A program made the position numbers and the translations under genes. A DNA stretch of 64,000 nucleotides from a virus: positions 1-64,000 of IMG/VR virus record IMGVR_UViG_3300050015_000276; one strand, 5' to 3'. Positions 1 to 64,000 of this stretch are shown here, piece by piece (positions within the stretch are counted from its first letter, which is position 1; the number at the start of each line of letters is the position of its first letter). Under the pieces are notes generated by a model, which was given only the letters and a program-made list of their open reading frames with translations, made no database searches and had not been told where the DNA came from.

Positions 1-47
1 TAATAGGTTTTGGTGTATTTGTTATCGAGATAAATAGTATCAGGCAT
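1..47 (-). CDS. N-terminus of a homing-endonuclease-type protein (partial)
   Basis: Only the first 15 codons lie in the window; the gene continues off the left edge. The peptide begins MPDTIYLDNKYTK, a style I recall from phage HNH homing endonucleases. An AAAGGAA Shine-Dalgarno precedes the ATG. A TATAAATA box and a 13-bp hairpin lie upstream, as for the endonuclease gene at 46.2-46.7 kb. The assignment rests on this short start and on shared architecture, so it is tentative. Confidence 0.35.
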   Translation of the reverse strand, partial: MPDTIYLDNKYTKTY

Positions 48-75
48 TTGTATTCCTTTCCAAAATACGAGTGCT

Positions 76-127
76 TAGAGGACATGTGGTATTTCGGTAC
101 TACTTGTCCTCGATACTATTATTTATA
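76..127 (-). promoter_or_regulatory. Late-type promoter box plus 5' hairpin for the leftward gene
   Basis: TATTTATA at 120-127 reads TATAAATA on the minus strand, the T4 late promoter motif. A stem-loop (76-111, GAGGACA paired with TGTCCTC, about 13 bp with one mismatch) starts about where transcription would. It may shield the message or act as a terminator for rightward readthrough. Confidence 0.5.
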
Positions 128-144
128 ATTTCAATAATTTATAC

Positions 145-173
145 TTGACAATTATTAATTTATAGTATAAAAT
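145..173 (+). promoter_or_regulatory. Sigma70-type promoter for the 388-aa gene
   Basis: TTGACA at 145-150, 17-nt spacer, TAAAAT at 168-173. The ATG follows 6 nt after the -10, so the transcript would be leaderless. Confidence 0.55.
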
Positions 174-179
174 ATAATT

Positions 180-1346
180 ATGGGTAGAAAAAAACAAAAC
201 CGCATCGAAGTTATTAATGACGAAGGATTGATTTCCAAAAAGGCAATGAAAGATTCTTCAGTTGTTGCGTGGGGTAAAGAGCCAGATTTTCATCCCCTTA
301 ATCCCCTACTAACCGCCGAAGAAAAAACAATAGAAACGGAAATTGCATTAGCTGATGCTATAAATTGGTACAATGCCCTTTGTGGTGAAAAGAACATTAA
401 ATCTTTTTTTGTTGACTATGCTACCAAGAATTTTCCTTCTGAAGCTCCGAAACTCAAACATTTGGATACAGATCTCTTTATTTGTGGCACAGGACATACT
501 TACGGAATTGTTGCACGCCTTATAATGCGTGGCTGGCCTATCCGTGAACAGCATGTAGAGCGTCTGGAGGAATTGATTCGTGAATACTCTAAGATGGTTT
601 CCAAAAAGGAAGATAAACCAATAACCGTTAAGGCAAGAGATTCCAAGATTACAGAAGCGATTGGAATTGTTAACGGACAACTTGATGATTTTGGATTTGG
701 TTCTAAGAAAGGTTTTCCTGATACATGCCTGTCTAATGTAGTTTTGAAAATTGGTTGCTCTAATGCTCAACGTTTGAAAGTACAAGAACATTTTGTTCCT
801 ATGGTACTTGAATTAAAAGAAGTTATTGATGGAAAGAATGTTGAGATTAAGGAAGCATATACAGCTTACACAAAAGCCACTATTAAGAAAATTTATGATT
901 GGTTGACAGGTATGCCTTCTGTTGATGTTCTACAAATTACAAAAAAAGTCCGGAAAGCACGAAAGAAAAAAGTCAAAACTGCGGCACAATTATTGAAGAA
1001 TTTTAAGTGCCAGGTATATGATGACGAATTGAAAATCAATTCTATAAATCCAGAATCTATTATTGGCGCCCAACAGTTGTGGGTGTTCAATACCAAGACT
1101 AGAAAACTTGGAGTGTATTATGCCTCGGATGAAAAGGGACTTAGTATTTCTCGTATGTCCATTGATAATTACGATGAAGCTACAAGTTTCAGTAAGAAAA
1201 TCCGTAAACCTAAGGAAGTTGTACCGCAGGTTATTTCTGCTGGCAAAGTAGCATTACGGCATATGCTTGAAGATATCCGGGCAACAAAGTCTCCGATGAA
1301 AGGACGAGTTGGTGGTGTTGTATTACTTTTGAGAGTGGTAAAATAA
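180..1346 (+). CDS. Conserved T4-like phage protein of unknown function (388 aa)
   Basis: A full-length soluble protein with no signal peptide or membrane segment. It is Lys-rich, with a basic stretch around residues 255-270 and a C-terminus ending in a GRVGG-VVLLLR-type motif. I recall similar C-termini in conserved myovirus proteins of unknown role. The start is placed at the ATG 6 nt after a promoter. It heads a run of small overlapping genes (1348-2899) that are probably co-transcribed. I cannot assign a function. Confidence 0.7.
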   Translation: MGRKKQNRIEVINDEGLISKKAMKDSSVVAWGKEPDFHPLNPLLTAEEKTIETEIALADAINWYNALCGEKNIKSFFVDYATKNFPSEAPKLKHLDTDLFICGTGHTYGIVARLIMRGWPIREQHVERLEELIREYSKMVSKKEDKPITVKARDSKITEAIGIVNGQLDDFGFGSKKGFPDTCLSNVVLKIGCSNAQRLKVQEHFVPMVLELKEVIDGKNVEIKEAYTAYTKATIKKIYDWLTGMPSVDVLQITKKVRKARKKKVKTAAQLLKNFKCQVYDDELKINSINPESIIGAQQLWVFNTKTRKLGVYYASDEKGLSISRMSIDNYDEATSFSKKIRKPKEVVPQVISAGKVALRHMLEDIRATKSPMKGRVGGVVLLLRVVK

Positions 1347-1347
1347 T

Positions 1348-1698
1348 ATGGAACAAAATACAAATAATGTGAGCGTAGGAGAATATCAACTTGATCCTGT
1401 GGTTGCGTCCACAATTGTAAAACGACAGATTGTAGGTTCAGAAATTATGTCTGGAGTTGTAATGAACTCCGTAATTGATCCATTGGGAGTATTTTTTATT
1501 AATGATATTCCAAAGCGCACATCAAAAATGGAAGAAGAATGGATCCAATTTTTGATTGCATATTACAAAAAGGCTATTTATGGAAAGGCATATCGAGAAA
1601 TAGATTATCGAAGATGGGCAATAACTACTCTTGATGAAGAACTTAGAGGACTGGGAGATTATTTTAGTCGGAGTCAATATGTTCCAGAAACACTATGA
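1348..1698 (+). CDS. Hypothetical protein (116 aa)
   Basis: Starts one base after the preceding stop, which indicates translational coupling in the same operon. The acidic, Tyr/Arg-rich second half contains IAYYKKAIYGKAYREIDYRRW. No recognised domain, signal peptide or membrane segment. Confidence 0.6.
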   Translation: MEQNTNNVSVGEYQLDPVVASTIVKRQIVGSEIMSGVVMNSVIDPLGVFFINDIPKRTSKMEEEWIQFLIAYYKKAIYGKAYREIDYRRWAITTLDEELRGLGDYFSRSQYVPETL

Positions 1699-1852
1699 TA
1701 TTACCTGTCACATTTGTGGTGAGTATATAAATCCAGATGGAACTGGTTGTCCAAATCATCAAGATGACGATGATACTTTTATTGATGATTTGGAAGATGT
1801 GAGACCTGGTGTAGATTATTTTCTTGAGGATGATTATGAGGACTTCAATTGA
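1679..1852 (+). CDS. Small acidic zinc-ribbon-like protein (57 aa)
   Basis: Overlaps the end of the preceding gene. The N-terminal half has CHICG followed by GTGCPNH, a possible half zinc ribbon (CxxC then CxxH). The rest is extremely acidic (DDDD and EDDYED stretches). I start it at the ATG at 1679, inside the upstream gene, because the residues before it look like out-of-frame sequence. Function unknown. Confidence 0.5.
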   Translation: MFQKHYDITCHICGEYINPDGTGCPNHQDDDDTFIDDLEDVRPGVDYFLEDDYEDFN

Positions 1853-2066
1853 ACTTAGACCTATTGCACCTGCCGCAATTGCTGCTGGTATTGTTGATGT
1901 ACGTGGATTGCAGATAAGTGAAACCAAGAAAGTGGTTTTTCTTATAGTTGATCCTGAAATGATGGATGACGATTTTATAGCCAAAGAAGCCAAAGATTAT
2001 TGGATCTTAGCTAAATATACTAGTAAGAATGAAACAACGAATGAACCTATTTCACAAACTCCTTAA
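1836..2066 (+). CDS. Hypothetical protein (76 aa)
   Basis: Begins inside the end of the previous gene, consistent with coupled translation. In-frame TTG at 1824 and ATG at 1830 are alternative starts. Contains an Ala/Ile-rich turn (PAAIAAGIVDVRG) and a beta-like KKVVFLIVDPE segment. No known domain. Confidence 0.5.
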   Translation: MRTSIELRPIAPAAIAAGIVDVRGLQISETKKVVFLIVDPEMMDDDFIAKEAKDYWILAKYTSKNETTNEPISQTP

Positions 2067-2475
2067 ATTACTAAAATTCTCTCCAAAAAAGAAATTAATA
2101 TACGTTTCACCAATCGGTGCACCTACCTATAATATTCGTGAAGGACGAATGGTAGATTCTTTGGCCAATCCTGATGTATTACAGATGCTTGTTAGGACTC
2201 AAGGAGAATGTATTGTACCAAATGATTACGATACCATAGAAGATCTTGCCGGTATGATAAGTAATGCCGCCTGCGATCATGAATTTCCACGAATCATAAT
2301 GTATCCAATTGATAGTATCCGCCGAACAAAAGTTTTGGATCTTATTAAAAAGGATCATATTAATTATCCGATGTATGAATATCTTGAGGCAAATATTGTT
2401 GGCAACGACGATTTAAATTCCAAAACAATTATTTATAAATATGGAGGCAAAACACATCATGTTAAACCTATTTAA
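2041..2475 (+). CDS. Hypothetical protein (144 aa)
   Basis: The basic N-terminus MNLFHKLLKLLKF resembles the start of the next gene's product (MLNLFKLIAKIKR), so the two may share an N-terminal amphipathic helix. An ATG at 2029 is an alternative start. The remainder is a mixed alpha/beta sequence I do not recognise. Confidence 0.55.
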   Translation: MNLFHKLLKLLKFSPKKKLIYVSPIGAPTYNIREGRMVDSLANPDVLQMLVRTQGECIVPNDYDTIEDLAGMISNAACDHEFPRIIMYPIDSIRRTKVLDLIKKDHINYPMYEYLEANIVGNDDLNSKTIIYKYGGKTHHVKPI

Positions 2476-2683
2476 ATTAATTGCCAAGATTAAACGCCAC
2501 TATAATAAACGACCACCTGGTATTTGGATGCCTCCGCCTGAAGATTGTATTTTAGTTTCATATCACACTACTAGAGATGGTATCCAAACCGTATCAACAT
2601 TCCATGATCCTTTTGTTTGTAATGGTGAATGCTCTCGTGGTTGGAAGTATGGTCTTTTAGACCAAGAAGATAATAGTATTTAG
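2459..2683 (+). CDS. Hypothetical protein (74 aa)
   Basis: I prefer the ATG at 2459 because GGAGG lies about 11 nt upstream; an in-frame ATG at 2441 is possible. It has a basic amphipathic start, a Pro-rich RPPGIWMPPPE segment and two Cys (CNGEC) near the C-terminus. It overlaps the previous gene and is probably in the same operon. Confidence 0.5.
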   Translation: MLNLFKLIAKIKRHYNKRPPGIWMPPPEDCILVSYHTTRDGIQTVSTFHDPFVCNGECSRGWKYGLLDQEDNSI

Positions 2684-2692
2684 GTGATTTGA

Positions 2693-2899
2693 ATGAAAAA
2701 TGACAATTGGTTTGAACCCTTGACGCCAGAACAGTATGAAGATTTAAAGCCATTTTTCGAGCAACCGGAATCCTTGTTATTAGACGGTGGTAAATATGTA
2801 GGTCTGCTTTGTGATTTACGGTTCTGTGGACGGCTTGGAATCAGCGCACCAGATGGCATTGATGCTAGTGTCGAAATATTTAATGTGATGAGTCATTGA
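2693..2899 (+). CDS. Hypothetical protein (68 aa)
   Basis: A short, Trp/Phe-containing acidic protein. Last gene before a new promoter that overlaps its stop codon. No recognised domain. Confidence 0.5.
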   Translation: MKNDNWFEPLTPEQYEDLKPFFEQPESLLLDGGKYVGLLCDLRFCGRLGISAPDGIDASVEIFNVMSH

Positions 2900-2924
2900 C
2901 ATCCGAGAATATAAATGTTATACT
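2896..2924 (+). promoter_or_regulatory. Sigma70-type promoter for the RNase H operon
   Basis: TTGACA at 2896-2901 within TTGACATCC, 17-nt spacer, TATACT at 2919-2924. The following ATG is 15 nt away, so a short leader with GAGGC is expected. Confidence 0.75.
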
Positions 2925-2939
2925 GTATTAGAGGCTGCA

Positions 2940-3884
2940 ATGATACTTGTCGATTATAATCAGGTTTGTATTTCCAATTTATTTCTCTGCTATCAACCCA
3001 CAATGAAAGTTTCTCCATATACGGTAAGCGTGACAATAGAATTGCCAGATATGAAGAATGAAACTTCTACTTTAAATTACCCTGGTATTCCGGGTCCTTC
3101 TCCTGAAATGAATGTCGATTTTCTCCGCCACATGGTGCTTAATAGCCTTCGATATTATCGTACTAAATTTGGAAATAAATATGGTCGATTAGTTATCTGT
3201 GCTGATAACAGACATTACTGGCGTAAGGATGTATTCGAGTATTATAAAGCTGGACGAAAGAAAAATCGTGATAAGTCTCCATTAGATTGGAACATGATTT
3301 TTGATACCTTGAATAAACTCCGAGAAGAAATTTCGGAATATTTACCATATCAAGTACTTAATGTTGATGGTTGTGAAGCTGATGATTTAATTGGAGTTCT
3401 TGCCAAGAAAAATCATACGGCTGAGAAGATCTTAGTATTATCAGGAGATAGAGATTTCATCCAGCTTCAGAAGTGGCCGAATATAGAACAGTATGCGGCC
3501 ATACAAAAACAATTTTTGAATACTGATAATCCTGTAGAATATCTCCGAGAGCATATTATGTTAGGTGATTCTGGAGATGGTATTCCGAATTTCAAATCTG
3601 CCGATGATATTTTTGTTTCTGGAGGACGTCAAACATCAATTCGGAAAAGTGATCTTGCTAGGTGGGTTAAAGAATCTAAACCAGAAAACTTTTGTGATAT
3701 TGGTATGCTCCGCGGATACCGAAGAAATCAAACATTGATCGATCTAGATTTTATTCCAAAAGAAATACAAAAGGCAATTGTAGATGCGTTTGATAAACCT
3801 TTTACTGAATCGCGGAAAAAGTTATTTGATTATTTTGTGCGATTTAAGTTATCCAATTTAATGGATCATATACAGGAATTCTGA
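2940..3884 (+). CDS. rnh: T4-like RNase H (5'-3' exonuclease/flap nuclease)
   Basis: Predicted to remove RNA primers during lagging-strand synthesis. FEN1/PIN-type nuclease motifs are visible in order: MILVDYNQVC, then CADNRHYWRK, GCEADDLIG, SGDRDFIQL and GDSGDGIPN. The acidic residues in these motifs make up the two-metal site in the family. The 314-aa length matches T4 RNase H (about 305 aa). It has its own promoter and overlaps the next gene by one base (TGATGG), so the two are coupled. Confidence 0.9.
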   Translation: MILVDYNQVCISNLFLCYQPTMKVSPYTVSVTIELPDMKNETSTLNYPGIPGPSPEMNVDFLRHMVLNSLRYYRTKFGNKYGRLVICADNRHYWRKDVFEYYKAGRKKNRDKSPLDWNMIFDTLNKLREEISEYLPYQVLNVDGCEADDLIGVLAKKNHTAEKILVLSGDRDFIQLQKWPNIEQYAAIQKQFLNTDNPVEYLREHIMLGDSGDGIPNFKSADDIFVSGGRQTSIRKSDLARWVKESKPENFCDIGMLRGYRRNQTLIDLDFIPKEIQKAIVDAFDKPFTESRKKLFDYFVRFKLSNLMDHIQEF

Positions 3885-4318
3885 TGGCAAAAACAATAGA
3901 GGATCTCATGAGTTTAAAAATTATTCCGGAAATTTTCGATGAAGTTAGAAACTGCGGTACGTCTGAAGAAGTAAAGAAAGTTTTATGGAGTAATCAATCT
4001 CCGGCACTAAAACTTTTATTTCAATATGTTTTCCGTCCAGAATCCGCATTCACAATAACAGAACTACCAGCATTCAGGCCGGATCCGGGCCCGATCGGTC
4101 TTAGCCCATCTTCACTAAATTATGAATTGGGGCGGTTCTATGTCCTACAAGATGTCAAACAAATTCCTCTAAAGAAGAAGCAGGAAATTCTTGTTCGAAT
4201 TCTTCAAAGTATTCATCCTTCTGAGGCTGTTTTAGTTGGACAAATTATTAAGAAGGATCTTGGTATTCCACTATTGACAAAAGAATTGGTACAGAGTCTT
4301 TGGCCTTATCTATTTTAA
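3884..4318 (+). CDS. Conserved T4-like phage protein, DUF6433-like (144 aa)
   Basis: Overlaps the RNase H stop codon. The C-terminal pattern IHPSEAVLVGQIIKKDLGI...LTKELVQSLWP resembles a small protein conserved in marine T4-like phages (DUF6433, from memory). Soluble, mixed alpha-helical. Its position between RNase H and an exonuclease suggests a nucleic-acid-related role, but that is inference. Confidence 0.65.
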   Translation: MAKTIEDLMSLKIIPEIFDEVRNCGTSEEVKKVLWSNQSPALKLLFQYVFRPESAFTITELPAFRPDPGPIGLSPSSLNYELGRFYVLQDVKQIPLKKKQEILVRILQSIHPSEAVLVGQIIKKDLGIPLLTKELVQSLWPYLF

Positions 4319-4319
4319 A

Positions 4320-4400
4320 ATGCCTAAGTGTGAAAATCATCCAAGAAATGAAAGTTTTTACTGGGATTCATTACATAAATTTTCTTTGTGTTTTGTATGA
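4320..4400 (+). CDS. Possible 26-aa peptide
   Basis: An ATG two bases after the preceding stop opens a 26-codon frame beginning MPKCENHPRN and ending in SLCFV. No strong Shine-Dalgarno. Cys and His are spaced as in a half zinc site. Could be chance. Confidence 0.3.
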   Translation: MPKCENHPRNESFYWDSLHKFSLCFV

Positions 4401-4412
4401 AAAGAAAACTTT

Positions 4413-4994
4413 ATGAAAGAAACTGAAGAAATTTATGTATCAATTGATATTGAGGCCGATGGTAAAGTTCCCGGTCTCAGTTCAATGATTAATTTTGGTG
4501 CCGCTTTTTATTTTAATAATGGAGATTTCATTGATTCATACGAGGCAAACCTTTCACCTCTTCCTCCACCAGCATCTCCCAATCCCGAAACAACTCAATG
4601 GTGGGAGCAGCAATTTGCCAAAAATCCTAAATTAAAAGATTTTCTAAATTTTAATGTCCGGCCGGCACGGGTTGTGATGCCTGATTTTCTTAAATTTAGT
4701 GAATCTGTCGGTGCTCTTTATAAAAAGCCAATGACTGTAATTGCTTATCCGGCTGGGTTTGATTGGACCTGGATGTATTGGTATCTCATTCGATTTACAG
4801 GCAAGTCACCATTTGGGTTTTCATGCCTGGATATTAAATCGTATGCTGCGGCTAAAATGAATTGCGATTATCGACATGCCGTAAAACGTAATATGCCTAA
4901 GGATTGGTTTGATAAGAAACTGAAACACAATCATACTGGGCTAGCAGACTGTCAGGAACAAGCATCACTTTTCTTTTCCATGCGGAATGCATAA
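4413..4994 (+). CDS. DEDD-family 3'-5' exonuclease
   Basis: An RNase T/DnaQ-type fold is indicated by SIDIEADG near the N-terminus (catalytic D12 and E14), AGFDWTWMYW in the middle and HNHTGLADCQEQ near the end, giving the His-x4-Asp pair of the DEDDh group. At 193 aa it is a stand-alone exonuclease with no polymerase or helicase domain. Substrate unknown; it could trim RNA or ssDNA. Most similar in layout to small Rv2179c-like exoribonucleases, from memory. Confidence 0.8.
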   Translation: MKETEEIYVSIDIEADGKVPGLSSMINFGAAFYFNNGDFIDSYEANLSPLPPPASPNPETTQWWEQQFAKNPKLKDFLNFNVRPARVVMPDFLKFSESVGALYKKPMTVIAYPAGFDWTWMYWYLIRFTGKSPFGFSCLDIKSYAAAKMNCDYRHAVKRNMPKDWFDKKLKHNHTGLADCQEQASLFFSMRNA

Positions 4995-4999
4995 AATCA

Positions 5000-5028
5000 T
5001 TGACATTCAAGAATACCTGTGATAGAAT
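5000..5028 (+). promoter_or_regulatory. Sigma70-type promoter
   Basis: TTGACA at 5000-5005, 17-nt spacer, TAGAAT at 5023-5028. It overlaps the start of the longest open frame, which is why the start of the next gene is moved to 5051. Confidence 0.65.
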
Positions 5029-5050
5029 AGTTTTATATGAGGCATTCAAA

Positions 5051-5419
5051 ATGTTAGAGAATAACGACCATTATTCAGACGTACCAGGAGCATACGCTCA
5101 AATTCTTCAAAATTGTATTGATGATGCCTACCGGTTTTGGGGAACAGAATTAGGAGCTATCCAAGATATAAGGCTGTGGACTCAAAAATGGCCAAATAGT
5201 TCATGTGGGTTTTCAACTGCGAAATTTGCCAATGCAACTCCAACATTGGCGCCTACAATAGTAATTAAGTTTGACAATTTACACCGTCTGGTATATCATG
5301 GTGGAGATTTAGCATATAGATTAATTGGTAAACCAACTCTGGAATATTATGATGCTGTTAGGGCCCGTAAATTACCCGGAGCAAACGAAATCATCAAAGA
5401 TTACTACGTTAAAAATTAA
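5051..5419 (+). CDS. Hypothetical phage protein (122 aa)
   Basis: Start chosen at the ATG at 5051, about 22 nt after the promoter -10 and 9 nt after a GAGG Shine-Dalgarno; the longer frame would begin inside the promoter. The sequence has paired aromatic/hydrophobic beta-type segments (RLWTQKWPNSSCGF, RLVYHGGDLAYRL). No recognised domain. Adjacent to a membrane protein, with its stop followed directly by the next ATG. Confidence 0.65.
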   Translation: MLENNDHYSDVPGAYAQILQNCIDDAYRFWGTELGAIQDIRLWTQKWPNSSCGFSTAKFANATPTLAPTIVIKFDNLHRLVYHGGDLAYRLIGKPTLEYYDAVRARKLPGANEIIKDYYVKN

Positions 5420-5719
5420 ATGTTGCATATTCTTACTAACCTGCCTGATATTATTAATGGCTCTTTTGAATGCTTTGGAGGAGTTTTTCTTTGTCTCAAC
5501 ATAAAAACGTTATTGAGGGATAAAAGAGTTACGGGAATTCACTGGGGAAGTACCATTTTCTTTACTTCTTGGGGATTATGGAATTTATTTTATTATCCTC
5601 ATTTAGGTCAAATGTTAAGTTTTGCTGGTGGTATTTTCATTTGCGTTGCTAATATCATTTGGGGATGTTTGCGAGTTTATTACCATTACAGAAATAAAAG
5701 GCTAAATATTAGTGAATAA
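5420..5719 (+). CDS. Small phage membrane protein with about 3 TM segments (99 aa)
   Basis: Three hydrophobic stretches are visible (about residues 7-28, 44-62 and 66-88), with basic residues after the last one. The NLPDIINGSFECFGGVF start and the WGLWNLFYYP motif are features I recall from a small inner-membrane protein common in phages and of unknown role. Starts directly after the preceding stop. Confidence 0.65.
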   Translation: MLHILTNLPDIINGSFECFGGVFLCLNIKTLLRDKRVTGIHWGSTIFFTSWGLWNLFYYPHLGQMLSFAGGIFICVANIIWGCLRVYYHYRNKRLNISE

Positions 5720-5723
5720 TTTA

Positions 5724-5795
5724 CGGAGTGTAGCCTAGCGGCCAGGCACTTGTTTTGGGAACAAGTTCACGCAAGTTCGATTCTTGCCACTCCGA
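5724..5795 (+). tRNA. tRNA-Pro (anticodon UGG)
   Basis: A complete cloverleaf can be drawn. Acceptor CGGAGTG (5724-5730) pairs with CACTCCG (5788-5794), discriminator A at 5795. D arm GCCT/AGGC, anticodon arm CTTGT/ACAAG with loop TTTGGGA (anticodon TGG), T arm GCAAG/CTTGC with loop TTCGATT. CCA is not encoded. It lies 350 bp upstream of the tmRNA, in an RNA-rich segment. Confidence 0.95.
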
Positions 5796-5847
5796 CAATA
5801 TTTTAATAGGAGTCATATGAAGCTTCATTAAGATAAGGAGCATCAAA

Positions 5848-6042
5848 GTGGCACGAAAGAAAAGCGTAATTAGAGGTTGTGGCTGTTTTAGTTGTAGATG
5901 GGGAATGCATAATTCTTCCTGGGGAAAAGCCCAAGTTAAGAATGCGGTACAAAAAGTACGTCATCATACTAAAGCAGCATTGGCAATTGGAGATTATGAC
6001 AAGGCAACAGATTTTATGACTAGCACTGGTTATACGGACTAG
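5848..6042 (+). CDS. Small basic Cys-containing protein (64 aa)
   Basis: GTG start chosen because AAGGAG lies 8 nt upstream. The N-terminus has GCGCFSCRWG, a compact Cys cluster that might bind metal, followed by a basic helix (KVRHHTKAALAIGDYDKATDFM). Sits between tRNA-Pro and the tmRNA. Function unknown. Confidence 0.6.
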   Translation: MARKKSVIRGCGCFSCRWGMHNSSWGKAQVKNAVQKVRHHTKAALAIGDYDKATDFMTSTGYTD

Positions 6043-6144
6043 TCATTCCACTCGGTTTAATATTCGGTAACGGTTTTAATGTCCCATAGTCGTTTACTTG
6101 GTTTAATAAATGGTACAGGATTTATTTTAAGAAATTGACGGTAT

Positions 6145-6409
6145 TATTCGTGTATTACCCTATTTGGGTTGCGAACAAGAAGAGGCTGCGATGCCTCCAT
6201 CTCCACCATCTCCTCCATAATTAAAGTTTTATTATGTGGGGATGAACTAGAATCGATTGGCGTTAATCAGGATATGGGGACGAATACGTGAAGTGCTCAC
6301 GATAAACAGAACAAAACAACAAACGACGAAAGCAATTTCTCGTACTTGCAAATGGCCGCCTAAAGCGGTTCAAGCAGCGCGCCCGGAGGAGCGGGGACCA
6401 GAATCCTCC
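6145..6409 (+). ncRNA. ssrA: Circularly permuted transfer-messenger RNA (tmRNA)
   Basis: The tRNA-like 3' half lies upstream of the 5' half. Acceptor strand CATCTCC (6198-6204) plus A and an encoded CCA (6205-6208) pairs with GGGGATG at 6238-6244, and a 5-bp T-arm-like stem (GAGGC/GCCTC, 6182-6197) directly precedes it. GGGGATGA followed by AATCGATTGGCG matches the conserved tmRNA 5' end. Helix P2 forms between 6145-6165 and 6270-6286. A tag frame follows (6322-6363): N-D-E-S-N-F-S-Y-L-Q-M-A-A-stop, with the stop inside a GGCCGC/GCGGTT hairpin as in P5. A 29-nt spacer joins the halves. The T loop is unusual (6 nt, TGCGAT). Ends are approximate; the resume codon is probably ACA. Expected role: rescue of stalled ribosomes with SmpB. 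Confidence 0.85.
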
Positions 6410-6476
6410 ACTTTCACTTTCCAAAATAATTTTAAAATATCTCCACCTTAAACTCCTAGTTGTGCTATATATTAAT

Positions 6477-7274
6477 ATGAGACAATTAAGACTAGTACTC
6501 TTAATATCTCTATTCTGGATATTTGTGATATATTATGTTTTTATGACACAAAAATCTGGTCAGGTAGCGTTAGTAACACCAATTAATAAAGTAACAGGAG
6601 TAACTACCGAGGATCAAATTAACTGTCTTAGCTCTGCCATCTACTATGAATCAACTAAAGATCTTGATGCTCAAATTACAGCAGCAAAGAACTTGATTAA
6701 TAGTAGTAACGATTACATGAATGTTTGCACTGATCTGTCAATGCATTATCATGAGAATTGGATAGAGATATCAAAACAGAAAAACGATCAATCGATTATA
6801 GTGGCCAGAAATATCTACTGGTTACGCTTCCATTCAACCCAAGAACAAGGTATCAATTTAATTATTAGGTCTGAAGGTTTTGCAAACCATGCCTATAATG
6901 ATGTTGGATACTATTCCATAGGATTTGGTACACTTTTACGCAATAAAAAATTGTACGATGCCTATCGGTATAAAATTATAGATCAAGACGAAGGCGAAAG
7001 GCTTCTAATTGATGAAGTAATTAATATTGAAGTGGCTTTAAAATCTATGGTCAAAGTACCATTAACACCAAATCAAGAGGCAGCATTAACCTCATTCTGC
7101 TATAATGTAGGTCTCACACATTTTGTTTATTCCAAAATGTTAAATCTATTAAATGCGGGTCAATATGCTAATGCTGCTAATGAATTTCAAAGATGGAATT
7201 TAGTAAAAAGAAAAGTGTCGGAAGGTTTGGTTGCTCGCCGAGCCGCAGAAAGAAAACTTTTCTTGAAAAACTAG
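6477..7274 (+). CDS. Membrane-anchored endolysin: SleB-like segment plus GH24 lysozyme
   Basis: Start at the ATG at 6477, which gives an N-terminal signal-anchor (about residues 4-23). A middle segment, CLSSAIYYESTKDLDAQITAAKNLINSS, resembles the start of SleB/cell-wall hydrolase domains. The C-terminal half is a T4-type lysozyme: IIRSEGFANHAYNDVGYYSIGFGTLL carries Glu133 and Asp142 at the positions of T4 Glu11 and Asp20, with Ser147 in place of Thr26. VPLTPNQEAALTSFCYNVG fits the second half of the fold. Probably degrades host peptidoglycan at lysis. The anchor suggests a SAR-type or membrane-tethered export route that may need no holin; this is inference. Confidence 0.8.
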   Translation: MRQLRLVLLISLFWIFVIYYVFMTQKSGQVALVTPINKVTGVTTEDQINCLSSAIYYESTKDLDAQITAAKNLINSSNDYMNVCTDLSMHYHENWIEISKQKNDQSIIVARNIYWLRFHSTQEQGINLIIRSEGFANHAYNDVGYYSIGFGTLLRNKKLYDAYRYKIIDQDEGERLLIDEVINIEVALKSMVKVPLTPNQEAALTSFCYNVGLTHFVYSKMLNLLNAGQYANAANEFQRWNLVKRKVSEGLVARRAAERKLFLKN

Positions 7275-7303
7275 TTGCAATCCATTTTTATTCATGATAT
7301 AAT
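7275..7303 (+). promoter_or_regulatory. Sigma70-type promoter for the gp33-like operon
   Basis: TTGCAA at 7275-7280, 17-nt spacer, perfect TATAAT at 7298-7303. Transcription would begin near 7310, at the foot of a perfect hairpin. Confidence 0.7.
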
Positions 7304-7306
7304 GTA

Positions 7307-7350
7307 ATTATACGGTCGAGGTACTATACTAGATGCTTCGACCGTATAAT
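7307..7350 (+). promoter_or_regulatory. Perfect 13-bp inverted repeat at the transcript 5' end
   Basis: ATTATACGGTCGA (7307-7319) is exactly complementary to TCGACCGTATAAT (7338-7350) across an 18-nt loop. The left arm begins at the predicted start site, so the gp33-like mRNA would carry a 5'-terminal stem-loop. It may stabilise the mRNA, bind a regulator as DNA, or act as an attenuator. No T-run follows, so it is not a typical terminator. Confidence 0.7.
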
Positions 7351-7361
7351 TGGATTCATAA

Positions 7362-7610
7362 ATGAACAATACCAAAAGTGAAGTTTTCGAAACATTATTC
7401 ATAGATCACCCTTTATTCGATATTAGTGCATCCTCATTTGCATTAGAAATTGAAAAAGTAGTAAAGACGGAAAAGGTGGACTATTTGGCGGCAGTTTGCC
7501 AACTGTGTGAACGATATGAGATTGATTTCTCAGCCGTACCAAAACTTATTACTCCAACAATGCGAGATAAAATCGAAGTGGCGGCGACTGATAGAAAGTT
7601 TAGGATATAA
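7362..7610 (+). CDS. 33: gp33-like late-transcription coactivator
   Basis: The 82-aa helical protein has the pattern FALEIEKVVKTEKVDYLAAVCQLCERYEIDFSAVPKLITPTMRDKIEVAA. This matches what I know of gp33-type RNA-polymerase-binding proteins of marine T4-like phages. The family links host RNA polymerase to the sliding clamp and the gp55-type sigma at late promoters. The (A/C)TAAATA boxes ahead of structural genes in this window fit such a system. No gp55-type gene is visible here. Confidence 0.7.
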   Translation: MNNTKSEVFETLFIDHPLFDISASSFALEIEKVVKTEKVDYLAAVCQLCERYEIDFSAVPKLITPTMRDKIEVAATDRKFRI

Positions 7611-7613
7611 AAT

Positions 7614-7799
7614 ATGTTTGTACAATTTAAACCAGATTTAACTAATCCAAATGAACTGCTTGGTGATTCAGTAGTTAGGGCTTGTTGGTACGCCTATAAT
7701 GCTGGAAAAAATAATGAATGTCTCAAAAGTGTAGGTTTTAGTGGGTGCGAAGAATTTCAAAATTTTCGTGTCATTCTGGAGATTAATGAAGGACAATGA
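7614..7799 (+). CDS. Hypothetical protein (61 aa)
   Basis: Lies 3 bases after the gp33-like stop and overlaps the next gene by 4 bases (ATGA), so it is in the same operon. Contains two Cys (NNECLKSVGFSGCEEF). No recognised domain. Confidence 0.55.
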   Translation: MFVQFKPDLTNPNELLGDSVVRACWYAYNAGKNNECLKSVGFSGCEEFQNFRVILEINEGQ

Positions 7800-8419
7800 T
7801 TCCGTTCGAGGCATTTGAGCTTTACATTGCCATAAAACAACACTTCACCAAACCTTCCTACGATTTTTTCAAATATAACGGCAAAACAACCGCATCAGTT
7901 TCCAAATTTGAATCTCGTCCAGACAAATCTTTCTTCTACAAAATTTCCAAAAAATATTCCAGATCTAAACTAATAGATCTTTATGTTGCCAATTTTGTCG
8001 ATAGCCCAGAACTCTGGATAGGCGATCTATTAGACGATACGGCCGAAGCCATATACACCGAATGGCAAAAAAAGATTGAAAGTCTTTCATACCATTTTTC
8101 TGAACAGTGTGATGGATTTTTATCTTGGACAGAATCTAAAGGAATGAAATTCAATGAATTATTCCAAATACATGATGCCGATCACCCAGTCATTCTCAAG
8201 ATGGCACTCCAAAGGATCTTATCTCTTGAATCGTTTCTTATCCTCAATAGGATACTTAATTTTGGAAAGAACTTCAATAGAAAACTAGACGATATAGTTT
8301 GGAAAGACTTTTGGTTCCGTGCCTGCAAATATGATTCGTTTCTGATAAATATAGAGAAGGAGAAATACAAATCAATTCTCCGATCTAAAATAGAAACGGA
8401 ATACCCAAATGTTACATAG
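7796..8419 (+). CDS. 59: gp59-type replicative helicase loader
   Basis: The length (207 aa; T4 gp59 is 217 aa) and sequence pattern match: FELYIAIKQHFTKPSYDFFKYNGK near the start, RPDKSFFYKISKKYSRSKLIDLYVANFV, SPELWIGDLLDD, and VWKDFWFRACKYDSFL near the end. The family loads the gp41 helicase onto gp32-coated ssDNA at forks and recombination intermediates. It sits in one cluster with the gp33-like and gp32-like genes, the usual T4 neighbourhood. Confidence 0.85.
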   Translation: MIPFEAFELYIAIKQHFTKPSYDFFKYNGKTTASVSKFESRPDKSFFYKISKKYSRSKLIDLYVANFVDSPELWIGDLLDDTAEAIYTEWQKKIESLSYHFSEQCDGFLSWTESKGMKFNELFQIHDADHPVILKMALQRILSLESFLILNRILNFGKNFNRKLDDIVWKDFWFRACKYDSFLINIEKEKYKSILRSKIETEYPNVT

Positions 8420-8609
8420 TGATTTAATACTCCATTATAATTCAGTTTGTGAAAAGCATAAGGAGATGAAAGAACAACGAGATAAAGCCATTGAACGTGC
8501 CAATATTGCAATAGCATTAAATGGATGTTTTGAAGTAGAATTGGCAGGCCTTCGGCAAGAACTTAAAGAAGCATATCGAGAAATATCGGAACTTAAACAT
8601 GGCAGATAA
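8409..8609 (+). CDS. Small coiled-coil protein (66 aa)
   Basis: Overlaps the helicase-loader gene. Heptad-rich and charged throughout (EKHKEMKEQRDKAIERANIAIA, ELAGLRQELKEAYREISELK), so a short coiled coil is likely. Function unknown. Confidence 0.55.
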   Translation: MLHSDLILHYNSVCEKHKEMKEQRDKAIERANIAIALNGCFEVELAGLRQELKEAYREISELKHGR

Positions 8610-8787
8610 TCCATATTACACAAAAGTTACATTAGAAACTAATGACCGAAGACTAATTGAAAGAATTACTAGATTATTTAAGGAATATCCACAACACGAT
8701 TATCTCCTTACAATAGAACAAAGACCACGAAAATCTTCAGAAACTCCTATTCTTCTTACGGAAGAATTGGGAGATAATATTGATTAA
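8599..8787 (+). CDS. Hypothetical protein (62 aa)
   Basis: Overlaps the preceding gene. Charged, with alternating beta-type segments (YYTKVTLETNDRRLIERITRLF). Last gene of the gp33-gp59 operon; a new promoter follows 6 bp downstream. Confidence 0.5.
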   Translation: MADNPYYTKVTLETNDRRLIERITRLFKEYPQHDYLLTIEQRPRKSSETPILLTEELGDNID

Positions 8788-8792
8788 AGTCC

Positions 8793-8821
8793 TTGACAAT
8801 CTTCAAGGATTATGTTATACT
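8793..8821 (+). promoter_or_regulatory. Sigma70-type promoter for gp32
   Basis: TTGACA at 8793-8798, 17-nt spacer, TATACT at 8816-8821 with TG upstream (extended -10). The leader is about 75 nt, long enough for autoregulation as in T4 gene 32, though no operator is recognised. Confidence 0.75.
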
Positions 8822-8900
8822 AAATAAATTCAAGTAGTACCTACATTATGATTTGTTTGTGAACAAGACCAAAAATAAAATACAGGAAACAATACAAACA

Positions 8901-9881
8901 ATGTCCTTCTCTTCTTATAAAAAGTCACGCACAGATCTCACCAACCTAAACAAGAAAGTCGATGAGATTGCCGCAAGTTCAAATAAATATTCCAAAGATT
9001 CACGTTTCTGGAAACCTACTGTTGGTAAAGATGGTTGCGGATCGGCACGAATTAGATTCCTACCTGCCGCAGAAGGCGAAGACCTTCCTTGGGTTCAATA
9101 TCACGAACATAATTTTAATGTTGATGGTTCATATTTTGTTAATTTATGCCCAACCACATTAGGACGCGAATGTCCAGTATGTAAGGCAAATGGAGTATTA
9201 TGGAAGACTGAAATTGATGAAAATCAAAAAATTGTCCGAGATCGTAAGCGCAAGTTAGTTTATGTTTCTAATATCCTTGTTCTTAAGGATAAAGAAGCGG
9301 CCGAAAATGAAGGTAAGGTATTTCTATACCAATTTGGCCAAAAGATCTTCGAGAAGATTAAGATGGCATTAAAGCCAAAAGACGAAGAAGATCCCGCAGT
9401 TAACGTATTTGACTTTTGGGATGGCGCCGACTTCTCATTAGAAATCAAGAAAGTGGCCGGTTATCGGAATTATGATGATAGTAAATTCCGTGCACCTTCC
9501 GCATTACTTGGTGGTGACGATAAAGAACTTGAGAAGATCTTTAAGCAATTATATCCATTACAACCTTTTGTCGCCGAAACAAAGTTTAAGACTTACGAAG
9601 AGTTGGAGAAGAAGTTTAATGAAGTGGTTTCTGGAGTAAGAGGAAAGATTCAAAAGAAAGCTGATGAATTGTTTGCTGATGCTGCTCCAGTGGCTATTCC
9701 TGAAAAGAAAGTTGAACGGAAACCAAAAACAGAAGAGGAAGTAACGCCACCTTGGACCTCCTCAGAAAAGTCAACGCGTAAACCAAAAGTGACTAAATCA
9801 AAGCCAGCAGTTGTTGAGGAAGATATTCCTCTTGAAGATGATACTTTAAATTATTACGAACAATTGGCATCCGAAGATTAA
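8901..9881 (+). CDS. 32: gp32-type single-stranded DNA-binding protein
   Basis: Start at the ATG at 8901 (MSFSSYKKSRTDL), after AGGAAA. The N-terminus is the basic cooperativity region. The core has a zinc site built from HNFNVDGSYFVNLCPTTLGRECPVCKANG (His plus three Cys, as in T4 gp32). FDFWDGADFSLEIKKVAGYRNYDDSKF matches the family's OB-fold region. The C-terminal third is charged, ending in an acidic tail (EEDIPLEDDTLNYYEQLASED) that in the family contacts other replication proteins. 326 aa against 301 in T4. Confidence 0.92.
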   Translation: MSFSSYKKSRTDLTNLNKKVDEIAASSNKYSKDSRFWKPTVGKDGCGSARIRFLPAAEGEDLPWVQYHEHNFNVDGSYFVNLCPTTLGRECPVCKANGVLWKTEIDENQKIVRDRKRKLVYVSNILVLKDKEAAENEGKVFLYQFGQKIFEKIKMALKPKDEEDPAVNVFDFWDGADFSLEIKKVAGYRNYDDSKFRAPSALLGGDDKELEKIFKQLYPLQPFVAETKFKTYEELEKKFNEVVSGVRGKIQKKADELFADAAPVAIPEKKVERKPKTEEEVTPPWTSSEKSTRKPKVTKSKPAVVEEDIPLEDDTLNYYEQLASED

Positions 9882-9893
9882 AGATCATTATTT

Positions 9894-10124
9894 ATGAATA
9901 ACTTTGAACCGTTTTCGACTGAATGGTTTGACGAGGAACAAAAACAACCATTTTCTTTGTTTAAGAGAACATCACCTGAAGGTAAAGTAACTATAAGAAT
10001 TAGTAAAAATTATCAAGGAAATCCTAATAAACTCAATGAATTTAGTATGGAATATGATCCTAAATTTTTGAAAGAAACATTAACTTGGATGAAAGAAAAA
10101 GATTATACTGTTTTTGAAAGTTAA
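9894..10124 (+). CDS. Hypothetical protein (76 aa)
   Basis: Follows gp32 by 12 bp, probably in the same transcript, and ends just before a strong bidirectional terminator. Phe/Trp-rich N-terminus and a basic central strand (KVTIRISKNYQGNPNK). No recognised domain. Confidence 0.55.
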   Translation: MNNFEPFSTEWFDEEQKQPFSLFKRTSPEGKVTIRISKNYQGNPNKLNEFSMEYDPKFLKETLTWMKEKDYTVFES

Positions 10125-10134
10125 TCCATAAACA

Positions 10135-10172
10135 AAAAGAGCTACCCAGAAGAAATTCAGGTAGCTCTTTTT
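10135..10172 (+). terminator. Bidirectional Rho-independent terminator
   Basis: AAAAGAGCTACC (10135-10146) pairs with GGTAGCTCTTTT (10160-10171), with A-runs and T-runs on both sides. It separates the rightward gp32 operon from the leftward tail operon. Confidence 0.85.
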
Positions 10173-10200
10173 GCATTTTAAATGACGTTTTAAGCGTTTA

Positions 10201-10261
10201 CCCTAGTCTACCCCCACCCCACAGTCTACGATGCAACCTACCCCGCTAGGATCGTCAAGAA
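10201..10261. repeat. C-rich intergenic element, copy A
   Basis: A pyrimidine tract with repeated TACCC (10201-10222) is followed by ATGCAACCTA (10231-10240), six bases, and TAGGATCGTCAAGAA (10247-10261). The last two blocks recur at 60454-60484 with the same 6-bp gap. Related versions lie at 48.86-48.95 and 61.23-61.29 kb. All copies are intergenic. Function unknown; an origin, recombination or regulator site is possible. Confidence 0.65.
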
Positions 10262-10274
10262 TCGTGCTTTTAAA

Positions 10275-12971
10275 TTACGTATTGACACTGTTTCGGCCTC
10301 TTGTATCTCGAACCGTGTTATCATGATTGCGAGGTGTGGTAGTTGATGCAATAACGTTAGTGTGGTTTACTTGAGTATTGCTAGGTGCATTTACCACGTT
10401 TGTATTTTTGCTACTGTTTTGTTCCGCTTTTTTATCCTCTATTTGACTATTGGTAGACAAAAGATTCTGTCCGGTATTTGGAGAAGTTTTGGGTGCCATT
10501 GCTACTTGTGCATCTTTATCAAATGCCAAAGCTTCAGAATTTCTCCTTTTCGCTAAAACAGAATTAAATTCAGGCTTTCCTTGTTTGTTTTTAGAATTCA
10601 CATATTCTTGTATTTTGGCCGCAGCTTCTTTATTAGAATTTGGTCCGCCAGCATTTAATATTTCTGCCACTTTTGGTTTTGATTTTGAATCTGCTAATTC
10701 TTTTTTGCTACGAGTCAAGACTCCAGGTCCTAAATTGTAAGACATATCTACAAGAGAATCAAATTGTTCTTGCGTCAATGGTACTTTAATAGCTTTATTT
10801 ACAGCATCTTCATATTTTATAATGTCTTTTTTAAGCAATTCAATTGCTTGAGGTTTTGACAGGGATTTTAAATTTTCACCAGGTTGAATTTGATGACCAA
10901 ATCCAATTGACCAATGATCTGATCCTGGAGGATCATTGTATGGTTCGGTTGCATATCCTTCAGAATTTGTTAAATTTTTAAATGCTTCGGGACTCATTTT
11001 CATTTTTGTACTTGCCTTTTTCATTACCGGATTAGATTCTTTTGAAATTTCAGATATCGGTGGTGCCGGAATATTAGATTCTAAATTTGTTGCACTTGCA
11101 GGAGACGAAATAGGATTTGCAGAATTCACACCTGGTGACATAACTGGTGCAACTGGTGGTTTAACTGCTTCAGAAAAATTGGACACTTTAGGTGAAGTCG
11201 GAACTTTTTGTTCTTTCTTTTTATCTTCATGTTGGTCTTTTTCTTCTTTTTTGAAAGTTTTTTTAGCAATATTAGGGTAATGTATTGCTACCCAATCTCT
11301 AAATGATGCTCCGCCTGTTTTATCATTTTTAGCAAAAGCATCAAATGTTTCTGATACTTTACCAAACCAATTTTGATAAGGCATATACCAAGGTTTTTTA
11401 ACATCTACTCCCTGATCGTATAAAAATTCAGATTCTAAATCTGCCCATTCTTCTTGCGAAACTCCATTTACTTTCTTATCTTTTCCATATATTTTTGAGA
11501 AAGCAGATCGATCAATCAATTTTAAAGCGGTAAGTCCACCCATCGCGGCCGCGCCCAATCCAAGCCATGCACTACTTCCTGCGCCGGCCGCTCCTTCAGC
11601 AAGACCTCCAAGGCCTCCAGTGGCTTCTGCACCACCTACCGCCGCTTCTGCACCACCAGCAACGCCTTCACCCGCACCGCCTTTACCACCTTTAAAAAGA
11701 TTCGTAACTTTCTTTAATATACCACCGCCACTTTTATTTTTTTGTAAAGCCTTAGGTGTTATAGAATTTCCAGGTTCTAATAATTTAGGAGTTTCTCCAC
11801 TATTATCACTTCCTTTTTGTTCTTGTAATTCTTCATTTTTATCAATATCTTCTTTATGCCATTTAGTTAATTGTGAACCAATATTAACAATAACTTCTTG
11901 TAAATCTCCAAGATTTGTTTTTAATGTAGAGTTAACTTCTTCAATTCCACCTAATAATTTTGGTTCACCAGGAATAGTATTTTCTTTTGGTTCAGGTGTA
12001 TTATTAATTCCACCAAAACCTGCAATTACTCCTGCCTGTTTAGGAACTAAATTTCCTTCATCATAACCTTTAAGAAATTGTCCCTTTGGTCCGCGTTTTC
12101 TTTGTAATTTGCCAGGACCTAATAATTTAGGAGCATTCTGCTGTGCTACCCAATCAGCCGGAGGATCAGTAACAATTGGTGGAGGTGGAGTAACAATCGG
12201 TTCGTCTTTTTTACGTTCAGGTGCACCTAAAATTTCTTTTAGTAGTTCAGCTTGTTCTTCCTGTTTTTTGCGTGTTTCTTCTGCCGAAACCATTCGTGGT
12301 TCATAATTCGTTGGTGGTCTTGGAGGTTTGGCATCATACTTAGTATAGTTACGACCCGCGTAATCCTGATTACCAACATCTTCGTATTCACCAGTTTTAA
12401 TATTGTCTTCAGATTGTTTCGGTTCATCTGGTGTGAAAGTTTCTGGAGTGACCTTTTCAGGCTTCTTCTTTTTTTCTTTCTCCGGTTTTGATTCCCGTTC
12501 TTCTTGTTCTTTACGGCGCTTTCTTTTTCGAGGAGAAACTATTTCTTCAACATCATCGGAATCAAATATTCTTTTACCTTTTCTACGTTTTCTTTTTTTG
12601 AAAAGTTGTTCAGGAGAATTATCTTCACGCATCTTTAATAATTTGTCTCTTTGTTTAATCAAGAAGGCAAATTGATTCTGAGCATCCAATAATCCTTTTT
12701 TTGCTTTTTCTGTTTTTTTCTTATCAAGAAGAAATTTAATTCCTAGACCAATAAGAGGAGCCTTAGATGTAAATGCATCTATCATATCTTCGGCGCCATA
12801 ACCGTGACGTTCCAAAAAAGATCCAGTTTTATTGGATGTCTTTTTACTAGATTTTGAATCGAGAGATTTTTGACTATCGGCTAATTGTCTAGCAAGTTTT
12901 TTAATTTCAATATTAAGAATTTTAATATCTCGCCGAATTAAAATTGGTTCGCCAGGATTATTTTCAGGCAT
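10275..12971 (-). CDS. Large tail protein with C-terminal lysozyme domain (898 aa)
   Basis: Domains in order: a helical, charged N-terminal third with very basic runs (KKRKRRKGKR, PRKRKRRKEQ); a Pro/Glu-rich linker; an Ala/Gly-rich hydrophobic stretch around residues 440-500 that could insert in a membrane; another linker; a T4-type lysozyme (about 657-815) with Glu671 in NSEGYATEPYND and a SIGFGH motif; and a low-complexity Asn/Thr-rich tail. Its place next to gp26 in a hub operon suggests a tail-tip or tape-measure-like protein that locally digests peptidoglycan during entry. The gp5-like protein at 20.0-21.2 kb lacks a lysozyme domain, so this protein may supply it. Exact T4 counterpart uncertain. 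Confidence 0.7.
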   Translation of the reverse strand: MPENNPGEPILIRRDIKILNIEIKKLARQLADSQKSLDSKSSKKTSNKTGSFLERHGYGAEDMIDAFTSKAPLIGLGIKFLLDKKKTEKAKKGLLDAQNQFAFLIKQRDKLLKMREDNSPEQLFKKRKRRKGKRIFDSDDVEEIVSPRKRKRRKEQEERESKPEKEKKKKPEKVTPETFTPDEPKQSEDNIKTGEYEDVGNQDYAGRNYTKYDAKPPRPPTNYEPRMVSAEETRKKQEEQAELLKEILGAPERKKDEPIVTPPPPIVTDPPADWVAQQNAPKLLGPGKLQRKRGPKGQFLKGYDEGNLVPKQAGVIAGFGGINNTPEPKENTIPGEPKLLGGIEEVNSTLKTNLGDLQEVIVNIGSQLTKWHKEDIDKNEELQEQKGSDNSGETPKLLEPGNSITPKALQKNKSGGGILKKVTNLFKGGKGGAGEGVAGGAEAAVGGAEATGGLGGLAEGAAGAGSSAWLGLGAAAMGGLTALKLIDRSAFSKIYGKDKKVNGVSQEEWADLESEFLYDQGVDVKKPWYMPYQNWFGKVSETFDAFAKNDKTGGASFRDWVAIHYPNIAKKTFKKEEKDQHEDKKKEQKVPTSPKVSNFSEAVKPPVAPVMSPGVNSANPISSPASATNLESNIPAPPISEISKESNPVMKKASTKMKMSPEAFKNLTNSEGYATEPYNDPPGSDHWSIGFGHQIQPGENLKSLSKPQAIELLKKDIIKYEDAVNKAIKVPLTQEQFDSLVDMSYNLGPGVLTRSKKELADSKSKPKVAEILNAGGPNSNKEAAAKIQEYVNSKNKQGKPEFNSVLAKRRNSEALAFDKDAQVAMAPKTSPNTGQNLLSTNSQIEDKKAEQNSSKNTNVVNAPSNTQVNHTNVIASTTTPRNHDNTVRDTRGRNSVNT

Positions 12972-12987
12972 TTAAATTTCCTCTAAT

Positions 12988-13281
12988 TTATTTTACTTCT
13001 GTAGATTCGACCACTGCCTTGATATCTTTTATATCGGATTGAGCCTTTAATGTGGCTTGTGTTGCTTTACGCTTGGCTCTTTCATTTTCATATTCGCTAA
13101 CTTTCCTTGCACTAACAAATGTAGTCAAAGCTGTCGCAAATTCTTGCCAAACTTTCTCTTGGTTTCTCATTATGCCAATAAATATGAAAGAAGTGAATAC
13201 TAAAACAATAGCACCTGAAAGAGAAAATCCATCTAGGAAATGTGACCACCAATTATTGTATCTGTCATCAGGATTTGTCAT
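12988..13281 (-). CDS. Small membrane protein with coiled-coil tail (97 aa)
   Basis: A single hydrophobic segment near residues 18-38 (LSGAIVLVFTSFIFIGIM) is followed by a charged helical region rich in Lys, Glu and Ala. Start overlaps the stop of the next upstream gene (ATGA), so they are coupled. Placed in the hub operon; a tail-assembly or lysis-accessory role is possible but unproven. Confidence 0.6.
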   Translation of the reverse strand: MTNPDDRYNNWWSHFLDGFSLSGAIVLVFTSFIFIGIMRNQEKVWQEFATALTTFVSARKVSEYENERAKRKATQATLKAQSDIKDIKAVVESTEVK

Positions 13282-13421
13282 CGCCTATTGATCCTTTCAT
13301 TTTCATCTTTGGCAAACTTATTCACAAGTTCTACATAGATCGCACGTTCCCATGGTATCATTTCTTCCAACTCAGTCAATGAGTACTTATAATGTAACAT
13401 CATTGCATGATTTGTTAGCAT
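13278..13421 (-). CDS. Small hub-assembly-type protein (47 aa)
   Basis: Starts inside the gp26-like stop codon (ATGA overlap), with the same kind of overlap at its own end, so all three genes are translationally coupled. The product contains HYKYSLTELEEMIPWERAIYVELV, a motif I recall from a very short protein following gp26 in T4-like marine phages. Possibly an assembly factor analogous to gp51/gp28; the name is not certain. Confidence 0.65.
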   Translation of the reverse strand: MLTNHAMMLHYKYSLTELEEMIPWERAIYVELVNKFAKDENERINRR

Positions 13422-14218
13422 CAAATTTCCAAGAGATTCATGGCGGAGTCCGAGGCTAAAAAACTTCTTGTTCCTTCAATGATAATATCAGCTTCATGTT
13501 TGCATTTTGGACATTTAAAATGCACTTCATGCCTAATAACTGGTAAGGTTTCAAAGAATTTCATAATCTTAGTAAATTGAGGTTGAGAAAGAGATTCTAA
13601 AAATGTTTTCAATTCCTCATTATCCATATATTCTTTTTCATAGGTATTACCCTTACCATCATAAATCATTTCTACGCATGATTGAATGAGAGCAAAAGAT
13701 TCATCCATATCATTACTTTCCAATACCGAATTTAAAGTTCGAAAGATTTCAAATGTTGGATATTTCATAATAATTCCAATACCATCTTGTAATTCAATTT
13801 TTGGATTATTTTCTGGATCTCTCTTTACTTCAATTTTATCTAAATTAACGGGAACATTAACAGTTACTCCGCAATAATCGCGTTTATTGCCTTCTTGGTC
13901 TTCAATTGTTTCTCCTGCGGGTAATTTATTACGACATTCGAAAGGAATGGTAACAATTTCTTCTACAGATTTACTTCGAAGTTTTAACCAAATATAATCA
14001 ATATCAAATACTGGTAATTTTTCAACATCTAAATTTCCAGAAAGAAGACAATTATTAATAACTTGTCGTAATGCTCTAATTTGGGCTTCGACATCATCAT
14101 CTACAGCAATCAAAAGTAATTTTTCTTCTTTGACTGTAAATGGTCTGTAAATAATCTGTTTTCCATTAGAAGGAAGTGTTAATGTATATTGTGGCGTATT
14201 AATCTTTGGTAATGACAT
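13421..14218 (-). CDS. 26: gp26-like baseplate hub subunit
   Basis: The N-terminus MSLPKINTPQYTLTLPSNGKQIIYRPFTVKEEKLLL is characteristic of gp26 in marine T4-like phages. FDIDYIWLKLRSKSVEE follows. Two Cys pairs (FECRNK...RDYCGV and HFKCPKCKHEAD) could form a zinc site. 265 aa. First recognisable hub gene in a leftward operon that also encodes the lysozyme tail protein. Confidence 0.8.
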   Translation of the reverse strand: MSLPKINTPQYTLTLPSNGKQIIYRPFTVKEEKLLLIAVDDDVEAQIRALRQVINNCLLSGNLDVEKLPVFDIDYIWLKLRSKSVEEIVTIPFECRNKLPAGETIEDQEGNKRDYCGVTVNVPVNLDKIEVKRDPENNPKIELQDGIGIIMKYPTFEIFRTLNSVLESNDMDESFALIQSCVEMIYDGKGNTYEKEYMDNEELKTFLESLSQPQFTKIMKFFETLPVIRHEVHFKCPKCKHEADIIIEGTRSFLASDSAMNLLEI

Positions 14219-14221
14219 ATT

Positions 14222-14962
14222 CTATTGCTCTTTTTGTGGACGTATTGTTGATTCGAATCCGGCAGGTGTTCCACCAGAAGATTCTATTGTTGTTGGTGTT
14301 CCTGAATTAATTCTCAGGTTCACCCATTTACGAAATGTAAAAGTAATTGGCAGAACATGAAATGTATTCATTATTCCATATTCTAAATGTAACTCGCCTA
14401 TTTCTTTTGGCCAGCACTGAAAAAACCTAACCCCATATGTTGCCTTGTCTGCTTCATCTAATTGATAAACATCCATTGTTGTTGCATAATCTGCAACATA
14501 ATTGAAATCAGATGTTTCTGGATCTTGGATTGTATACGACCATGCATCGAAAAAATGCTTTTCTACCATATCTCTTCCAACCATAAAAGATAACGTGGTA
14601 TTTGTATACACATCAACAAATGGAATATCAAAATATGCTCCGTAAGTTTTTACAGAATTAGTATTGAATGATTTGCCTGGTAAATCTGCCTTGTTACACA
14701 TAAAGTCAAGCCGATTGGGAATATCACTTTCAGCTATATCCATCACTTCAAAATAATTAGAAGGTAATCCTTGAGATTGTGTATTACTTCCATTTAATTG
14801 CGACTGTTGTTGTGCCGCATGTATTTGCTGTAGTGTTAAATTATTATTTTGATTTATTATGGAAGAAATATTTGGCGGTACAATTTGTACGGCAAAGCGA
14901 TTAGGTCTAGCCAATCCACCAGCTTTGGTAATTTGTGAAATGAGATCTTGTATTTTTGCCAT
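14222..14962 (-). CDS. Tail-tube-type protein (gp54/gp19-like)
   Basis: Start set at the ATG at 14962, one base after the upstream stop and after AAAGAG. An in-frame ATG at 14986 is the alternative. The pattern GGLARPNRFAVQIVPP, then LDFMCNKADLPGKSFNTNSVKTYGAYFDIPFVDVYTNTTLSFMVGRDMVEKHFFDAW, then ITFTFRKWVNL fits the tail-tube fold shared by gp19, gp48 and gp54. Its place beside gp26 favours the baseplate tube initiator gp54, but a tube role is possible. Confidence 0.65.
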   Translation of the reverse strand: MAKIQDLISQITKAGGLARPNRFAVQIVPPNISSIINQNNNLTLQQIHAAQQQSQLNGSNTQSQGLPSNYFEVMDIAESDIPNRLDFMCNKADLPGKSFNTNSVKTYGAYFDIPFVDVYTNTTLSFMVGRDMVEKHFFDAWSYTIQDPETSDFNYVADYATTMDVYQLDEADKATYGVRFFQCWPKEIGELHLEYGIMNTFHVLPITFTFRKWVNLRINSGTPTTIESSGGTPAGFESTIRPQKEQ

Positions 14963-14963
14963 A

Positions 14964-15692
14964 TTAACTCTTTGTTGGTGCGCCATTACTTGGAGCTACT
15001 TTAGATGCTGTTGAAGTTCTCTGAGAATTTTTTGGTAAACCGGTATTACCTATTGTCGATTTATTTCCGGAAATAATTTCATCAGAATGATTCCATACGG
15101 CCGTTTTTGATTTCTTGGCAAAATTCTCCACAGGAAGGAAAAGAGATATTTCCCAATCCGGAGCATCAATTTTAACAAGATTTGATGTTATGTGTTGTGG
15201 CAAATATTTATGAAAACAGGGTTTGAAAGCCTTAAATCTTGCCATACCTTTTAACATTTTATAAGACAGTTGTAATTTGGTTCTTTCATCTGTCAATTTA
15301 TTTGTGGCCAAGGTTGCTAACTCATGAAAAAGTAATAAACGTTGACGATATCCTAGATAATGAAAATTTATACCCATCAATGTTCCATCAGAACAAGGAC
15401 CAATAAAGAATACTAGAGGAAAACGATCATAAAAAGGAAGAGTCTTTTTTAACTTGGGATCATAGCAAAATAAATATAAACGACCTGGAAAATATTGAGA
15501 TCTAGACCTTGATGCGTCTGAAAGCATTTCTTTTCGTAATCCAGAACCACGCGAATAATGCGAATCGCCAGCAAAACCAGACAATTCTCGAATTTTATTT
15601 CGGTACCAGCGGATAGATTCTTCAATAGATTTTTGAAGAGGTTGTTTTTGCATAACCAACCTCACACGGTCAAGAATATTATTTTGTGGCAT
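14964..15692 (-). CDS. Conserved T4-like virion-associated protein (242 aa), possibly gp2-like
   Basis: Contains LFCYDPKLKKTLPFYDRFPLVFFIGP and GINFHYLGYRQRLLLFHELATLA, patterns I recall from a conserved marine T4-like protein encoded next to gp4. In T4, gene 2 (DNA end protector) neighbours gene 4, so a gp2-type role is plausible but unproven. A late-type box (15698-15704) lies 6 bp upstream. Confidence 0.55.
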   Translation of the reverse strand: MPQNNILDRVRLVMQKQPLQKSIEESIRWYRNKIRELSGFAGDSHYSRGSGLRKEMLSDASRSRSQYFPGRLYLFCYDPKLKKTLPFYDRFPLVFFIGPCSDGTLMGINFHYLGYRQRLLLFHELATLATNKLTDERTKLQLSYKMLKGMARFKAFKPCFHKYLPQHITSNLVKIDAPDWEISLFLPVENFAKKSKTAVWNHSDEIISGNKSTIGNTGLPKNSQRTSTASKVAPSNGAPTKS

Positions 15693-15697
15693 ATTGA

Positions 15698-15704
15698 TAT
15701 TTAT
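15698..15704 (-). promoter_or_regulatory. Late-promoter-like box ATAAATA (minus)
   Basis: Reads CATAAATATC on the minus strand, 6 nt ahead of the ATG at 15692. Same sequence and similar spacing as the box at 21202-21208. Confidence 0.55.
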
Positions 15705-15709
15705 GGGGT

Positions 15710-16144
15710 TTATTTATAAATGTCATTTTCTGTCATAATACGCCATTCCCAACCTTTTGCTTTACAAAATGCCGCGGCAGCTTTCCATTTTGCAATATTA
15801 ACAGCATAAACCATACACTCAGCAAAATATTTTTTTGTTTTCCTTTTTGGTACTTTTGGAGGAATAGTTTGTCTTTGTGGTTTCACTTCTATCATTATAA
15901 TTTTTGTTTTATCATCTTTTGTTTTGGCATATATTACAAAATCCGGAAAATATTTGCGAATTTGATTATATCTAGGAGAAAAATAAGGAATTTGAATTTC
16001 CTCCGAACTCCATTTAAGTACCGCAAATGATGCATCGAAGTAACGCATCATTTTCCTTTCCCAACTAGATCTGTAAATTATCTTAGTTGGATCTCCAATA
16101 TATTTTTTTGGATTTGTAGGTTTATACTTTCCTGAATAGGCCAT
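15710..16144 (-). CDS. 4: gp4 head-completion protein
   Basis: MAYSGKYKPTNPKKYIGDPTKIIYRSSWERKMMRYFD aligns by eye with T4 gp4 (NPQKYKGD...YRSSWELKFMKYCD). PDFVIYAKTKDDKTKIIMIEVKPQ has the PD-(D/E)xK-like nuclease pattern (Asp, Glu-Val-Lys). In T4 the protein finishes the head before tail joining. Start placed at 16144 to match the family; an in-frame ATG at 16165 adds seven residues. Divergent from gp48. Confidence 0.85.
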   Translation of the reverse strand: MAYSGKYKPTNPKKYIGDPTKIIYRSSWERKMMRYFDASFAVLKWSSEEIQIPYFSPRYNQIRKYFPDFVIYAKTKDDKTKIIMIEVKPQRQTIPPKVPKRKTKKYFAECMVYAVNIAKWKAAAAFCKAKGWEWRIMTENDIYK

Positions 16145-16151
16145 ATAAATA
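16144..16151 (+). promoter_or_regulatory. Late-promoter box TATAAATA
   Basis: Perfect T4-type late motif 17 nt ahead of the gp48-like ATG, overlapping the start codon of the divergent gp4 gene. Confidence 0.6.
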
Positions 16152-16167
16152 TATATCAGAGACATCT

Positions 16168-17220
16168 ATGCCACTAACTTTTCCAACCGGCAATATTAAC
16201 GACCGACAAGGTGCGAGCAATCCATTAAATGCTCTTGAAAGTAACGGTTATAATGTTAGCAGTTTTACTTATCCAATTGATCTCACCGCAGATCCTGGCG
16301 AAAACCACATGGTGGTTTTTTATATTAATGAATCAATAAATACTCAATTCCAAACTGTAAGTTCCAACGGTGCAGTAAATAACAAAAGAAACGATTTCAC
16401 AGGAAAAGTATCTCCCGTTTCTATATCACCTTCAAATACTGGCACAGTTGTACCAGGAACTCAATTAGGAAGCAATGAACCTGCAAAGGCAACAATTAAT
16501 AGTCAAGATAATACGACAACTGCTAATTTTCGACCTATTAGCCGAGTCGCAACAACTATTGCACTTTATATTCCCCCAATGGTCCAAACATCATACCAAA
16601 CATCATGGGATACTGTTGAATTTGGAGCCGCTGGTGGTGTAGCAAAAGCAATGATGAACAAAGGCGGTCCTGATATTCTTAGAGCATTGGGTGAAGTAGG
16701 TATTGGATCAATGGCGGGTTTAGTAGAAAGTGGAAAAGATGCCGCTAAAAGTAAATTGGGAATGAATCTTGAATTGGAAGCTGGAGTATCTTTTGGAACT
16801 CGGGCCGTAAGAAATCCCAATACTGAAATGCTATTCAGATCAATTGGATTCCGCGAATATCAATTCGATTTTAAATTTACACCACGTTCTGAACAAGAAG
16901 CAAAAGCTGTCCAAAATATCATTAAAGCTTTTAAATTTTATTCAGCACCAGAAATTCGTGTTGGTGCAAATACTCCCAGATTCTATATCTGGCCTGCCGA
17001 ATTCGATATTGAATTTTGGAGTAATGGAAAACTAAATTCATTCATTAATAAGATTTCCACTTGCGCGTGCGTTGATGTTACGGTAGATTATACAGGCGCA
17101 GGAGAGTGGAGTGCATTGAGGCCTGGTGATATCAATGGAATGGGCGTGCAAACTAATCTTCTTTTGAAATTTAAAGAATTGGAAATTATCACAAAGAATC
17201 GGATACTTCAGGGGTTTTAG
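16168..17220 (+). CDS. 48: gp48-like baseplate tail-tube cap
   Basis: The 350-aa protein starts MPLTFPTGNINDRQGASNPLNALESNGYNVSSFTYPIDL and contains TTIALYIPPMVQTSYQTSWDTVEFG, a pattern typical of gp48 in marine T4-like phages. The C-terminal half carries FRSIGFREYQFDFKFTPRSEQEA and a tail-tube-type sheet. In T4, gp48 sits on the hub and with gp54 starts tube polymerisation. First gene of the rightward baseplate operon, directly followed by gp53. Confidence 0.8.
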   Translation: MPLTFPTGNINDRQGASNPLNALESNGYNVSSFTYPIDLTADPGENHMVVFYINESINTQFQTVSSNGAVNNKRNDFTGKVSPVSISPSNTGTVVPGTQLGSNEPAKATINSQDNTTTANFRPISRVATTIALYIPPMVQTSYQTSWDTVEFGAAGGVAKAMMNKGGPDILRALGEVGIGSMAGLVESGKDAAKSKLGMNLELEAGVSFGTRAVRNPNTEMLFRSIGFREYQFDFKFTPRSEQEAKAVQNIIKAFKFYSAPEIRVGANTPRFYIWPAEFDIEFWSNGKLNSFINKISTCACVDVTVDYTGAGEWSALRPGDINGMGVQTNLLLKFKELEIITKNRILQGF

Positions 17221-17229
17221 GAATAATAA

Positions 17230-17760
17230 ATGACACAATTTTTTACCAAATATCCAAAAATCACCTATGATATCGATGGTACTGGAACTAATACTCGGCT
17301 GATTATCGATATCATTCATCGAGCAAAATTCATTGATATTGTTAAGTCCAATTTGGTCATTTTTTATCCTTATCATGTCAAAGAAGGTGAAACTCCAGAG
17401 ATCATCGCTCATAAATTATATGGATCTTCTCAATATTATTGGGTAGTTTTGTTGTCAAATAATATTATGGATTTATGGAGAGATTGGCCTCTTTCGTATG
17501 ACCAGATGCAACAATATTTGATTCATCGCTACGGTTCAGTACCAACATCACAAACTACCATAGATCATCATGAGGATAAATTTGGCAATTTCATTGATCT
17601 GGCAACTTACAATAATACCTTTTCACAAGGAAGTACTATTGTGTATGCTGACCAATATGCCTTTAGGTTGAATGAAGAAAAGAAATTGATAACATTGCCA
17701 GATCCCAAATATGTGACTCAAATAGAGAACGAATTAGACCAATTTTTTGTGGTGAATTAA
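17230..17760 (+). CDS. 53: gp53-like baseplate wedge protein
   Basis: Contains VFYPYHVKEGETPEIIAHKLYGSSQYYWVVLLSNNIMDLWRDWPLS, the LysM-like motif typical of gp53. 176 aa against 196 in T4. In the family it joins adjacent wedges around the hub. Spaced 9 bp from gp48 and 1 bp from the next gene. Confidence 0.85.
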   Translation: MTQFFTKYPKITYDIDGTGTNTRLIIDIIHRAKFIDIVKSNLVIFYPYHVKEGETPEIIAHKLYGSSQYYWVVLLSNNIMDLWRDWPLSYDQMQQYLIHRYGSVPTSQTTIDHHEDKFGNFIDLATYNNTFSQGSTIVYADQYAFRLNEEKKLITLPDPKYVTQIENELDQFFVVN

Positions 17761-17761
17761 A

Positions 17762-19015
17762 ATGGACTTCGCAACAGATTTCCAAATAAAAGAAATTGTC
17801 ATTGAAGGAATTAATGGTGTAGAAACAGACATCGTTAATCAAATGGCAGAACTGAATGTATATGAAGACATTCATACTTCATGTATAACTGCCAATATTG
17901 TTGTTGATGACGCACTGAACCAAATTAAAACTCTTCCTATCACCGGACATGAATGGATTAGATTTTCTTTCAGTACTCCCGGAAAACAAGAAATATCTTT
18001 ACATTTACGGATCTTTAAAATCGATTCCCGTGAATTGGAGAAAATGCATCGGCAGGTTTATGTTATTCATTGTGTGGATAATTTAGAATTTATCAACGCA
18101 CAGACGAGAATAAGTAAGGCATATAAAGGTAAATTGATTAGTGATATCGCAACAGATATACAAACCTATTTTCTTGGTTCAAATTTTAACTTTATCGAAA
18201 CTACAAGAAACTTACATCATATCATACCAGCCTATTGGACTCCTTTCAAGACATTAAATTTCTTGGCTGCAAGAGCCAACTCAATTCAATATGCCGGATC
18301 GAATTTCATTTATTACCAAACTGTAGATGGATTTAATTTTGTATCCATTGAAAAGCTTTGCGATTCTACACCACGTATTCATTATATGGTGCAACCTGCG
18401 AATATTAGAGAAGATAGTTCATCTGGACATTCTACACGAACTGTGGATGTTGATGAAGTGGCTATCCAATCATATAAGTTTGTAAATAACTTCGATACGT
18501 TAGATAATGTAACACACGGAATGTATACTAATCGTTTGTTGTGGTACGATATTCAAAATAAAACATTCGGTACAAACGATTTTAATTATTCGGATTCTTA
18601 CAACAAATATAAACATGTGGAGTTCAATAATGTGAAAGGTGGTAGTTCACAATTATGGACATCGAAATCTGATTTTGATAATGATGCTTATGGAGAAATG
18701 CGTTTTATGTCTACTGGACTTCCAAATCAAGAAAATTATCACCAGCAATGGATTCAACAAAGAATTTCGCAGATGCAGCAACTCCAGAATGTTAGTTTAC
18801 ATGTAACTGTTCCTGGAGATAGTGAACGTAGAGCCGGTAATATAGTTCAAATTACTTTACCATCTCCTGAAGCCAATATTGAAAATCAACTCCAAATTGA
18901 TGATTACTTTACGAATCGTTATTTGGTAGCTAGTGTTCGCCATCAACTAAATCGCCAACAATATACTACTTCAGTAGATTTAATAAAGGATTCTATTGCT
19001 TCTGTGTACCCCTAA
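17762..19015 (+). CDS. gp27-like baseplate central hub protein
   Basis: 417 aa. The N-terminal half (IKEIVIEGINGVETDIVNQMAELNVYEDIHTSCITANIVV, ITGHEWIRFSFSTPG) resembles the two tube-like beta-barrels of gp27/gpD-type hubs. VYVIHCVDNLEFINAQTRISKAYKGKLISDIATDIQ and LNFLAARANSIQYAGSNFIYYQT are typical of that family. It would form the trimer holding the gp5-like spike encoded 1 kb downstream. Assigned by pattern and position. Confidence 0.75.
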   Translation: MDFATDFQIKEIVIEGINGVETDIVNQMAELNVYEDIHTSCITANIVVDDALNQIKTLPITGHEWIRFSFSTPGKQEISLHLRIFKIDSRELEKMHRQVYVIHCVDNLEFINAQTRISKAYKGKLISDIATDIQTYFLGSNFNFIETTRNLHHIIPAYWTPFKTLNFLAARANSIQYAGSNFIYYQTVDGFNFVSIEKLCDSTPRIHYMVQPANIREDSSSGHSTRTVDVDEVAIQSYKFVNNFDTLDNVTHGMYTNRLLWYDIQNKTFGTNDFNYSDSYNKYKHVEFNNVKGGSSQLWTSKSDFDNDAYGEMRFMSTGLPNQENYHQQWIQQRISQMQQLQNVSLHVTVPGDSERRAGNIVQITLPSPEANIENQLQIDDYFTNRYLVASVRHQLNRQQYTTSVDLIKDSIASVYP

Positions 19016-19125
19016 AGTATTAATTCTTATAGATTTAAAATTATTCCTAAAATAGCTTGCTTTCCAGCTTGACACATGCTACAATGCTTGTGTAGCCTAT
19101 TAATGAATTTACTTAAAGATACTTT

Positions 19126-19392
19126 ATGCCTTATAACTTACCAGAACAATTAGGAAGAAGTTTGCCACAAATTGCATTAGATGTTCATATGACAACAACT
19201 GGATCATATGAAAGATCTGATAAAGACCAACAAGCAGATATTGAATTGCTTGGATATAAAATGGATCATTGGGAACCAACAGAAAATAAAAAAGATTTGG
19301 CTTTTGATAGAGCCGTATTAAATTTAATTGGTCTTGCGTGGGTTGAAACAGAATTAAAAAGAACTGAACATTATGAACTGTCCAATATGTAA
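19126..19392 (+). CDS. Hypothetical protein (88 aa)
   Basis: Acidic, with no recognised domain. A weak TTGACA at 19069-19074 lies upstream, but the -10 region is poor. Overlaps the next gene. One of four small genes inserted between hub genes. Confidence 0.55.
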   Translation: MPYNLPEQLGRSLPQIALDVHMTTTGSYERSDKDQQADIELLGYKMDHWEPTENKKDLAFDRAVLNLIGLAWVETELKRTEHYELSNM

Positions 19393-19648
19393 AACAAAGA
19401 TGAAAGCTGAAGTGAAATTAACTGGTGGATGTAGGGGACATGATAGTGGGTATCGTTGTTATTGTGACTCTGCCGATGTGCATATAGAATTTTCTTGTCC
19501 AAATTCTCAGACTGTTTTCTATAAAGATGGCAAATGGATCAAAAATAAAAAACGTTGTAAACAACCAAATTTGAATGTTAGTGAATTGTCGGATCAATAT
19601 TCATTAGCTCGGTGGTTATCAGAATATTATGTTCCTACTGAAGGATAA
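19373..19648 (+). CDS. Cys-rich zinc-ribbon-like protein (91 aa)
   Basis: MNCPICKTKMKAE at the start, then GGCRGHDSGYRCYCDSADVHIEFSCPNS and KKRCKQ. The N-terminal CxxC and the later CxC/Cys pairs suggest one structural zinc site. Similar small metal-binding proteins are common in phages. Function unknown. Confidence 0.6.
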   Translation: MNCPICKTKMKAEVKLTGGCRGHDSGYRCYCDSADVHIEFSCPNSQTVFYKDGKWIKNKKRCKQPNLNVSELSDQYSLARWLSEYYVPTEG

Positions 19649-19653
19649 GAAAT

Positions 19654-19764
19654 ATGAATAAATTATGGATGATATTGTGTGGTCGTTGTACCACATGTGG
19701 AGCCAAGAAAGTTTGGTTTAAGTCGTGTTTGTTATGTATGTTCGATTACATGAATAGGAAATAA
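19654..19764 (+). CDS. Small Cys-rich peptide (36 aa)
   Basis: An open frame from the ATG at 19654 contains ILCGRCTTCGAKKVWFKSCLLC, a complete CxxC...CxxC knuckle. Follows the previous stop by 5 bp after AGGATAAGA and ends just before the next GTG start. Confidence 0.5.
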   Translation: MNKLWMILCGRCTTCGAKKVWFKSCLLCMFDYMNRK

Positions 19765-19766
19765 AA

Positions 19767-20012
19767 GTGCTGGAATATCAAATAATTCTGATGGTTTATA
19801 TGTCGGCTCAAGGTGGTAGTTCAGTAAAGAAGATTATCCGAGGGTCTGATCGTGACAACATGGTAACAAAATTTAAATATATTTGTGATCTTGTCACCGA
19901 TAAAAGAAAAGTAAGAGAATTGGCATCCTGGGCTTTGGATAATAGCATTTCTGGAATTATTGTTGGGGTTGAAGGACTTTATGGTGTTGCCTATGTTAAG
20001 ATTTTGCCATAA
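19767..20012 (+). CDS. Hypothetical protein (81 aa)
   Basis: GTG start, two bases after the preceding stop. Mixed hydrophobic/basic sequence (KKIIRGSDRDNMVTKF, SWALDNSISGIIVGVEG). A late-type box overlaps its end. Function unknown. Confidence 0.5.
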   Translation: MLEYQIILMVYMSAQGGSSVKKIIRGSDRDNMVTKFKYICDLVTDKRKVRELASWALDNSISGIIVGVEGLYGVAYVKILP

Positions 20013-20015
20013 ATA
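20009..20015 (+). promoter_or_regulatory. Late-promoter-like box ATAAATA
   Basis: Reads CATAAATAGTAAT, 5 nt before the gp5-like ATG. Confidence 0.55.
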
Positions 20016-20020
20016 GTAAT

Positions 20021-21205
20021 ATGCCTGAACCTAATTTCATGGGCCATGAATTTATATGGTTCCATTGTTTTGTAGAAAACCGTCAAGATCCCGATATGTT
20101 AGGAAAAGTCCAGGTGAGAATACTTGGATTTCATAATCCCGACAAAAGCTTTTTACCTACAGATCAATTACTCTGGGCATACATAATGATGCCGGTGAAT
20201 TCAGCTTCTATTTCAGGAATTGGTACCAGTCCTAATGGAATAGTTCCTGGTTCCTGGTGTATAGGATTTTTCAGAGATGGATCAGCATGTCAAGATCCTA
20301 TAATTATCGGAACAATAGGTGGAATTCCTCAATTAGCTGCAAATCCTTCACTAGGTTTTAATGATCCTCGAAACGATTCAGAACTGACCGAAACCCTTCA
20401 GACCGCACCAAGACACATTGCAACTCGTAAATATCCCATTGATGGTTCTGGCGCTCAATTAGAAAATGCATCGCAAGGTGAAAATTATCCTTTAGTGAAT
20501 CAGTTAGGCGAGGCTGATACTAATAGAATAGCGCGTAACCAGAATATTGATAAAACCATTCTTTCAGTTGTAAAACAAATAATTGACACTAATGTTCCTA
20601 TTGCATTTGGTGGTACATGGTCAGAAAGTCCTTTATTCTACAATGGCATTTACCCATACACAATTGTTCAAGAATTTGAAGCTGGTAGTGTTAAAGTTAT
20701 TGATAATACTCCTGGTCATGAAGGTCAATTAGATATTGATCGTTCTGGAACATCTACTCAAATTCAAACTGATGGTTCAAAAGTTGAGAAGATTGTAAAG
20801 AATGGATATACGATTATTATGTCGGATAATCATGTTCATGTGATGGGGAATGAATTTGCGAGAACGGATCATGAGTATAATTTATCTGTTGGTGGTAGAT
20901 GGAATTTAGAGGTTTCTGGAAATATTAATATCAAATCTGGTTCTGGAGGTCTTTATCTTTCAGTGGCCGGTGATGCTAATATATCATCTTCTGGAAAATT
21001 AAATTTAGAATCTTCTGGAGATACCAATGTCAAAGCAACAGGAAATATTAATATTGGTTGTGATATTGGAAAGATAAGTATGGACGCGCTGGCCTTAAAT
21101 GTAAAAGCTAAAACTGCAATATTACTTGATGCGCCATTATTATCATTAAATTCTGGAAAAGCACTTACAATTAAACCAGTATCGAGTGATAAACCTAAAG
21201 CATAA
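20021..21205 (+). CDS. 5: gp5-like baseplate spike (OB fold and beta-helix, no lysozyme)
   Basis: The N-terminal ~130 aa is a VgrG/gp5-type OB domain: DPDMLGKVQVRILGFHNPDK, WAYIMMPV, VPGSWCIGFFRDGSACQDPIIIGTIGGIP. A middle linker is followed by a C-terminal beta-helix built of short repeats (VSGNINIKSGSG, VAGDANISSSGKLNLESSGDTNVKATGNINI). T4 gp5 has a lysozyme domain between these parts; none is visible here (394 aa against 575). It would form the membrane-piercing needle on the hub. Confidence 0.8.
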   Translation: MPEPNFMGHEFIWFHCFVENRQDPDMLGKVQVRILGFHNPDKSFLPTDQLLWAYIMMPVNSASISGIGTSPNGIVPGSWCIGFFRDGSACQDPIIIGTIGGIPQLAANPSLGFNDPRNDSELTETLQTAPRHIATRKYPIDGSGAQLENASQGENYPLVNQLGEADTNRIARNQNIDKTILSVVKQIIDTNVPIAFGGTWSESPLFYNGIYPYTIVQEFEAGSVKVIDNTPGHEGQLDIDRSGTSTQIQTDGSKVEKIVKNGYTIIMSDNHVHVMGNEFARTDHEYNLSVGGRWNLEVSGNINIKSGSGGLYLSVAGDANISSSGKLNLESSGDTNVKATGNINIGCDIGKISMDALALNVKAKTAILLDAPLLSLNSGKALTIKPVSSDKPKA

Positions 21206-21208
21206 ATA
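21202..21208 (+). promoter_or_regulatory. Late-promoter-like box ATAAATA
   Basis: Overlaps the gp5 stop codon and lies 5 nt before the fibre gene ATG. Confidence 0.55.
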
Positions 21209-21213
21209 TTGAT

Positions 21214-23196
21214 ATGCAAGCTGCCCAAAATACATTTGTCGAAAATCTACCTGTACTAATTGGAGATCCTGGAATAGCGGCATCTTCTATTACAGGAAGT
21301 ATAGTAGAATCACAAATTAGTTCGGTAAGTGCATTGTCAATTACGGGAACCATTAACGCATCACAAATTAATTCAGTAGATGCGTCCGATATTAATGGAA
21401 TTATAACAGCTTCAGTAATTGGTTACATTCAAGCATCCGGTATTAATGGTGTTATTAATGCTTCTACAATCGGTTATGTGACGGCATCATCTATAAGTGG
21501 CATTATTAATGCATCCACTATCGGTTATGTGGCGGCATCCGGTATTAATGGTATTATTAATGCTTCTACAATTGGATATGTCCAAGCTTCTGGAATATCC
21601 GGTGTTATTAATGCTTCTACAATTGGATATGTCCAAGCTTCTGGAATATCCGGAGTAATAACCGCTTCCGTGATTGGTTATGTGACGGCATCATCTATAA
21701 GTGGCATTATTAATGCATCCACTATCGGTTATGTGGCAGCATCATCTATAAGTGGTGTCATAACAGCATCTAGTATTGGACCAGTTAGTGCCTCGGCAAT
21801 ATATGGATTAATTGTTACTTCACAATTAGAATCTCAAATTATTAAATCTTTGGATTCCTTTGCGGAAAATATTGCCATAGTTCAAAGAGTTACTGTTTTG
21901 CCAACTACAGATGGTTTAACAGAAGGTGCATTGGCATTATTAACAACATCACATCCACCGGCATTATATATGAATCAAGGTGGAACTTGGACATTAGTTA
22001 CAGCATCTACCGCAATAACAGGACAAATAACAAGTGCTGATATTACAAATATTCAAGCATCACAAATTAATGGTTTAATTTTATCGGAACAAATATCTCA
22101 AATTCAAGCAAATCAAATTAATGGAGCAATAACAGCATCAGTAATAGGATTTATTGAATCTTCTGGAATATCTGGAGGAATTCAAGCATCACAAATAACA
22201 GCAGTTTTTGCATCACAAATTTCTGGTGCCATTACTACATCGGTGATTGGATATATTGCGGCATCTGGTATTTCTGGAGGAATTCAAGCATCACAAATTG
22301 GTTCAGTTTATGCTTCAACAATTAATGGGGCAATTACAGCTTCGGTGATTGGATATGTTGCGGCATCAGCGATTTCTGGTGACATTACAGCATCAGTAAT
22401 AGGTCCTATTAATGCATCACAAATTTCTGGAGCAATAGTTGCTTCTCAAATAAATTCAGTTTATGCTTCAACAATTTCTGGTGCCATTACAGCTTCAGTA
22501 ATTGGAACTATTAATGCATCTCAGATTAGTGGCTATATTCAAGCATCTCAGATTAATACGATTAATGCTGGATCAGTAACTATTATTGGTGGATTTTCTG
22601 GAAGTATTATTACATCTGGAACTATTGATGGTTCTTCTGTTAATTTGACAAATATAAATGCCAGTAATATTGTGACAGGAACATTGAATGCGTCTTTTAT
22701 TACTGCTGGTACTATAGGGGCTTCTGTTATATTTGGCGGAACAATAAGTGCAGATCAAATTACTGCCGGAACATTAACTGGCGTGAGCATCGATACGATT
22801 AAGGGATCATTACGTGTAACTTTAAATGTATCATATGGATTAACTATAAATAACGCAATAGCTGGCCAGGGTGCGCAATATAATTATGATGGTATTAATA
22901 TTACACACGGCTTATCTAGTGGACAATTTAGTACTAATGAAGTGTCTGTGGGAAATAATTATCAATATTCGTCAATGTCAAATGATGCTTTAATTATTAA
23001 TAGTTATTCAGTTATTAATGGTGTTAATGGATATTTTGTTGGTCCTGGTGTTAGTATCGGTACTGGTCCTGTAACGGCCGGATCTTTTGGATTTTGGGAT
23101 GGTACAGCATATTGGGCAGGTCTTACCGATACAGTTACTATAGGTGGAGTTGTATTAGTTTATAAGGCAGGTTTGTTATTTAGTCATACTCCATAA
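21214..23196 (+). CDS. Repeat-built tail fibre/spike protein (660 aa)
   Basis: Most of the protein is a regular 17-residue double repeat, for example INASTIGYVTASSISGI, which breaks into two ~8-residue turns of the type xASxIxGxI. Dozens of turns lie at about residues 15-210 and 270-450, interrupted by a segment (about 215-260) with SFAENIAIVQRVTVLPTTDGLTEGALALL. This is a beta-solenoid pattern. The last ~120 residues are non-repetitive and Gly/Tyr-rich and could be the receptor-binding or trimerisation tip. Likely a baseplate fibre or spike for host recognition. Confidence 0.7.
   Translation: MQAAQNTFVENLPVLIGDPGIAASSITGSIVESQISSVSALSITGTINASQINSVDASDINGIITASVIGYIQASGINGVINASTIGYVTASSISGIINASTIGYVAASGINGIINASTIGYVQASGISGVINASTIGYVQASGISGVITASVIGYVTASSISGIINASTIGYVAASSISGVITASSIGPVSASAIYGLIVTSQLESQIIKSLDSFAENIAIVQRVTVLPTTDGLTEGALALLTTSHPPALYMNQGGTWTLVTASTAITGQITSADITNIQASQINGLILSEQISQIQANQINGAITASVIGFIESSGISGGIQASQITAVFASQISGAITTSVIGYIAASGISGGIQASQIGSVYASTINGAITASVIGYVAASAISGDITASVIGPINASQISGAIVASQINSVYASTISGAITASVIGTINASQISGYIQASQINTINAGSVTIIGGFSGSIITSGTIDGSSVNLTNINASNIVTGTLNASFITAGTIGASVIFGGTISADQITAGTLTGVSIDTIKGSLRVTLNVSYGLTINNAIAGQGAQYNYDGINITHGLSSGQFSTNEVSVGNNYQYSSMSNDALIINSYSVINGVNGYFVGPGVSIGTGPVTAGSFGFWDGTAYWAGLTDTVTIGGVVLVYKAGLLFSHTP
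21310..22560 (+). repeat. Coding tandem repeats (51-bp period) in the fibre gene
   Basis: The 17-aa protein repeat is also visible in DNA. Two consecutive copies around 21560-21660 are nearly identical (each with TCTACAATTGGATATG and GCTTCTGGAATATCCGG), and GCATCATCTATAAGTGGCAT recurs at about 21484 and 21688. This indicates recent unit duplication. Confidence 0.8.
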
Positions 23197-23199
23197 ATA
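23193..23199 (+). promoter_or_regulatory. Late-promoter-like box ATAAATA
   Basis: Overlaps the fibre stop codon and lies 17 nt before the next gene's GTG. Confidence 0.5.
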
Positions 23200-23216
23200 T
23201 TATAAAGGAATATTTT

Positions 23217-24695
23217 GTGAAAATTTTTAATGTGAATTTTTTTGTTAGATTGAAGTTGACGAATATTATCGGCTCGGCAATTGGGCCTTTAGGAAAATTA
23301 TCAGATCTTCAGGTAGTTTTTAATTTGGTTCGTTGTTCTGAAAATGAATTAAACCAAGTAAAGACGACTGATTTGGGAAATGGTATGACATCATATCAGC
23401 CTCCCAATAATAATTTTGGAATGAAAACAATTGAGTTAGAAGATAATATTTGGAAAACTTTAATTTCTGAAATAGAAGATTGGAAACAATTTAATATTAG
23501 TGATCTTGAATGGGTTAATAATTTAAAAGAAGGAAAGAAAGATTTATTTCCTGTTGTAGAAATTCCTAAACCAAAAGAAATTTCTAATGTACAATTGGCT
23601 TCTGTGGCAAGGGAATTAAATGATGCTGAGTTGGCTATATCTTTATCAGATAAAGCAATTCTTGAGAGTGATTCTATTATTCCTTATCAGATAAAGGCTT
23701 CATGTTTGGGAGATCTTTGTAGACACGAAGAGGCTCTAAAAACAGTAGATGCTGGTTTATTAAAAGCTAAAAATGATGTAGAAGGACGTCAACTTTTACA
23801 TGAGAGGGGTTTCCAAAATCTTCTTTTAGGTAATTATGATGAGGGATGGAAATATTGGGAATATAGGACTCAGAGGAAAGAGCTTGGTGAAAATCTCGCA
23901 AAGGTTTGGCCTGGTATATTAGAATGGGATGGGTCTCCAAATCAGAGAGTTTTAGTTTGTGGTGAAAAGGGTTTAGGAGATAGTATTCTTTTTGGACGTT
24001 ATTTGGAAGTTTTACAAGAACGAAATTGCACTGTGCAATTTCTAGCCTCTAAAGCATCGGCTCCTATGGCCGGAATGTTAAAAGGATATCCTGGAGTTTA
24101 TGGAACATATTGTAATGAAGATGCGATTCCACCATTATCGCAATATTGGATAACATTAGAGAGTTTACCAAAATATACAACAGAAATTCCAGAACCTTTT
24201 AAATTTCTAATTCCATTAAATTGGAAAGCTTCAAGCCGCGATGGAAGAAATTTACGTGTTGGATTTTGTTGGCATGGTAATCTAGAATATTCAGCCTCCA
24301 AACAACGCCGGCCAGAGGATTTGAAATTTTGGGAACCAGTATTACAAGTACCCGGAGTAGATTTTATAAGTCTTCAATTGGGAGAACAAGGACCTTGTAA
24401 GACTTTATTACCAGCAACAAATAGTTTGCTGGATACAGTTAAGGAAATTTGTTCTTGTGATTTGGTTATTTCTACAGATACGGCGGTAGTTCATATGGCA
24501 GCAACAACAGGTATACCAACCTGGATGCCATTGCATTATTTGAATTATTGGCCTTGGATTAAAAAAGGCGAAACTGAAACGGTTTGGTATCCATCATTGA
24601 AGATTTATCGTCAAAAAGAAAATAATAATTGGGACCACCCATTTCAAAATATTGCAGAAGATCTCATAAAGGAGAGACTGAAAGGTTCCGAGTGA
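23217..24695 (+). CDS. TPR-glycosyltransferase (GT9-like) fusion (492 aa)
   Basis: GTG start after AAGGAA. Three parts: an N-terminal ~100 aa of unknown type; TPR-like helices (about 125-215; AELAISLSDKAILESDSIIPYQIKASCLGDLCRHEEAL); and a C-terminal domain resembling heptosyltransferase-type GT-B enzymes, with VLVCGEKGLGDSILFGRYLEVL, LRVGFCWHGN and CDLVISTDTAVVHMAATTGIPTWMPLHY. It would transfer a sugar from a nucleotide donor. In the tail cluster it may glycosylate a virion protein (such as the adjacent fibre) or alter host surface glycans. Substrate unknown. Confidence 0.75.
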   Translation: MKIFNVNFFVRLKLTNIIGSAIGPLGKLSDLQVVFNLVRCSENELNQVKTTDLGNGMTSYQPPNNNFGMKTIELEDNIWKTLISEIEDWKQFNISDLEWVNNLKEGKKDLFPVVEIPKPKEISNVQLASVARELNDAELAISLSDKAILESDSIIPYQIKASCLGDLCRHEEALKTVDAGLLKAKNDVEGRQLLHERGFQNLLLGNYDEGWKYWEYRTQRKELGENLAKVWPGILEWDGSPNQRVLVCGEKGLGDSILFGRYLEVLQERNCTVQFLASKASAPMAGMLKGYPGVYGTYCNEDAIPPLSQYWITLESLPKYTTEIPEPFKFLIPLNWKASSRDGRNLRVGFCWHGNLEYSASKQRRPEDLKFWEPVLQVPGVDFISLQLGEQGPCKTLLPATNSLLDTVKEICSCDLVISTDTAVVHMAATTGIPTWMPLHYLNYWPWIKKGETETVWYPSLKIYRQKENNNWDHPFQNIAEDLIKERLKGSE

Positions 24696-24706
24696 AATCT
24701 TCGTTT

Positions 24707-24735
24707 CCTGTACGGTACTCGTAATACCGTACAGG
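24707..24735 (+). terminator. Hairpin, probable terminator
   Basis: CCTGTACGGTA (24707-24717) is exactly complementary to TACCGTACAGG (24725-24735), loop CTCGTAA. A modest T-rich tract (TGTTTAT) follows. Confidence 0.6.
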
Positions 24736-24749
24736 TGTTTATAAAGATG

Positions 24750-24756
24750 CTAAATA
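24750..24756 (+). promoter_or_regulatory. Late-promoter-like box CTAAATA
   Basis: Lies between a terminator hairpin and the gp25 ATG (7 nt away). This is the marine T4-like variant of the late motif. Confidence 0.6.
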
Positions 24757-24763
24757 TATACAA

Positions 24764-25153
24764 ATGGTACAGAAACCTATATACTCAGATATTAGTCTGA
24801 CTTTTCGAGCAAATCCCGTTACTGGAGATGTTGTAAAACTCTATGACGAAGATTCGGTTAAAGCTTCTGTAATAAACTTAGTTATGACTATGAATTATGA
24901 AATACCATTTCATCCTGAAATTGGTTGTGCCGTACAAGCATCTCTTTTTGATAATATTAGTACAATGACGGCTATTAATATTCGGCGTTCTATTTCTGAT
25001 GTGCTCCAAAATTTTGAACCGCGAGTACAGGTTATTGATGTACAAGTATCCGTTTCACCAGATTCTAATGGTTATAATGCGTTAATAATTTTTCAGGTTA
25101 TTGGACAACCTACGTCCACAACGATTACTTTATTTCTAGAAAAGGAAAGATAA
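24764..25153 (+). CDS. 25: gp25-like baseplate wedge protein
   Basis: 129 aa (T4 gp25 is 132). The pattern YSDISLTFRANPVTGDVVKLYDEDSVKASVINLVMTMNYEIPFHPEIGCAVQASLFDN is the conserved gp25/gpW-type wedge core, including the EIPFxPxxG motif. It would nucleate the sheath and bind gp6 and gp53. It abuts gp6. Confidence 0.9.
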   Translation: MVQKPIYSDISLTFRANPVTGDVVKLYDEDSVKASVINLVMTMNYEIPFHPEIGCAVQASLFDNISTMTAINIRRSISDVLQNFEPRVQVIDVQVSVSPDSNGYNALIIFQVIGQPTSTTITLFLEKER

Positions 25154-27250
25154 ATGTCGAATAGTTCTTCCAGTACAAAACTTTCTTTATCATCTCTTGA
25201 TTTTGACGGTATTAAAAATAATTTAATCGCATATCTACAATCTCAAACTGAATTTAGTGATTATCAGTTTGCCGGAAGTGGATTAAATGTAATTCTCAAT
25301 ATACTCGCATATAATTCCACATATTTAGCATACTATTTAAATTTCGTGGCGAATGAGTCTTTTTTGGATTCTGCTGACCGACGAGAAAATATAGTGAGTA
25401 TTGCAAAACAACTTGGTTATACTCCAACATCAAGAAAATCGGCTCAAGCAATAATTAATATAAAAATTATTCCACCAAATAATTCTAATCCGACCATTAC
25501 ACTTGTAATTCCAAAGTATACAACATTCAATACGAATGTCAGCGGAATTAATTATACGTTTGTAACGACCCAAACATATTCGGTTGATTACGATTCAGTT
25601 AATAATTGTTATAGTGCCAATAATATTTCTATTTTTGAAGGTATTCCATATACATTTCAATATACTGTTAGTACTAGTAATCCTATCAAATATGTGATTC
25701 CCAGTCCCAATATTGATACGAGCCAACTGACAGTTCAAATACAGGATAGCGCATTAAGCACTTCATTAACTACATTTAATTTAATAAATGATTTGAATGT
25801 TTTAAATGGAACATCAAATGTCTTCTTTTTACAAGAAGGTGATAATATGCAGTATGAAGTTTATTTTGGAGATGGTATTCTTGGTAAATCCTTAATAGAT
25901 GGAAATATTGTAAATTTAAACTACATCATTTGTAATGCGGATTTGCCCAATTATGCTAATACATTTGCGGTGTCTGGTAATATTGGCGGGTACTCTAATA
26001 TTATAGTTACTACAATTAATCCGGCATCTGGTGGCGCCGAACGAGAAACTAACGATAGTATTAGGTTTAATGCACCTCAAAACTACCAAACGCAAAATAG
26101 AGCCGTAACGGCTTCTGATTATGAAACTATCATTACGAGAGAATATCCGAATGTTGATAGTGTGGCAATTTGGGGTGGTGAAACAAATAATCCTCCAAAG
26201 TATGGAACAGTATTTATTAGTTTGAAACCTGTTTCTGGTTATGTTATAACTAATTTAACAAAACAAAATATTGTAACAAATATATTACAATCGAGAAACA
26301 TTGTTTCTATTGTACCTGTCATTGTAGATCCTGATTATACTTATTTGGTAATTAATTCTATTGTTAAGTATAATGACCAAAGTACTATTCTCTCGTCTGG
26401 ACAATTACAAAACAACGTTCTCAATACAATTCAAAATTTTTCAATAACAAATATTGGACATTTTGGAGATATATTTCGGTATTCTCAATTGGCAAATGTT
26501 ATTGACAATACAGATCCTTCCATATCGAATAATCTAACAACTGTTTTATTACAAAAAAGAATAATTCCTGATTTTAATAATATTGTCAACTATACATTGC
26601 AATTTTCTAATTCATTAATTCCTGGTACATTAACCAGTGATTCGTTTGTGGATTCACAAGATCAAAATTATAGTTTAGGAGAATTATATTATTTTGATGA
26701 TGATGAAAATGGAAATATTAGGATTTACAAATATAAAGGATCAGTAAAATCTTATACTAATATAAAAGCTGGTATAATTTCTTATGATACCGGAACTATT
26801 GTGTTAAACTCCTTTAAACCTTCGGTTGTAACGAATGCCTCACAAAATTTAGGTATTACTGTTCAACCTTTAATTAATGATGTGACTCCAATTCAAAATC
26901 AAATTATTGTTATTGATCCATTAAATATAACAATAAATATGAAAGTTAATTCTCCACCTTCCGTGACATCAGGGAAAAAAGCTTCTTTGATTTCAATTTT
27001 TAATGATACTCGATTTGGCGGATATAATTATTATATTGACCCAATGACAGGAAATGATTCTAATTCCGGAACATCAGTTACAACGGCGTGGGCAACAACA
27101 GCCCAGGCTGATACAATTTCTTTGGCTAATTCACAATCGATAGGTTATAAATATAATGGGTTTTGGTATTTATATCGAGTGCCTGGAATGACAGCCGATC
27201 TCGGACAATTGACCGCAGATATCGTGTCGGCTCCGGCAGATAGTTTCTAA
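25154..27250 (+). CDS. 6: gp6-like baseplate wedge protein
   Basis: 698 aa (T4 gp6 is 660). The N-terminus matches the family: LDFDGIKNNLIAYLQSQTEFSDYQFAGSGLNVILNILAYNSTYLAYYLNFVANESFLDSADRRENIVSIAKQLGYTPTS. A gpJ-like core follows, including GGAERETNDSIRFNAPQNYQTQNRAVTASDYE. Gp6 dimers form the inner baseplate ring. Directly downstream of gp25, as in related phages. Confidence 0.9.
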   Translation: MSNSSSSTKLSLSSLDFDGIKNNLIAYLQSQTEFSDYQFAGSGLNVILNILAYNSTYLAYYLNFVANESFLDSADRRENIVSIAKQLGYTPTSRKSAQAIINIKIIPPNNSNPTITLVIPKYTTFNTNVSGINYTFVTTQTYSVDYDSVNNCYSANNISIFEGIPYTFQYTVSTSNPIKYVIPSPNIDTSQLTVQIQDSALSTSLTTFNLINDLNVLNGTSNVFFLQEGDNMQYEVYFGDGILGKSLIDGNIVNLNYIICNADLPNYANTFAVSGNIGGYSNIIVTTINPASGGAERETNDSIRFNAPQNYQTQNRAVTASDYETIITREYPNVDSVAIWGGETNNPPKYGTVFISLKPVSGYVITNLTKQNIVTNILQSRNIVSIVPVIVDPDYTYLVINSIVKYNDQSTILSSGQLQNNVLNTIQNFSITNIGHFGDIFRYSQLANVIDNTDPSISNNLTTVLLQKRIIPDFNNIVNYTLQFSNSLIPGTLTSDSFVDSQDQNYSLGELYYFDDDENGNIRIYKYKGSVKSYTNIKAGIISYDTGTIVLNSFKPSVVTNASQNLGITVQPLINDVTPIQNQIIVIDPLNITINMKVNSPPSVTSGKKASLISIFNDTRFGGYNYYIDPMTGNDSNSGTSVTTAWATTAQADTISLANSQSIGYKYNGFWYLYRVPGMTADLGQLTADIVSAPADSF

Positions 27251-27251
27251 T

Positions 27252-28637
27252 ATGACAGAAAACACTATTTCACAATACATTAAAAATTCTCCGGGCGCGA
27301 CGGCTAATGTTCGTGATAATTTTCCTATAGTGTTAGATTTTCTACAGGCATATTATGCTTGGATGGAAACTTCTGGTGAACCTATTAGTGGAATATTTTC
27401 ATTATTAGATAATAGAGATGTTGATTCTACATTAAATGGATTTCTTTCTTATTTTCGTTATGAATTTTTACCTAATATTCCGGCGACAATTATTGCTGAT
27501 CCTAAAAAATTATTAAAACATGCAAAGGATTTTTATCTTGCTCGTGGATCTGAAAAATCCTTTGCATTGTTATTTCGAATTTTGTATAATGATTCCGTAT
27601 TATTTTATTATCCTAAAACTGATTTAATTAAACCATCAGATGGAAAATGGTCAGTTGATACTATCGTCAGATGCACAACCGTGAATGACACTTATAAATT
27701 TATCGGAAGACAAATTGTGGGACACACCTCCCAAACTATTGCCAACGTTGAAAATGTAGTTAAAATTTCACTAAATAATACAATCATCAGTGAAATTTAT
27801 ATTTCTAATATAACAGGCAGATCCACATTTCAAATTGGTGAAAAAATAGATGTATTGCTTTCCGATGGCACTATTGTTCAAGAAACTCTGTATGGTTTAG
27901 CTACCGGTATAAATATTATTGATACGGGTACAGCATATATTTCGGATGATATAATTATTACAGCAAAACCTACAAATGGTTCCGCTGCTATTTTTTCCGT
28001 TGATGCTGTTGATGGAATAGAAAATGGAAGAGTAGTTCAGGCAAATTTTGGAAATTTTATTACTTTGCCAACAATTGAATTGTCAAGTAATGCTTCTTCA
28101 ACTGATAATTTTTATCAGGATATGTTTATAACAATTACTGATGGCAGTGGTGGTGGACAAACAAGATTAATTGTGTCTTATGATGGCACTCATAAGTTAG
28201 CAAGTATTAATAATAATTGGGATGTTCTTCCAGATATTACAAGTCATTATAGTATTTCTCTAGGAAATATTAAAACCATTAAAGTTAAAGATTTTGGTTA
28301 TAATTATACAACACCTATATCTGCTAATTTTTCTTTATCTGGAAACGGGGATGCATTAGGAAATATTTCTATTGGCTCTGTCGGAAGATATGCTGGTAGA
28401 TATGTTAATCCAGATGGTTTCCTTTCTAATAAAAATAAAATTCAAGATAGTTATTATTACCAAGATTTTTCGTATGTATTAAAAGTCCATGAAACTTTAG
28501 ACCAATATAGGGATGTGGTCAAACAGTTATTACATCCTGCTGGCCTGGCTTTATTTGGTGATGTTGTTATTGATGGAACTTTATTTACAAGAAAAATACA
28601 TAGTGTTTCTGGTTCGATAAATATTTCTACATCTTGA
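27252..28637 (+). CDS. Baseplate wedge-region protein (gp7-position), 461 aa
   Basis: The N-terminal ~110 aa (VRDNFPIVLDFLQAYYAWMETSG, FYLARGSEKSFALLFRILYNDSVLFYYP) is a conserved module of baseplate proteins in marine T4-like phages. The rest is beta-rich with repeated IG-x-GxxY-type turns, and FSYVLKVHETLDQYRDVVKQLLHPAGLALFGDV lies near the end. It occupies the gp7 position but is much shorter than T4 gp7 (1,032 aa). Likely wedge or fibre-attachment protein. Confidence 0.65.
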   Translation: MTENTISQYIKNSPGATANVRDNFPIVLDFLQAYYAWMETSGEPISGIFSLLDNRDVDSTLNGFLSYFRYEFLPNIPATIIADPKKLLKHAKDFYLARGSEKSFALLFRILYNDSVLFYYPKTDLIKPSDGKWSVDTIVRCTTVNDTYKFIGRQIVGHTSQTIANVENVVKISLNNTIISEIYISNITGRSTFQIGEKIDVLLSDGTIVQETLYGLATGINIIDTGTAYISDDIIITAKPTNGSAAIFSVDAVDGIENGRVVQANFGNFITLPTIELSSNASSTDNFYQDMFITITDGSGGGQTRLIVSYDGTHKLASINNNWDVLPDITSHYSISLGNIKTIKVKDFGYNYTTPISANFSLSGNGDALGNISIGSVGRYAGRYVNPDGFLSNKNKIQDSYYYQDFSYVLKVHETLDQYRDVVKQLLHPAGLALFGDVVIDGTLFTRKIHSVSGSINISTS

Positions 28638-28643
28638 AGCGGT

Positions 28644-28703
28644 ATGACTGAATCACAATGGGCTAATATGACATCTGACCAATGGTCTTCAATAAAAGAA
28701 TAA
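28644..28703 (+). CDS. Possible 19-aa peptide
   Basis: An ATG just after the previous stop opens a 19-codon frame with an internal repeat (TESQWANMTSDQWSSI). It could be a tiny gene or a remnant C-terminal extension of the preceding gene. No strong Shine-Dalgarno. Confidence 0.3.
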   Translation: MTESQWANMTSDQWSSIKE

Positions 28704-28710
28704 GGAACAC

Positions 28711-30054
28711 ATGAATAAATCTTTAGAATCCAATAATTTTCGTATTTATTCGGCACAGAAATTTATTGAAGGATTACAAACTCAATTTTCTGCCAATAAT
28801 CTTTATTGTTTTATTGGAAAAACTACACCGTGGAATGATGAAGCTAATCCTGATATGCCTAATGATTCTGTTGCCGCGAGAAAGGAAACTTTCTCTGATA
28901 TGCTCGCAGTGAAACGGGTTTCACCATCTGATGTTACTTTAGTAATTCCAAATAATAGTTGGACAGCATCAGTAGTTTATTCTCAATATAACGATCAGGG
29001 TTTGCCAGCATCGGGAATCTATTACGATCAATTTGAACCAACAATAAACGCGGTGCCATTTTTCGTCATAACAAAAGATAATAATGTTTATAAATGTTTG
29101 AGTAATAGTAATGGAATGCCATCTTCTGTTATGCCAACAGGAACTAGTACCACACCGATTACACTTTCAGATGGATATATTTGGAAATTTATGTACCAAG
29201 TAGATTCAACTTCGGCATTAAAATTTCTTTCTTCGAGTTGGATTCCAATACACACATTAAATTATAATGATGGATCATTTCAATGGTCAGTCCAAGCAAC
29301 ATCAATACCAGGAGAAATATTTGCAATTCAAGTGACAAATGGGGGAACTGGTTATTCTACAGTTCCTATTATAACTGTTAATGGTGATGGAACTGGATGT
29401 ACTGCAACAGCAGTACTAACAGGAACAACATTAACTAATATTGTAGTAAATACACCGGGTGTAAATTACACCCAGGCGACGGTGACAATTGGTGGTCCTG
29501 GTACACTTGGTGCCGCAACGGTTATTTTGAGTCCTCCTGGTGGGCATGGATCTAATCCAGTTTATGAATTGGGTGCCATGTATGCTATGGTAGACGTTCA
29601 ATTTGCAAATTCTGAATCTGATAAAATTACGGTTTCTAATGATTATCGAAAATTTGGTTTGTTGTTAAATCCTTTAACATATAATTCGCCATTTTATTAT
29701 TTTCCTTTGATAGGAACATTAACCACAAATTTATTAATTAGTAACATAACAGGAACTTTTAATCCAGATGATATTGTTATCGGAAATACAAGTGGAGCAA
29801 CAGCATATGTTGTGGATTTTAATTCTACTTTAAATGGTCAGTCAAATGTATTGAGATTAACTCAAATACAAGGAACATTTCAAGTTTCTGAAACATTAAA
29901 TGATAGTACTTCCTCGGCGATTTCGGAAATTGTTTCTATTATATCACCCGACCTTGCACCAAATACAGGTTTGATATTAACGACAGAACATATTAGTCCA
30001 GTCAGTAGGTCATTAACACAATTGGAAGATATTAAAGTTGTAATACCGTTTTAG
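28711..30054 (+). CDS. 8: gp8-like baseplate wedge protein
   Basis: 447 aa. QTQFSANNLYCFIGKTTPWND near the start and FFVITKDNNVYKCLSNSNG, followed by DGY-IWKFMYQVD, match the gp8 family as I recall it. The C-terminal half has repeated beta segments (GGTGYSTVPIITVNGDGTG). T4 gp8 is 334 aa. It follows gp6 and the gp7-position gene, the T4 wedge order. Confidence 0.75.
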   Translation: MNKSLESNNFRIYSAQKFIEGLQTQFSANNLYCFIGKTTPWNDEANPDMPNDSVAARKETFSDMLAVKRVSPSDVTLVIPNNSWTASVVYSQYNDQGLPASGIYYDQFEPTINAVPFFVITKDNNVYKCLSNSNGMPSSVMPTGTSTTPITLSDGYIWKFMYQVDSTSALKFLSSSWIPIHTLNYNDGSFQWSVQATSIPGEIFAIQVTNGGTGYSTVPIITVNGDGTGCTATAVLTGTTLTNIVVNTPGVNYTQATVTIGGPGTLGAATVILSPPGGHGSNPVYELGAMYAMVDVQFANSESDKITVSNDYRKFGLLLNPLTYNSPFYYFPLIGTLTTNLLISNITGTFNPDDIVIGNTSGATAYVVDFNSTLNGQSNVLRLTQIQGTFQVSETLNDSTSSAISEIVSIISPDLAPNTGLILTTEHISPVSRSLTQLEDIKVVIPF

Positions 30055-30058
30055 GAAG

Positions 30059-30065
30059 CTAAATA
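30059..30065 (+). promoter_or_regulatory. Late-promoter-like box CTAAATA
   Basis: Lies 14 nt before the ATG of the 1,873-aa structural gene. AAGAGACAA downstream may be the ribosome-binding site. Confidence 0.55.
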
Positions 30066-30079
30066 GATAAGAGACAACA

Positions 30080-33000
30080 ATGCCACTTCAATTTTCAAAC
30101 GCCCCATTTTTCGATGATTTCAATGCCGCAAAAGATTTCATAAAAATATTATTCCGACCAGGATATAGTTTACAAACTCGTGAATTGAACCAATTGCAAT
30201 CTATATATGGAGAACAATTAAATCGGTTCGGACAATATATTTTTAAAGATGGTGCGATGGTTACACCTGGTCAAATAACGTTTGACCAAAATCTCTCCTA
30301 CGTTAAGGTTAATTCAACATATTCAGGATCACCCGTGAACTATGATGCTATTGATCCTTCAAAAGTCAGAACTAATGTACAACTTAAAGGCGCGACATCC
30401 GGAATTATTGCGCAGGTTGTACAAGTGTCTAGTGATATTAATACCATTTATATTAAATATGTAACTTCTGGTACAAGTAATGTGGTTGCAACGTTTTCGG
30501 ATGGTGAAGTTATTGATATTATTCCGGCTAATACCGCGATTTGTCAAGCTATTTCTTCTAATTCAACAGGATTAACATCTCAAGTATCAATTGCTTCGGG
30601 TGTTTATTTCATTTTTGGTAAATTCTTAACTGTTGATTCGCAAACTATTCGTCTTGCTGATTATGACCAATTTCCTTCTGTTAACGTTGGTTTAGAGGCA
30701 ATAGAGAATATTATAACTCCAGAGGACGATATTACCTTATACGACAATGCTATGGGGTCTCCAAATTATGCTGCTCCTGGTGCATATCGGTATCAAATTG
30801 TTTTGAATTTAGTGTCTTTGCCTATAGATGCCGTACCTGATGGCAATTTCACTTCATTGATGGTTATTTCTAATGGAGTTATTCAATCTCAAGTACAAGT
30901 AACAGCATTGAGTGAAATTGCCGATACCTTAGCTCGTAGAACATATGATACAAATGGTAATTTTATTACAACACCATTTGGTTTTGATATTCATGAGAGT
31001 CTTTTAAATGGAAATAATGGTGGAATTTATAGTTCTGGACCACTAGCTCGGGAAGATCAATTGTCATTTGGAATTGAACCCGGAAAAGCTTACGTGCAAG
31101 GTTATGAAATAAAAACTATATCTAAACAATATATTTCTTTAGATAAGGCACGGACAACCAACTTCTCTCAAAATAGCCACATAAGAGCTTATCTTGGAAA
31201 TTTTATATATGTTAATAAAGTGTTTGGATTACCAAATTATGATTTGTGGCCACAAGTTAATCTCTATGCCACTCCTATAGTTACTAGTGGAATTGCACCG
31301 GTAACTACAGTTGTAGGAACTGCTACTATTAGAGGATTTCAATTTTATCAAGGATCATTTAGTGGTTCAGGACCTATTTTTAAATGTTTTTTGACAGACA
31401 TTAATATTACCTCACCCGGTATTTCATTAAATGATGTTAGATCCTTGGCAGTAAGCGATGGAACTTTAATGACCACTGCCAACATTCTAACACAAGTGGA
31501 TATAGTAAATGTTTCTGGTAATTTTGATGTGGGAAGTACAATTACTGATGGAATAGAATCTGAAACTATTTTCGCATGGGATACAATTAATAATATTTTA
31601 TTAACTCAACCATTAACGGTAGCTATTCCGACTAATTATCCTATTATTTCGACGAGTTCATCAATTGGTAAGGCAAATATATTACAGCGCCTTACACTTT
31701 TTGATCCGGCTGACAATACTTTAATATATCAGTTACCACAGAATACTATAGCTACACTACGAGATAATAATGGTGTAAACACTACATCCTATTCTTATCG
31801 TAAAGTATTTACTCCGGTATCTGCAAGTTCAGGAACAGTTACCTTTTCTACTGGAACTAATGAAGTTTTCTCTTCTATGGATGTTAGTGATTATGTAGCC
31901 TGTATTGAAACTGGAACTAATGCTGGCGCATTAATTGATGTTACAAATGCTAATCCTTCTTTTCCTCCTAGCAATTTAACGCAATTAACATTTGATGCTC
32001 CAAACGGTACAACCGTAAAACTTTCAGCTACAGTTGATAAACAGGTGGCATCAGAAAAAACAAAAATATTACAAACACAAACATTAACTGTAAATATTCC
32101 GGCTAGAGTTTTAAATCTTGGAAAAGCTGACATTTATGCTATTGATGGTGTATGGACAGGTTCTGACAATACTGGAACAAATATTACATCGTGGTTTGTT
32201 TTAGATAATGGACAACGAGATAACCGTTATGATTTTGGCACATTGACATTATTACCGGGATATAGTTTACCTAGCACCATTTTTATTCAGTACAAATATT
32301 TTTCTCACAGTTCTGGAGATTATTTTAGTGTTAATAGCTATTTAAATTTTGATGCGTCTTTACCTGGTTATATTTCTAGTGCGACCTATTATCCATTAAT
32401 TCCATATTATAGTGGATCTAATGGTATACAATTTTCATTACGAGATTGTTATGATTTCCGTCCACGTGTGAATGATTCGGCAACGCCAACAAGTACGATT
32501 GCTAATGCCGTAGTACAATCACCACCAATATATGTGACACCAGGAAAATTAGTAAAACCTAATGATGATATCATTTCAGATTTTTCTTATTATCTGGGGC
32601 GTATTGACAAAATTTATTTGTCACAGGATGGTTATTTTGAAATAGTCAAAGGAACACCATCATTGACACCTTTGGCACCTCCAGATCCCTCATCGGGTAT
32701 GGTTGTGGCCCTTATTGGATATCCACCTTACACATTTACCCCATCAAATGTTTCGGTTAAAACCATTCCCAATAAAGTTTATACAATGGCAAAAATCGGA
32801 GATCTTGAAACTCGTATTGCTAATTTGGAATATTATACTGCATTGAATTTACTCGAACAACAAACCGCAAACATGCAAATTATTGATGCCACTACAGGAT
32901 TGAATCGTTATCAATCTGGTTTTATAGTGGATAATTTTGTTGATAATTCCGTATCAGATTATACCAATTCGGATTGTAATTTTTCTTTAGATGCTTTAAA

Positions 33001-35701
33001 TAAAATTATGCGGCCGAGGTATGACACAAATTCTGTTGCCATGCAATTCGATTCGGGTTTGAGTTCAAATGTGGAACTCAATACACTAAAACCTAATAAT
33101 AACATTATTACTTTGCCGTATACAGAATCGCCAATTGTAACGCAAGACAAAGCATCACGCCAAGAAAATATAAATCCATATAATATTTTCAGTTTTGTTG
33201 GAACAATGACATTAACTCCGGCTACAGATACTTGGGTAAGTACTGTTTATTTGCCTGATATTACTATAACGGATAATACTTTATATGACGCTGCGGCTTC
33301 TCAATTAGCAGCCACAAATACTTTAGGTACTATTTGGGATGCGTGGACAACAGATTGGGTTGGAATACCAGTAACAACATTCAATGCGCCTAATACTAAT
33401 CCAAATAATTTAATAGATCAAAGCCTGGGTAGAACAGTTCAATCAAGAACAGGGACAACAAGATCAGTTATTGCAACAACTGATACCACAACATATCAAT
33501 CAAGAACAGGGACAACAACATCCATTATTAACGTACCGCAAACAACCGTGGCAGACGTATTAGTTAATACGGGGATGGTTCCTTATTGCCGCGGCAATAG
33601 TATTCAATTTACAGCCAAAGGACTTAAACCATTCACACAATTTTGGCCATTCTTTGATATAACACCAGTAAGTGCTTATTGTACACCTTCATCTTTAGTG
33701 AGTGATGCTAATGGTATGGTATCTGGAACATTTAATTTGCCAAATCCTTCAATTACTGGAGATCCTGCATTTAGAACAGGAACTAGAGTATTTAAACTTG
33801 TAAACGATATTAATAATACTATAGCTAATATTACATCATATTGTACAGCTAATTATGTGGCTTCTGGAGTTTTAAATACCGACCAAAACACCGTCACATC
33901 TGTTGGAGTAGCTGAAATACAAACACAATCAGTAACCGATATCAGATCTATTGACAATATAACAAGTGAGCTATATGTGCCACGCGAGCCAAGAACACGT
34001 AATTATTCAGATCCTTTAGCCCAATCATTTTTGGTAAGTACATTGCAAGGTGGATTTTGTGCCACAAGTGTAGATGTGTTTTTTGCAACTAAAGACGCCT
34101 CTATTCCAGTAACGTTACAAATTCGAGAAATGCAAAATGGAACACCAACACAATCGGTTGTTCCGTTTAGTACTGTAGTTTTAAATCCTAGCCAGATCAA
34201 TATTTCGGGTGATGGAAATACAAGTACCACATTTTCCTTTCCTTCGCCTGTGTATTTGCAACAGGGTTCAGAATACGCTATTGTCTTGATGTCCAATAGT
34301 AATAGTTATTTTGTGTGGACCGCATTGATGGGAGATTATGTTTTAAATACTGATGTGTTAATTTCTCAAGTGCCGTATACTGGGTTGTTATTTAAATCTC
34401 AGAATGCTAGTACTTGGGTACCGGCACCCGTACAAGCTTTAAAGTTTACCCTTCGCCGCGCAGTATTTAGTTATGGAGTTCTTGGAACTGCTGTAGTTGA
34501 GAATCCTGTTTTGCCATCAACAGTATTGCCAAATCTCTCATTGATAACTTATAATGGATTGAATGCTGTTAGAGTTAAAACACAAACAGCACATGGTATG
34601 CCTGATGGTAGTTTTGTTACAATTAGTATACCTCCAGGAACTAGTAATTCAAATTGGTCCGCATCTTATAATGGTATTCCAGTTACACAAATAGTTCCAA
34701 CAACTAGTGGTGATTTGAGAAATTCATCGTGGGCATCCGGAATTGCCGATACTACTATTGGTTCTCGAACATATATTGTTAGAAATCCTGAATTAGATAA
34801 TTATACTATTTTTATTATGGATGGTAGTGGTCATCCGGTAAATGCATCATCATCAGGATTTACTGGAGTTTCATTGAATGTAACACAAAATTATCCGTAT
34901 GATGTTATGATGCCAATTGTAACTGAATTGAATTTTTCAGGTACTAATACTAATTATTATGTGAGAGCGATTACAGGAAAGTCTCCCCAAGGAACAAGTT
35001 TGCAAATACCATATCTGAGAACTGTAGATGGTACACAATTTATTCCAAATCAAAATATGATTTTGACAAGTCCTCAATTAGTTGCATCAGATATTAATGA
35101 AAAGCATCTAATAACTAGTGATAGTACCAAGAGTTTAATATGGCAAATTAAGTTAACATCGACTGCGGATAATCTTTCGCCCATGATTGATAGTAGTAGA
35201 TTATCCGCATTACTGATATCAAATAGGATTGATTATAGAACAAATTTAACAATTCCAGCAACTTCACCTTCTGGTGCTGAGGCCGCGTGGGTTGCTGAAA
35301 CTTTACCATCTGGAGCAACAGATGCCGCCATTTACATTACTCGGCCGGTAGCATTGGTGAATGCTGCTAACAGTATTCATTTTTGGTTGAATATTATGTG
35401 GCCATATGGATCACAAGTAGATGTTTATTATAAGATTTTATCGACAAATACAAATTCTCAATTTGCGGATGGAAATTATGTTTTGATGCTTCCTGATCCT
35501 AATACAGATTTTTCACCAGCGCAAAATGCAAATGATTTTAGGGATTATTATTGGACAAGTACTCCTAATCCTAATCTTAGTAACTTAACTGATAATATTG
35601 GGGAATTTACACAGTTTTCAGTTAAAGTGGTAATGAGATCTACAAATAGTAGCGGCGTTCCGTTATGTCGTCAAATGCGTTGCATAGCTTTGGAGACGTA
35701 A
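30080..35701 (+). CDS. Giant baseplate/fibre protein, DUF4815-type (1,873 aa)
   Basis: The N-terminus is characteristic: KDFIKILFRPGYSLQTRELNQLQSIYGEQLNRFGQYIFKDGAMVTPGQI. This resembles the DUF4815 module of large marine T4-like tail proteins. Long beta-rich regions follow, then a region near 930-1000 with a short coiled coil (KIGDLETRIANLEYYTALNLLEQQTANMQ). Two copies of SRTGTT lie near residues 1120-1145. The C-terminal third includes DPLAQSFLVSTLQGGF, typical of a tail-fibre peptidase/connector region. Likely a multi-domain baseplate or fibre scaffold that attaches receptor-binding parts. The largest gene in the window. Confidence 0.7.
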   Translation: MPLQFSNAPFFDDFNAAKDFIKILFRPGYSLQTRELNQLQSIYGEQLNRFGQYIFKDGAMVTPGQITFDQNLSYVKVNSTYSGSPVNYDAIDPSKVRTNVQLKGATSGIIAQVVQVSSDINTIYIKYVTSGTSNVVATFSDGEVIDIIPANTAICQAISSNSTGLTSQVSIASGVYFIFGKFLTVDSQTIRLADYDQFPSVNVGLEAIENIITPEDDITLYDNAMGSPNYAAPGAYRYQIVLNLVSLPIDAVPDGNFTSLMVISNGVIQSQVQVTALSEIADTLARRTYDTNGNFITTPFGFDIHESLLNGNNGGIYSSGPLAREDQLSFGIEPGKAYVQGYEIKTISKQYISLDKARTTNFSQNSHIRAYLGNFIYVNKVFGLPNYDLWPQVNLYATPIVTSGIAPVTTVVGTATIRGFQFYQGSFSGSGPIFKCFLTDINITSPGISLNDVRSLAVSDGTLMTTANILTQVDIVNVSGNFDVGSTITDGIESETIFAWDTINNILLTQPLTVAIPTNYPIISTSSSIGKANILQRLTLFDPADNTLIYQLPQNTIATLRDNNGVNTTSYSYRKVFTPVSASSGTVTFSTGTNEVFSSMDVSDYVACIETGTNAGALIDVTNANPSFPPSNLTQLTFDAPNGTTVKLSATVDKQVASEKTKILQTQTLTVNIPARVLNLGKADIYAIDGVWTGSDNTGTNITSWFVLDNGQRDNRYDFGTLTLLPGYSLPSTIFIQYKYFSHSSGDYFSVNSYLNFDASLPGYISSATYYPLIPYYSGSNGIQFSLRDCYDFRPRVNDSATPTSTIANAVVQSPPIYVTPGKLVKPNDDIISDFSYYLGRIDKIYLSQDGYFEIVKGTPSLTPLAPPDPSSGMVVALIGYPPYTFTPSNVSVKTIPNKVYTMAKIGDLETRIANLEYYTALNLLEQQTANMQIIDATTGLNRYQSGFIVDNFVDNSVSDYTNSDCNFSLDALNKIMRPRYDTNSVAMQFDSGLSSNVELNTLKPNNNIITLPYTESPIVTQDKASRQENINPYNIFSFVGTMTLTPATDTWVSTVYLPDITITDNTLYDAAASQLAATNTLGTIWDAWTTDWVGIPVTTFNAPNTNPNNLIDQSLGRTVQSRTGTTRSVIATTDTTTYQSRTGTTTSIINVPQTTVADVLVNTGMVPYCRGNSIQFTAKGLKPFTQFWPFFDITPVSAYCTPSSLVSDANGMVSGTFNLPNPSITGDPAFRTGTRVFKLVNDINNTIANITSYCTANYVASGVLNTDQNTVTSVGVAEIQTQSVTDIRSIDNITSELYVPREPRTRNYSDPLAQSFLVSTLQGGFCATSVDVFFATKDASIPVTLQIREMQNGTPTQSVVPFSTVVLNPSQINISGDGNTSTTFSFPSPVYLQQGSEYAIVLMSNSNSYFVWTALMGDYVLNTDVLISQVPYTGLLFKSQNASTWVPAPVQALKFTLRRAVFSYGVLGTAVVENPVLPSTVLPNLSLITYNGLNAVRVKTQTAHGMPDGSFVTISIPPGTSNSNWSASYNGIPVTQIVPTTSGDLRNSSWASGIADTTIGSRTYIVRNPELDNYTIFIMDGSGHPVNASSSGFTGVSLNVTQNYPYDVMMPIVTELNFSGTNTNYYVRAITGKSPQGTSLQIPYLRTVDGTQFIPNQNMILTSPQLVASDINEKHLITSDSTKSLIWQIKLTSTADNLSPMIDSSRLSALLISNRIDYRTNLTIPATSPSGAEAAWVAETLPSGATDAAIYITRPVALVNAANSIHFWLNIMWPYGSQVDVYYKILSTNTNSQFADGNYVLMLPDPNTDFSPAQNANDFRDYYWTSTPNPNLSNLTDNIGEFTQFSVKVVMRSTNSSGVPLCRQMRCIALET

Positions 35702-35913
35702 TGATAGTTCCGAATTATATAAAAATTGAAAACCGGCCGGGCTTGTGTAGGCATACCAAGAGTATGGGTGTTGTGAACCATGATAAACAAGCCCGGACAC
35801 AATATATAAACCAAAGAGAAAAGATCATTAATGATCAAAAAGTTATTGAACAATTGAAAACGGATGTTTTAGAATTGAAAAATTTAGTTCAACAACTATT
35901 AGATCATAAATAG
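35701..35913 (+). CDS. Small fibre-associated protein (70 aa)
   Basis: Starts inside the TAA of the giant gene (TAATG), so translation is coupled. MIVPNYIKIENRPGLCRHTKSMGVVNHDKQAR is followed by a heptad-rich helix (VIEQLKTDVLELKNLVQQLL). Similar short proteins follow large tail genes in marine T4-like phages, as I recall. The frame extends upstream to 35665 without a better start. Confidence 0.65.
   Translation: MIVPNYIKIENRPGLCRHTKSMGVVNHDKQARTQYINQREKIINDQKVIEQLKTDVLELKNLVQQLLDHK
35906..35912 (+). promoter_or_regulatory. Late-promoter-like box ATAAATA
   Basis: Overlaps the stop of the 70-aa gene. The next ATG is 27 nt downstream behind a purine-rich AAGGAAAAGGAAA ribosome-binding stretch. 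Confidence 0.5.
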
Positions 35914-35939
35914 TAATGTAAGGAAAAGGAAAAGGAAAT

Positions 35940-36323
35940 ATGAGTTTTATCACATCATTAGTTAACGAATTGAAAAAGATTTGGGCGTGGCTCGATAGTC
36001 CAAAAACACAAGCAGCATTACAACAAGCGGCGGCTTTAGCGTTAGAAGCAGCGCCAATTGTTGCTGAAATTTCATTATTGGTACCAAATAGTACATTTGC
36101 TGAAGTAGCAGCGGTTTATCAAAAATATGGAGTACCATTTGCTGCTACGGTAACTGCTGATCCAACACAAATTGGCAATTATTTACTTAATTTGGCAACT
36201 ATAGTGCTTCAGAAGAATTTACCAAAAACACAATCATCGGTTGCAGTAAGTCTTTTAAATACAGCCGTACAACTTGCAGTAACAGCATTGAAGGCTTCTG
36301 GTGGTGTTCCAGTAACCAAGTAA
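35940..36323 (+). CDS. Ala-rich helical phage protein (127 aa)
   Basis: Predominantly Ala/Val/Leu helices (AALQQAAALALEAAPIVAEISLLV, SSVAVSLLNTAVQLAVTALKASGG). It could be a structural protein or a weakly hydrophobic holin-like protein; no clear membrane segment with flanking charges. Last gene of the late cluster, before a strong terminator. Confidence 0.6.
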   Translation: MSFITSLVNELKKIWAWLDSPKTQAALQQAAALALEAAPIVAEISLLVPNSTFAEVAAVYQKYGVPFAATVTADPTQIGNYLLNLATIVLQKNLPKTQSSVAVSLLNTAVQLAVTALKASGGVPVTK

Positions 36324-36352
36324 GTTTAAACGAGAGATCTATTAGAACACTT

Positions 36353-36381
36353 AAAGCGGTACTCCATGAGTACCGCTTTTT
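36353..36381 (+). terminator. Rho-independent terminator ending the late cluster
   Basis: AAAGCGGTACTC (36353-36364) pairs with GAGTACCGCTTT (36368-36379), loop CAT, followed by T-run. TCTATTAGAACACTT occurs on both sides of it. Confidence 0.9.
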
Positions 36382-36409
36382 TCGTTTATAAGAGGTTCTA
36401 TTAGAACAC

Positions 36410-36438
36410 TTGACAACCATTTTGTTATGTGCTAACAT
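36410..36438 (+). promoter_or_regulatory. Sigma70-type promoter, first cassette of the accessory region
   Basis: TTGACA 36410-36415, 17-nt spacer, TAACAT 36433-36438. An ATG follows 7 nt later. Confidence 0.7.
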
Positions 36439-36445
36439 GCTTGTT

Positions 36446-36582
36446 ATGCCTACTTTTCTATAGAATTTATTCAGAGACTTTCACCCAACGAAGTCATTCA
36501 ATTGACGAATTATTTTATCAATACTTATCCTGAAGATATTTTTGATGAAATATTAGAAAGGACCGGAGTAGATTATGAGTGA
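36446..36582 (+). pseudogene. Frameshifted small gene (about 45 aa if joined)
   Basis: The ATG placed as expected for a leaderless transcript reads only MPTFL before TAG. A -1 shift at the TTTT run (36454-36457) joins it to an open frame continuing as SIEFIQRLSPNEVIQLTNYF and ending in TGA at 36580-36582, overlapping the next start. It is either a mutated gene, a sequencing error, or a programmed frameshift. Confidence 0.45.
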
Positions 36583-36760
36583 TTACAAATATGAAATGCA
36601 AATGATTGCCGAACAAGTCGCATATGATGATTATGGCTGTGATTTTTTCGATTTGTCTTCTGAAACACAATATAATATTTTCCGAAAGGCTGAAGATACC
36701 TGGTCTGAAAATATGATGGCAGAAGCAGAATCTTTATCCGATAGATTGAAAGAACGATGA
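36575..36760 (+). CDS. Hypothetical protein (61 aa)
   Basis: Overlaps the frameshifted gene upstream and the next gene (ATGA) downstream. Acidic, with a YDDYGCDFFDLSSETQYNIFRKAEDTW core. AAAGGA upstream. Function unknown. Confidence 0.6.
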   Translation: MSDYKYEMQMIAEQVAYDDYGCDFFDLSSETQYNIFRKAEDTWSENMMAEAESLSDRLKER

Positions 36761-37071
36761 CATATACCGAACGTCTTGAACAAGTAAAGAATGATCCCGA
36801 AAAACATGTTTCTTCGGAAAATATAAAAATGTTTTTGGATATTGGAGTTAAAGTAGAAAGTCAAGTGGTTGGCAAATTTGGTTATGTTTCTGGAATTTCT
36901 GACAATGGGTTAGTATTTATCAAACCGTCGAAATATTCTAAAATCAAATACGCCACAACATTCCAGCGAGGTGACCCGGTGGAACTTTGGATTTGTGGAA
37001 ATTATGTTCTTTTGAAAAATCCAAAATGGGTAATTGATGGAATGCTTCGGGGAAACGAAGATCTTGAATAA
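36757..37071 (+). CDS. Hypothetical protein (104 aa)
   Basis: ATGA overlap with the preceding gene. Contains GYVSGISDNGLVFIKPS, an SH3-like beta segment. No assigned domain. Ends 8 bp before the next promoter. Confidence 0.6.
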   Translation: MTYTERLEQVKNDPEKHVSSENIKMFLDIGVKVESQVVGKFGYVSGISDNGLVFIKPSKYSKIKYATTFQRGDPVELWICGNYVLLKNPKWVIDGMLRGNEDLE

Positions 37072-37078
37072 ATAATAT

Positions 37079-37107
37079 TTGACAAACCAATCTTTTTATG
37101 ATACTAT
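37079..37107 (+). promoter_or_regulatory. Sigma70-type promoter (leaderless cassette)
   Basis: TTGACA 37079-37084, 17-nt spacer, TACTAT 37102-37107 with TGA upstream. ATG 6 nt after the -10. Confidence 0.7.
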
Positions 37108-37113
37108 GACCAA

Positions 37114-37323
37114 ATGACCAAACCGTACATTGAAATAACCAAGATAACCATATTACAAAATTTCGCAACTGATGAAATTTTGATGGAAACAACTCTTCCA
37201 TCAGGAATTTATCCATACAATGATAATTCCTATGTTAAAATGCAGGTGACTCATAATCAAGGTCCAAATTATTGCAAAATATATTTTCCGGAAATTATTC
37301 CGGAAATTATAAATATCAGGTAA
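37114..37323 (+). CDS. Hypothetical protein (69 aa)
   Basis: ATG 6 nt after the -10, no Shine-Dalgarno. Beta-type sequence (YIEITKITILQNFATDEILMETTLPSG), possibly a small beta-sheet protein. Ends 7 bp before another promoter. Confidence 0.6.
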   Translation: MTKPYIEITKITILQNFATDEILMETTLPSGIYPYNDNSYVKMQVTHNQGPNYCKIYFPEIIPEIINIR

Positions 37324-37330
37324 ATAATAC

Positions 37331-37359
37331 TTGACATCCGTAACATTTTATGAGATCAT
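37331..37359 (+). promoter_or_regulatory. Sigma70-type promoter for a small ORF and structured RNA
   Basis: TTGACATCC from 37331, 17-nt spacer, GATCAT 37354-37359. Predicted start near 37366. Confidence 0.6.
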
Positions 37360-37365
37360 AAGAAT

Positions 37366-37452
37366 ATGATATTAACTTTAACAACGCCCGTAAAAAAGCT
37401 TCCCGTTGTATATCTTAGATCTAATTACAGTGGAAAATTACCAAGTTCTTAA
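37366..37452 (+). CDS. 28-aa leaderless peptide
   Basis: ATG 6 nt after the -10, as in neighbouring cassettes. The peptide has a hydrophobic start and a basic middle (TPVKKLPVVYLRSNYSGKLP). It ends where the structured RNA segment begins, so it may be a leader peptide or the first exon of an interrupted gene. Evidence is positional only. Confidence 0.4.
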   Translation: MILTLTTPVKKLPVVYLRSNYSGKLPSS

Positions 37453-37677
37453 CCTAGATGTTTCTGAATAATAAAGATCTGTTTTCTTGGAAGTAAATTC
37501 CAAGCTAGAATGGAGGCCGAGGCAGGGTGATGCCGAGGTCTATAAACCTAATCTAGTCACCCGGACGGAATTGGTTTAATAGGGAATGGCATCTGATGTT
37601 GAAACAATACAAGGAAAAACTCCGTCAAATCGTCTGAGATGGAATCAGAAGGACGTAAATTTCAATTAAACCACAAT
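37453..37677 (+). ncRNA. Candidate structured RNA, about 225 nt
   Basis: No open frame of useful length, but dense complementary segments: CTTGGAA/TTCCAAG (about 37486-37504); GGGTGA (37524-37529) with TCACCC (37557-37562); GACGGA (37564-37569) with TCCGTC (37621-37626); GGTTTAAT (37573-37580) with ATTAAACC (37664-37671). Some pairs cross, so either pseudoknots or alternative folds exist. A promoter lies upstream and a strong terminator directly after, giving a discrete transcript of about 355 nt. It lacks the group I core motifs seen at 49.5-50.1 kb. Class unknown. Confidence 0.5.
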
Positions 37678-37723
37678 AAAAGGACAAGGTAAGAGCCTCC
37701 AAATTAGGGCGCCTTGTCCTTTT
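37678..37723 (+). terminator. Rho-independent terminator of the structured RNA
   Basis: AAAAGGACAAGG (37678-37689) is exactly complementary to CCTTGTCCTTTT (37712-37723), followed by a T-rich tract. Confidence 0.8.
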
Positions 37724-37740
37724 GTTGTTTTGAAGGTTTT

Positions 37741-37788
37741 GTTATCATAACACATATTCTTGCTTTCCTCTTCTTTGTGTGCTACCTT
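37741..37788 (+). promoter_or_regulatory. Palindrome GTTATCATAAC plus promoter
   Basis: Palindrome 37741-37751, 8-nt gap, TTGCTT 37760-37765, 17-nt spacer, TACCTT 37783-37788. First (leftmost) copy of the GTTATSATAAC motif. ATG 7 nt after the -10. Confidence 0.65.
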
Positions 37789-37795
37789 AGATGAT

Positions 37796-38728
37796 ATGAA
37801 ATTAGAACAAATTGGTTTCTATACTCTTTCCGATCGACGGGCAGCTAATGCTAGTGAATTTTCCAACCTCTCACGGTGTGAAATTCTTTTGACTGGAAGA
37901 TGCAATTTCCATTGTCCATATTGTCGGAGCGTTGGTGGTCCAGATAAACCTTTCGAAGAAGTGGCCGCTATTGTTAGACTTTGGGCTTCTCAAGGATTAT
38001 ATGCTATCCGTTTTAGTGGCGGAGAACCTTTGATGTATCCTCGTTTGAAGGAATTAGTAGAAATAGCAAAAATTGAAGGAATTAAGAAAATTGCCATTTC
38101 TACTAATGGTTCATTTCCTCTTAATAAATATTTGGATCTTATTGCTGCCGGAGTTAATGATTTTTCTATTTCTTTGGACGCTTGTTGCGCCGAAGATGGT
38201 GATTTTATGGCCGGCGGTATCAGAGGAGCATTTGAACGGGTTACAGCAAATATAAAGGAGTTGTCTAAAGTAATATACATAACTGTTGGAGTGGTTTTGA
38301 CTACAACCAACGCGGCAAATGTTAGTAAAATTATTGAATTTGCCTCTAATCTTGGAGTTCAAGATATTAGAGTTATTCCGGCGGCCCAAGCTGGCGATAA
38401 ATTAGGTGAAATTGTTGTTTCTGAAGAACTCCTCAATAAATATCCTATTTTGAAATACCGTATCCAGAATTTGCATGACGGAAAACCCGTCCGTGGTATT
38501 CGTGATGGTGATAGCCGCAATTGTGGACTAGTTTTGGATGATATGGCTGTTTGTGGAAATCACCATTATCCTTGTATCATCTATCTTAGAGAAGGTGGTT
38601 CTCCAATAGGAAGTATGAACGATTCAAATATTCGAAGTGTCCGTGCTGAGTGGTATAGAACCCACAATACACATTCTGATCCAATTTGCCGAAAAAAACT
38701 GTTTAGATGTGTGCGTGGATTACAATAA
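37796..38728 (+). CDS. Radical SAM protein
   Basis: CNFHCPYC (Cys36, 40, 43) is the CxxxCxxC [4Fe-4S] site. FSGGEPLMYP (about residue 75) is the SAM-binding GGE motif, and ISTNGS and SISLDA fit the barrel. Four further Cys in the C-terminal third (CGLVLDDMAVC, YPC, CRKKLFRC) could bind an auxiliary cluster, as in SPASM/MoaA-like enzymes. 310 aa. It would catalyse a radical-based modification; substrate unknown. Leaderless start. It stands between a structured RNA and a small gene, with no obvious peptide substrate gene other than the 28-aa ORF upstream. Confidence 0.85.
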   Translation: MKLEQIGFYTLSDRRAANASEFSNLSRCEILLTGRCNFHCPYCRSVGGPDKPFEEVAAIVRLWASQGLYAIRFSGGEPLMYPRLKELVEIAKIEGIKKIAISTNGSFPLNKYLDLIAAGVNDFSISLDACCAEDGDFMAGGIRGAFERVTANIKELSKVIYITVGVVLTTTNAANVSKIIEFASNLGVQDIRVIPAAQAGDKLGEIVVSEELLNKYPILKYRIQNLHDGKPVRGIRDGDSRNCGLVLDDMAVCGNHHYPCIIYLREGGSPIGSMNDSNIRSVRAEWYRTHNTHSDPICRKKLFRCVRGLQ

Positions 38729-38733
38729 TTGTT

Positions 38734-39030
38734 ATGAATCCTATAATATTCCATTTTAGTAGAATACAGGAATTAGATGGTACATTATTTGATTGGCTTA
38801 CGTGGCGTAATGGATCTCCATTAGATGTATTTGGAATCGAATGTCGTTCATATGATTTGGAAAGAAATGCTGATACTTTACGCCGCTATATAATTGGTTG
38901 GTGTTCGGCCGAGCAGGTATTGTGTCGTCCAAAAATTAAAAACATAGCCGTAATGTTTTTGAAAAATGACCATTATTTTTGGTTTCATTTCCGTAATCCT
39001 GAAGCGAAGAAAATATTTGACATCCATTAA
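38734..39030 (+). CDS. Hypothetical protein (98 aa)
   Basis: Start at the ATG at 38734, 5 bp after the radical SAM stop. Aromatic-rich (FDWLTWRNGSPLDVFGIE, YIIGWCSAEQ). The next promoter overlaps its 3' end. Could work with the radical SAM enzyme, but only position suggests it. Confidence 0.55.
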   Translation: MNPIIFHFSRIQELDGTLFDWLTWRNGSPLDVFGIECRSYDLERNADTLRRYIIGWCSAEQVLCRPKIKNIAVMFLKNDHYFWFHFRNPEAKKIFDIH

Positions 39031-39045
39031 CCTATTTGATAATAT
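39017..39045 (+). promoter_or_regulatory. Cassette promoter
   Basis: TTGACATCC from 39017, 17-nt spacer, extended -10 TGATAATAT (hexamer 39040-39045). ATG 6 nt later. Confidence 0.75.
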
Positions 39046-39051
39046 AAGTTC

Positions 39052-39276
39052 ATGAACACTTCATTAAACCGAGATAAGATTCAAAATTATGATACGGAAT
39101 ATGTGGTCGCTTGTTTTTCGCGCGGCCGTATTTTCTCCGAACATCGGACCACAAAAGGCGCTCAAAAGAAACTGGCCAAATATCCGGCTCTTGAAGAGGA
39201 CGATTATGCCATTTATTCTCGTAGAGAATGGAGTCTAGGATATGTGGAACCGCAATTGCATTCTATGTGGATTTGA
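39052..39276 (+). CDS. Hypothetical protein (74 aa)
   Basis: Predicted leaderless start. Charged mixed sequence (RTTKGAQKKLAKYPALEEDDYAIYSRREW). No recognised domain. Confidence 0.6.
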   Translation: MNTSLNRDKIQNYDTEYVVACFSRGRIFSEHRTTKGAQKKLAKYPALEEDDYAIYSRREWSLGYVEPQLHSMWI

Positions 39277-39294
39277 CGCGGAGTAAAAATAATA

Positions 39295-39717
39295 ATGCAA
39301 CCACAATGGAAGTATCTTGATACCATAGGTGACAGAGATCCTATTACCAATTGGGGTGGATTTGTCTATGTTGACGAACTCGGAAACTATGACCCCGAAC
39401 TGGTATGGTTTGAGTCTGATTATAATGGCTCTTGTTACGAAATTACAAATGTAAGAATTTCTCGTATTATACTCGAAAGAAATTCTCTAGAGGAATGGTG
39501 GTACGATAAATTGCAAAGTGTTGCCGATTTTTCTGGTTGTCCTCTTGAAGAATTACAACAAATGGCAATTAGTAATGTTTATTTGGAAAAAGCTTTGTTG
39601 TATGCTTATCTTCTGAGTTATTTTGGAGCATACGAGTTCGACCAGGAACCAATCACACTCACCGAAGATGAGGCATACCGAAAGTATTCTTTGGAAATAA
39701 CAGGAAAGGAACTATAA
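39295..39717 (+). CDS. Hypothetical protein (140 aa)
   Basis: Trp/Tyr-rich and acidic (NWGGFVYVDELGNYDPELVWFESDY). The CGGAG upstream is a plausible ribosome-binding site. Its stop overlaps the next start by one base, so the pair is coupled. Confidence 0.6.
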   Translation: MQPQWKYLDTIGDRDPITNWGGFVYVDELGNYDPELVWFESDYNGSCYEITNVRISRIILERNSLEEWWYDKLQSVADFSGCPLEELQQMAISNVYLEKALLYAYLLSYFGAYEFDQEPITLTEDEAYRKYSLEITGKEL

Positions 39718-40127
39718 TGGAAAATAATTATGAACCTTTGACAGGACATACCAGTCCAGAGACCGCTTACTTGGTGGAAGATTATCCATATGGATTTAGG
39801 CTCCGATGCAAGATTAGATATTGGCTTGAATTCAAGTCTGGACAAGGTTTCCGTTTTGTATCACAGACCACAAATCCAAAGAGAACTGGTGAGTTTTGGA
39901 ACAAACCGAAAGCCAGCACTTATTCTATGCTCGGAATGATGGTAAAGAATATTACTCCAGGAGATAAATTTGGGCACATCACCTGGATCGGTGTAAATAT
40001 GTATCATTTTGAGGATTTGAAATCGTTCGGCGAAAAATACAGTTCTTCTTTTGACCAGAACCAACAGACCACGTTTGATCTGGCAACAAAGGCTTATAAG
40101 AAGTATATGGCTCGACAAGTATCCTAG
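39717..40127 (+). CDS. Hypothetical protein (136 aa)
   Basis: Contains FRLRCKIRYWLEFKSGQGFRFVSQTTNPKRTGEFWNKPKASTYS, a beta-rich pattern common in small phage and plasmid proteins of unknown function. Coupled to the preceding gene. Confidence 0.6.
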   Translation: MENNYEPLTGHTSPETAYLVEDYPYGFRLRCKIRYWLEFKSGQGFRFVSQTTNPKRTGEFWNKPKASTYSMLGMMVKNITPGDKFGHITWIGVNMYHFEDLKSFGEKYSSSFDQNQQTTFDLATKAYKKYMARQVS

Positions 40128-40136
40128 AAATAACAC

Positions 40137-40165
40137 TTGACATCCAGACTTCGATATATTATCAT
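40137..40165 (+). promoter_or_regulatory. Cassette promoter
   Basis: TTGACATCC from 40137, 17-nt spacer, TATCAT 40160-40165. ATGATG begins 6 nt later. Confidence 0.75.
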
Positions 40166-40171
40166 AGTTTT

Positions 40172-40516
40172 ATGATGAAACGCAGCAGACACACCAAAGA
40201 AGATATGGCAATTAGGTATGAGTTCGCCTTGCAATATCTGGATGATAAATTTTTGAAGATTGATTTTCCATCAATCTATGTCCTTGTCGCTCGAAAAGGA
40301 GAAGGATTGAAAAAGAAACTTCGTTTTTTTATTTCCAGCAAGGGTGAAATTGAGGACATAACCGTGAAGGTTGCTGATATTACTGGCTTTCCTCTTTACG
40401 ATTGTTTTGATTATTTTGCCATCTATACTCACCGTACAAATAAGTTTGATATTGTCCAGAAGGTTTCGGAGAAACTCTTTGGAAATCCGAATGCCATAAC
40501 AATGGAAAAGCTTTAA
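40172..40516 (+). CDS. Hypothetical protein (114 aa)
   Basis: Leaderless ATGATG start. Basic N-terminus, then VKVADITGFPLYDCFDYFAIY. No recognised domain. Confidence 0.6.
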   Translation: MMKRSRHTKEDMAIRYEFALQYLDDKFLKIDFPSIYVLVARKGEGLKKKLRFFISSKGEIEDITVKVADITGFPLYDCFDYFAIYTHRTNKFDIVQKVSEKLFGNPNAITMEKL

Positions 40517-40520
40517 TCGA

Positions 40521-40549
40521 TTGACAATCCAATCAATCTGCGCTATACT
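40521..40549 (+). promoter_or_regulatory. Sigma70-type promoter for the AAA ATPase
   Basis: TTGACA 40521-40526, 17-nt spacer, TATACT 40544-40549. Unlike its neighbours, this transcript has a 26-nt leader with AAAGGA. Confidence 0.75.
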
Positions 40550-40581
40550 GGTGAGTACGTTAATTCAAATAAAGGACAAAC

Positions 40582-41598
40582 ATGTCTGCAAAAAAGCCAT
40601 TTGCATTAGCTGTTGGAGATATTGTTGCTAAGTATGGAAAGATCATTTCCCGGCGAGACTTGATTGCTTACTGTCATGAGTTCCATATTATGCTGCCTGC
40701 AATTATCAGGCAGTATCGAGCCGGCCGAGGGTTTTTTAATTTGGAGCCATTACTGAATATGGCACAACAAACGAATAGCCAAATTTCAGATCCCGTTCCG
40801 CCTCCTCCAGAAATGACGGATGAAGAAATTGAAGTGGATATTAATTCTAGGTTTGCCAGCCTTGATCTGATGGCTTATGGGGTAGTTAATGGTGATTTCC
40901 GTTCTTTGATTGTTAGTGGTAATCCAGGTACAGGAAAGACTTTTACTCTCGAATCTATCATGGATGCCGCTGCGAATACTTCAAAGATCCTTTTTATTCC
41001 TGTCAGAGGATATGTTCGGGCAACTGGTCTTTATCGTTTGATGTATGAAGCCCGGCATAAGGAATGTGTCCTTCTCCTAGATGACAGTGACAGTATATTC
41101 CAAGATGAAATTTCCCTCAACCTCCTGAAAGCTGGTTTGGATACCACAAAACGCCGGCATATTTCCTGGCGTTCGGAAAAGAATTTTGTGAACGATGAAG
41201 ATGAGGATATTCCGAAGGAATTTGATTTTCTCGGAGCAATCGTCTTTATTTCCAATATAAACTTCCAACGTGAAATTGCGCGCGGAACTAAGATTGCTTG
41301 CCATTTGGACGCACTCATGAGTAGGTCGTATTACTTGGACTTGAATCTCCTGAGCACGCGGGAACTTATTGTCCGTATCAAGAGTGTTGTGGCACACACA
41401 AATATCCTTAGTGGTATGAAAATTAGTAAAAAGGACTCTGAAACAATTCTGGAATATATTACTACGAATAAGGATAAATTCCGTGAATTGAGTCTCCGGA
41501 CTGTGATTAAGCTTGGCACGATTTGGCGCGCCTCGGCCGGCGATGTTGATAAGTTCGAGAAAATGACTTCCGCGACGTGTTTGGTAAGAGGACGTTAA
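40582..41598 (+). CDS. AAA-family ATPase (338 aa)
   Basis: Walker A GNPGTGKT at residues 113-120, Walker B VLLLDDSD near 163-170, sensor-1-like IVFISNIN near 215, and a candidate Arg finger in the ALMSRSYYLDL region. The N-terminal ~75 aa is helical and unrelated. Such AAA proteins in phages may remodel protein complexes or load helicases; the target is unknown. It has a conventional leader, suggesting higher or different control than the small cassettes around it. Confidence 0.8.
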   Translation: MSAKKPFALAVGDIVAKYGKIISRRDLIAYCHEFHIMLPAIIRQYRAGRGFFNLEPLLNMAQQTNSQISDPVPPPPEMTDEEIEVDINSRFASLDLMAYGVVNGDFRSLIVSGNPGTGKTFTLESIMDAAANTSKILFIPVRGYVRATGLYRLMYEARHKECVLLLDDSDSIFQDEISLNLLKAGLDTTKRRHISWRSEKNFVNDEDEDIPKEFDFLGAIVFISNINFQREIARGTKIACHLDALMSRSYYLDLNLLSTRELIVRIKSVVAHTNILSGMKISKKDSETILEYITTNKDKFRELSLRTVIKLGTIWRASAGDVDKFEKMTSATCLVRGR

Positions 41599-41608
41599 AG
41601 GAATAATT

Positions 41609-41998
41609 ATGAGTAAACTGACATTGAATCGTAGTGATTGGAAACTGGTAGGCCACTTTGGTGTGGACGCCGGATTGTGTTGGATTGGTGACCCGTGTTA
41701 CATCCTTCACAAAGACAAGCCAGCTTACGAAGGCGCAACGCCGGAAGGTCTGCCGGAAAGTCTTGGCAAGGATTGGGGCGAGTTTTGCAATAAGTTGGAT
41801 CATAGCGGCCCTTTATTGCAGAGCTTTCCTTACGCAATGGGGCACGAAGGTTTGGGCATCTGTGTGTCCACCGGCTTCGGCGACGGCATGTATCCTGTCT
41901 ACGCTCACATCTCCGAAGAAGGTGATTGGGGAAAGCGTGTGAGTGCAATCTTCATTGACTTCCTGGGTGCGTTTGAGGATGAAAACGAAGAGGAATAA
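41609..41998 (+). CDS. Conserved hypothetical protein (129 aa)
   Basis: Pattern WKLVGHFGVDAGLCWIGDPCYI...GLGICVSTGFGDGMYPVYAHI, a family I recall from phages and bacteria with no assigned function. Beta-rich. G+C is higher than in the flanking genes. Follows the AAA gene by 10 bp. Confidence 0.65.
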   Translation: MSKLTLNRSDWKLVGHFGVDAGLCWIGDPCYILHKDKPAYEGATPEGLPESLGKDWGEFCNKLDHSGPLLQSFPYAMGHEGLGICVSTGFGDGMYPVYAHISEEGDWGKRVSAIFIDFLGAFEDENEEE

Positions 41999-42071
41999 TA
42001 TGGTTATTAAGAAACCCGGATGGTCCATGTTGTTTTGGATGAAATGATTGATAAGGGAGAAGGAGATTAGT

Positions 42072-42302
42072 ATGAAACGTGGAAACTTTGAAATCGTTCC
42101 GATTCTGGAACAACATTGTTCTGAAAAGGAACATTCTACCGGAGAAGTAATGGGTGTTAAATTTATTGATCCGAAAGGACAAGAAATTTGTGTTTATGTC
42201 AATTGTGGATCTCCAGATTATATTACTATCATCTCCAGTGATAGTATTGTTGTCCAACCGTGGTCAACCAACGTGGTACGGGTCCAACATTCCAAACTTT
42301 AA
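42072..42302 (+). CDS. Hypothetical protein (76 aa)
   Basis: Start at 42072 chosen because GAAGGAGA lies 6 nt upstream. Beta-rich with two Cys. A 15-codon frame (42000-42044) precedes it and may be a leader peptide. Confidence 0.6.
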   Translation: MKRGNFEIVPILEQHCSEKEHSTGEVMGVKFIDPKGQEICVYVNCGSPDYITIISSDSIVVQPWSTNVVRVQHSKL

Positions 42303-42305
42303 TAT

Positions 42306-42334
42306 TTGATTTCCTAATTTCTTTGTGATACAAT
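42306..42334 (+). promoter_or_regulatory. Cassette promoter
   Basis: TTGATT 42306-42311, 17-nt spacer, TACAAT 42329-42334 with TGA upstream. ATG 5 nt later. Confidence 0.6.
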
Positions 42335-42339
42335 AAATT

Positions 42340-42519
42340 ATGCTAAAATATAAATGCCCTGAATGTGGAGGAAAAACAAAGAACCGCATTCAGGTTAAAG
42401 ATGGAAGTGAGAAAATCGCAGCACCTTGTGGTGGATGCCAGGTCAAAATATCCGAGAAGACCCACGAAATTATTGCCAAAATTTGTTTGGATTATGTAAA
42501 AAGGAATAATTACAAATGA
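42340..42519 (+). CDS. Zinc-ribbon protein (59 aa)
   Basis: MLKYKCPECGGKTKNR and IAAPCGGCQVKIS give two Cys knuckles (CPEC, CGGC) of a classic zinc ribbon, followed by a helix (THEIIAKICLDYVKRN). Predicted leaderless start. Overlaps the next gene by 4 bp (ATGA). Confidence 0.65.
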   Translation: MLKYKCPECGGKTKNRIQVKDGSEKIAAPCGGCQVKISEKTHEIIAKICLDYVKRNNYK

Positions 42520-43133
42520 GATTACTATACACTCTGGCATTTTGTTTTCCTCTTATGGCTCAAAGCCATTTTTCTAACCTGAATAAGTTGGAAACCAGAA
42601 CCTCGCGGTTAATGCCGCAATCAACGGATTGTATAACCAAACCCTGCCAGAGTGTTGTTAATGTGGCTTGGGATTCTCAGGGTGTTCCTGATAGTAATCC
42701 TAATGTGTGGGGAAACGCCGGGTTTGTATTAGTTAATATTCCCTTTGTTAATGTTCCAGTTGGATATAGAGTTCGCATCATACGAATGTTTGGAGATTAT
42801 ATCGCATGGATCCATGGTATAGTCCAGCCGGCCACCCACACCGGGATTTTGTTTGGATTTATGCGGACACAAGATCTCCGAGAAAAAACCGGTCTTGGTT
42901 CCCTTAATATGTCATATGGTTCGGACCAGTGTTTTATGTACCATCAAGGCGCATTGTCTACTGGAGATTTCACCCAGTATTTTGACCACGATGTTTCGGC
43001 AGGAGGACTTCTCCAACCGGACAATACTATGTTGCTCCAAATTGCCGTGTTTGAAAATGAAACCGGTTCAAGTGTCCACCAAGAAGTAACATCTAACGTG
43101 GTGTATCAATTCGAGCCAAATAAAATAAATTGA
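42516..43133 (+). CDS. Secreted protein of unknown function (205 aa)
   Basis: A typical Sec signal peptide (MRLLYTLAFCFPLMAQS, cleavage near residue 16) is followed by a beta-rich domain (WGNAGFVLVNIPFVNVPVGYRVRIIRMFGDYIAWIHG). This looks like a bacterial secreted protein rather than a phage structural protein and is probably an acquired gene. It is coupled to the zinc-ribbon gene and followed by the PEP-CTERM gene, so two exported proteins are adjacent. Confidence 0.65.
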   Translation: MRLLYTLAFCFPLMAQSHFSNLNKLETRTSRLMPQSTDCITKPCQSVVNVAWDSQGVPDSNPNVWGNAGFVLVNIPFVNVPVGYRVRIIRMFGDYIAWIHGIVQPATHTGILFGFMRTQDLREKTGLGSLNMSYGSDQCFMYHQGALSTGDFTQYFDHDVSAGGLLQPDNTMLLQIAVFENETGSSVHQEVTSNVVYQFEPNKIN

Positions 43134-43158
43134 CATCCGTTTGTAATTGTGATATTAT
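43130..43158 (+). promoter_or_regulatory. Cassette promoter
   Basis: TTGACATCC from 43130 (overlapping the upstream stop), 17-nt spacer, TGATATTAT extended -10 (43153-43158). ATG 6 nt later. Confidence 0.75.
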
Positions 43159-43164
43159 GTAGTT

Positions 43165-43725
43165 ATGAATACTTTTCTAAGATTTCTAATTTCAATGGCA
43201 TTTGCACTTAGTTGCTTTGCCTCCACATTAACATTGATGAATGCTCCTACGGGCCAAACAGGACCTTATGATCTCCTGATAGATGGTACCAATGTCCAAG
43301 GTGTTTGTGTTACCTACAATATTGATATTCCTATTGGTTATACCTGGCAAGCCACCGAATACCAGGTGACTGATTTTGCAGATCCTGGAGTACAAGTCCA
43401 ATACTTCCAGGCTGAATGGCTAACACAGCAATTTGCTTCAAATCCAAATGACTATGCTGGAATCCATGATGCTATTTGGAATATTTTCGAACCCGGAACA
43501 TTCAGTGGTTTTAATGTTTCGGCATGGCAAACTTCTGCTGAACAAAATTACGGATCAGTTGATCCAAATTCCTTTAATATTTATGTGCCAAATCCAGTTA
43601 ATAGTTCACAAACTTTCCTCACTCAAAATTCTGGTGCTACTCCAGAACCGAGTTCTATTCTGCTAATTCCGGCCGGAATTGGTCTTATTGTACTCGGAAA
43701 ATTCAAACATAAGTCAGTAGTATAA
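43165..43725 (+). CDS. Secreted PEP-CTERM protein
   Basis: Signal peptide MNTFLRFLISMAFALSCFAS, a mature domain of ~135 aa, then the tripartite sorting signal: TPEPSS at 159-164, a hydrophobic helix (ILLIPAGIGLIVLG) and basic residues (KFKHK). In bacteria such proteins are processed by exosortase (EpsH/XrtA) and exported with extracellular polymer. The presence of this signal in a phage gene implies the host has that system. Role could be host surface modification or biofilm effects; inference. Leaderless cassette. Confidence 0.85.
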   Translation: MNTFLRFLISMAFALSCFASTLTLMNAPTGQTGPYDLLIDGTNVQGVCVTYNIDIPIGYTWQATEYQVTDFADPGVQVQYFQAEWLTQQFASNPNDYAGIHDAIWNIFEPGTFSGFNVSAWQTSAEQNYGSVDPNSFNIYVPNPVNSSQTFLTQNSGATPEPSSILLIPAGIGLIVLGKFKHKSVV

Positions 43726-43738
43726 TTCCTATCCTTGG

Positions 43739-43764
43739 GGTGGCTAGACTTATGTTTGGCCACC
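43739..43764 (+). terminator. Hairpin after the PEP-CTERM gene
   Basis: GGTGGC (43739-43744) pairs with GCCACC (43759-43764), loop of 14 nt. No clear T-run, so termination strength is uncertain. Confidence 0.45.
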
Positions 43765-43790
43765 TCCTCTCAAATAAATTTTAGGTTTAG

Positions 43791-43819
43791 TTGACATCCA
43801 ACAAAACATTTGATACACT
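43791..43819 (+). promoter_or_regulatory. Cassette promoter
   Basis: TTGACATCC from 43791, 17-nt spacer, TGATACACT extended -10 (43814-43819). ATG 7 nt later. Confidence 0.75.
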
Positions 43820-43826
43820 TTTAATT

Positions 43827-43946
43827 ATGCAATATACTAGCATGATGGTCAATTCGAATTGGAACCTACTACGGGCAGTTACCGCGCAGTTCCGGAATGC
43901 CGAGGAATTAAAGTGGTTATCTATAACGATTAGGAGAATTTTATGA
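43827..43946 (+). CDS. Hypothetical protein (39 aa)
   Basis: Leaderless ATG after the promoter; stop overlaps the next start (ATGA). MQYTSMMVNSNWNLLRAV is followed by a helical EELKWLSITIRRIL. Probably real because of promoter position and coupling. Confidence 0.5.
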   Translation: MQYTSMMVNSNWNLLRAVTAQFRNAEELKWLSITIRRIL

Positions 43947-44203
43947 ATAAACGAACTGTAAAAGAACGTGAACTGAAACCTGGAATGGTAATTCGTCCAT
44001 TAGATGTCACGTCTCAATTTGCCTTCTCGGATAATGTGGTTACCAAAGTAACGGATCGATTTATCACACTTGCTCGCCCATATGCCACCGGACATCTTTT
44101 GAATACGGCTTGTGGCACTTGTCTGATAGGGCTGGAAAAGTATGATGTTAATCCCAATAGTGATTGGGAATGGGAATTGTTGGAAGAAAATCGGTGGGTA
44201 TAG
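43943..44203 (+). CDS. Hypothetical protein (86 aa)
   Basis: ATGA overlap with the 39-aa gene and AGGAGA upstream. SH3-like start (RELKPGMVIRPLDV, VVTKVTDRFITLARP). Function unknown. Confidence 0.6.
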   Translation: MNKRTVKERELKPGMVIRPLDVTSQFAFSDNVVTKVTDRFITLARPYATGHLLNTACGTCLIGLEKYDVNPNSDWEWELLEENRWV

Positions 44204-44207
44204 TAAA

Positions 44208-44309
44208 ATGGAAGAAAGTGTCATTCTGTTCTTTTATGGACTTTCGGCCATTTCCTTGTTTTCATCGTTAGTTGTCTTTGTTCGCCAAAATCTTCGAAGG
44301 ATAAATTAA
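44208..44309 (+). CDS. Single-TM peptide (33 aa)
   Basis: MEESVILFFYGLSAISLFSSLVVFV is a membrane segment, followed by RQNLRRIN (cytoplasmic, positive-inside). Starts 4 bp after the previous stop and ends one base before the next ATG. Confidence 0.5.
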   Translation: MEESVILFFYGLSAISLFSSLVVFVRQNLRRIN

Positions 44310-44310
44310 A

Positions 44311-44544
44311 ATGACAACGATGATAAGGATAATTAAGATAGATGGAGTCAAATACAAATTCAATTCCACTAATTTGTGGAAATACTTGTGTGTTTATTAC
44401 TCTACCTCTTTCATATTGTATTTCCCAATTCATTATATTTTTCCGGTATGGACTTTATTTGCATTTTCTGTGATGTGTATTGTGAATGCCGCAGCATGGC
44501 CATATAAATTTCCGTGGTTGGTGGAAACTAAGGAAATTACATAA
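44311..44544 (+). CDS. Small membrane protein (77 aa)
   Basis: Two likely membrane segments (about residues 25-43 and 45-63; WKYLCVYYSTSFILYFPIHY, WTLFAFSVMCIVNAAAW). Follows the single-TM peptide, so two membrane proteins are adjacent. Function unknown. Confidence 0.6.
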   Translation: MTTMIRIIKIDGVKYKFNSTNLWKYLCVYYSTSFILYFPIHYIFPVWTLFAFSVMCIVNAAAWPYKFPWLVETKEIT

Positions 44545-44548
44545 TGTT

Positions 44549-44570
44549 CTTCCCAGTAATTACTGGGAAG
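44549..44570. terminator. Perfect 22-bp palindrome/hairpin
   Basis: CTTCCCAGTAA followed by its exact complement TTACTGGGAAG. Sits between the membrane genes and the next operator-promoter, the usual terminator position of cassettes here. Confidence 0.55.
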
Positions 44571-44575
44571 GGTGC

Positions 44576-44622
44576 GTTATCATAAACAAAGACTTGACAT
44601 CCACCAAAGTATTTGATACCCT
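44576..44622 (+). promoter_or_regulatory. Palindrome GTTATCATAAA plus promoter for the helicase
   Basis: Palindrome 44576-44586, 7-nt gap, TTGACATCC from 44594, 17-nt spacer, TGATACCCT extended -10 (44617-44622). ATG 6 nt later. Confidence 0.75.
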
Positions 44623-44628
44623 TGGTTC

Positions 44629-46221
44629 ATGAGCGCGATTACATATTCACCTCAACAGCAGGCAGTCTTGGATTTTACATCCAAGAATGGCCATGGCAAC
44701 TGCTTAATTACAGCCGTGGCCGGGTCTGGCAAGACTTTCACCCTTATGCAGGCAGTTCCTGGTTTAGAGGGATACATTGCCATTGCGGCTTACAATACAG
44801 CAATTGCCAACGAGATTGAAAGTAAACTCCAAGGAGTTCAGTTACAAGATGGAAGCCGTGTATATGTTGGAACAGTTCATCGGTTTGGACGCAAGGCTTT
44901 GTCTAAGGTTTATCCCAAGGGCAAATTACCTGCCCGTGGTGATAAGTCCAAGATTGACCAGATGATGGCATTGGTTTTCAATCCGAAAACCAAAGAAGTT
45001 GGCGTACCTCAGCATCTCCAGAGTTTTGCGAGGAAGTGTTACAATCTGGCACGTCAACAAGGCGCAGGTGTCTTACCTGAATTCCAGTTTTCCAATCAGG
45101 CAGCATGGCTTGATATGGTTGAACATTTTGATCTCCGTGATGATTTTGCCAATGCAGATGGCGATCTACCTCTGGATGTTGAACAGCTAGTCCGCGATGG
45201 CATTAACTGGGCTTGCCGTCTTATCAAATATGGCATTACAATCTTGGATAAACTTTGGGATTTCGAGGATATGATTTATGCTGTCCTCTACCAGAATCTC
45301 AGGATCGAACCAAACAATTGGGTCCTTGTGGACGAAGTTCAGGATATAAATCCTACTCGGAGAGCCTTGATTAAGAAGATGTTGGCGGTTGGTGGACGTG
45401 CAATCTTTGTTGGAGATCCAAAACAAGCAATATATGGATTTACTGGTGCCGATGCCAAATCATTCGAGAATATCCGAAAAGAATTTGATTGCACGGATTT
45501 GCCGCTCACGTGGTCATTCCGATGTGCAAAGACGATTGTTCGTTTTGTGCAGCAGTGGGTTTCCCATATTGAATCCCATCCTGATGCTCCTGAGGGAGAA
45601 GTGATTCAGACGGATGAACAGGGAATGTGGGAATTGAATCCAAATACAGATGATGCTATCCTTTGCCGCAATAATGCTCCTTTATGCCAGTTATTTTTTG
45701 AATTGTTGAAAAGAGGTATTCCATCTCATGTGGAAGGTAAGGACATTTCAGGAAAGCTACTTAAAATGGCCTCTCGCTGGCCTTCTTTGAAGTCCTTGGT
45801 TGCCCTTGGTGGAAAACTTGAAGAATATAAGGAACGTCAAATTCAAAAGGGATTACAATCTGGACGTGAAGATAAAGCGGAAGAAGTTGCTGATGTTGTG
45901 GATGCTATCCAGGCTGTGATTGCTGGTTTACCTTTTGGAAGCAAAGTTGAAGATCTGAAACGAGTTATCGCGGAAATGTTCGAAGATACCCAGGATGGAA
46001 AGAAACCAAAGAATTTAACACTTACAAGTATTCACCGTTCAAAGGGAAGAGAATGGAATCGTGTATTTTGGTATGGCCGCAATCGTTGGAACCCGAGCAG
46101 CTACGCTCGCCAAAAATGGCAAATGGAGCAAGAAACAAATCTACAATATGTCGCGGGAACTCGGGCGAAGATGACATTGGTGGATGTTAGTGTAGTTATT
46201 CCTCCAAAGAAAATGAGGTAA
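44629..46221 (+). CDS. UvrD/Dda-like superfamily 1 DNA helicase
   Basis: Motifs in order: Q-like SPQQQAVLDF; I AVAGSGKTFTLMQ (residues 29-36); Ia YNTAIANEI; II WVLVDEVQDINPTRRALI; III RAIFVGDPKQAIYGFTGAD; IV LPLTWSFRC; V LTLTSIHRSKGREWNRVFW; VI NLQYVAGTRAKMTLVDV. The 530-aa length is close to compact phage helicases such as Dda (439 aa). Likely an accessory helicase for replication start or repair. Its last 26 bp overlap a convergent endonuclease gene, and its C-terminal coding sequence is duplicated at 46826-46915. Confidence 0.9.
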   Translation: MSAITYSPQQQAVLDFTSKNGHGNCLITAVAGSGKTFTLMQAVPGLEGYIAIAAYNTAIANEIESKLQGVQLQDGSRVYVGTVHRFGRKALSKVYPKGKLPARGDKSKIDQMMALVFNPKTKEVGVPQHLQSFARKCYNLARQQGAGVLPEFQFSNQAAWLDMVEHFDLRDDFANADGDLPLDVEQLVRDGINWACRLIKYGITILDKLWDFEDMIYAVLYQNLRIEPNNWVLVDEVQDINPTRRALIKKMLAVGGRAIFVGDPKQAIYGFTGADAKSFENIRKEFDCTDLPLTWSFRCAKTIVRFVQQWVSHIESHPDAPEGEVIQTDEQGMWELNPNTDDAILCRNNAPLCQLFFELLKRGIPSHVEGKDISGKLLKMASRWPSLKSLVALGGKLEEYKERQIQKGLQSGREDKAEEVADVVDAIQAVIAGLPFGSKVEDLKRVIAEMFEDTQDGKKPKNLTLTSIHRSKGREWNRVFWYGRNRWNPSSYARQKWQMEQETNLQYVAGTRAKMTLVDVSVVIPPKKMR

Positions 46222-46705
46222 GATATTCCGAGGCTCTTTTTAGGGTTTCGGAATTGTCTTTGAATTGCCCCAATCCTCTATTACAAGCATCACATAATAA
46301 TCCTCGGATTGTTCCGGATATATGATTGTGGTCTACGGCTAATTTTTTATGGTTTTGTGGTTTCAAACATATAGCACAGACACCATTTTGTTTGGAAAAC
46401 ATATTATCGTATTCCTCAATAGAAATACCAAACATATTCCTCAGATATTGGTTCCTTTTGGTTCTTTTGTATTTTGGAGTTTTTTCGTATTTCTGTTTAT
46501 AGGCTTTATGTTGCGGAGTTTTAGAATATTCTTTGCTGTATTCTCGTTTACTATCGGAGTTATTATATTCTTTCCGACAAGAGATGCATCCATAATCTCT
46601 GGTATTTTTTAGAGTTGTTCCACAATTTTTACAAGGTTTTCCGTTGTAGGTTTTGGCGCCGGCGGCTTTGGCTTCTTTTCTGGACGAATAAATAGTTTCA
46701 GACAT
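46196..46705 (-). CDS. Endonuclease VII-like HNH homing endonuclease
   Basis: The C-terminal part is a recombination endonuclease VII fold: NGVCAICLKPQNHKKLAVDHNHISGTIRGLLCDACNRGLGQFKDN, with zinc Cys pairs (CAIC, CDAC) and the DHNH catalytic motif. The N-terminus has another Cys pair set (CKNCGT, CISC). I start it at MSETIY (46705), behind GGAGG; the longer frame would run through its 5' hairpin. It is free-standing, on the strand opposite the helicase, overlaps the helicase 3' end and lies beside a duplicated helicase tail. Confidence 0.85.
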   Translation of the reverse strand: MSETIYSSRKEAKAAGAKTYNGKPCKNCGTTLKNTRDYGCISCRKEYNNSDSKREYSKEYSKTPQHKAYKQKYEKTPKYKRTKRNQYLRNMFGISIEEYDNMFSKQNGVCAICLKPQNHKKLAVDHNHISGTIRGLLCDACNRGLGQFKDNSETLKRASEYLTSFSLEE

Positions 46706-46709
46706 TCGC

Positions 46710-46780
46710 GGTACCTCCGTACCACATTGTTTAGAGGTCAAGTGATACGCAAATATCACTTGACCTCACATATATTTATA
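46710..46780 (-). promoter_or_regulatory. Late-type promoter, 5' hairpin and occluded RBS for the endonuclease
   Basis: TATAAATA on the minus strand at 46780-46773; a perfect 14-bp hairpin (46767-46734, loop CGCAAA) starting at the expected +1; and a second small hairpin GGTAC-GGAG-GTACC (46723-46710) that holds the Shine-Dalgarno in its loop, 5 nt before the ATG. Confidence 0.7.
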
Positions 46781-46789
46781 CAACCTCTA

Positions 46790-46818
46790 TTGACATTCCA
46801 AATAAAATGTGAGATACT
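46790..46818 (+). promoter_or_regulatory. Cassette promoter
   Basis: TTGACATTCC from 46790, 17-nt spacer, GATACT 46813-46818 with TGA upstream. ATG 7 nt later. Confidence 0.65.
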
Positions 46819-46825
46819 TGGGAGT

Positions 46826-46915
46826 ATGTTAAATTTGATGTATGTCGCCGGTACGCGTGCGAAAACCACGTTAGTTGATGTTATAGTTCCTATACCGTTA
46901 AGGAGATACAAATGA
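46826..46915 (+). pseudogene. Duplicated C-terminal fragment of the helicase (29 aa)
   Basis: Encodes MLNLMYVAGTRAKTTLVDV-IVPIPLRRYK. The helicase ends NLQYVAGTRAKMTLVDV-SVVIPPKKMR, so this is a divergent copy of motif VI and the C-terminus, separated from the helicase by the endonuclease gene. It has its own promoter and start codon, so it may be translated, but it lacks every other helicase motif. Confidence 0.75.
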
Positions 46916-46971
46916 TAGATGATTTAGAGAAGTTGAAATTGAAAATCCGGGCGATGGGAAAACCAAAATGA
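46912..46971 (+). CDS. Possible 19-aa peptide
   Basis: ATGA overlap with the helicase fragment and AAGGAGA upstream. A charged helix (DDLEKLKLKIRAMGK). Overlaps the next small frame, also through ATGA. Confidence 0.35.
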   Translation: MIDDLEKLKLKIRAMGKPK

Positions 46972-47105
46972 TTCACGAAGTAGAATGGAAACGGTCACGC
47001 TGGCAAGATTTGATTCACCCCAAAGCGTGGAAATGTTTTGCGGATACTCATAAATCTAATCCGTGGGCAGGACCTTGGTATTGGCGAAGTGTTAAGATTC
47101 ATTAA
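46968..47105 (+). CDS. Hypothetical Trp-rich protein (45 aa)
   Basis: ATGA overlap with the upstream peptide. Unusually rich in Trp (six), with EVEWKRSRWQDLIHPKAW and NPWAGPWYW. Followed by AAAGGACAAGC before the next gene. Function unknown. Confidence 0.5.
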   Translation: MIHEVEWKRSRWQDLIHPKAWKCFADTHKSNPWAGPWYWRSVKIH

Positions 47106-47117
47106 AGGACAAGCATT

Positions 47118-47321
47118 ATGGCTGAAATTTCTGACGAACGGATTGATGAAATTCTTTATGCTCCTACTGAGGCCTGGATGTTGGTAGAGGATGTCCAGGT
47201 ACTTGCTTCCTCAGTAAAGCAATATAGAGAGTTTATGGAGCGAGAAAGATTAAGATTGGAAAAGGCATTTCAGTCTCTAATCGGAAGAAGGATAAAATAT
47301 GGCGATAATGGTACCCGATAA
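47118..47321 (+). CDS. Small helical protein, paralogue 1 (67 aa)
   Basis: The pattern SDERIDEILYAPTEAWMLVEDVQVLASSVKQYREFM is matched by the next gene, so the two are tandem paralogues. Predicted helical hairpin. AAAGGA upstream. Function unknown. Confidence 0.6.
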   Translation: MAEISDERIDEILYAPTEAWMLVEDVQVLASSVKQYREFMERERLRLEKAFQSLIGRRIKYGDNGTR

Positions 47322-47499
47322 ACGGATCGATGAAATTCTCCTTACACCTACTGAATTGTGGATGTTGGAGAAAGATGTCCGCTCACTTGCATTTGAAGTA
47401 AAACGTGATAGGAAGTTTATCCGTGAAATGTTGTTGGACGAAGCGTGCCGGACTACTGGTTTGTTTTCCAGCCGGCCGTCGGAGAATAAGGAGGAATAA
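47299..47499 (+). CDS. Small helical protein, paralogue 2 (66 aa)
   Basis: PDKRIDEILLTPTELWMLEKDVRSLAFEVKRDRKFI parallels the preceding gene, with which it overlaps by 23 bp. A recent tandem duplication followed by divergence. Confidence 0.6.
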   Translation: MAIMVPDKRIDEILLTPTELWMLEKDVRSLAFEVKRDRKFIREMLLDEACRTTGLFSSRPSENKEE

Positions 47500-47519
47500 T
47501 ATGGTACTACGCCAAGATC

Positions 47520-47666
47520 ATGAAATTTTGTTCTGACTTTTCTTGGAATGTAATATATTACATATTGTTGCCATTTAAAGTGGTTACATTCTGGGGATCC
47601 ATAGCTTGTATTGGCTGGTTCCTTTATGCTCTTGGTATATGGATTTGGCCGATCCTTTGGAGTTAA
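47520..47666 (+). CDS. Small membrane peptide (48 aa)
   Basis: MKFCSDFSWNVIYYILLPFKVVTFWGSIACIGWFLYALGIWIWPILW is almost entirely hydrophobic, with two possible membrane segments. A shorter frame starting at 47502 behind GGAGG overlaps its start. Ends one base before the next ATG. Confidence 0.5.
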   Translation: MKFCSDFSWNVIYYILLPFKVVTFWGSIACIGWFLYALGIWIWPILWS

Positions 47667-47667
47667 T

Positions 47668-47811
47668 ATGCAAAAAGAAATGACACTCTCCGAACATGCA
47701 GAAGCCTGGTGGAGTGACCAAGGTAATATAGTTCCGGAACCATATTCTGAAGAATGGGTGGCTATGTATGTGCAATGGCACACGTATGCCTTTAAGGATT
47801 TCCCAGATTAA
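47668..47811 (+). CDS. Hypothetical protein (47 aa)
   Basis: Start at 47668 (MQKEMTLSEHAEAWWSDQG), one base after the upstream stop. Acidic and Trp-rich. Ends 3 bp before the next promoter. Confidence 0.5.
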   Translation: MQKEMTLSEHAEAWWSDQGNIVPEPYSEEWVAMYVQWHTYAFKDFPD

Positions 47812-47814
47812 GTC

Positions 47815-47843
47815 TTGACATCCATTAAAGTATTTGATACACT
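47815..47843 (+). promoter_or_regulatory. Cassette promoter
   Basis: TTGACATCC from 47815, 17-nt spacer, TGATACACT extended -10 (47838-47843). ATG 7 nt later. A clean example of the family. Confidence 0.8.
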
Positions 47844-47850
47844 TGGGTAT

Positions 47851-48135
47851 ATGCGAGAAGAAATAACACCTGAAGAAATGGACTACTCTATCGAAAAAAT
47901 TCGGGAAATGAGAAAGCGGTGGGGCTTTGACGGTTTCACGGCGGACACATGTGGAAACTGCAAAGCAACCGTTAATGTGCTGAATGACATGCCTGGATGG
48001 TCTTGCCCATGCGGACATTACAATGTCCAGAGTTGGAGTAGTTGTCGGATTCCGCATGATACACCCATGTATGGTCCAAGCCGAGCGAAAATTTTAATGG
48101 CATATGGTGAGGAAATTCCTGGGTTCCGTTTGTGA
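47851..48135 (+). CDS. Zinc-binding-type small protein (94 aa)
   Basis: Leaderless start at 47851. TADTCGNCKATVN and GWSCPCGHYN supply a CxxC...CxC metal site. An N-terminal charged helix precedes it. Function unknown. Confidence 0.6.
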   Translation: MREEITPEEMDYSIEKIREMRKRWGFDGFTADTCGNCKATVNVLNDMPGWSCPCGHYNVQSWSSCRIPHDTPMYGPSRAKILMAYGEEIPGFRL

Positions 48136-48150
48136 TTTGAGGAGAAGACT

Positions 48151-48375
48151 ATGATATCTATTAACATTACCGCCACCGTAGAATGTTCCGATTGTGCAAT
48201 TGAAATGGAAGTGGAATTGACACGGCTGTTTTCCACTTCGAGCAATATGTGGGATGATCGGAATGTTGAGACTCAATTGGTGAAGGCTGGTTGGGAAGAA
48301 AGTGGGGATAGTTGGATTTGTGATTCTTGTGTCCGTTGTGGTGAGGAAGTCTGGGATGAGGATGAGGAAGAGTAA
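48151..48375 (+). CDS. Zinc-ribbon protein (74 aa)
   Basis: CSDCAIEMEVEL near the start and WICDSCVRCGEEVW near the end form a two-knuckle ribbon. GAGGAG upstream. Acidic tail. Its stop abuts the next ATG. Confidence 0.6.
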   Translation: MISINITATVECSDCAIEMEVELTRLFSTSSNMWDDRNVETQLVKAGWEESGDSWICDSCVRCGEEVWDEDEEE

Positions 48376-48450
48376 ATGACATTCATGTTCTTTCTTTTGT
48401 GCTTTTATTTTGGATTTAATATGGGCGAGATTTGTGAGAGGAACAAATGA
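48376..48450 (+). CDS. Possible 24-aa membrane peptide
   Basis: MTFMFFLLCFYFGFNMGEICERNK begins directly after the preceding stop and overlaps the next gene through ATGA. Hydrophobic first half. Confidence 0.4.
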   Translation: MTFMFFLLCFYFGFNMGEICERNK

Positions 48451-48782
48451 ATATGACAGCATCATCCAAGGCACGTATTGAAGCGTGGTTTGACGAATTT
48501 ATCCGATCTGATTATGTGACGGGACTAACATCAGATAAGGACTCGGATTTGATTAATCACAGGGAACGTGCGGAAAGATGTTATAATGCCGCGGAATGTG
48601 GCGCCGATGGAAAGACACCTGCCGATTATATTGAGGATTGGCGTGAAGCATTACGTGCAATAATAAATGGACGTCCAGGCCATTATGTACCTGGACGATT
48701 TTTGGATGCTGTGGAAGACCATATTGATTCGGTGGAATCACAGCATGAATTTCAAGGATCTTTATTTCAGGAGATTGGATAA
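48447..48782 (+). CDS. Hypothetical protein (111 aa)
   Basis: ATGA overlap; GAGAGGA upstream. Acidic helical protein (IEDWREALRAIINGRPGHYVPGRFLDAVEDHIDSV). No recognised domain. Last gene of this cassette group. Confidence 0.6.
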   Translation: MNMTASSKARIEAWFDEFIRSDYVTGLTSDKDSDLINHRERAERCYNAAECGADGKTPADYIEDWREALRAIINGRPGHYVPGRFLDAVEDHIDSVESQHEFQGSLFQEIG

Positions 48783-48787
48783 TATCC

Positions 48788-48801
48788 AGCCCTTCGGGGC
48801 T
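48788..48801 (+). terminator. Short GC hairpin
   Basis: AGCCC-TTCG-GGGCT, a very stable tetraloop hairpin, right after the 111-aa gene. No T-run. Confidence 0.45.
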
Positions 48802-48808
48802 TGAGCGT

Positions 48809-48819
48809 GTTATGATAAC
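48809..48819. promoter_or_regulatory. Palindrome GTTATGATAAC without a clear promoter
   Basis: Perfect copy of the 11-bp motif. TTGAGT at about 48825 could be a weak -35, but no good -10 follows. Lies 37 bp left of the 27-bp inverted repeat. Confidence 0.6.
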
Positions 48820-48855
48820 ACTTTCTTGAGTTCAGGTTCTCCAGACCCTCAATAA

Positions 48856-48950
48856 TCGCGTAGGACCGCTCTAGGTTGCATTTGTTAATACGGGCTGTGG
48901 GGTGATAAGGGGTCTACTGGAGTAATGCAACCTAGAGCGGTCCTACGCGA
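48856..48950. repeat. Perfect 27-bp inverted repeat, C-rich element copy C
   Basis: Arms 48856-48882 and 48924-48950 are exactly complementary over 27 bp, with a 41-bp spacer. The right arm contains AATGCAACCTA-GAGCGG-TCCTACGCGA, related to copies A, B and D. The spacer read on the minus strand has ACCCCTTATCACCCC, like their C-rich tracts. The right arm overlaps the 3' end of a leftward ORF. It could extrude a cruciform or act as a terminator, origin or recombination site. Confidence 0.75.
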
Positions 48951-49140
48951 CCTTTGCGCATTTGAATTGTTTATGACGGGGCCTGTGGCCAGCAAATACT
49001 TCGGACATTGCAGATTGTGACAAATTATGGAGTTTACAAAATTGATTTAAGCCAGATATATTTTCTTGATGTCCATCTGGATTGGGTGGATTAACTACGG
49101 TATTTGTAATACGGTAAATATAATAAATATTGGTAGACAT
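48943..49140 (-). CDS. NUMOD/HTH-like homing-endonuclease fragment (65 aa)
   Basis: Starts MSTNIYYIYRIT behind AAGGAAC. The C-terminal SGLNQFCKLHNLSQSAMSEVFAGHRPRHKQFKC resembles the NUMOD-type DNA-binding helix-turn-helix found at the C-terminus of HNH/GIY-YIG homing enzymes. No nuclease motif is present, so it may be a remnant. Adjacent to a gene with two group I introns. In-frame ATG at 49194 is less likely because it lies inside the hairpin. Confidence 0.55.
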   Translation of the reverse strand: MSTNIYYIYRITNTVVNPPNPDGHQENISGLNQFCKLHNLSQSAMSEVFAGHRPRHKQFKCAKVA

Positions 49141-49167
49141 TTTGTGTTCCTTTGTAACACGGAATGT

Positions 49168-49207
49168 GGTATGTGGTTTATTAGTGTAAGCCACATACCT
49201 ATTTATA
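49168..49207 (-). promoter_or_regulatory. Late-type box and hairpin for the leftward fragment
   Basis: TATAAATA on the minus strand (49207-49200) abuts a hairpin GGTATGTGG/CCACATACC (arms 49168-49176 and 49191-49199). Same order as upstream of the endonuclease at 46.7 kb. Confidence 0.6.
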
Positions 49208-49229
49208 GGAAAATAAAGAGGAACAAAAT

Positions 49230-50466
49230 ATGCAACCTACCAGTAGGGAAACGTTTATACAATACTGTAAAGCGAATTTAGGAGATGGAATTATACACAT
49301 CGAACTAACAGACGCCCAGGCTAATAATTGTGTGGATGACGCGCTTACGATGTGGAGAGAATACAGTTATGAGGGAACGCAGCGGACGTACCTTAAGCAC
49401 CAAGTGACGGCTCAAGATATGATTAACCACTGGATACCGTGTGACGATTCCATTATGTCAGTGGTAAGAATAATTCAATGCAACGAGGGAAATTTAAATA
49501 TTTTTGATGTCCGGTATCAACTCCGTTACTGTGTAGCGGCTTAAGGAAGTAATTTCTTAAGCAAACTCCGTTAATTGCTGGAAACTCCTTTCATAGAGGA
49601 CAATCAGCAGCCAAGCCAAGGAAACTCTTGGAAGGTTCAACGACTATGGCAATTGCCAGTAGGGTTCAAGTGGACTCGAAATGCGGAGCATCCAACAATC
49701 ATTGGATGGTGATATAGTCTGATCTCCTAGGTAACTAGGAGAGGTTAAATGGCAACGATTTAACCGCAACATAAATGTTACAAGACTTTTATAATTTCTC
49801 TAACGTTTCCATAAATGTTTGTGGCTTTTTCGAGTAATCGGAAAATGAAAACTCTGTTAATTGCTGGAAACTCCTTTCATAAAGGACAATCAGCAGCCAA
49901 GCCAAGAAAGTAATTCTTGGAAGGTTCAACGACTAGGATTTAATCCGTAGGGAATAGTATTCCCGAAATGCAGAGCATCCAGATTTCCTGGATGGTGATA
50001 TAGTCTGATCTCCTAGGTAACTAGGAGAGATTAAACGGTAACGGTTTAATCGTAACATAAATGGCAACATTACGTCATTACCATGGAGAAACTCCGGCTC
50101 ATTGATTGGCTCATGAACCCGGAACCCACAATATCTTTTGAGCGTCTTGCCAATCGCATCTATGTTAATGCGGATTGGGGATACAGAGTAAAGCAAGGAG
50201 ACTTCTTTGTATTCGAAGTATACCAATGGCTTGATGAACTTTCATATCCACGTATTTGGACAGATAGATGGTTAAAATCATATGCCACCTGTTTGATGCG
50301 GAGAAATTGGGGTTCTAATTTAAAGAAATTTAATGGTATCCAAACCCTTGGTGGTGTCCAATTAAACGGACAACAAATCTATGACGAAGCGATGGATGAA
50401 AAGAAAGATTTAGAAGATATCCTTTATCGTGATTATCAGATACCACCTAGATTGTTTATTGGCTAA
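49230..50466 (+). CDS. T4-like virion (neck/tail-type) protein interrupted by two group I introns
   Basis: Exons 49230-49526, 49778-49812 and 50064-50466 join in frame to 735 nt (244 aa). The junctions read RYQLR|LQDFYNFSNVSM|QHYVITMEKLR, restoring a continuous sequence of the kind I recall for a marine T4-like structural protein, ending PRLFIG. Unspliced, the first frame stops at 49544. C-terminal features: DWLMNPEPTISFERLANRIYVNADWG, SYATCLMRRNWGSNLKKFNGIQTLGGVQLNGQQIYDEA. It lies far from the other structural genes. RBS AAAGAGG. Confidence 0.75.
49527..49777 (+). ncRNA. Group I intron 1 (IA-type, 251 nt)
   Basis: The 5' site follows the U of CCGT (49523-49526), pairing with the guide GCGG (49536-49539), with the conserved U-G wobble. 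Core: P3 CTCCG (49566-49570) with CGGAG (49684-49688); P/Q elements AATTGCTGG and AATCAGCAGCCAAGCC; R GTTCAACGACTA (49635-49646); S ATATAGTC (about 49713). P7.1/P7.2-like hairpins indicate subgroup IA. Ends at G 49777. No ORF inside. Confidence 0.88.
49813..50063 (+). ncRNA. Group I intron 2 (IA-type, 251 nt)
   Basis: Same length and core as intron 1. The 5' site follows the U of CCAT (49809-49812), with guide GTGG (49821-49824). P3 is CTCTG (49852-49856) with CAGAG (49971-49975), a compensatory change against intron 1. The P9-region hairpin GATTAAAC/GTTTAATC also covaries. R at 49924-49935, S at about 49999. Ends at G 50063. Probably a duplicate of intron 1 that re-targeted to a site 286 nt downstream in the gene. 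Confidence 0.88.
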
Positions 50467-50469
50467 TAT

Positions 50470-50499
50470 CTTCAGGACGGAATTAATTCCGTCCTGAAG
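50470..50499. terminator. Perfect 30-bp palindrome, probable bidirectional terminator
   Basis: CTTCAGGACGGAATT and its exact complement, immediately after the intron-containing gene. Lies just before the next palindrome-promoter pair. Confidence 0.65.
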
Positions 50500-50504
50500 A
50501 ACCC

Positions 50505-50553
50505 GTTATCATAACGGTCGTTAATTGACATCCTCAATGTTCTTTGTTACCCT
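50505..50553 (+). promoter_or_regulatory. Palindrome GTTATCATAAC plus promoter
   Basis: Palindrome 50505-50515, 9-nt gap, TTGACATCC from 50525, 17-nt spacer, TGTTACCCT extended -10 (50548-50553). ATGATG 6 nt later. Confidence 0.8.
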
Positions 50554-50559
50554 TGTTAT

Positions 50560-50820
50560 ATGATGAATAAATCACCCGAAACGAGAATTATTGCGGTCTC
50601 TCCAGGGCCACTTGGAAATTGGTCAAAAACTCGTAAGTTGTTTTGGAGTGGCGATCTTTTGCATATTGAGAGACCTGCCACACATCAAGAATTTATTAAT
50701 TCGCATCGGATTGATCCGGAAACCATTTTTTTGGCCCTAAATCAATTTGATTATTATCTTGTCCACTATGTTGGCAGGATAGATATCGTTGAATGGTTAA
50801 AATTGCGTGATGTATCATGA
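50560..50820 (+). CDS. Hypothetical protein (86 aa)
   Basis: Leaderless ATGATG start. Mixed sequence with TRKLFWSGDLLHIERPATHQEFINSHRI. Overlaps the next frame (ATGA). Function unknown. Confidence 0.6.
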   Translation: MMNKSPETRIIAVSPGPLGNWSKTRKLFWSGDLLHIERPATHQEFINSHRIDPETIFLALNQFDYYLVHYVGRIDIVEWLKLRDVS

Positions 50821-50969
50821 CGACCCAAGAACGCATTGCATCTAACAGAGCCATGGAGGCCCGGATAGCTCCTATACTCAAAGCTAAAGCGGCGAAGGAG
50901 AATTTTAATTGTATTAGGACAGAGGTAAAACGAGAAAAGCGTTTATCCCGAATTAATTTTTTGTCTTGA
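50817..50969 (+). CDS. Small basic helical protein (50 aa)
   Basis: ATGA overlap with the previous gene. Helical and basic (RAMEARIAPILKAKAAKENF, TEVKREKRLSRINF). Its stop TGA lies inside the -35 of the next promoter. Confidence 0.5.
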   Translation: MTTQERIASNRAMEARIAPILKAKAAKENFNCIRTEVKREKRLSRINFLS

Positions 50970-50994
50970 CATCCGCAATGTTCTTTGCTATCAT
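50966..50994 (+). promoter_or_regulatory. Cassette promoter
   Basis: TTGACATCC from 50966, 17-nt spacer, TGCTATCAT extended -10 (50989-50994). ATG 6 nt later. No palindrome upstream. Confidence 0.75.
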
Positions 50995-51000
50995 CATTAC

Positions 51001-51420
51001 ATGCTAAGCATTGACGCCGAGAAAATTGCCTGGGACCTGATACAACAATACGCTCCAGGCTGGTCATTTGAATTTGACCGAGGCACTCGCCGCTGCGGCT
51101 GTTGCAATTATCGGAAACTCCAGATATCGCTCAGCCTTCAATATGTCCAATTGAATTCCGAGGAATGTGTGCGGAATACCGTTCTGCATGAACTGGCTCA
51201 CGCCCTTGCTGGATTTGCGGCACACCACGGACCTGATTGGCAATGGTGGTGCCGCAAGTTAGGTGCTCGTCCAGAACGCCTGAATACGGAAGCGGTGGTG
51301 ATCTATAATGTATTCGCAGATTGCCAGTGTGGACCGAATACGCACAAGAAAATGCGGATGCCTAAGGGTACACGGATTTGCCTCAGATGCCGCCAAGAAT
51401 TGACTTGGAGAAGGATATAA
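51001..51420 (+). CDS. SprT-like zinc metalloprotein
   Basis: HELAHALAGFAAHHGPDWQWWCRKLGARP contains the HExxH zinc protease motif (residues 63-67) and a third ligand His, as in SprT/Spartan proteins. RRCGCCNYRK and the C-terminal CQCG...CLRC pair form a zinc ribbon, also typical of SprT. 139 aa. In eukaryotes the related Spartan cleaves DNA-protein crosslinks; for phage versions the target is unknown. Leaderless start. Confidence 0.85.
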   Translation: MLSIDAEKIAWDLIQQYAPGWSFEFDRGTRRCGCCNYRKLQISLSLQYVQLNSEECVRNTVLHELAHALAGFAAHHGPDWQWWCRKLGARPERLNTEAVVIYNVFADCQCGPNTHKKMRMPKGTRICLRCRQELTWRRI

Positions 51421-51422
51421 TC

Positions 51423-51770
51423 ATGATACAAGAACCGGTTGGTTATATTTTTACCACATGGGAACTTTCCACGTATGATGTTCTTGGGAACGCCCGTGAT
51501 GGATATGAAGTGAATGATTTTTATGCTGTGCATGTAGTGGAAATTAATATTCCACAAACTAGATACAATACTGGAACGAAATATGAATTTCTTGGTGCAG
51601 CTCCTACTGACCGGCAAATTAAAAAAGCTTTTGGTCTCCGATGCCAAATTCGTACCGAAGGAGATGACATGCAAATTTTTGTGGAACGTGAACGTGATGG
51701 ATATCCCATAGGACAAATGATTTGCATATCACATGAATCATTGAGTCCTGTCCGAAAGAAAAAGGCATAA
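51423..51770 (+). CDS. Hypothetical protein (115 aa)
   Basis: Start at the ATG two bases after the SprT stop. Beta-rich with a basic C-terminus (SLSPVRKKKA). Probably co-transcribed with SprT. No recognised domain. Confidence 0.6.
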   Translation: MIQEPVGYIFTTWELSTYDVLGNARDGYEVNDFYAVHVVEINIPQTRYNTGTKYEFLGAAPTDRQIKKAFGLRCQIRTEGDDMQIFVERERDGYPIGQMICISHESLSPVRKKKA

Positions 51771-51771
51771 C

Positions 51772-51969
51772 ATGCAGAGAAACCCAAATCGGTTAACTTC
51801 CAATCCTCTTAAGCTTCGTGAGGATATGGAATTTAAGGAAACTCACAAGACTCCAAACGGCCGGATTTTCAATTGTTGTAACAAAGTTGGTGCGCCAAAC
51901 GGTTGCAAACATGGCCGTTATTTTCTTCCGAAAGCCAGGTGGGACAAGTCTCTCAGAGATCACCGGTAA
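51772..51969 (+). CDS. Small Cys-containing basic protein (65 aa)
   Basis: One base after the preceding stop. FNCCNKVGAPNGCKHGRYF is a compact Cys/His cluster that may bind zinc. Followed by a hairpin and the next operator. Confidence 0.6.
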   Translation: MQRNPNRLTSNPLKLREDMEFKETHKTPNGRIFNCCNKVGAPNGCKHGRYFLPKARWDKSLRDHR

Positions 51970-51972
51970 TCC

Positions 51973-51988
51973 TGGGCGGAAACGCCCA
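51973..51988 (+). terminator. Hairpin TGGGCG-GAAA-CGCCCA
   Basis: A 6-bp stem closed by a GNRA-type tetraloop at the cassette boundary. No T-run. Confidence 0.5.
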
Positions 51989-51995
51989 AGACATC

Positions 51996-52045
51996 GTTAT
52001 CATAAGTGATTCCTATTTGACATCCATGATTTACTGTGCTATAGT
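51996..52045 (+). promoter_or_regulatory. Palindrome GTTATCATAAG plus promoter
   Basis: Palindrome 51996-52006, 10-nt gap, TTGACATCC from 52017, 17-nt spacer, TGCTATAGT extended -10 (52040-52045). ATG 6 nt later. Confidence 0.8.
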
Positions 52046-52051
52046 ATAACT

Positions 52052-52207
52052 ATGAAAAGCTTACAACCTTTCAATAGTCAATATGACGCGATCCTGTGGT
52101 GTGTGGATAATGCGTGTGGTGAGTGTGTTGTCTTTCTTTCCGACTGGCGCCGGGCGGTTAGGCTAGCACCCATAGGCGGGAAATGGTATTGGGATTACGC
52201 GACATAG
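52052..52207 (+). CDS. Hypothetical protein (51 aa)
   Basis: Leaderless ATG. CVDNACGECVVFLSDWRRAVRLAPIGGKWYW; three Cys in the centre. Follows the promoter exactly as its neighbours do, which supports it as real. Confidence 0.55.
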   Translation: MKSLQPFNSQYDAILWCVDNACGECVVFLSDWRRAVRLAPIGGKWYWDYAT

Positions 52208-52216
52208 GAAAATCCG

Positions 52217-52432
52217 ATGATTAATAATCCAGAACGACCCCAGGCCACAATGGACATCGGTGAGTTTATGCTTTCCGTTGATGACCGGAAAGTAAAGCCT
52301 TTCCATTGTGAGAATTGTGGTGATACCTACGAGCCATGTGAACACTGGTCACAGGAAGAGAAATACGACCTGGAACATCCTGAATTTGATTTTTATGTGG
52401 ATCTTCAATATCCGGAAGAAGGAGAATGGTAA
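52217..52432 (+). CDS. Zinc-binding-type acidic protein (71 aa)
   Basis: FHCENCGDTYEPCEHW gives Cys-x2-Cys and Cys-x-His, a likely zinc site, followed by an acidic tail. AGGA precedes the ATG. Overlaps the next gene. Confidence 0.6.
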   Translation: MINNPERPQATMDIGEFMLSVDDRKVKPFHCENCGDTYEPCEHWSQEEKYDLEHPEFDFYVDLQYPEEGEW

Positions 52433-52842
52433 GAGCCATGACCTGTCTAATTTGTGGTCAAACAATCACGTTAACAGGCAACACCACCACTAACGGCCGA
52501 GCTATTGGTTCCTGCGGTGATGCTTTCCGGCATTTTTCCGCGCCGCGCGCCGGTGATGGTGCCACGATCAGTAGTGGTTCGGATGCCTATCCAGCAACCA
52601 TAACGGAAATAAGTAAAGGTGGAAAGATAATCACATTACTCCATGATGACTTCAAAGTGGTTAGTGGTAGTGTTCTTGATGGATCGGCCGAATATGAGTT
52701 CCGACCAGGGCCGTCTAATGGCCGGCAAGATGTTGCAACCTGGCGAGAGAAGGAACAAGGTTATCGCCTACAAGGATGTAAACGTGGTTATGGATGGGTA
52801 ACTATCGGCCGGCGAGTCAAGTATTACGATCCACATTTCTAA
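52426..52842 (+). CDS. Hypothetical protein with N-terminal Cys pair (138 aa)
   Basis: Start at 52426, 4 nt after GAAGGAGA; the ATG at 52438 is a fallback. MTCLICGQTITL begins like a zinc finger with a distant partner Cys (IGSCGDAFRHF). The rest is beta-rich (GATISSGSDAYPATITEISKGGKIITLLHDDFKVV), resembling small phage proteins of unknown function. Confidence 0.6.
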   Translation: MVRAMTCLICGQTITLTGNTTTNGRAIGSCGDAFRHFSAPRAGDGATISSGSDAYPATITEISKGGKIITLLHDDFKVVSGSVLDGSAEYEFRPGPSNGRQDVATWREKEQGYRLQGCKRGYGWVTIGRRVKYYDPHF

Positions 52843-52847
52843 AGATT

Positions 52848-52916
52848 GGCACAAGTAGTTTATAGTAAAACGTCCACCACTTATTCGTGGAAGATACCCT
52901 GTAAAGGTCTTGTGCC
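52848..52916 (+). ncRNA. tRNA-shaped structured element
   Basis: GGCACAAG (52848-52855) pairs with CTTGTGCC (52909-52916) to close a 69-nt domain. Inside are GTTT/AAAC, TCCAC/GTGGA and ACC/GGT stems, in the order of D, anticodon and T arms. The T loop lacks TTCRA and the middle loop has 9 nt, so it is not a normal tRNA. It may be a decayed tRNA or another small RNA fold. Confidence 0.35.
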
Positions 52917-52920
52917 ATAG

Positions 52921-52947
52921 AAAGGGAGAGCCGATCACTCTCCCTTT
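52921..52947. terminator. Hairpin, cassette terminator
   Basis: AAAGGGAGAG (52921-52930) is exactly complementary to CTCTCCCTTT (52938-52947), loop CCGATCA. Confidence 0.6.
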
Positions 52948-52962
52948 CCGCGATTCCTACGT

Positions 52963-53011
52963 ATTATGATAACGCTTTCTTGTTGACATCCACTATAGTA
53001 TCTGTTATACT
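52963..53011 (+). promoter_or_regulatory. Palindrome ATTATGATAAC plus promoter
   Basis: Palindrome 52963-52973, 9-nt gap, TTGACATCC from 52983, 17-nt spacer, TGTTATACT extended -10 (53006-53011). ATG 6 nt later. Confidence 0.8.
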
Positions 53012-53017
53012 TTAAAT

Positions 53018-53242
53018 ATGAAACTTGATCGGCACGATAACCTGATCGTCCTCATCAACACATACAACGAGTCCAGTTCCCCGTCAGTTCCGCGAACCGA
53101 TGATGAACACTCCATCGAACGCAGCCGCGCGAAGATCGCCCTGGGCTCGATTCGGCGCAACTACACAGAGGGTGTGGATTACAAAGAGCTTTCGAACGGC
53201 GCATTGTGGCCGGTTTCCGCACCTGCGGGAAAGGTGGCGTAA
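53018..53242 (+). CDS. Hypothetical protein (74 aa)
   Basis: Leaderless. G+C of this gene and the next few is clearly higher than on the left, suggesting another origin. DDEHSIERSRAKIALGSIRRNYTEG is the main charged segment. Ends GGTGGCGTAAG before the next ATG, a string repeated after the next gene. Confidence 0.6.
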   Translation: MKLDRHDNLIVLINTYNESSSPSVPRTDDEHSIERSRAKIALGSIRRNYTEGVDYKELSNGALWPVSAPAGKVA

Positions 53243-53243
53243 G

Positions 53244-53513
53244 ATGCTACTATTAACTCCGGAAGTCAAGGAAGCCATCAGGGCGCATAATAACCGTGCT
53301 TCGGAACCATGCTACAACGAGCATTGGAACACGGCGAACCACACCGGCACAATGCGGGCACGGTACCTCGTAACGTGCGCCTTGACTCGGAAACACGGCA
53401 TTTGTTGTGGTTCGATGAAAGTCCGGAAGGCAACGTCGGCGCTTGTCGTAGACTACTTAGTTGGCAATTCCAAGGATCGAGAATGGGCTTTTACTCGGGT
53501 GGAGGTGGCGTAA
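53244..53513 (+). CDS. Hypothetical basic protein (89 aa)
   Basis: Start at 53244, one base after the previous stop. Contains YLVTCALTRKHGICCGSMKVRKATSALVVDYL, basic with three Cys. Its 3' end carries a 23-bp sequence repeated at 53817. Function unknown. Confidence 0.55.
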   Translation: MLLLTPEVKEAIRAHNNRASEPCYNEHWNTANHTGTMRARYLVTCALTRKHGICCGSMKVRKATSALVVDYLVGNSKDREWAFTRVEVA

Positions 53514-53514
53514 G

Positions 53515-53778
53515 ATGCAAAACATACAACAGACGTGCGTGGAATGCAGTCATGTGGCAAACGTGCGGTCGGATTGAGCGTCCTGGGCGTGCATGAACTG
53601 CGGAAAGGTCCATAAGGTCGAGAAATTCCAGTGGGTTCGGATGGCGAGCGGGGATTCGGCATCGAGTTTGGCGATGTATGAGCGGGATATGAAGGCGTCC
53701 GGGTTGCCGGTAAAGGTCGAAAAAGACGTGACTGGCCGCTTTGTAATCTACCAGTACATCGAAAACAGGCTTCTTTGA
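53515..53778 (+). pseudogene. Zinc-ribbon gene with in-frame TGA
   Basis: From the ATG at 53515 the frame reads MQNIQQTCVECSHVANVRSD, then TGA (53575-53577), then in the same frame ASWACMNCGKVHKVEK and on to 53778. The two Cys pairs (CVEC, CMNC) that would make one zinc ribbon fall on opposite sides of the stop. A Trp codon (TGG) there would restore an 87-aa protein. Either a nonsense mutation, readthrough, or reinitiation at the ATG at 53593 (61 aa). Confidence 0.5.
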
Positions 53779-53860
53779 ATTGCAGACGGCGCAACCTTTG
53801 CGCCGTAATGCAGCGGGAATGGGCTTTTACTCGGGTGGAAGGAAACTAAAGGATAACCAA

Positions 53861-54253
53861 ATGAAATCTCATATTACAATGGAACAAAAACTCTGTGGTG
53901 TCTGTGGAAAAGGTCACGACACCGGCATACTTTTGTTAGACCGCCAACTCCGGCAACGTTTTGAATCACACACATTGACTTTAGGTTGGAGTATGTGTCC
54001 AGAATGTCAGGAACATTATGATTCGGGGTATGTGGCGTTAGTAGGAGTGGACGAAACCAAATCAGGAAAGACTCCTAATGGAAATATCAAACCGGAAGAG
54101 GCATACCGGACCGGTGAAGTAGTATACCTGAAATTTGAGGCATTTGATCGGGTTATGGCCGTTTCTGGATTTAACCCTCACGGTAAACGGTATCCTATGA
54201 TGTTCTGCGATCCGGAAGTAATTAAGGTCATAGTTGAAAGGAGTCAAAAATAA
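53861..54253 (+). CDS. Zinc-binding-type protein (130 aa)
   Basis: Start at 53861 (MKSHITMEQ). LCGVCGKGHDTG and SMCPECQEHYDSGYVAL form two Cys knuckles. The frame continues upstream through a repeat (53817-53839), but no better start with a ribosome-binding site is seen; AAAGGA lies about 9 nt upstream. Function unknown. Confidence 0.6.
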   Translation: MKSHITMEQKLCGVCGKGHDTGILLLDRQLRQRFESHTLTLGWSMCPECQEHYDSGYVALVGVDETKSGKTPNGNIKPEEAYRTGEVVYLKFEAFDRVMAVSGFNPHGKRYPMMFCDPEVIKVIVERSQK

Positions 54254-54256
54254 GAT

Positions 54257-54285
54257 TTGACATCCCTACAACCGTGTGCTATTAT
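54257..54285 (+). promoter_or_regulatory. Cassette promoter with a leader
   Basis: TTGACATCC from 54257, 17-nt spacer, TGCTATTAT extended -10 (54280-54285). The gene starts 37 nt later behind AGGAGA, so this message is not leaderless. Confidence 0.75.
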
Positions 54286-54322
54286 TAAGCATACTCGAAG
54301 CGTTACAGGAGAAATAAACAAT

Positions 54323-54628
54323 ATGAAAACTTATGATTATTTTGGCAACCTCGATTCTCCCTGGACTAACGGAAAGGCAACCGGTATGTTCCAGAAGGAA
54401 AAGATTGATCCTACTCTTTTCAAGATTAATGCCATCAAGGCACTCCGCGAGTGGGGAGAAACCACTCTTACCGTTAACATCGGACTGAAAGAGGCGAAGG
54501 ATTTTATCGAAGTCCTGATCGAACGCCAACGCAAGGAACGGCTTACGGAAACTGTCCGTAAAGCCTTGGTTGATTCGGGAGTTTCATTTATCGAGTATTC
54601 GGAAGTCAAGGACACGATTTGCTGGTAG
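54323..54628 (+). CDS. Protein with a bL12-C-terminal-like helix motif (101 aa)
   Basis: The middle reads KINAIKALREWGETTLTVNIGLKEAKDFIEVL, matching the bL12 C-terminal pattern KxxVIKxVRxxTGLGLKEAKDLVE. The similarity is local; the rest is unlike bL12. In ribosomes this surface binds translation GTPases. A second gene with such a motif lies at 58341. Confidence 0.6.
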   Translation: MKTYDYFGNLDSPWTNGKATGMFQKEKIDPTLFKINAIKALREWGETTLTVNIGLKEAKDFIEVLIERQRKERLTETVRKALVDSGVSFIEYSEVKDTICW

Positions 54629-54640
54629 TCCATCACAAGT

Positions 54641-54695
54641 TTGGGCCATTGCTGCCATTACACGACCACCGAGTCGGACGGCTGCCTTGGCCCAA
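54641..54695 (+). other. Structured intergenic element, copy 1
   Basis: After a TAG stop and AGTCCA-x-ACAAGT, TTGGGCC (54641-54647) pairs with GGCCCAA (54689-54695). The same opening and closing stem occur at 61960-62019, also right after a TAG stop and before an AAGGAGA-led gene. Confidence 0.5.
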
Positions 54696-54742
54696 TTTCC
54701 ATTTAAGGAAAGTATGGAACACAAGAAATAAGGAGAACGAAA

Positions 54743-54952
54743 TTGTCCTACGTTGATCCAAACTACAAATCCAAGAAGGAATTCGTCGCGGCCGTAAAGG
54801 CTGGGACAAAACATCAAACCTACAACCCTTCCGGAATGTTTCCTACCACTCGGAATGGCTCGGATGTAATTGAAGGACCGCACTATCCTCAACCGCATAA
54901 GTGGTATGCTTCGGTCATTGTCCAGGATGGTGTGGTTGTGAAAGCCAAGTAA
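54743..54952 (+). CDS. Hypothetical protein (69 aa)
   Basis: TTG start chosen because AAGGAGA lies 6 nt upstream. Reads MSYVDPNYKSKKEFVAAVKAG and ends in a beta strand (WYASVIVQDGVVVKAK). Function unknown. Confidence 0.6.
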   Translation: MSYVDPNYKSKKEFVAAVKAGTKHQTYNPSGMFPTTRNGSDVIEGPHYPQPHKWYASVIVQDGVVVKAK

Positions 54953-54962
54953 GGAGAATTAA

Positions 54963-55169
54963 ATGAAATTTCTAATTGAGATCGTAGGCGATACACAACC
55001 GGAATTACTCCGTAGTCTGGAAGAATGTAGTAAAAGGCTCCGGTCAGGTGGATGTTATCTGTATCGTGGTTCTGTTACGATGGAGCCGTCCAGTTATATA
55101 ACAGAAGATGAATTCCATCAGCAACACGCCGCATCGCATCCGCAACGAACAATGCCATGGATTGATTAA
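54963..55169 (+). CDS. Hypothetical protein (68 aa)
   Basis: AAGGAGA precedes the ATG. Acidic helix (TQPELLRSLEECSKRLRSGGCYLYRG) with two Cys. Co-transcribed with its neighbours. Confidence 0.6.
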   Translation: MKFLIEIVGDTQPELLRSLEECSKRLRSGGCYLYRGSVTMEPSSYITEDEFHQQHAASHPQRTMPWID

Positions 55170-55181
55170 AAAGGAAAACAT

Positions 55182-55438
55182 ATGAAAGCATCATATGTTG
55201 AAATTAAGACAGTACACAAACAAAAAACTTGGGAGTTATTTATGGATCTATGATTCCCAATGGTGAGATTTTTACTGGGGTAATTGCCAATTGTGCCAAT
55301 CGACTTTTTGTCAAACTGGAAAATATAATTTATCCTTTGGATAGGGAGGTTTATTCGGTTACAGCTAGGTGGACTGAACCGTGTATTAGGAGTTACAAAC
55401 CGGTTAGAAGCCTTACCGTCACGGTAGAAACAGACTAA
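55182..55438 (+). pseudogene. Frameshifted paralogue of the 58027 gene
   Basis: The ATG at 55182 (behind AAAAAGGAAAA) gives MKASYVEIKTVHKQKTWELF and stops at TGA 55251-55253. Another frame (from TTG 55229) continues with NGEIFTGVIANCANRLFVKLE and ends in KPVRSLTVTVETD. The second part parallels the protein at 58027 (QMFAGSIGSIGSYEDRLFIKLE...YRPVISLTAKI). A one-base indel near the A-run at about 55210 would join them. Confidence 0.5.
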
Positions 55439-55442
55439 CAAA

Positions 55443-55470
55443 AAAGGAAATGTGGATCCACATTTCCTTT
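55443..55470. terminator. Perfect 28-bp palindrome, cassette terminator
   Basis: AAAGGAAATGTGGA followed by its exact complement; A-run before and T-run after, so it could terminate both strands. Confidence 0.7.
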
Positions 55471-55480
55471 ATAAACTATT

Positions 55481-55529
55481 GTTATGATAACAATTTCTAG
55501 TTGACATCCAGGCTCGATAATGTTACATT
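55481..55529 (+). promoter_or_regulatory. Palindrome GTTATGATAAC plus promoter
   Basis: Palindrome 55481-55491 (extended ATT...AAT), 9-nt gap, TTGACATCC from 55501, 17-nt spacer, TGTTACATT extended -10 (55524-55529). ATGATG 6 nt later. Confidence 0.8.
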
Positions 55530-55535
55530 GGTAAC

Positions 55536-55868
55536 ATGATGAAACACACGCCGAAGCAAGAAAAGAGATTTGCGGCCCTTGCCACCAAGATGGGCATTGA
55601 TGTTGTGGATGCCGAAAGCATTTGCCGATGTGCCTCTGGTATTTGGGATTACATTGGCTTTGATTGCCTCGAAGCCAATGGAGGTAAGGACATGCGTCGA
55701 TCCGAGGTCATTGAGGTTGTTATGGATGCAAGTCACATGACCACGGGTGATAGCAGGAAGCGGCTCACCGCGCCGGCCTTGGCACTTCTTCAGTCATATC
55801 AGCATTCCGATGACATCGCCGCACTCCTCAAGGAATTCGAATTCACCCACGCATTATACGGTATGTAA
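55536..55868 (+). CDS. Hypothetical protein (110 aa)
   Basis: Leaderless ATGATG. Helical and charged, with DAESICRCASGIWDYIGFDCLEANGG and APALALLQSYQHSDDIAALLKEF. No recognised domain. Confidence 0.6.
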   Translation: MMKHTPKQEKRFAALATKMGIDVVDAESICRCASGIWDYIGFDCLEANGGKDMRRSEVIEVVMDASHMTTGDSRKRLTAPALALLQSYQHSDDIAALLKEFEFTHALYGM

Positions 55869-55880
55869 AAGGAAAACATC

Positions 55881-56240
55881 ATGGAAAATAATTTTGACGC
55901 GAAAGAACTCAAGGACCTAGGTATTTTGCCAGTCGGAGAAACTGTCCACTTCAATATGCCATGTGGCACGTTCTTGTCTGTCTGCCGAGTCGACCGTGGA
56001 TTCTTGGTTGCTGTGACCGATAAGGAAAACCTGGTACTCCCGGGAGTTTATAAGCCTCTATACGGAACTGGGTTTAAACAAAACGCCAAGCAGGTCAATT
56101 TGAATTTGATTGACATGTGGATCGAAACGTGGTCCGATGTGACCAACAATTTTGTGTTTTATGTGGAATGTAAGGCTATTCCGATGCTCCGGATGCTGTT
56201 GGCCCACATGTCCAAGAATCCGGATAGGGATCGTTTTTAA
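55881..56240 (+). CDS. Hypothetical protein (119 aa)
   Basis: AAGGA upstream. Beta-rich (GETVHFNMPCGTFLSVCRVDRGFLVAVTDKE), possibly SH3-like. The 125 bp after it hold no convincing gene before the next hairpin. Confidence 0.6.
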   Translation: MENNFDAKELKDLGILPVGETVHFNMPCGTFLSVCRVDRGFLVAVTDKENLVLPGVYKPLYGTGFKQNAKQVNLNLIDMWIETWSDVTNNFVFYVECKAIPMLRMLLAHMSKNPDRDRF

Positions 56241-56364
56241 GAGAAACCACATGGTGGAAACGAGTCAGAGGTTCCCCAATGGGTGCGCTTCAAGACGTTG
56301 GTGTGATGGAACTAGATCGTCGGAGAGATCGTAGTATAGTATAACCATTATAAACCAACATACA

Positions 56365-56392
56365 ATACCGGAGAGGTCTGCCTCTCCGGTAT
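56365..56392. terminator. Hairpin, cassette terminator
   Basis: ATACCGGAGAGG (56365-56376) exactly pairs with CCTCTCCGGTAT (56381-56392), loop TCTG, followed by TTCC. Confidence 0.65.
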
Positions 56393-56410
56393 TTCCGGCC
56401 GCAAGAATAC

Positions 56411-56460
56411 GTTATCATAACACAATCCACATTGACATCCATTATTCACTATGCTATACT
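56411..56460 (+). promoter_or_regulatory. Palindrome GTTATCATAAC plus promoter
   Basis: Palindrome 56411-56421, 10-nt gap, TTGACATCC from 56432, 17-nt spacer, TGCTATACT extended -10 (56455-56460). ATG 8 nt later. Confidence 0.8.
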
Positions 56461-56468
56461 TGTATTGT

Positions 56469-56672
56469 ATGAAACAAAAAGACCCGTTATATGAAATTCT
56501 GATCCAGTTTGTGAGTCTGAACCTGAATACACTTACCGGATTGGAACAGAAGATTATGGACATTGCCTGCGTGCGTGGTGAGTATCTCATGCCGACCAAT
56601 TGCCATGCAGAGTTTATGCCGCCGGTCAAAATTGATCCAATTTACAGGAGCAAAGCTCCATGCAAGAATTAA
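56469..56672 (+). CDS. Hypothetical protein (67 aa)
   Basis: Leaderless start at 56469 (MKQKDPLYEILIQF). Helical with two Cys. Overlaps the next gene. Function unknown. Confidence 0.6.
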   Translation: MKQKDPLYEILIQFVSLNLNTLTGLEQKIMDIACVRGEYLMPTNCHAEFMPPVKIDPIYRSKAPCKN

Positions 56673-56914
56673 AAAAGCTTATGACACCACCAGTGCCGAA
56701 GCCTGTCCTTTATCTGGTCCATTTTTGCGACCAGTGCTATCTTTCCACCTGGGATGGCAAGAGTAGTCGGGATGATCTGCGTCCTTATTACCGGTCGGGG
56801 AATTCGGAACTCTGCGAGCGGGGTCCGACTCGGTTCGATACCGTGGAAGAAGCATACAAGTCAGTACGCCTTGATGGCGATCATTTTGAAATAAAGGAAA
56901 GGGTAAAGGTATGA
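56660..56914 (+). CDS. Hypothetical protein (84 aa), paralogue of the 57122 gene
   Basis: PVLYLVHFCDQCYLSTWDGKSSRDDLRPYYRSGNSELCERGPTRFDTVEEAYKSVRLDGDHFEI parallels the 112-aa protein two genes downstream (shared YYRSG, PT-F and D--xFEI/FAI pattern). CAGGAGC precedes the ATG. Function unknown. Confidence 0.6.
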   Translation: MQELKKLMTPPVPKPVLYLVHFCDQCYLSTWDGKSSRDDLRPYYRSGNSELCERGPTRFDTVEEAYKSVRLDGDHFEIKERVKV

Positions 56915-57132
56915 CAACGCAATATGGAGAGATTGTTTTTGATGAAAACGGCTACGCGGCGGGGGCTATTTGGATTCCTTCGTGCACGAAGCGGACATTG
57001 ACTCAGAATTGGCGAGTAAAGTCTTTTACAAGCCGTCCTGGAGAGTCCAACACAACGTTGGTCAAGACTGAAAGCGAAGCACGGGAATCTGTCCTTGCCA
57101 CTGGATGTTTCGAGGTTGAAAATGCCAATTAA
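56911..57132 (+). CDS. Hypothetical protein (73 aa)
   Basis: ATGA overlap with the preceding gene and overlap with the next. Contains TKRTLTQNWRVKSFTSRPGESNTTLVKTESEAR. No recognised domain. Confidence 0.55.
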   Translation: MTTQYGEIVFDENGYAAGAIWIPSCTKRTLTQNWRVKSFTSRPGESNTTLVKTESEARESVLATGCFEVENAN

Positions 57133-57460
57133 CACGCAAGATTACATAAACGCCACGTCCGGAATCGGTCCACTCGCAAAGGAGTGGACCGATAAGCCGC
57201 ACAGGCTCGTATACGACCTAGTCCGGGAACTCCTTGCAGTCCAAAGGGTTCTCGATACACAAACTCCAAAGACAGTACTTGTATTTGGCGATTGCTCCAG
57301 CGGCCGCTTTTATTTGGTATTGAAAGACAGGAGTGACGGAAATGCGCGCATTTATTATCGTTCCGGTTCTCAGATATTACATGATACTTGGCCCACCTGG
57401 TTCTCTTCCAGAGAAGCGGCCGAGAAGGATATAAAAGACTCCGAGATCTTTGCGATCTAA
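57122..57460 (+). CDS. Hypothetical protein (112 aa), paralogue of the 56660 gene
   Basis: Start at 57122 (MPINTQDYI), overlapping the previous stop. The C-terminal half (VLVFGDCSSGRFYLVLKDRSDGNARIYYRSG...PTWFSSREAAEKDI) is the shared domain; an N-terminal helix (LVYDLVRELLAVQRVLDTQ) is extra. Confidence 0.6.
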   Translation: MPINTQDYINATSGIGPLAKEWTDKPHRLVYDLVRELLAVQRVLDTQTPKTVLVFGDCSSGRFYLVLKDRSDGNARIYYRSGSQILHDTWPTWFSSREAAEKDIKDSEIFAI

Positions 57461-57475
57461 TAGACCATAGGCCAA

Positions 57476-57538
57476 TATACCATACCATGTTGTTGGAAGA
57501 ATAACCATATGGAGTTTCATATAACATGGTATGGTATA
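57476..57538. repeat. Perfect 16-bp inverted repeat
   Basis: TATACCATACCATGTT (57476-57491) and its exact complement (57523-57538), 31-bp spacer containing the palindrome CCATATGG. Each arm holds a direct ACCAT repeat. Lies in a gene-free stretch of 140 bp ahead of a zinc-finger gene; possible terminator or regulator site. Confidence 0.6.
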
Positions 57539-57601
57539 CGAAAAGCGATATAACAATATCATTGTGCGTTGCAACGGATGTATTTGTTATTAGGAGAATA
57601 A

Positions 57602-57790
57602 ATGAGAAAAGCCGATTCCGGTAGGCCTCACGGTAATTATGATGGTAAGGATAAAGAACAGTGTTGTTCCTGTGGTAAGGAGACCAACTATCTAATGGAA
57701 AATGGTGAATGTATGAGGTGTTGGAGTTCCTATGCAAGTATATTCCAATTCAGTGGAATAAAGGATAGTTATATTAAAAAGGAACAATGA
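57602..57790 (+). CDS. Zinc-ribbon protein (62 aa)
   Basis: QCCSCGKETNYLMENGECMRCW forms CxxC...CxxC with typical ribbon spacing. AGGAGA precedes the ATG. Followed by three tandem GTTCT/GAGTT-type repeats (57787-57816). Confidence 0.6.
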   Translation: MRKADSGRPHGNYDGKDKEQCCSCGKETNYLMENGECMRCWSSYASIFQFSGIKDSYIKKEQ

Positions 57791-57909
57791 GTTCTAGAGT
57801 TCTAGAGTTCTGGAGAGTTCCAAGCTGTGGCGGTATCTGTCCGTATCTGTCCTTCAAACCCACAATCCATCGGAGAAACACAAAGACCTCCGTGTCCTTG
57901 CAAGGCCTC

Positions 57910-58019
57910 ATTATCATAACGGCCTCCGTATCCTCTGTTATCATAACGTCCTCTTCCATTTCATACTCACGTTATGATAAACGAATCTTGTTGACATCCA
58001 CCCTACAATTTGATACACT
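57910..58019 (+). promoter_or_regulatory. Three palindromes plus promoter
   Basis: ATTATCATAAC 57910-57920, GTTATCATAAC 57937-57947 and GTTATGATAAA 57971-57981, then a 9-nt gap, TTGACATCC from 57991, 17-nt spacer and TGATACACT extended -10 (58014-58019). The only triple array ahead of a single promoter. ATG 7 nt after the -10. Confidence 0.8.
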
Positions 58020-58026
58020 TATGAAT

Positions 58027-58299
58027 ATGCAAGCACGCAAAAATTACGTACACTTCGAAGATCGGGTTGATTTGAAGGAGACTCCAAACAAGGATATTCC
58101 ACTCAATCAGATGTTCGCCGGGTCCATCGGGTCCATCGGCTCCTATGAGGACCGGCTCTTTATCAAATTGGAAGCCGACGCCGGCCGTTCCTGGATCTAT
58201 TGCGTCGATGCCCCGCTTGGCGCCACCGGCGAATACAGGACAGATCAACCGGACGTTACCAATTACAGGCCCGTGATTTCCCTGACCGCCAAGATTTGA
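58027..58299 (+). CDS. Hypothetical protein (90 aa)
   Basis: Start at 58027, placed by the promoter; the open frame extends far upstream, but through the operators. Contains an in-frame duplication, GSIGSIGS (GGGTCCATC twice). C-terminal half resembles the frameshifted gene at 55182. Function unknown. Confidence 0.65.
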   Translation: MQARKNYVHFEDRVDLKETPNKDIPLNQMFAGSIGSIGSYEDRLFIKLEADAGRSWIYCVDAPLGATGEYRTDQPDVTNYRPVISLTAKI

Positions 58300-58305
58300 A
58301 AGGCC

Positions 58306-58334
58306 TTGACATCCACCACAACGTGTGAGACAAT
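58306..58334 (+). promoter_or_regulatory. Cassette promoter
   Basis: TTGACATCC from 58306, 17-nt spacer, GACAAT 58329-58334 with TGA upstream. ATG 6 nt later. No palindrome. Confidence 0.65.
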
Positions 58335-58340
58335 ATACCT

Positions 58341-58733
58341 ATGATACTCACTATCAATGCAATGAAAGAAGCCGGCCGGGACATCGTTCTGGATGACCTG
58401 ACCATCCGGGTGACAGATGTTCCGCTGGACCGGACCAGCGATGTGGAATACTATCGCAATAAGTATTTGACGCAGGTGGAGGAAGTGTCCAAAGTCAATG
58501 CCGAACTCCGCAGTGTCCAGGATATGCTGACCGCCGAACGGAACGCCAATGCCGGAACCGTATCGCTGGCCCTTGTCCGGGATTGGCTCAATACCGTCCG
58601 GGATGGCGCCGTGTATTCCGCGGTGGAACGGATCAACCTCATCAAGGCTGTCCGGTTGCTCACCTACATGGGCCTGAAAGAATCCAAGGATCTGGTGGAA
58701 TCGTTTATTACCGTCAACTATAACCACTCCTAA
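58341..58733 (+). CDS. Protein with a bL12-C-terminal-like motif (130 aa)
   Basis: Near the end, NLIKAVRLLTYMGLKESKDLVESFI matches the bL12 pattern IKxVRxxTGLGLKEAKDLVE. The first 80 residues include a coiled coil (YYRNKYLTQVEEVSKVNAELRSVQDML). A layout of coiled coil then L12-like helix pair suggests binding of a translation factor or ribosome, but this is inference. Leaderless start. Confidence 0.65.
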   Translation: MILTINAMKEAGRDIVLDDLTIRVTDVPLDRTSDVEYYRNKYLTQVEEVSKVNAELRSVQDMLTAERNANAGTVSLALVRDWLNTVRDGAVYSAVERINLIKAVRLLTYMGLKESKDLVESFITVNYNHS

Positions 58734-58746
58734 TCATCCATTCCGT

Positions 58747-58778
58747 ACCGGAGGCCTCTCACGCAGGAGGCCTCCGGT
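58747..58778. terminator. Strong GC-rich hairpin, cassette terminator
   Basis: ACCGGAGGCCTC (58747-58758) pairs exactly with GAGGCCTCCGGT (58767-58778), followed by TTTCCT. Confidence 0.75.
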
Positions 58779-58794
58779 TTCCTCTATTACCTAC

Positions 58795-58882
58795 GTTATG
58801 ATAACGCAAGCTTGGTTTCTGTTATGATAACGCGGCCTTCCACCATTATTTTCTTGCATTCCATAGAATACTCTGTTACCCT
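58795..58882 (+). promoter_or_regulatory. Two palindromes plus promoter
   Basis: GTTATGATAAC at 58795-58805 and 58821-58831 (26-bp spacing), then TTGCAT 58854-58859, 17-nt spacer, TGTTACCCT extended -10 (58877-58882). Gap to the -35 is 22 nt, longer than usual. ATGATG 6 nt after the -10. Confidence 0.7.
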
Positions 58883-58888
58883 TATAAC

Positions 58889-59164
58889 ATGATGAAAAAG
58901 ACGACCGACCCAGCCCTCAAAGCCGCGTTGAAGCTGATTGCCAAGGCCCTCACGGATGCAGAGCCGTATTCCGCCTACCGCATTCGGAACGTCCGCTACA
59001 ACCTGCTACGGGCCCGTGGGATTGCAGCCAATCGGACTTACGAACGCACCAATCCGGAAATCGAGAAGTTCGTCCATGTCCGGCCCGTGACCGTTCGCCA
59101 CATCAACCGCATGTCCTCCGGGAACAAGGGCCGCACGGCCTTGTCCATGGCGCTTGCTGCGTAG
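58889..59164 (+). CDS. Small basic protein (91 aa)
   Basis: Leaderless ATGATG. Strongly basic (YRIRNVRYNLLRARGIAANRTYERT, NRMSSGNKGRTALSMALAA) with a helical Lys/Ala-rich start, so nucleic-acid binding is possible. No recognised domain. Confidence 0.6.
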   Translation: MMKKTTDPALKAALKLIAKALTDAEPYSAYRIRNVRYNLLRARGIAANRTYERTNPEIEKFVHVRPVTVRHINRMSSGNKGRTALSMALAA

Positions 59165-59180
59165 AGATCACACGGCATCA

Positions 59181-59203
59181 CCGGGGTCCGTAGTGGACCC
59201 CGG
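59181..59203 (+). terminator. Hairpin CCGGGGTCC/GGACCCCGG
   Basis: Nine-bp perfect stem, loop GTAGT, just after the basic protein gene. No T-run. Confidence 0.5.
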
Positions 59204-59231
59204 CAACCCAGCGGCGTCAATTGGAGGTGCT

Positions 59232-59534
59232 ATGCAAAGACTACGAATCAAGAAGGCCGTGCTAGTGTACCAAGCTGGCATAGCTAACGTGTTCACAGTA
59301 CGGAGCTTTAATATGGCAGACTTTGGACGGGATGGCGAGCGCATTCTGCAAGGGGACTTTCGAACATGCGAATGTTTCGCCCGTGGTCTAGTGGCTGCCG
59401 GTGTCCATGTGACTAGCGCCCACTGCAACCAAGCGGGTGATATTGCTAGTGCGCACTGGCTTGAGGGCTTGGAGAGTGCCCCATTCTTTGAGTCAATGGT
59501 CCCAGTGTATGGGATGACAGACAGAGTTAAGTAG
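59232..59534 (+). CDS. Hypothetical protein (100 aa)
   Basis: Start at 59232 behind GGAGGTG. Contains CECFARGLVAAGVHVTSAHCNQAGDIASAHW with three Cys/His positions. No promoter seen nearby; may use readthrough from the left. Function unknown. Confidence 0.55.
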   Translation: MQRLRIKKAVLVYQAGIANVFTVRSFNMADFGRDGERILQGDFRTCECFARGLVAAGVHVTSAHCNQAGDIASAHWLEGLESAPFFESMVPVYGMTDRVK

Positions 59535-59619
59535 AGGCTCCAGCTAAGCGGCAGTCCGAGCTAAGATTCCTATGCGCCCAACACATCATATCCTTCATCC
59601 CGCTGTTGGATGCAATAAG

Positions 59620-59647
59620 TCAGGCGAGGTGCGTTATCCTCGCCTGA
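59620..59647. terminator. Hairpin GTCAGGCGAGG/CCTCGCCTGAC
   Basis: Perfect 10-11-bp stem with an 8-nt loop, then TTCCG. It lies inside an open frame (59572-59766), which argues against that long frame. Confidence 0.6.
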
Positions 59648-59655
59648 CTTCCGTA

Positions 59656-59766
59656 ATGGTAGAGCCATTTGGAAATAGTATGGTTCAGCTTACATTTCCT
59701 GGTGGTGAATCCATTGCAGTGTGGGATGCCGCCATTGCAGTAAAAGAACTAAGGAGAATCAAATGA
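59656..59766 (+). CDS. Possible 36-aa protein
   Basis: The frame after the hairpin starts at ATG 59656 (MVEPFGNSMVQLTFPGGESIAVWDAA) and overlaps the next gene by ATGA. A longer version from 59572 would have to run through the terminator hairpin. Confidence 0.4.
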   Translation: MVEPFGNSMVQLTFPGGESIAVWDAAIAVKELRRIK

Positions 59767-59939
59767 AAGAACGATTACGGAAGATCCTACCGGATACACC
59801 TCTCCAAGGACCTGGTTGGTCCCTGAACTTCTGGCCTTTGATTGGATTGGTATCCATGGCCATTCCATGGGCCTTAACAATCTTGATAATTTTCCTTGTG
59901 TTGCATATCCTGGCCAATGTTCCATTCGTGGTTCTCTGA
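59763..59939 (+). CDS. Small membrane protein (58 aa)
   Basis: Start at 59763, AAGGAGA upstream. A basic N-terminus is followed by a long hydrophobic region (about 20-55; WPLIGLVSMAIPWALTILIIFLVLHILANV), one or two membrane segments. Function unknown. Confidence 0.6.
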   Translation: MKERLRKILPDTPLQGPGWSLNFWPLIGLVSMAIPWALTILIIFLVLHILANVPFVVL

Positions 59940-59953
59940 TACCGTTTTGGTAA

Positions 59954-60310
59954 TTATGAATTATTTCTGAGATAGTGAATGGCTTTTTCTAAGAGTTCAA
60001 TACTATCATTGAAGCTTCCAAGTGCCATGTTACACTTCTGGCAAAGTAAAGAACGAATTTTTCCTGTGATGTGATCGTGGTCCACAGCTAGTTTTTTGAC
60101 TTTTCCTTTCCATGTAACTGTTTCGAGATTTCCACAAATAGCACATAAAGAATTTTGTTTTTTCATTAGAGAGTCAAACTCAGTTGGGGAGATTCCAAAA
60201 CGTCTTTGGCGGCCAAGTGCCACTGCACGACCAGGATGTTTTATGTTGTAACGATCTCTTCGTTCTTTTCCTAGTCTTTTTATGTTGGAGAGTTCTTCAA
60301 GTGTTATCAT
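59954..60310 (-). CDS. Endonuclease VII-like HNH homing endonuclease (118 aa)
   Basis: SLCAICGNLETVTWKGKVKKLAVDHDHITGKIRSLLCQKCNMALGSFNDS contains the zinc Cys pairs (CAIC, CQKC) and the DHDH catalytic motif of the endonuclease VII family. It shares this core with the gene at 46196. Basic N-terminus. Preceded by a CTAAATA box (minus) ending 9 nt before the ATG, so the message may be almost leaderless. Confidence 0.85.
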   Translation of the reverse strand: MITLEELSNIKRLGKERRDRYNIKHPGRAVALGRQRRFGISPTEFDSLMKKQNSLCAICGNLETVTWKGKVKKLAVDHDHITGKIRSLLCQKCNMALGSFNDSIELLEKAIHYLRNNS

Positions 60311-60319
60311 TCGTTATTC

Positions 60320-60326
60320 TATTTAG
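60320..60326 (-). promoter_or_regulatory. Late-type box CTAAATA (minus) for the endonuclease
   Basis: Same motif as ahead of late structural genes. The other leftward endonuclease-type genes have TATAAATA. Confidence 0.5.
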
Positions 60327-60375
60327 CGCATTTGGGAATCGCGAATAGCGAATGGAGTTTTATCCTCAAGGGCAC

Positions 60376-60386
60376 GTTATTATAAG
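60376..60386. promoter_or_regulatory. Variant palindrome GTTATTATAAG
   Basis: Two changes from the consensus. TTGCC follows at 60393, but no matching -10 is seen. Lies between an endonuclease gene and C-rich element B. Confidence 0.4.
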
Positions 60387-60428
60387 TGGTTCTTGCCTTT
60401 AAATGCGCGTTTAATGAGTGGGGCCCTT

Positions 60429-60484
60429 GTTACCCCCTTACCCCCGCTCACAAATGCAACCTACCCCTGTAGGATCGTCAAGAA
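60429..60484. repeat. C-rich intergenic element, copy B
   Basis: GTTACCCCC-TTACCCCC tract, then ATGCAACCTA (60454-60463), six bases, and TAGGATCGTCAAGAA (60470-60484). Near-identical core and spacing to copy A at 10.2 kb, 50 kb away. Directly upstream of a promoter. Confidence 0.7.
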
Positions 60485-60491
60485 ACAGCTA

Positions 60492-60520
60492 TTGACAAAC
60501 GATCATGAACACTGTAATAT
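60492..60520 (+). promoter_or_regulatory. Sigma70-type promoter (leaderless cassette)
   Basis: TTGACA 60492-60497, 17-nt spacer, TAATAT 60515-60520 with TG upstream. ATGATG 6 nt later. Confidence 0.75.
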
Positions 60521-60526
60521 GGTCCT

Positions 60527-60733
60527 ATGATGAAAAACGTGATAGAACCGATGAGCCCCATGATAAAACAGTGCATTACTGTTAGCCGATCCTTTGTAAA
60601 GGAGAGTATCTGTCGGCTTTTGGTCCGCCTCCTTGGGCTTAAGCCGATACCTTATACTGCCTGGGAAGTTCTCGGTGAAGGTGGCCGGGATCATGAGTCT
60701 TTTAATAGGTCGCGCCAGGAGGAGAGTCTATGA
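60527..60733 (+). CDS. Hypothetical protein (68 aa)
   Basis: Leaderless ATGATG start. Contains CITVSRSFVKESICRLLVRLLGLKP, a basic amphipathic helix. Overlaps the next gene (ATGA). Confidence 0.55.
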   Translation: MMKNVIEPMSPMIKQCITVSRSFVKESICRLLVRLLGLKPIPYTAWEVLGEGGRDHESFNRSRQEESL

Positions 60734-61011
60734 GCCCCACAATGAAGAAACAGGATGCCTCCTCTGCCATCGCGTTGTCCTTGGCCGCGGAGGTAGTAGA
60801 TCAAATAACAATCATCCTTTCCAGTGTTGATGATGCCATGTCATCCACAGATTTGGCAGCATCACACCCGGCCCGCATCAATTTGCTGGATATCAAGGCT
60901 GCGGCACTCAGGATATCGAGCCGTTGTAACCAGACCAATTCGGTGTTCCAGCGTACTGGTATCCGATTGGGCCGTGGTTCCTTCGATGCCATCTGCGATA
61001 ACATGTATTAA
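60730..61011 (+). CDS. Hypothetical protein (93 aa)
   Basis: ATGA overlap; AGGAGGAGAG upstream. Helical Ala/Ser-rich (AIALSLAAEVVDQITIILSSVDDAM), then a segment with two Cys. Followed by a 16-bp palindrome (61013-61028). Confidence 0.6.
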   Translation: MSPTMKKQDASSAIALSLAAEVVDQITIILSSVDDAMSSTDLAASHPARINLLDIKAAALRISSRCNQTNSVFQRTGIRLGRGSFDAICDNMY

Positions 61012-61012
61012 A

Positions 61013-61028
61013 GCCTCCAATTGGAGGC
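61013..61028. terminator. Palindrome GCCTCCAATTGGAGGC
   Basis: Perfect 16-bp palindrome just after the 93-aa gene, in the usual terminator position. Confidence 0.5.
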
Positions 61029-61037
61029 CATACACCA

Positions 61038-61165
61038 GTTATGATAAGCGATTCTTGTTGACATCCACGATGAAGCGTTCGCCGACAGGTTTGGCTATCT
61101 CCGAGTTGTAGTTTGCTCCGTATCGGTCCAATAGCAGAGAGCCGGAGGCCTTGCAAGGCCTCCGG
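61038..61165 (+). other. Gene-less decayed cassette
   Basis: Carries palindrome GTTATGATAAG (61038-61048), the usual 9-nt gap and TTGACATCC (from 61058), but no -10 at the right distance and no open frame. A 24-bp palindromic terminator (CCGGAGGCCTTG and its complement, 61142-61165) closes it. Together with the flanks, 61012-61336 has no gene. Confidence 0.55.
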
Positions 61166-61182
61166 TTTTCCTCAAGGCCCGT

Positions 61183-61205
61183 GTTATCATAACAGAAGCT
61201 TGACA
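61183..61205 (+). promoter_or_regulatory. Palindrome GTTATCATAAC with orphan -35
   Basis: Palindrome 61183-61193, 6-nt gap, TTGACA 61200-61205, no proper -10. Another degenerate control region. Confidence 0.5.
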
Positions 61206-61229
61206 CGATCCCAGCGATCCTCCAGAGGG

Positions 61230-61290
61230 GCCCTGCTACCCTATCAACCCTAGTGGCAGGATCGATCCTAGAGCGAACCTGCGCGATTAT
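61230..61290. repeat. C-rich intergenic element, copy D (divergent)
   Basis: GCTACCCTATCAACCC tract, then CCTA-GAGCGA-ACCTGCGCGATTATT. The block matches the arm of copy C (CCTA-GAGCGG-TCCTACGCGA) with the same 6-bp spacing. Directly upstream of a promoter. Confidence 0.5.
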
Positions 61291-61298
61291 TTTGACAG

Positions 61299-61328
61299 TT
61301 GACAAAGGCCCCGCGACACTGCTATCAT
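61299..61328 (+). promoter_or_regulatory. Sigma70-type promoter
   Basis: Two overlapping TTGACA copies (61292 and 61299); the second is 18 nt from TATCAT (61323-61328). ATG 8 nt later. Confidence 0.65.
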
Positions 61329-61336
61329 GAGGTTGT

Positions 61337-61531
61337 ATGAAACCCAAGAAACTGAAATACTTCACAACCCGTAAGTATATGGGAGATGATGCCTACTCCT
61401 GGGCTGTGTTCCGCAAGGGTGTTAGCAACCCGATCTGTTCTGGCTGTTCCAAAAACGAGGCCCGGTACCATGCGGGAGAGATCGAGAAGAATTACATCCA
61501 GATGTTGACTGACCAGGGTGCCAAAGTATGA
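61337..61531 (+). CDS. Hypothetical protein (64 aa)
   Basis: Leaderless start. Basic N-terminus (MKPKKLKYFTTRKYMGD), CSGCSKNEARYHAG knuckle, helical end. Overlaps the next gene (ATGA). Confidence 0.6.
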   Translation: MKPKKLKYFTTRKYMGDDAYSWAVFRKGVSNPICSGCSKNEARYHAGEIEKNYIQMLTDQGAKV

Positions 61532-61776
61532 CAATCACCGAACTGGCGTCCTCCGTTAACAAGGCAGTGTACTTTGTGGCCGGAGATCTCAAATTCACCT
61601 GCATGGTCACGGATGCCCGTATGTCATGGGGTAAGCCACAATTCCAGATCAGACCAGTGACCGGGTTGGGTACTCGGTGGGTCGAGTTCTCCTCAATCGA
61701 ACCCGTCGAATCCATTCCACAGATCAAAAAACCCTTGACAACCGTTTCATACTCTGCTAAACTGGTCCTACGATGA
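61528..61776 (+). CDS. Hypothetical protein (82 aa)
   Basis: ATGA overlap with the preceding gene. Beta-rich (KAVYFVAGDLKFTCMVTDARMSWGKPQFQIRPVTG). The next promoter lies inside its 3' end, which is unusual here. Confidence 0.6.
   Translation: MTITELASSVNKAVYFVAGDLKFTCMVTDARMSWGKPQFQIRPVTGLGTRWVEFSSIEPVESIPQIKKPLTTVSYSAKLVLR
61735..61763 (+). promoter_or_regulatory. Sigma70-type promoter inside a gene end
   Basis: TTGACA 61735-61740, 17-nt spacer, TGCTAAACT extended -10 (61758-61763). ATG 9 nt later. Confidence 0.65.
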
Positions 61777-61949
61777 AACGTGAAAGCTACCGACACACAA
61801 CGAACGCCTATTATGAAAACCGGGCCGCAAGCCGACCCCGCCAAGTGTGGAAGAAAGCCAAGATAGATGGACAGCCCAGCCGGCGCTTTGCCGCAGCCAA
61901 TGGTGAGATCGGCGCCATTCCGGTCCATGTGAATCCTCGGGTCGTGTAG
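61773..61949 (+). CDS. Small basic protein (58 aa)
   Basis: MKRESYRHTTNAYYENRAASRPRQVWKKAKIDGQPSRRFAAANG is strongly basic and could bind nucleic acid. Placed by the promoter. Its TAG stop opens a structured element. Confidence 0.5.
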   Translation: MKRESYRHTTNAYYENRAASRPRQVWKKAKIDGQPSRRFAAANGEIGAIPVHVNPRVV

Positions 61950-61959
61950 TCCAACAAGT

Positions 61960-62019
61960 TTGGGGCCGATAACGCCGTGCCGTTGCCGCAAGAGCCGTCC
62001 ACGGAAGGTCCGGCCCCAA
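61960..62019 (+). other. Structured intergenic element, copy 2
   Basis: TTGGGGCC (61960-61967) pairs exactly with GGCCCCAA (62012-62019). Opens with AGTCCA-ACAAGT after a TAG stop, like the copy at 54641-54695. Internal GC-rich segments differ. Confidence 0.5.
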
Positions 62020-62044
62020 TTCGTACACCAATAAGGAGAATGTC

Positions 62045-62146
62045 ATGAAGAATACAAACGATTTCGCCGTCAGGCGCGGCCGGACCTTCACCACGTTTTC
62101 GACTTCCATAGCCGCCGCGGCCTACCAGAATGTTACGCTCGGATAG
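62045..62146 (+). CDS. Small basic protein (33 aa)
   Basis: AAGGAGA precedes the ATG. MKNTNDFAVRRGRTFTTFSTSIAAAAYQNV; basic start, Ala-rich end. Supported mainly by the ribosome-binding site. Confidence 0.45.
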   Translation: MKNTNDFAVRRGRTFTTFSTSIAAAAYQNVTLG

Positions 62147-62233
62147 GTCCTGATGGTCCGGACCGCATCGGGTTGGAAGAACCTGTTCTAGAAGTCCAAG
62201 TTTGTGGTTGCCGGGAGGTAGACATCCATAGTG

Positions 62234-62270
62234 AATGGAGGCTGGCTCTGAACCCCAGCCTCCATTTTCC
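62234..62270 (+). terminator. Rho-independent terminator
   Basis: AATGGAGGCTGG (62234-62245) pairs with CCAGCCTCCATT (62255-62266), followed by a short T-run. Confidence 0.8.
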
Positions 62271-62283
62271 GGTCTATAACTCA

Positions 62284-62294
62284 CTTATCATAAC
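62284..62294. promoter_or_regulatory. Palindrome CTTATCATAAC
   Basis: One mismatch to the consensus; 48 nt upstream of the next -35, further than elsewhere. Two GATCTAATAG repeats lie between. Confidence 0.5.
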
Positions 62295-62342
62295 GGGACC
62301 TTGGCGATCTAATAGCCAACGATCTAATAGCATGTATACTAC

Positions 62343-62371
62343 TTGACAATCCATATACATTCTGATACACT
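62343..62371 (+). promoter_or_regulatory. Sigma70-type promoter (leaderless cassette)
   Basis: TTGACA 62343-62348, 17-nt spacer, TGATACACT extended -10 (62366-62371). ATG 6 nt later. Confidence 0.75.
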
Positions 62372-62377
62372 TACCCT

Positions 62378-62581
62378 ATGATCGACATGCAGAATTTCAT
62401 GAAAAGGCCAGACTCCTTCGACATGAAGATTGCTATGGTCAATGGAAGTCCGGTCTGTATATTCCGGGATTGCCATTTGGACAAGCCAGGTATGGAGATG
62501 GTTTTCCCGAATGCTCCAGTTGTCACGTCTCCATTGGATGCCTGGGACCTGGCACTCCGTGAAGATGAGGATAAGTATTAG
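62378..62581 (+). CDS. Hypothetical protein (67 aa)
   Basis: Leaderless. Contains VNGSPVCIFRDCHLDKPGMEMVFPNAPV and an acidic end. Followed 2 bp later by the next ATG. Confidence 0.6.
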   Translation: MIDMQNFMKRPDSFDMKIAMVNGSPVCIFRDCHLDKPGMEMVFPNAPVVTSPLDAWDLALREDEDKY

Positions 62582-62583
62582 CC

Positions 62584-62754
62584 ATGGAGCGAAAATACTA
62601 TATTCCGTTTGTCATGGAGGTGACAGTGGTATCCAGGCCTCCAATGCCTTGGGCTTTGCTCTATGATGGAAAAGAATCCACCAATCTGGAAATCTTACCT
62701 GGAGGCCTGTTTCTAATAGGCCTATTGGTCTCCGTATGGATATCATCTCCATAA
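62584..62754 (+). CDS. Small protein with C-terminal hydrophobic segment (56 aa)
   Basis: MERKYYIPFVMEVTVVSRPPMPW is followed by GGLFLIGLLVSVWISS, a possible tail anchor. No Shine-Dalgarno; position after the 67-aa gene suggests coupling. Confidence 0.45.
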   Translation: MERKYYIPFVMEVTVVSRPPMPWALLYDGKESTNLEILPGGLFLIGLLVSVWISSP

Positions 62755-62770
62755 GGAGATGGAAGGATGC

Positions 62771-62855
62771 GTTATGATAAGAGTATCTAATAGAATGGAA
62801 GGATCTGTTATGGTAACAAATGGAACTAATAGCCACATGCTTTGCTTATGATAAC
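62771..62855. promoter_or_regulatory. Three palindromes in a gene-free gap
   Basis: GTTATGATAAG 62771-62781, GTTATGGTAAC 62807-62817 and CTTATGATAAC 62845-62855, spaced 36-38 bp. No promoter is recognised; they lie between the rightward cassettes and the terminator of a leftward gene. Confidence 0.55.
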
Positions 62856-62876
62856 GCGACCTTGAACCAAAGGAAA

Positions 62877-62901
62877 CGCCCGGGCCTCGGAGGCCCGGGC
62901 G
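62877..62901 (-). terminator. Terminator of the leftward 146-aa gene
   Basis: CGCCCGGGCCT (62877-62887) pairs with AGGCCCGGGCG (62891-62901). On the minus strand TTTCCTTTGGTT follows, a tail shared with the terminator at 63627. Confidence 0.75.
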
Positions 62902-62915
62902 TCGGTCGGAGTGGA

Positions 62916-63356
62916 TTACTCGGTGACGGTCAGGTCGGCGACGGTCTCGGGAGCAGGCCCCTCGATCAGCTTCGGTTCGGTATTGACGGGCGGAGCGGTG
63001 CGCTTGGACTTCGCTTCGCGCTTCGGTTTCGCTTCCTTCTTGGCTTTCGGCTCGACAACGGCGACGGCAGCCTTGGAGGCAGACGCGGCGAGCTTGAACA
63101 CGGACAGGTTGTAGATGCCCGGGGTGTTTTTGACTTTCGCCGACAGGTTGCGCCCGATGAAATACGGCATATATTTCTTGCCCCGGAGGGACTGGTTGGC
63201 GGTGATCAATTGCTTGGAGGACAGCTTGGTCTCGCCCTTGTGGAACGCGATGATATCCTGAATGATCTTGAACTGGTCGGTGGATAGCGCGTACCCGCGG
63301 AATAGCGTGTGCGGAGTCCCCTTCTCAGTCGTCCCGTCGATAATCTTGAAAGACAT
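62916..63356 (-). CDS. Hypothetical protein with charged Ala/Lys tail (146 aa)
   Basis: Folded N-terminal ~90 aa (TLFRGYALSTDQFKIIQDIIAFHKGETKLSSKQLITANQSLRGKKYMPYFIGRNLSAK) followed by a low-complexity tail (KKEAKPKREAKSKR) and an acidic end. GGAGA before the ATG. High G+C. The N-terminal part may be a small DNA-binding or adaptor domain, but I do not recognise it. Confidence 0.65.
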   Translation of the reverse strand: MSFKIIDGTTEKGTPHTLFRGYALSTDQFKIIQDIIAFHKGETKLSSKQLITANQSLRGKKYMPYFIGRNLSAKVKNTPGIYNLSVFKLAASASKAAVAVVEPKAKKEAKPKREAKSKRTAPPVNTEPKLIEGPAPETVADLTVTE

Positions 63357-63404
63357 GTGTTTAATTCTCCTCTGTTTTCGTTTGTACTGTTTCAGTACTC
63401 TATA

Positions 63405-63432
63405 AGTGTATCAAATGCGGGGACGTGGTCAA
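63405..63432 (-). promoter_or_regulatory. Sigma70-type promoter (minus) for the 146-aa gene
   Basis: On the minus strand TTGACC (63432-63427), 16-nt spacer, TGATACACT (hexamer 63410-63405). The leader is about 45 nt with a Shine-Dalgarno. Confidence 0.6.
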
Positions 63433-63500
63433 GCGTTTTTGGTAAGAAAAAGGCGAAGCCGAAGCGAAAGCCGCATTAAAGTATTTTAATGTTAAAAAGC

Positions 63501-63607
63501 TTGACATTCCATCGGTTCTATTGCGCAAGCTTGCGTTATCTGTTTCCTTTTCCAAGCTTGCGTTATCATAAGCGAAGCTTGCGCTGCCAAGGTCACGTTA
63601 TCATAAG
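63501..63607. promoter_or_regulatory. Degenerate control region with two palindromes
   Basis: TTGACATTCC at 63501 has no -10 at the right distance. GTTATCATAAG occurs at 63562-63572 and 63597-63607, each followed by CGAAGCTTG; AAGCTTGCG recurs several times (63528-63582). The gene-free stretch 63433-63626 contains nothing else I can identify. Confidence 0.5.
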
Positions 63608-63626
63608 CGAAGCTTGGAACCAAAGG

Positions 63627-63647
63627 AAAGGGGGATCCTTTTGATCC
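63627..63647 (-). terminator. Terminator of the leftward 61-aa gene
   Basis: GGGGGATC (63627-63634) pairs with GATCCCCC (63640-63647). On the minus strand TTTCCTTTGGTT follows. Confidence 0.7.
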
Positions 63648-63667
63648 CCCGATCCGTTTCTATTAGG

Positions 63668-63853
63668 TCAGGCGTCCTTGAGACCCCAATACCACTCCCG
63701 ATCTATTAGTTCCTTGCGGAGTGTAACCAGCCGCGCTATTAGAGCGGCCCGCGTTTCAGGGTCCGTGACACTCTGCAAGCGGTACTCGGTCAGGCAGATA
63801 TCGCTTTTGATCCCCGAGGTTCGAACCTCATTGATTGAATCCAAAAAACTCAT
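63668..63853 (-). CDS. Hypothetical protein (61 aa)
   Basis: Start at the ATG at 63853, 5 nt after GGAGG on the minus strand; the longer frame to 63979 lacks support. MSFLDSINEVRTSGIKSD, then helices (PETRAALIARLVTLRKELIDREWYW). Function unknown. The remaining 147 bp to the window end show no gene I can support. Confidence 0.55.
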   Translation of the reverse strand: MSFLDSINEVRTSGIKSDICLTEYRLQSVTDPETRAALIARLVTLRKELIDREWYWGLKDA

Positions 63854-64000
63854 GAGGCCCTCCTGATTACTGCGGGTTCTATTGACCGGACCAGAACTGC
63901 GGGTCCATGGATGGGCCGCGCGGGCAGGTGCACCCAGAAGCATAGCAGTACTATTAGAACCTGCACTTTTCACCTCCAAAGACCACTGATATTAGCAGCC

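Follow-up and report, generated by a model that had tools for sequence, protein, structure and literature searches.

A probable circularly permuted tmRNA gene upstream of gp33 in a T4-like phage

Introduction

The question raised by this locus is whether a short stretch of phage DNA, in which the acceptor 3' strand of a tmRNA comes before the strand with which it should pair, is a working tmRNA (ssrA) gene in circularly permuted order. The virus record is 179,687 bp long and the window analysed here is its opening 64 kb, in which the gene set around the tmRNA locus is that of a T4-like phage. The locus DNA matched none of 50,697 phage records, so the sequence is remote from any named phage and relatives (given below by their L numbers) were therefore sought by protein; the best protein matches of named phages to the locus stay below 60% identity. 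We conclude that this T4-like phage very probably has a functional tmRNA gene in circularly permuted order, of the alphaproteobacterial type, a reading that draws on structure, covariation, synteny and the open tag frame (Table 1).

Table 1. Coordinates of the tmRNA parts and neighbouring genes in the window
Feature	Position	Strand	Basis or remark
RNase H	2940-3884		T4-like neighbour of the tmRNA
tRNA-Pro (UGG)	5724-5796	+	ARAGORN and Rfam RF00005; conserved upstream neighbour, also in L087, L088, L089-L091
64-aa ORF between tRNA-Pro and tmRNA	5848-6042	+	tblastn matches, same place in L087, L088, L089
Acceptor piece (tmRNA 3' part)	6146-6208	+	RF04321 alignment; pairing and covariation
P2 5' strand, within acceptor piece	6146-6151	+	
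T arm GAGGC-TGCGAT-GCCTC	6182-6197	+	5-bp stem, 6-nt loop
Acceptor 3' strand CATCTCC; A73; encoded CCA	6198-6204; 6205; 6206-6208	+	
Transcribed intervening spacer, 29 nt	6209-6237	+	removal predicted
Coding piece (tmRNA 5' part)	6238-6412	+	3' end approximate; RF04321 (to 6363), RF01849 (to 6412); covariation
Acceptor 5' strand GGGGATG	6238-6244	+	7/7 pairs with 6198-6204
P2 3' strand, within coding piece	6280-6285	+	6 P2 pairs in window
Tag frame GAC...TAA, DESNFSYLQMAA*	6325-6363	+	start codon inferred; spacing from AAAAC motif
Stop codon TAA inside small hairpin	6361-6363	+	
3' helix GGAGGA/TCCTCC	6385-6409	+	part of probable pseudoknot; matching 8-10 bp helices in L103, L106, L108
Endolysin (phage lysozyme)	6462-7274	+	next gene 3' of tmRNA; PF00959, phrog_7
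gp33-like late-transcription coactivator	7362-7610	+	conserved downstream neighbour; PF16805, phrog_254; gp33 also after Melnitz tmRNA
gp59-like helicase loader	7796-8419	+	conserved neighbour; phrog_269; synteny
gp32-like single-stranded DNA-binding protein	8853-9881	+	conserved neighbour; PF08804, phrog_224; bait for relatives

Architecture of the tmRNA

A permuted order had been proposed in the first-pass annotation, and all of its parts are found in the DNA. The acceptor 3' strand with its CCA (6198-6208) lies 5' of its partner GGGGATG at 6238, and pairing of the sequence gives the T-arm hairpin, P2 and the hairpin that holds the stop codon. The tag frame is present, as is a G3-U70 pair, which is the alanine charging signal. 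The covariance-model search that the same annotation had suggested was run with permuted tmRNA models and came out clearly in favour, the Rfam model RF04321 (tmRNA_permuted) matching 6146-6363 over its full length with 78.2 bits against a cut-off of 47 (E = 2.7e-13 when the window is searched with the whole of Rfam, 1.8e-16 in the record). As a positive control the annotated tmRNA of phage Melnitz scores 113 bits with this model. A second model, RF01849 (alpha_tmRNA), matches 6098-6412 marginally, at 52.6 bits for a cut-off of 50.

ARAGORN reported the tRNA-Pro only and called no tmRNA in the window, and so a real phage tmRNA can escape a standard annotation program. A sigma-70 promoter search upstream of the tmRNA on the same strand gave no match. 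Minimum-energy folding of the tmRNA is unremarkable (z -1.35), but a weak folding signal is expected of an RNA that is pseudoknotted and in two pieces, and covariation was used instead. The spacer is conserved neither in length (23-142 nt in relatives) nor in sequence.

An uninterrupted tmRNA in standard order would instead start at 6238 and end near 6440, with TATCTCCACC as the acceptor strand pairing with GGGGATG. Seven pairs between TATCTCC and GGGGATG can indeed be formed when G-U is counted, yet no T arm precedes this candidate strand, its end reads CCT rather than CCA, and the strand is absent in L103. Moreover the only tmRNA models over cut-off in the window are the permuted ones, and the covariation of the upstream T arm and P2 described below fits the permuted order, leaving the uninterrupted gene with next to no chance of being correct.

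Two stretches resemble the acceptor 3' strand. At 6438-6452, about 240 bases downstream of it, ATATCTCCACC repeats most of that strand and could mispair with GGGGATG; the other, TCTCCTCCA, opens the spacer (6209-6217).

Covariation among relatives

Relatives were collected via gp32 or the endolysin and not via the tmRNA itself. A permuted tmRNA over cut-off is present in 6 of 16 relative records, all six from the gp32 search, and many of the remaining records are short fragments that may end before the tmRNA locus. The helices were compared in six diverged phages, namely the window, four relatives found through gp32, and Melnitz. Across acceptor stem, T stem and P2, 99.1% of cells are paired; shuffling lowers the figure to 71.4% and sliding the partners lowers it to 37-49%. 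The margin is large even though the alignment consists of hand-chosen helices and is thus biased towards structure. Changes on both sides occur at 12 of the 18 pairs, and none of 500 shuffles attains any of the five measures.

The acceptor stem (7/7) and the T stem (5/5) are fully paired in all six phages, each phage having a T stem sequence of its own. In P2 97.2% of cells are paired and five of the six pairs are altered on both sides. G3-U70 is invariant while acceptor positions 4-6 covary. The relatives thus retain the permuted order with compensatory changes, which bears out the interpretation first put forward from the single sequence. A wider view of viral loci came from a DNA search pattern built on a single acceptor type, which yielded 85 loci, 45 of them distinct.

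The tag peptide

The encoded tag is probably DESNFSYLQMAA, with GAC as the resume codon, because GAC lies 7 nt after the AAAAC motif, a spacing shared with Melnitz (GCA), L103 (GCC) and L106 (GAC), and because the tag called by ARAGORN in the relative L087/L108, DETFVLPMAA, starts at the matching Asp. Of the earlier tag, NDESNFSYLQMAA, the frame and the TAA stop hold, and its 'N' probably lies upstream of the resume codon, judging from the spacing. The window tag ends ...LQMAA-UAA, a hydrophobic residue followed by AA and the stop, and in all six compared phages the end is -MAA or -LAA, like ClpXP degrons. Within the clade of the window the ends are of the -MAA kind (YLQMAA, YLPMAA, YLAMAA, VLPMAA); pattern-set phage loci with a recognised tag mostly end in -LAA.

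The T loop and the question of decay

The window T loop, TGCGAT, has 6 nt as against the 7-nt TTCGANN-like loop, which is one base under its five comparators, and may weaken folding, with T54, C56 and A58 retained. It had been singled out as notable before, and short it is, but the idea that it is exceptional was dropped since 8 of the 45 other distinct phage loci likewise have 6 nt; six more have 8-9 nt.

Together with the missing GCA resume codon such a loop could be read as early decay of a copy that no longer functions. The RF04321 score of 78 bits, where all relatives except L108 reach 91-114, the loop one base short of the five comparators, the AAGA that stands where GGAC precedes the T arm and the silence of ARAGORN on this copy all point that way. 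However L108 scores equally (78.1) and is called by ARAGORN, 6-nt loops recur in the pattern set as just noted, the tag frame is open with AA at its end, and the window copy has standard pairing at each of the 18 scored pairs, its T stem sequence being shared with none of the comparators. A pseudogene therefore seems improbable, at perhaps a slim chance, and a functional permuted gene is the preferred reading. As to L108 itself, ACCC follows the acceptor strand (1552-1562) where ACCA is expected, and so its CCA end would need host enzymes.

Position of the locus across phages

In L087, L088 and L089-L091, with 66-73% gp32 identity, the order is RNase H, phrog_461, tRNA-Pro(TGG), 64-aa ORF, tmRNA, gp33, gp59 and gp32, whereas L094, a more distant relative, has its tmRNA about 5 kb upstream of gp33. 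The 64-aa ORF of the window (5848-6042) is 47% identical to the L087 copy, with 38-50% identity across L087, L088 and L089, and family searches with it gave no match. Among the 45 distinct viral permuted-tmRNA loci, of which just 26 have 2.5 kb of downstream sequence, 20 have gp33 or gp59 on the same strand no more than 4 kb downstream, and none has either gene upstream or on the opposite strand.

The place beside gp33 is thus a repeated location of permuted tmRNAs in T4-like phages. We infer common descent of the tmRNA-gp33 locus, though it may instead have arisen by several insertions at one preferred site. A stronger proposal is that of an old tmRNA lineage proper to T4-like phages, with a fixed place that has the RNase H/tRNA region on one side and gp33-gp59 on the other, and inherited with the phage rather than recaptured from hosts, whose tag in this clade has by drift acquired an Asp start and an -MAA end and may give tagged proteins a fate other than that of the host tag; this we hold to be unlikely. 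The repeated position makes it possible to ask whether ribosome rescue is inherited as a core infection function, and likewise whether the tags of phages differ from host tags.

Elsewhere in the window two tandem group I introns (49517-49741 and 49803-50027; 103.5 and 95.9 bits), about 61 bases apart, appear to split one gene with a very short middle exon between them, the flanking frame (from 49230 on the one side, to 50466 on the other) looking like a single structural protein. An ORF at 43165-43725 has a signal-like N-terminus and a C-terminal PEP-CTERM sorting domain (TIGR02595, 17.6 bits, cut-off 16), pointing to a host that has an exosortase system; a search of genome contigs found no relative of this ORF. 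A radical SAM protein (37760-38728; PF04055, MoaA-like below family cut-offs) is encoded just past the phage tail genes.

Proposed function during infection

What follows on spacer processing, alanine charging, SmpB use and proteolysis is carried over from the tmRNA family. A single precursor transcript would run from the acceptor piece through the spacer to the coding piece, host tRNA-processing enzymes would cut out the 29-nt spacer, and the two resulting RNAs would stay joined through the acceptor stem and P2. The acceptor piece would then be charged by host AlaRS via G3-U70, and host SmpB would bring the tmRNA to those ribosomes that, during infection, have stalled because their mRNA is broken or cleaved. 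There the ribosome would move to the tag frame, append (A)DESNFSYLQMAA and terminate at UAA, so that it is released and the protein marked for ClpXP-type proteolysis. No smpB was found across the whole record, and so host SmpB, AlaRS and ClpXP are presumably used.

The breakdown of host mRNA by T4-like phages would leave ribosomes stranded, and an extra tmRNA is therefore plausibly of benefit; our hypothesis is that the phage gains by keeping ribosomes free during this degradation. Alternatively the RNA may chiefly compete with the host tmRNA, titrating SmpB or AlaRS instead of tagging, for which a precedent has been suggested in the tRNA-like-only element of mycobacteriophage DS6A (PMC4131195, PMC11915505) and with which a record devoid of smpB would agree. 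A pure competitor would need no tag, and so the open tag frame and the C-terminus conserved in all relatives speak against it; we rate it a shade below even the pseudogene, and tagging by a functional tmRNA is preferred.

Comparison with known systems

The tmRNAs of Bxz1, Wildcat and phage G are standard one-piece genes, whereas the window copy is permuted. All are phage-borne; two mycobacteriophages, Bxz1 and Wildcat, and Bacillus phage G are listed as tmRNA carriers in PMC4131195. With the alphaproteobacterial permuted ssrA (RF01849; the Caulobacter two-piece tmRNA) the window copy shares the gene order, the acceptor and coding pieces, P2 and a 3' pseudoknot-like end with CAGAA, although its tag is without the usual (A)AND start and -LAA end.

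The closest counterpart is in an isolate, Methylophilales phage Melnitz (gene 86, MZ577097.1 45984-46436), whose two-piece tmRNA was described in 2022 in a paper that also counts 53 phage tmRNAs to which ARAGORN gives the two-piece form; marine or aquatic samples are the source of 50 of these (PMC9004378). The permuted order pointed out for the window is correct, and the claim to novelty is weaker than first thought. Like the window copy, the Melnitz tmRNA is from a T4-like phage, permuted, has G3-U70, matches an alphaproteobacterial-type model and lies upstream of gp33, gp59 and gp32, in its case 0.27 kb upstream of gp33. In the window an endolysin gene stands between tmRNA and gp33, unlike in Melnitz. 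The spacer is 142 nt in Melnitz and 29 nt in the window, the T loop 7 nt and 6 nt, and the tag ANDNYVPVDYALAA as against DESNFSYLQMAA; a glutamine riboswitch lies downstream in Melnitz, whereas the window has no riboswitch match in Rfam. Since Melnitz and other phage two-piece tmRNAs have been described (PMC9004378), the permuted phage tmRNA is a known kind, and the window copy is a further well-supported example of it.
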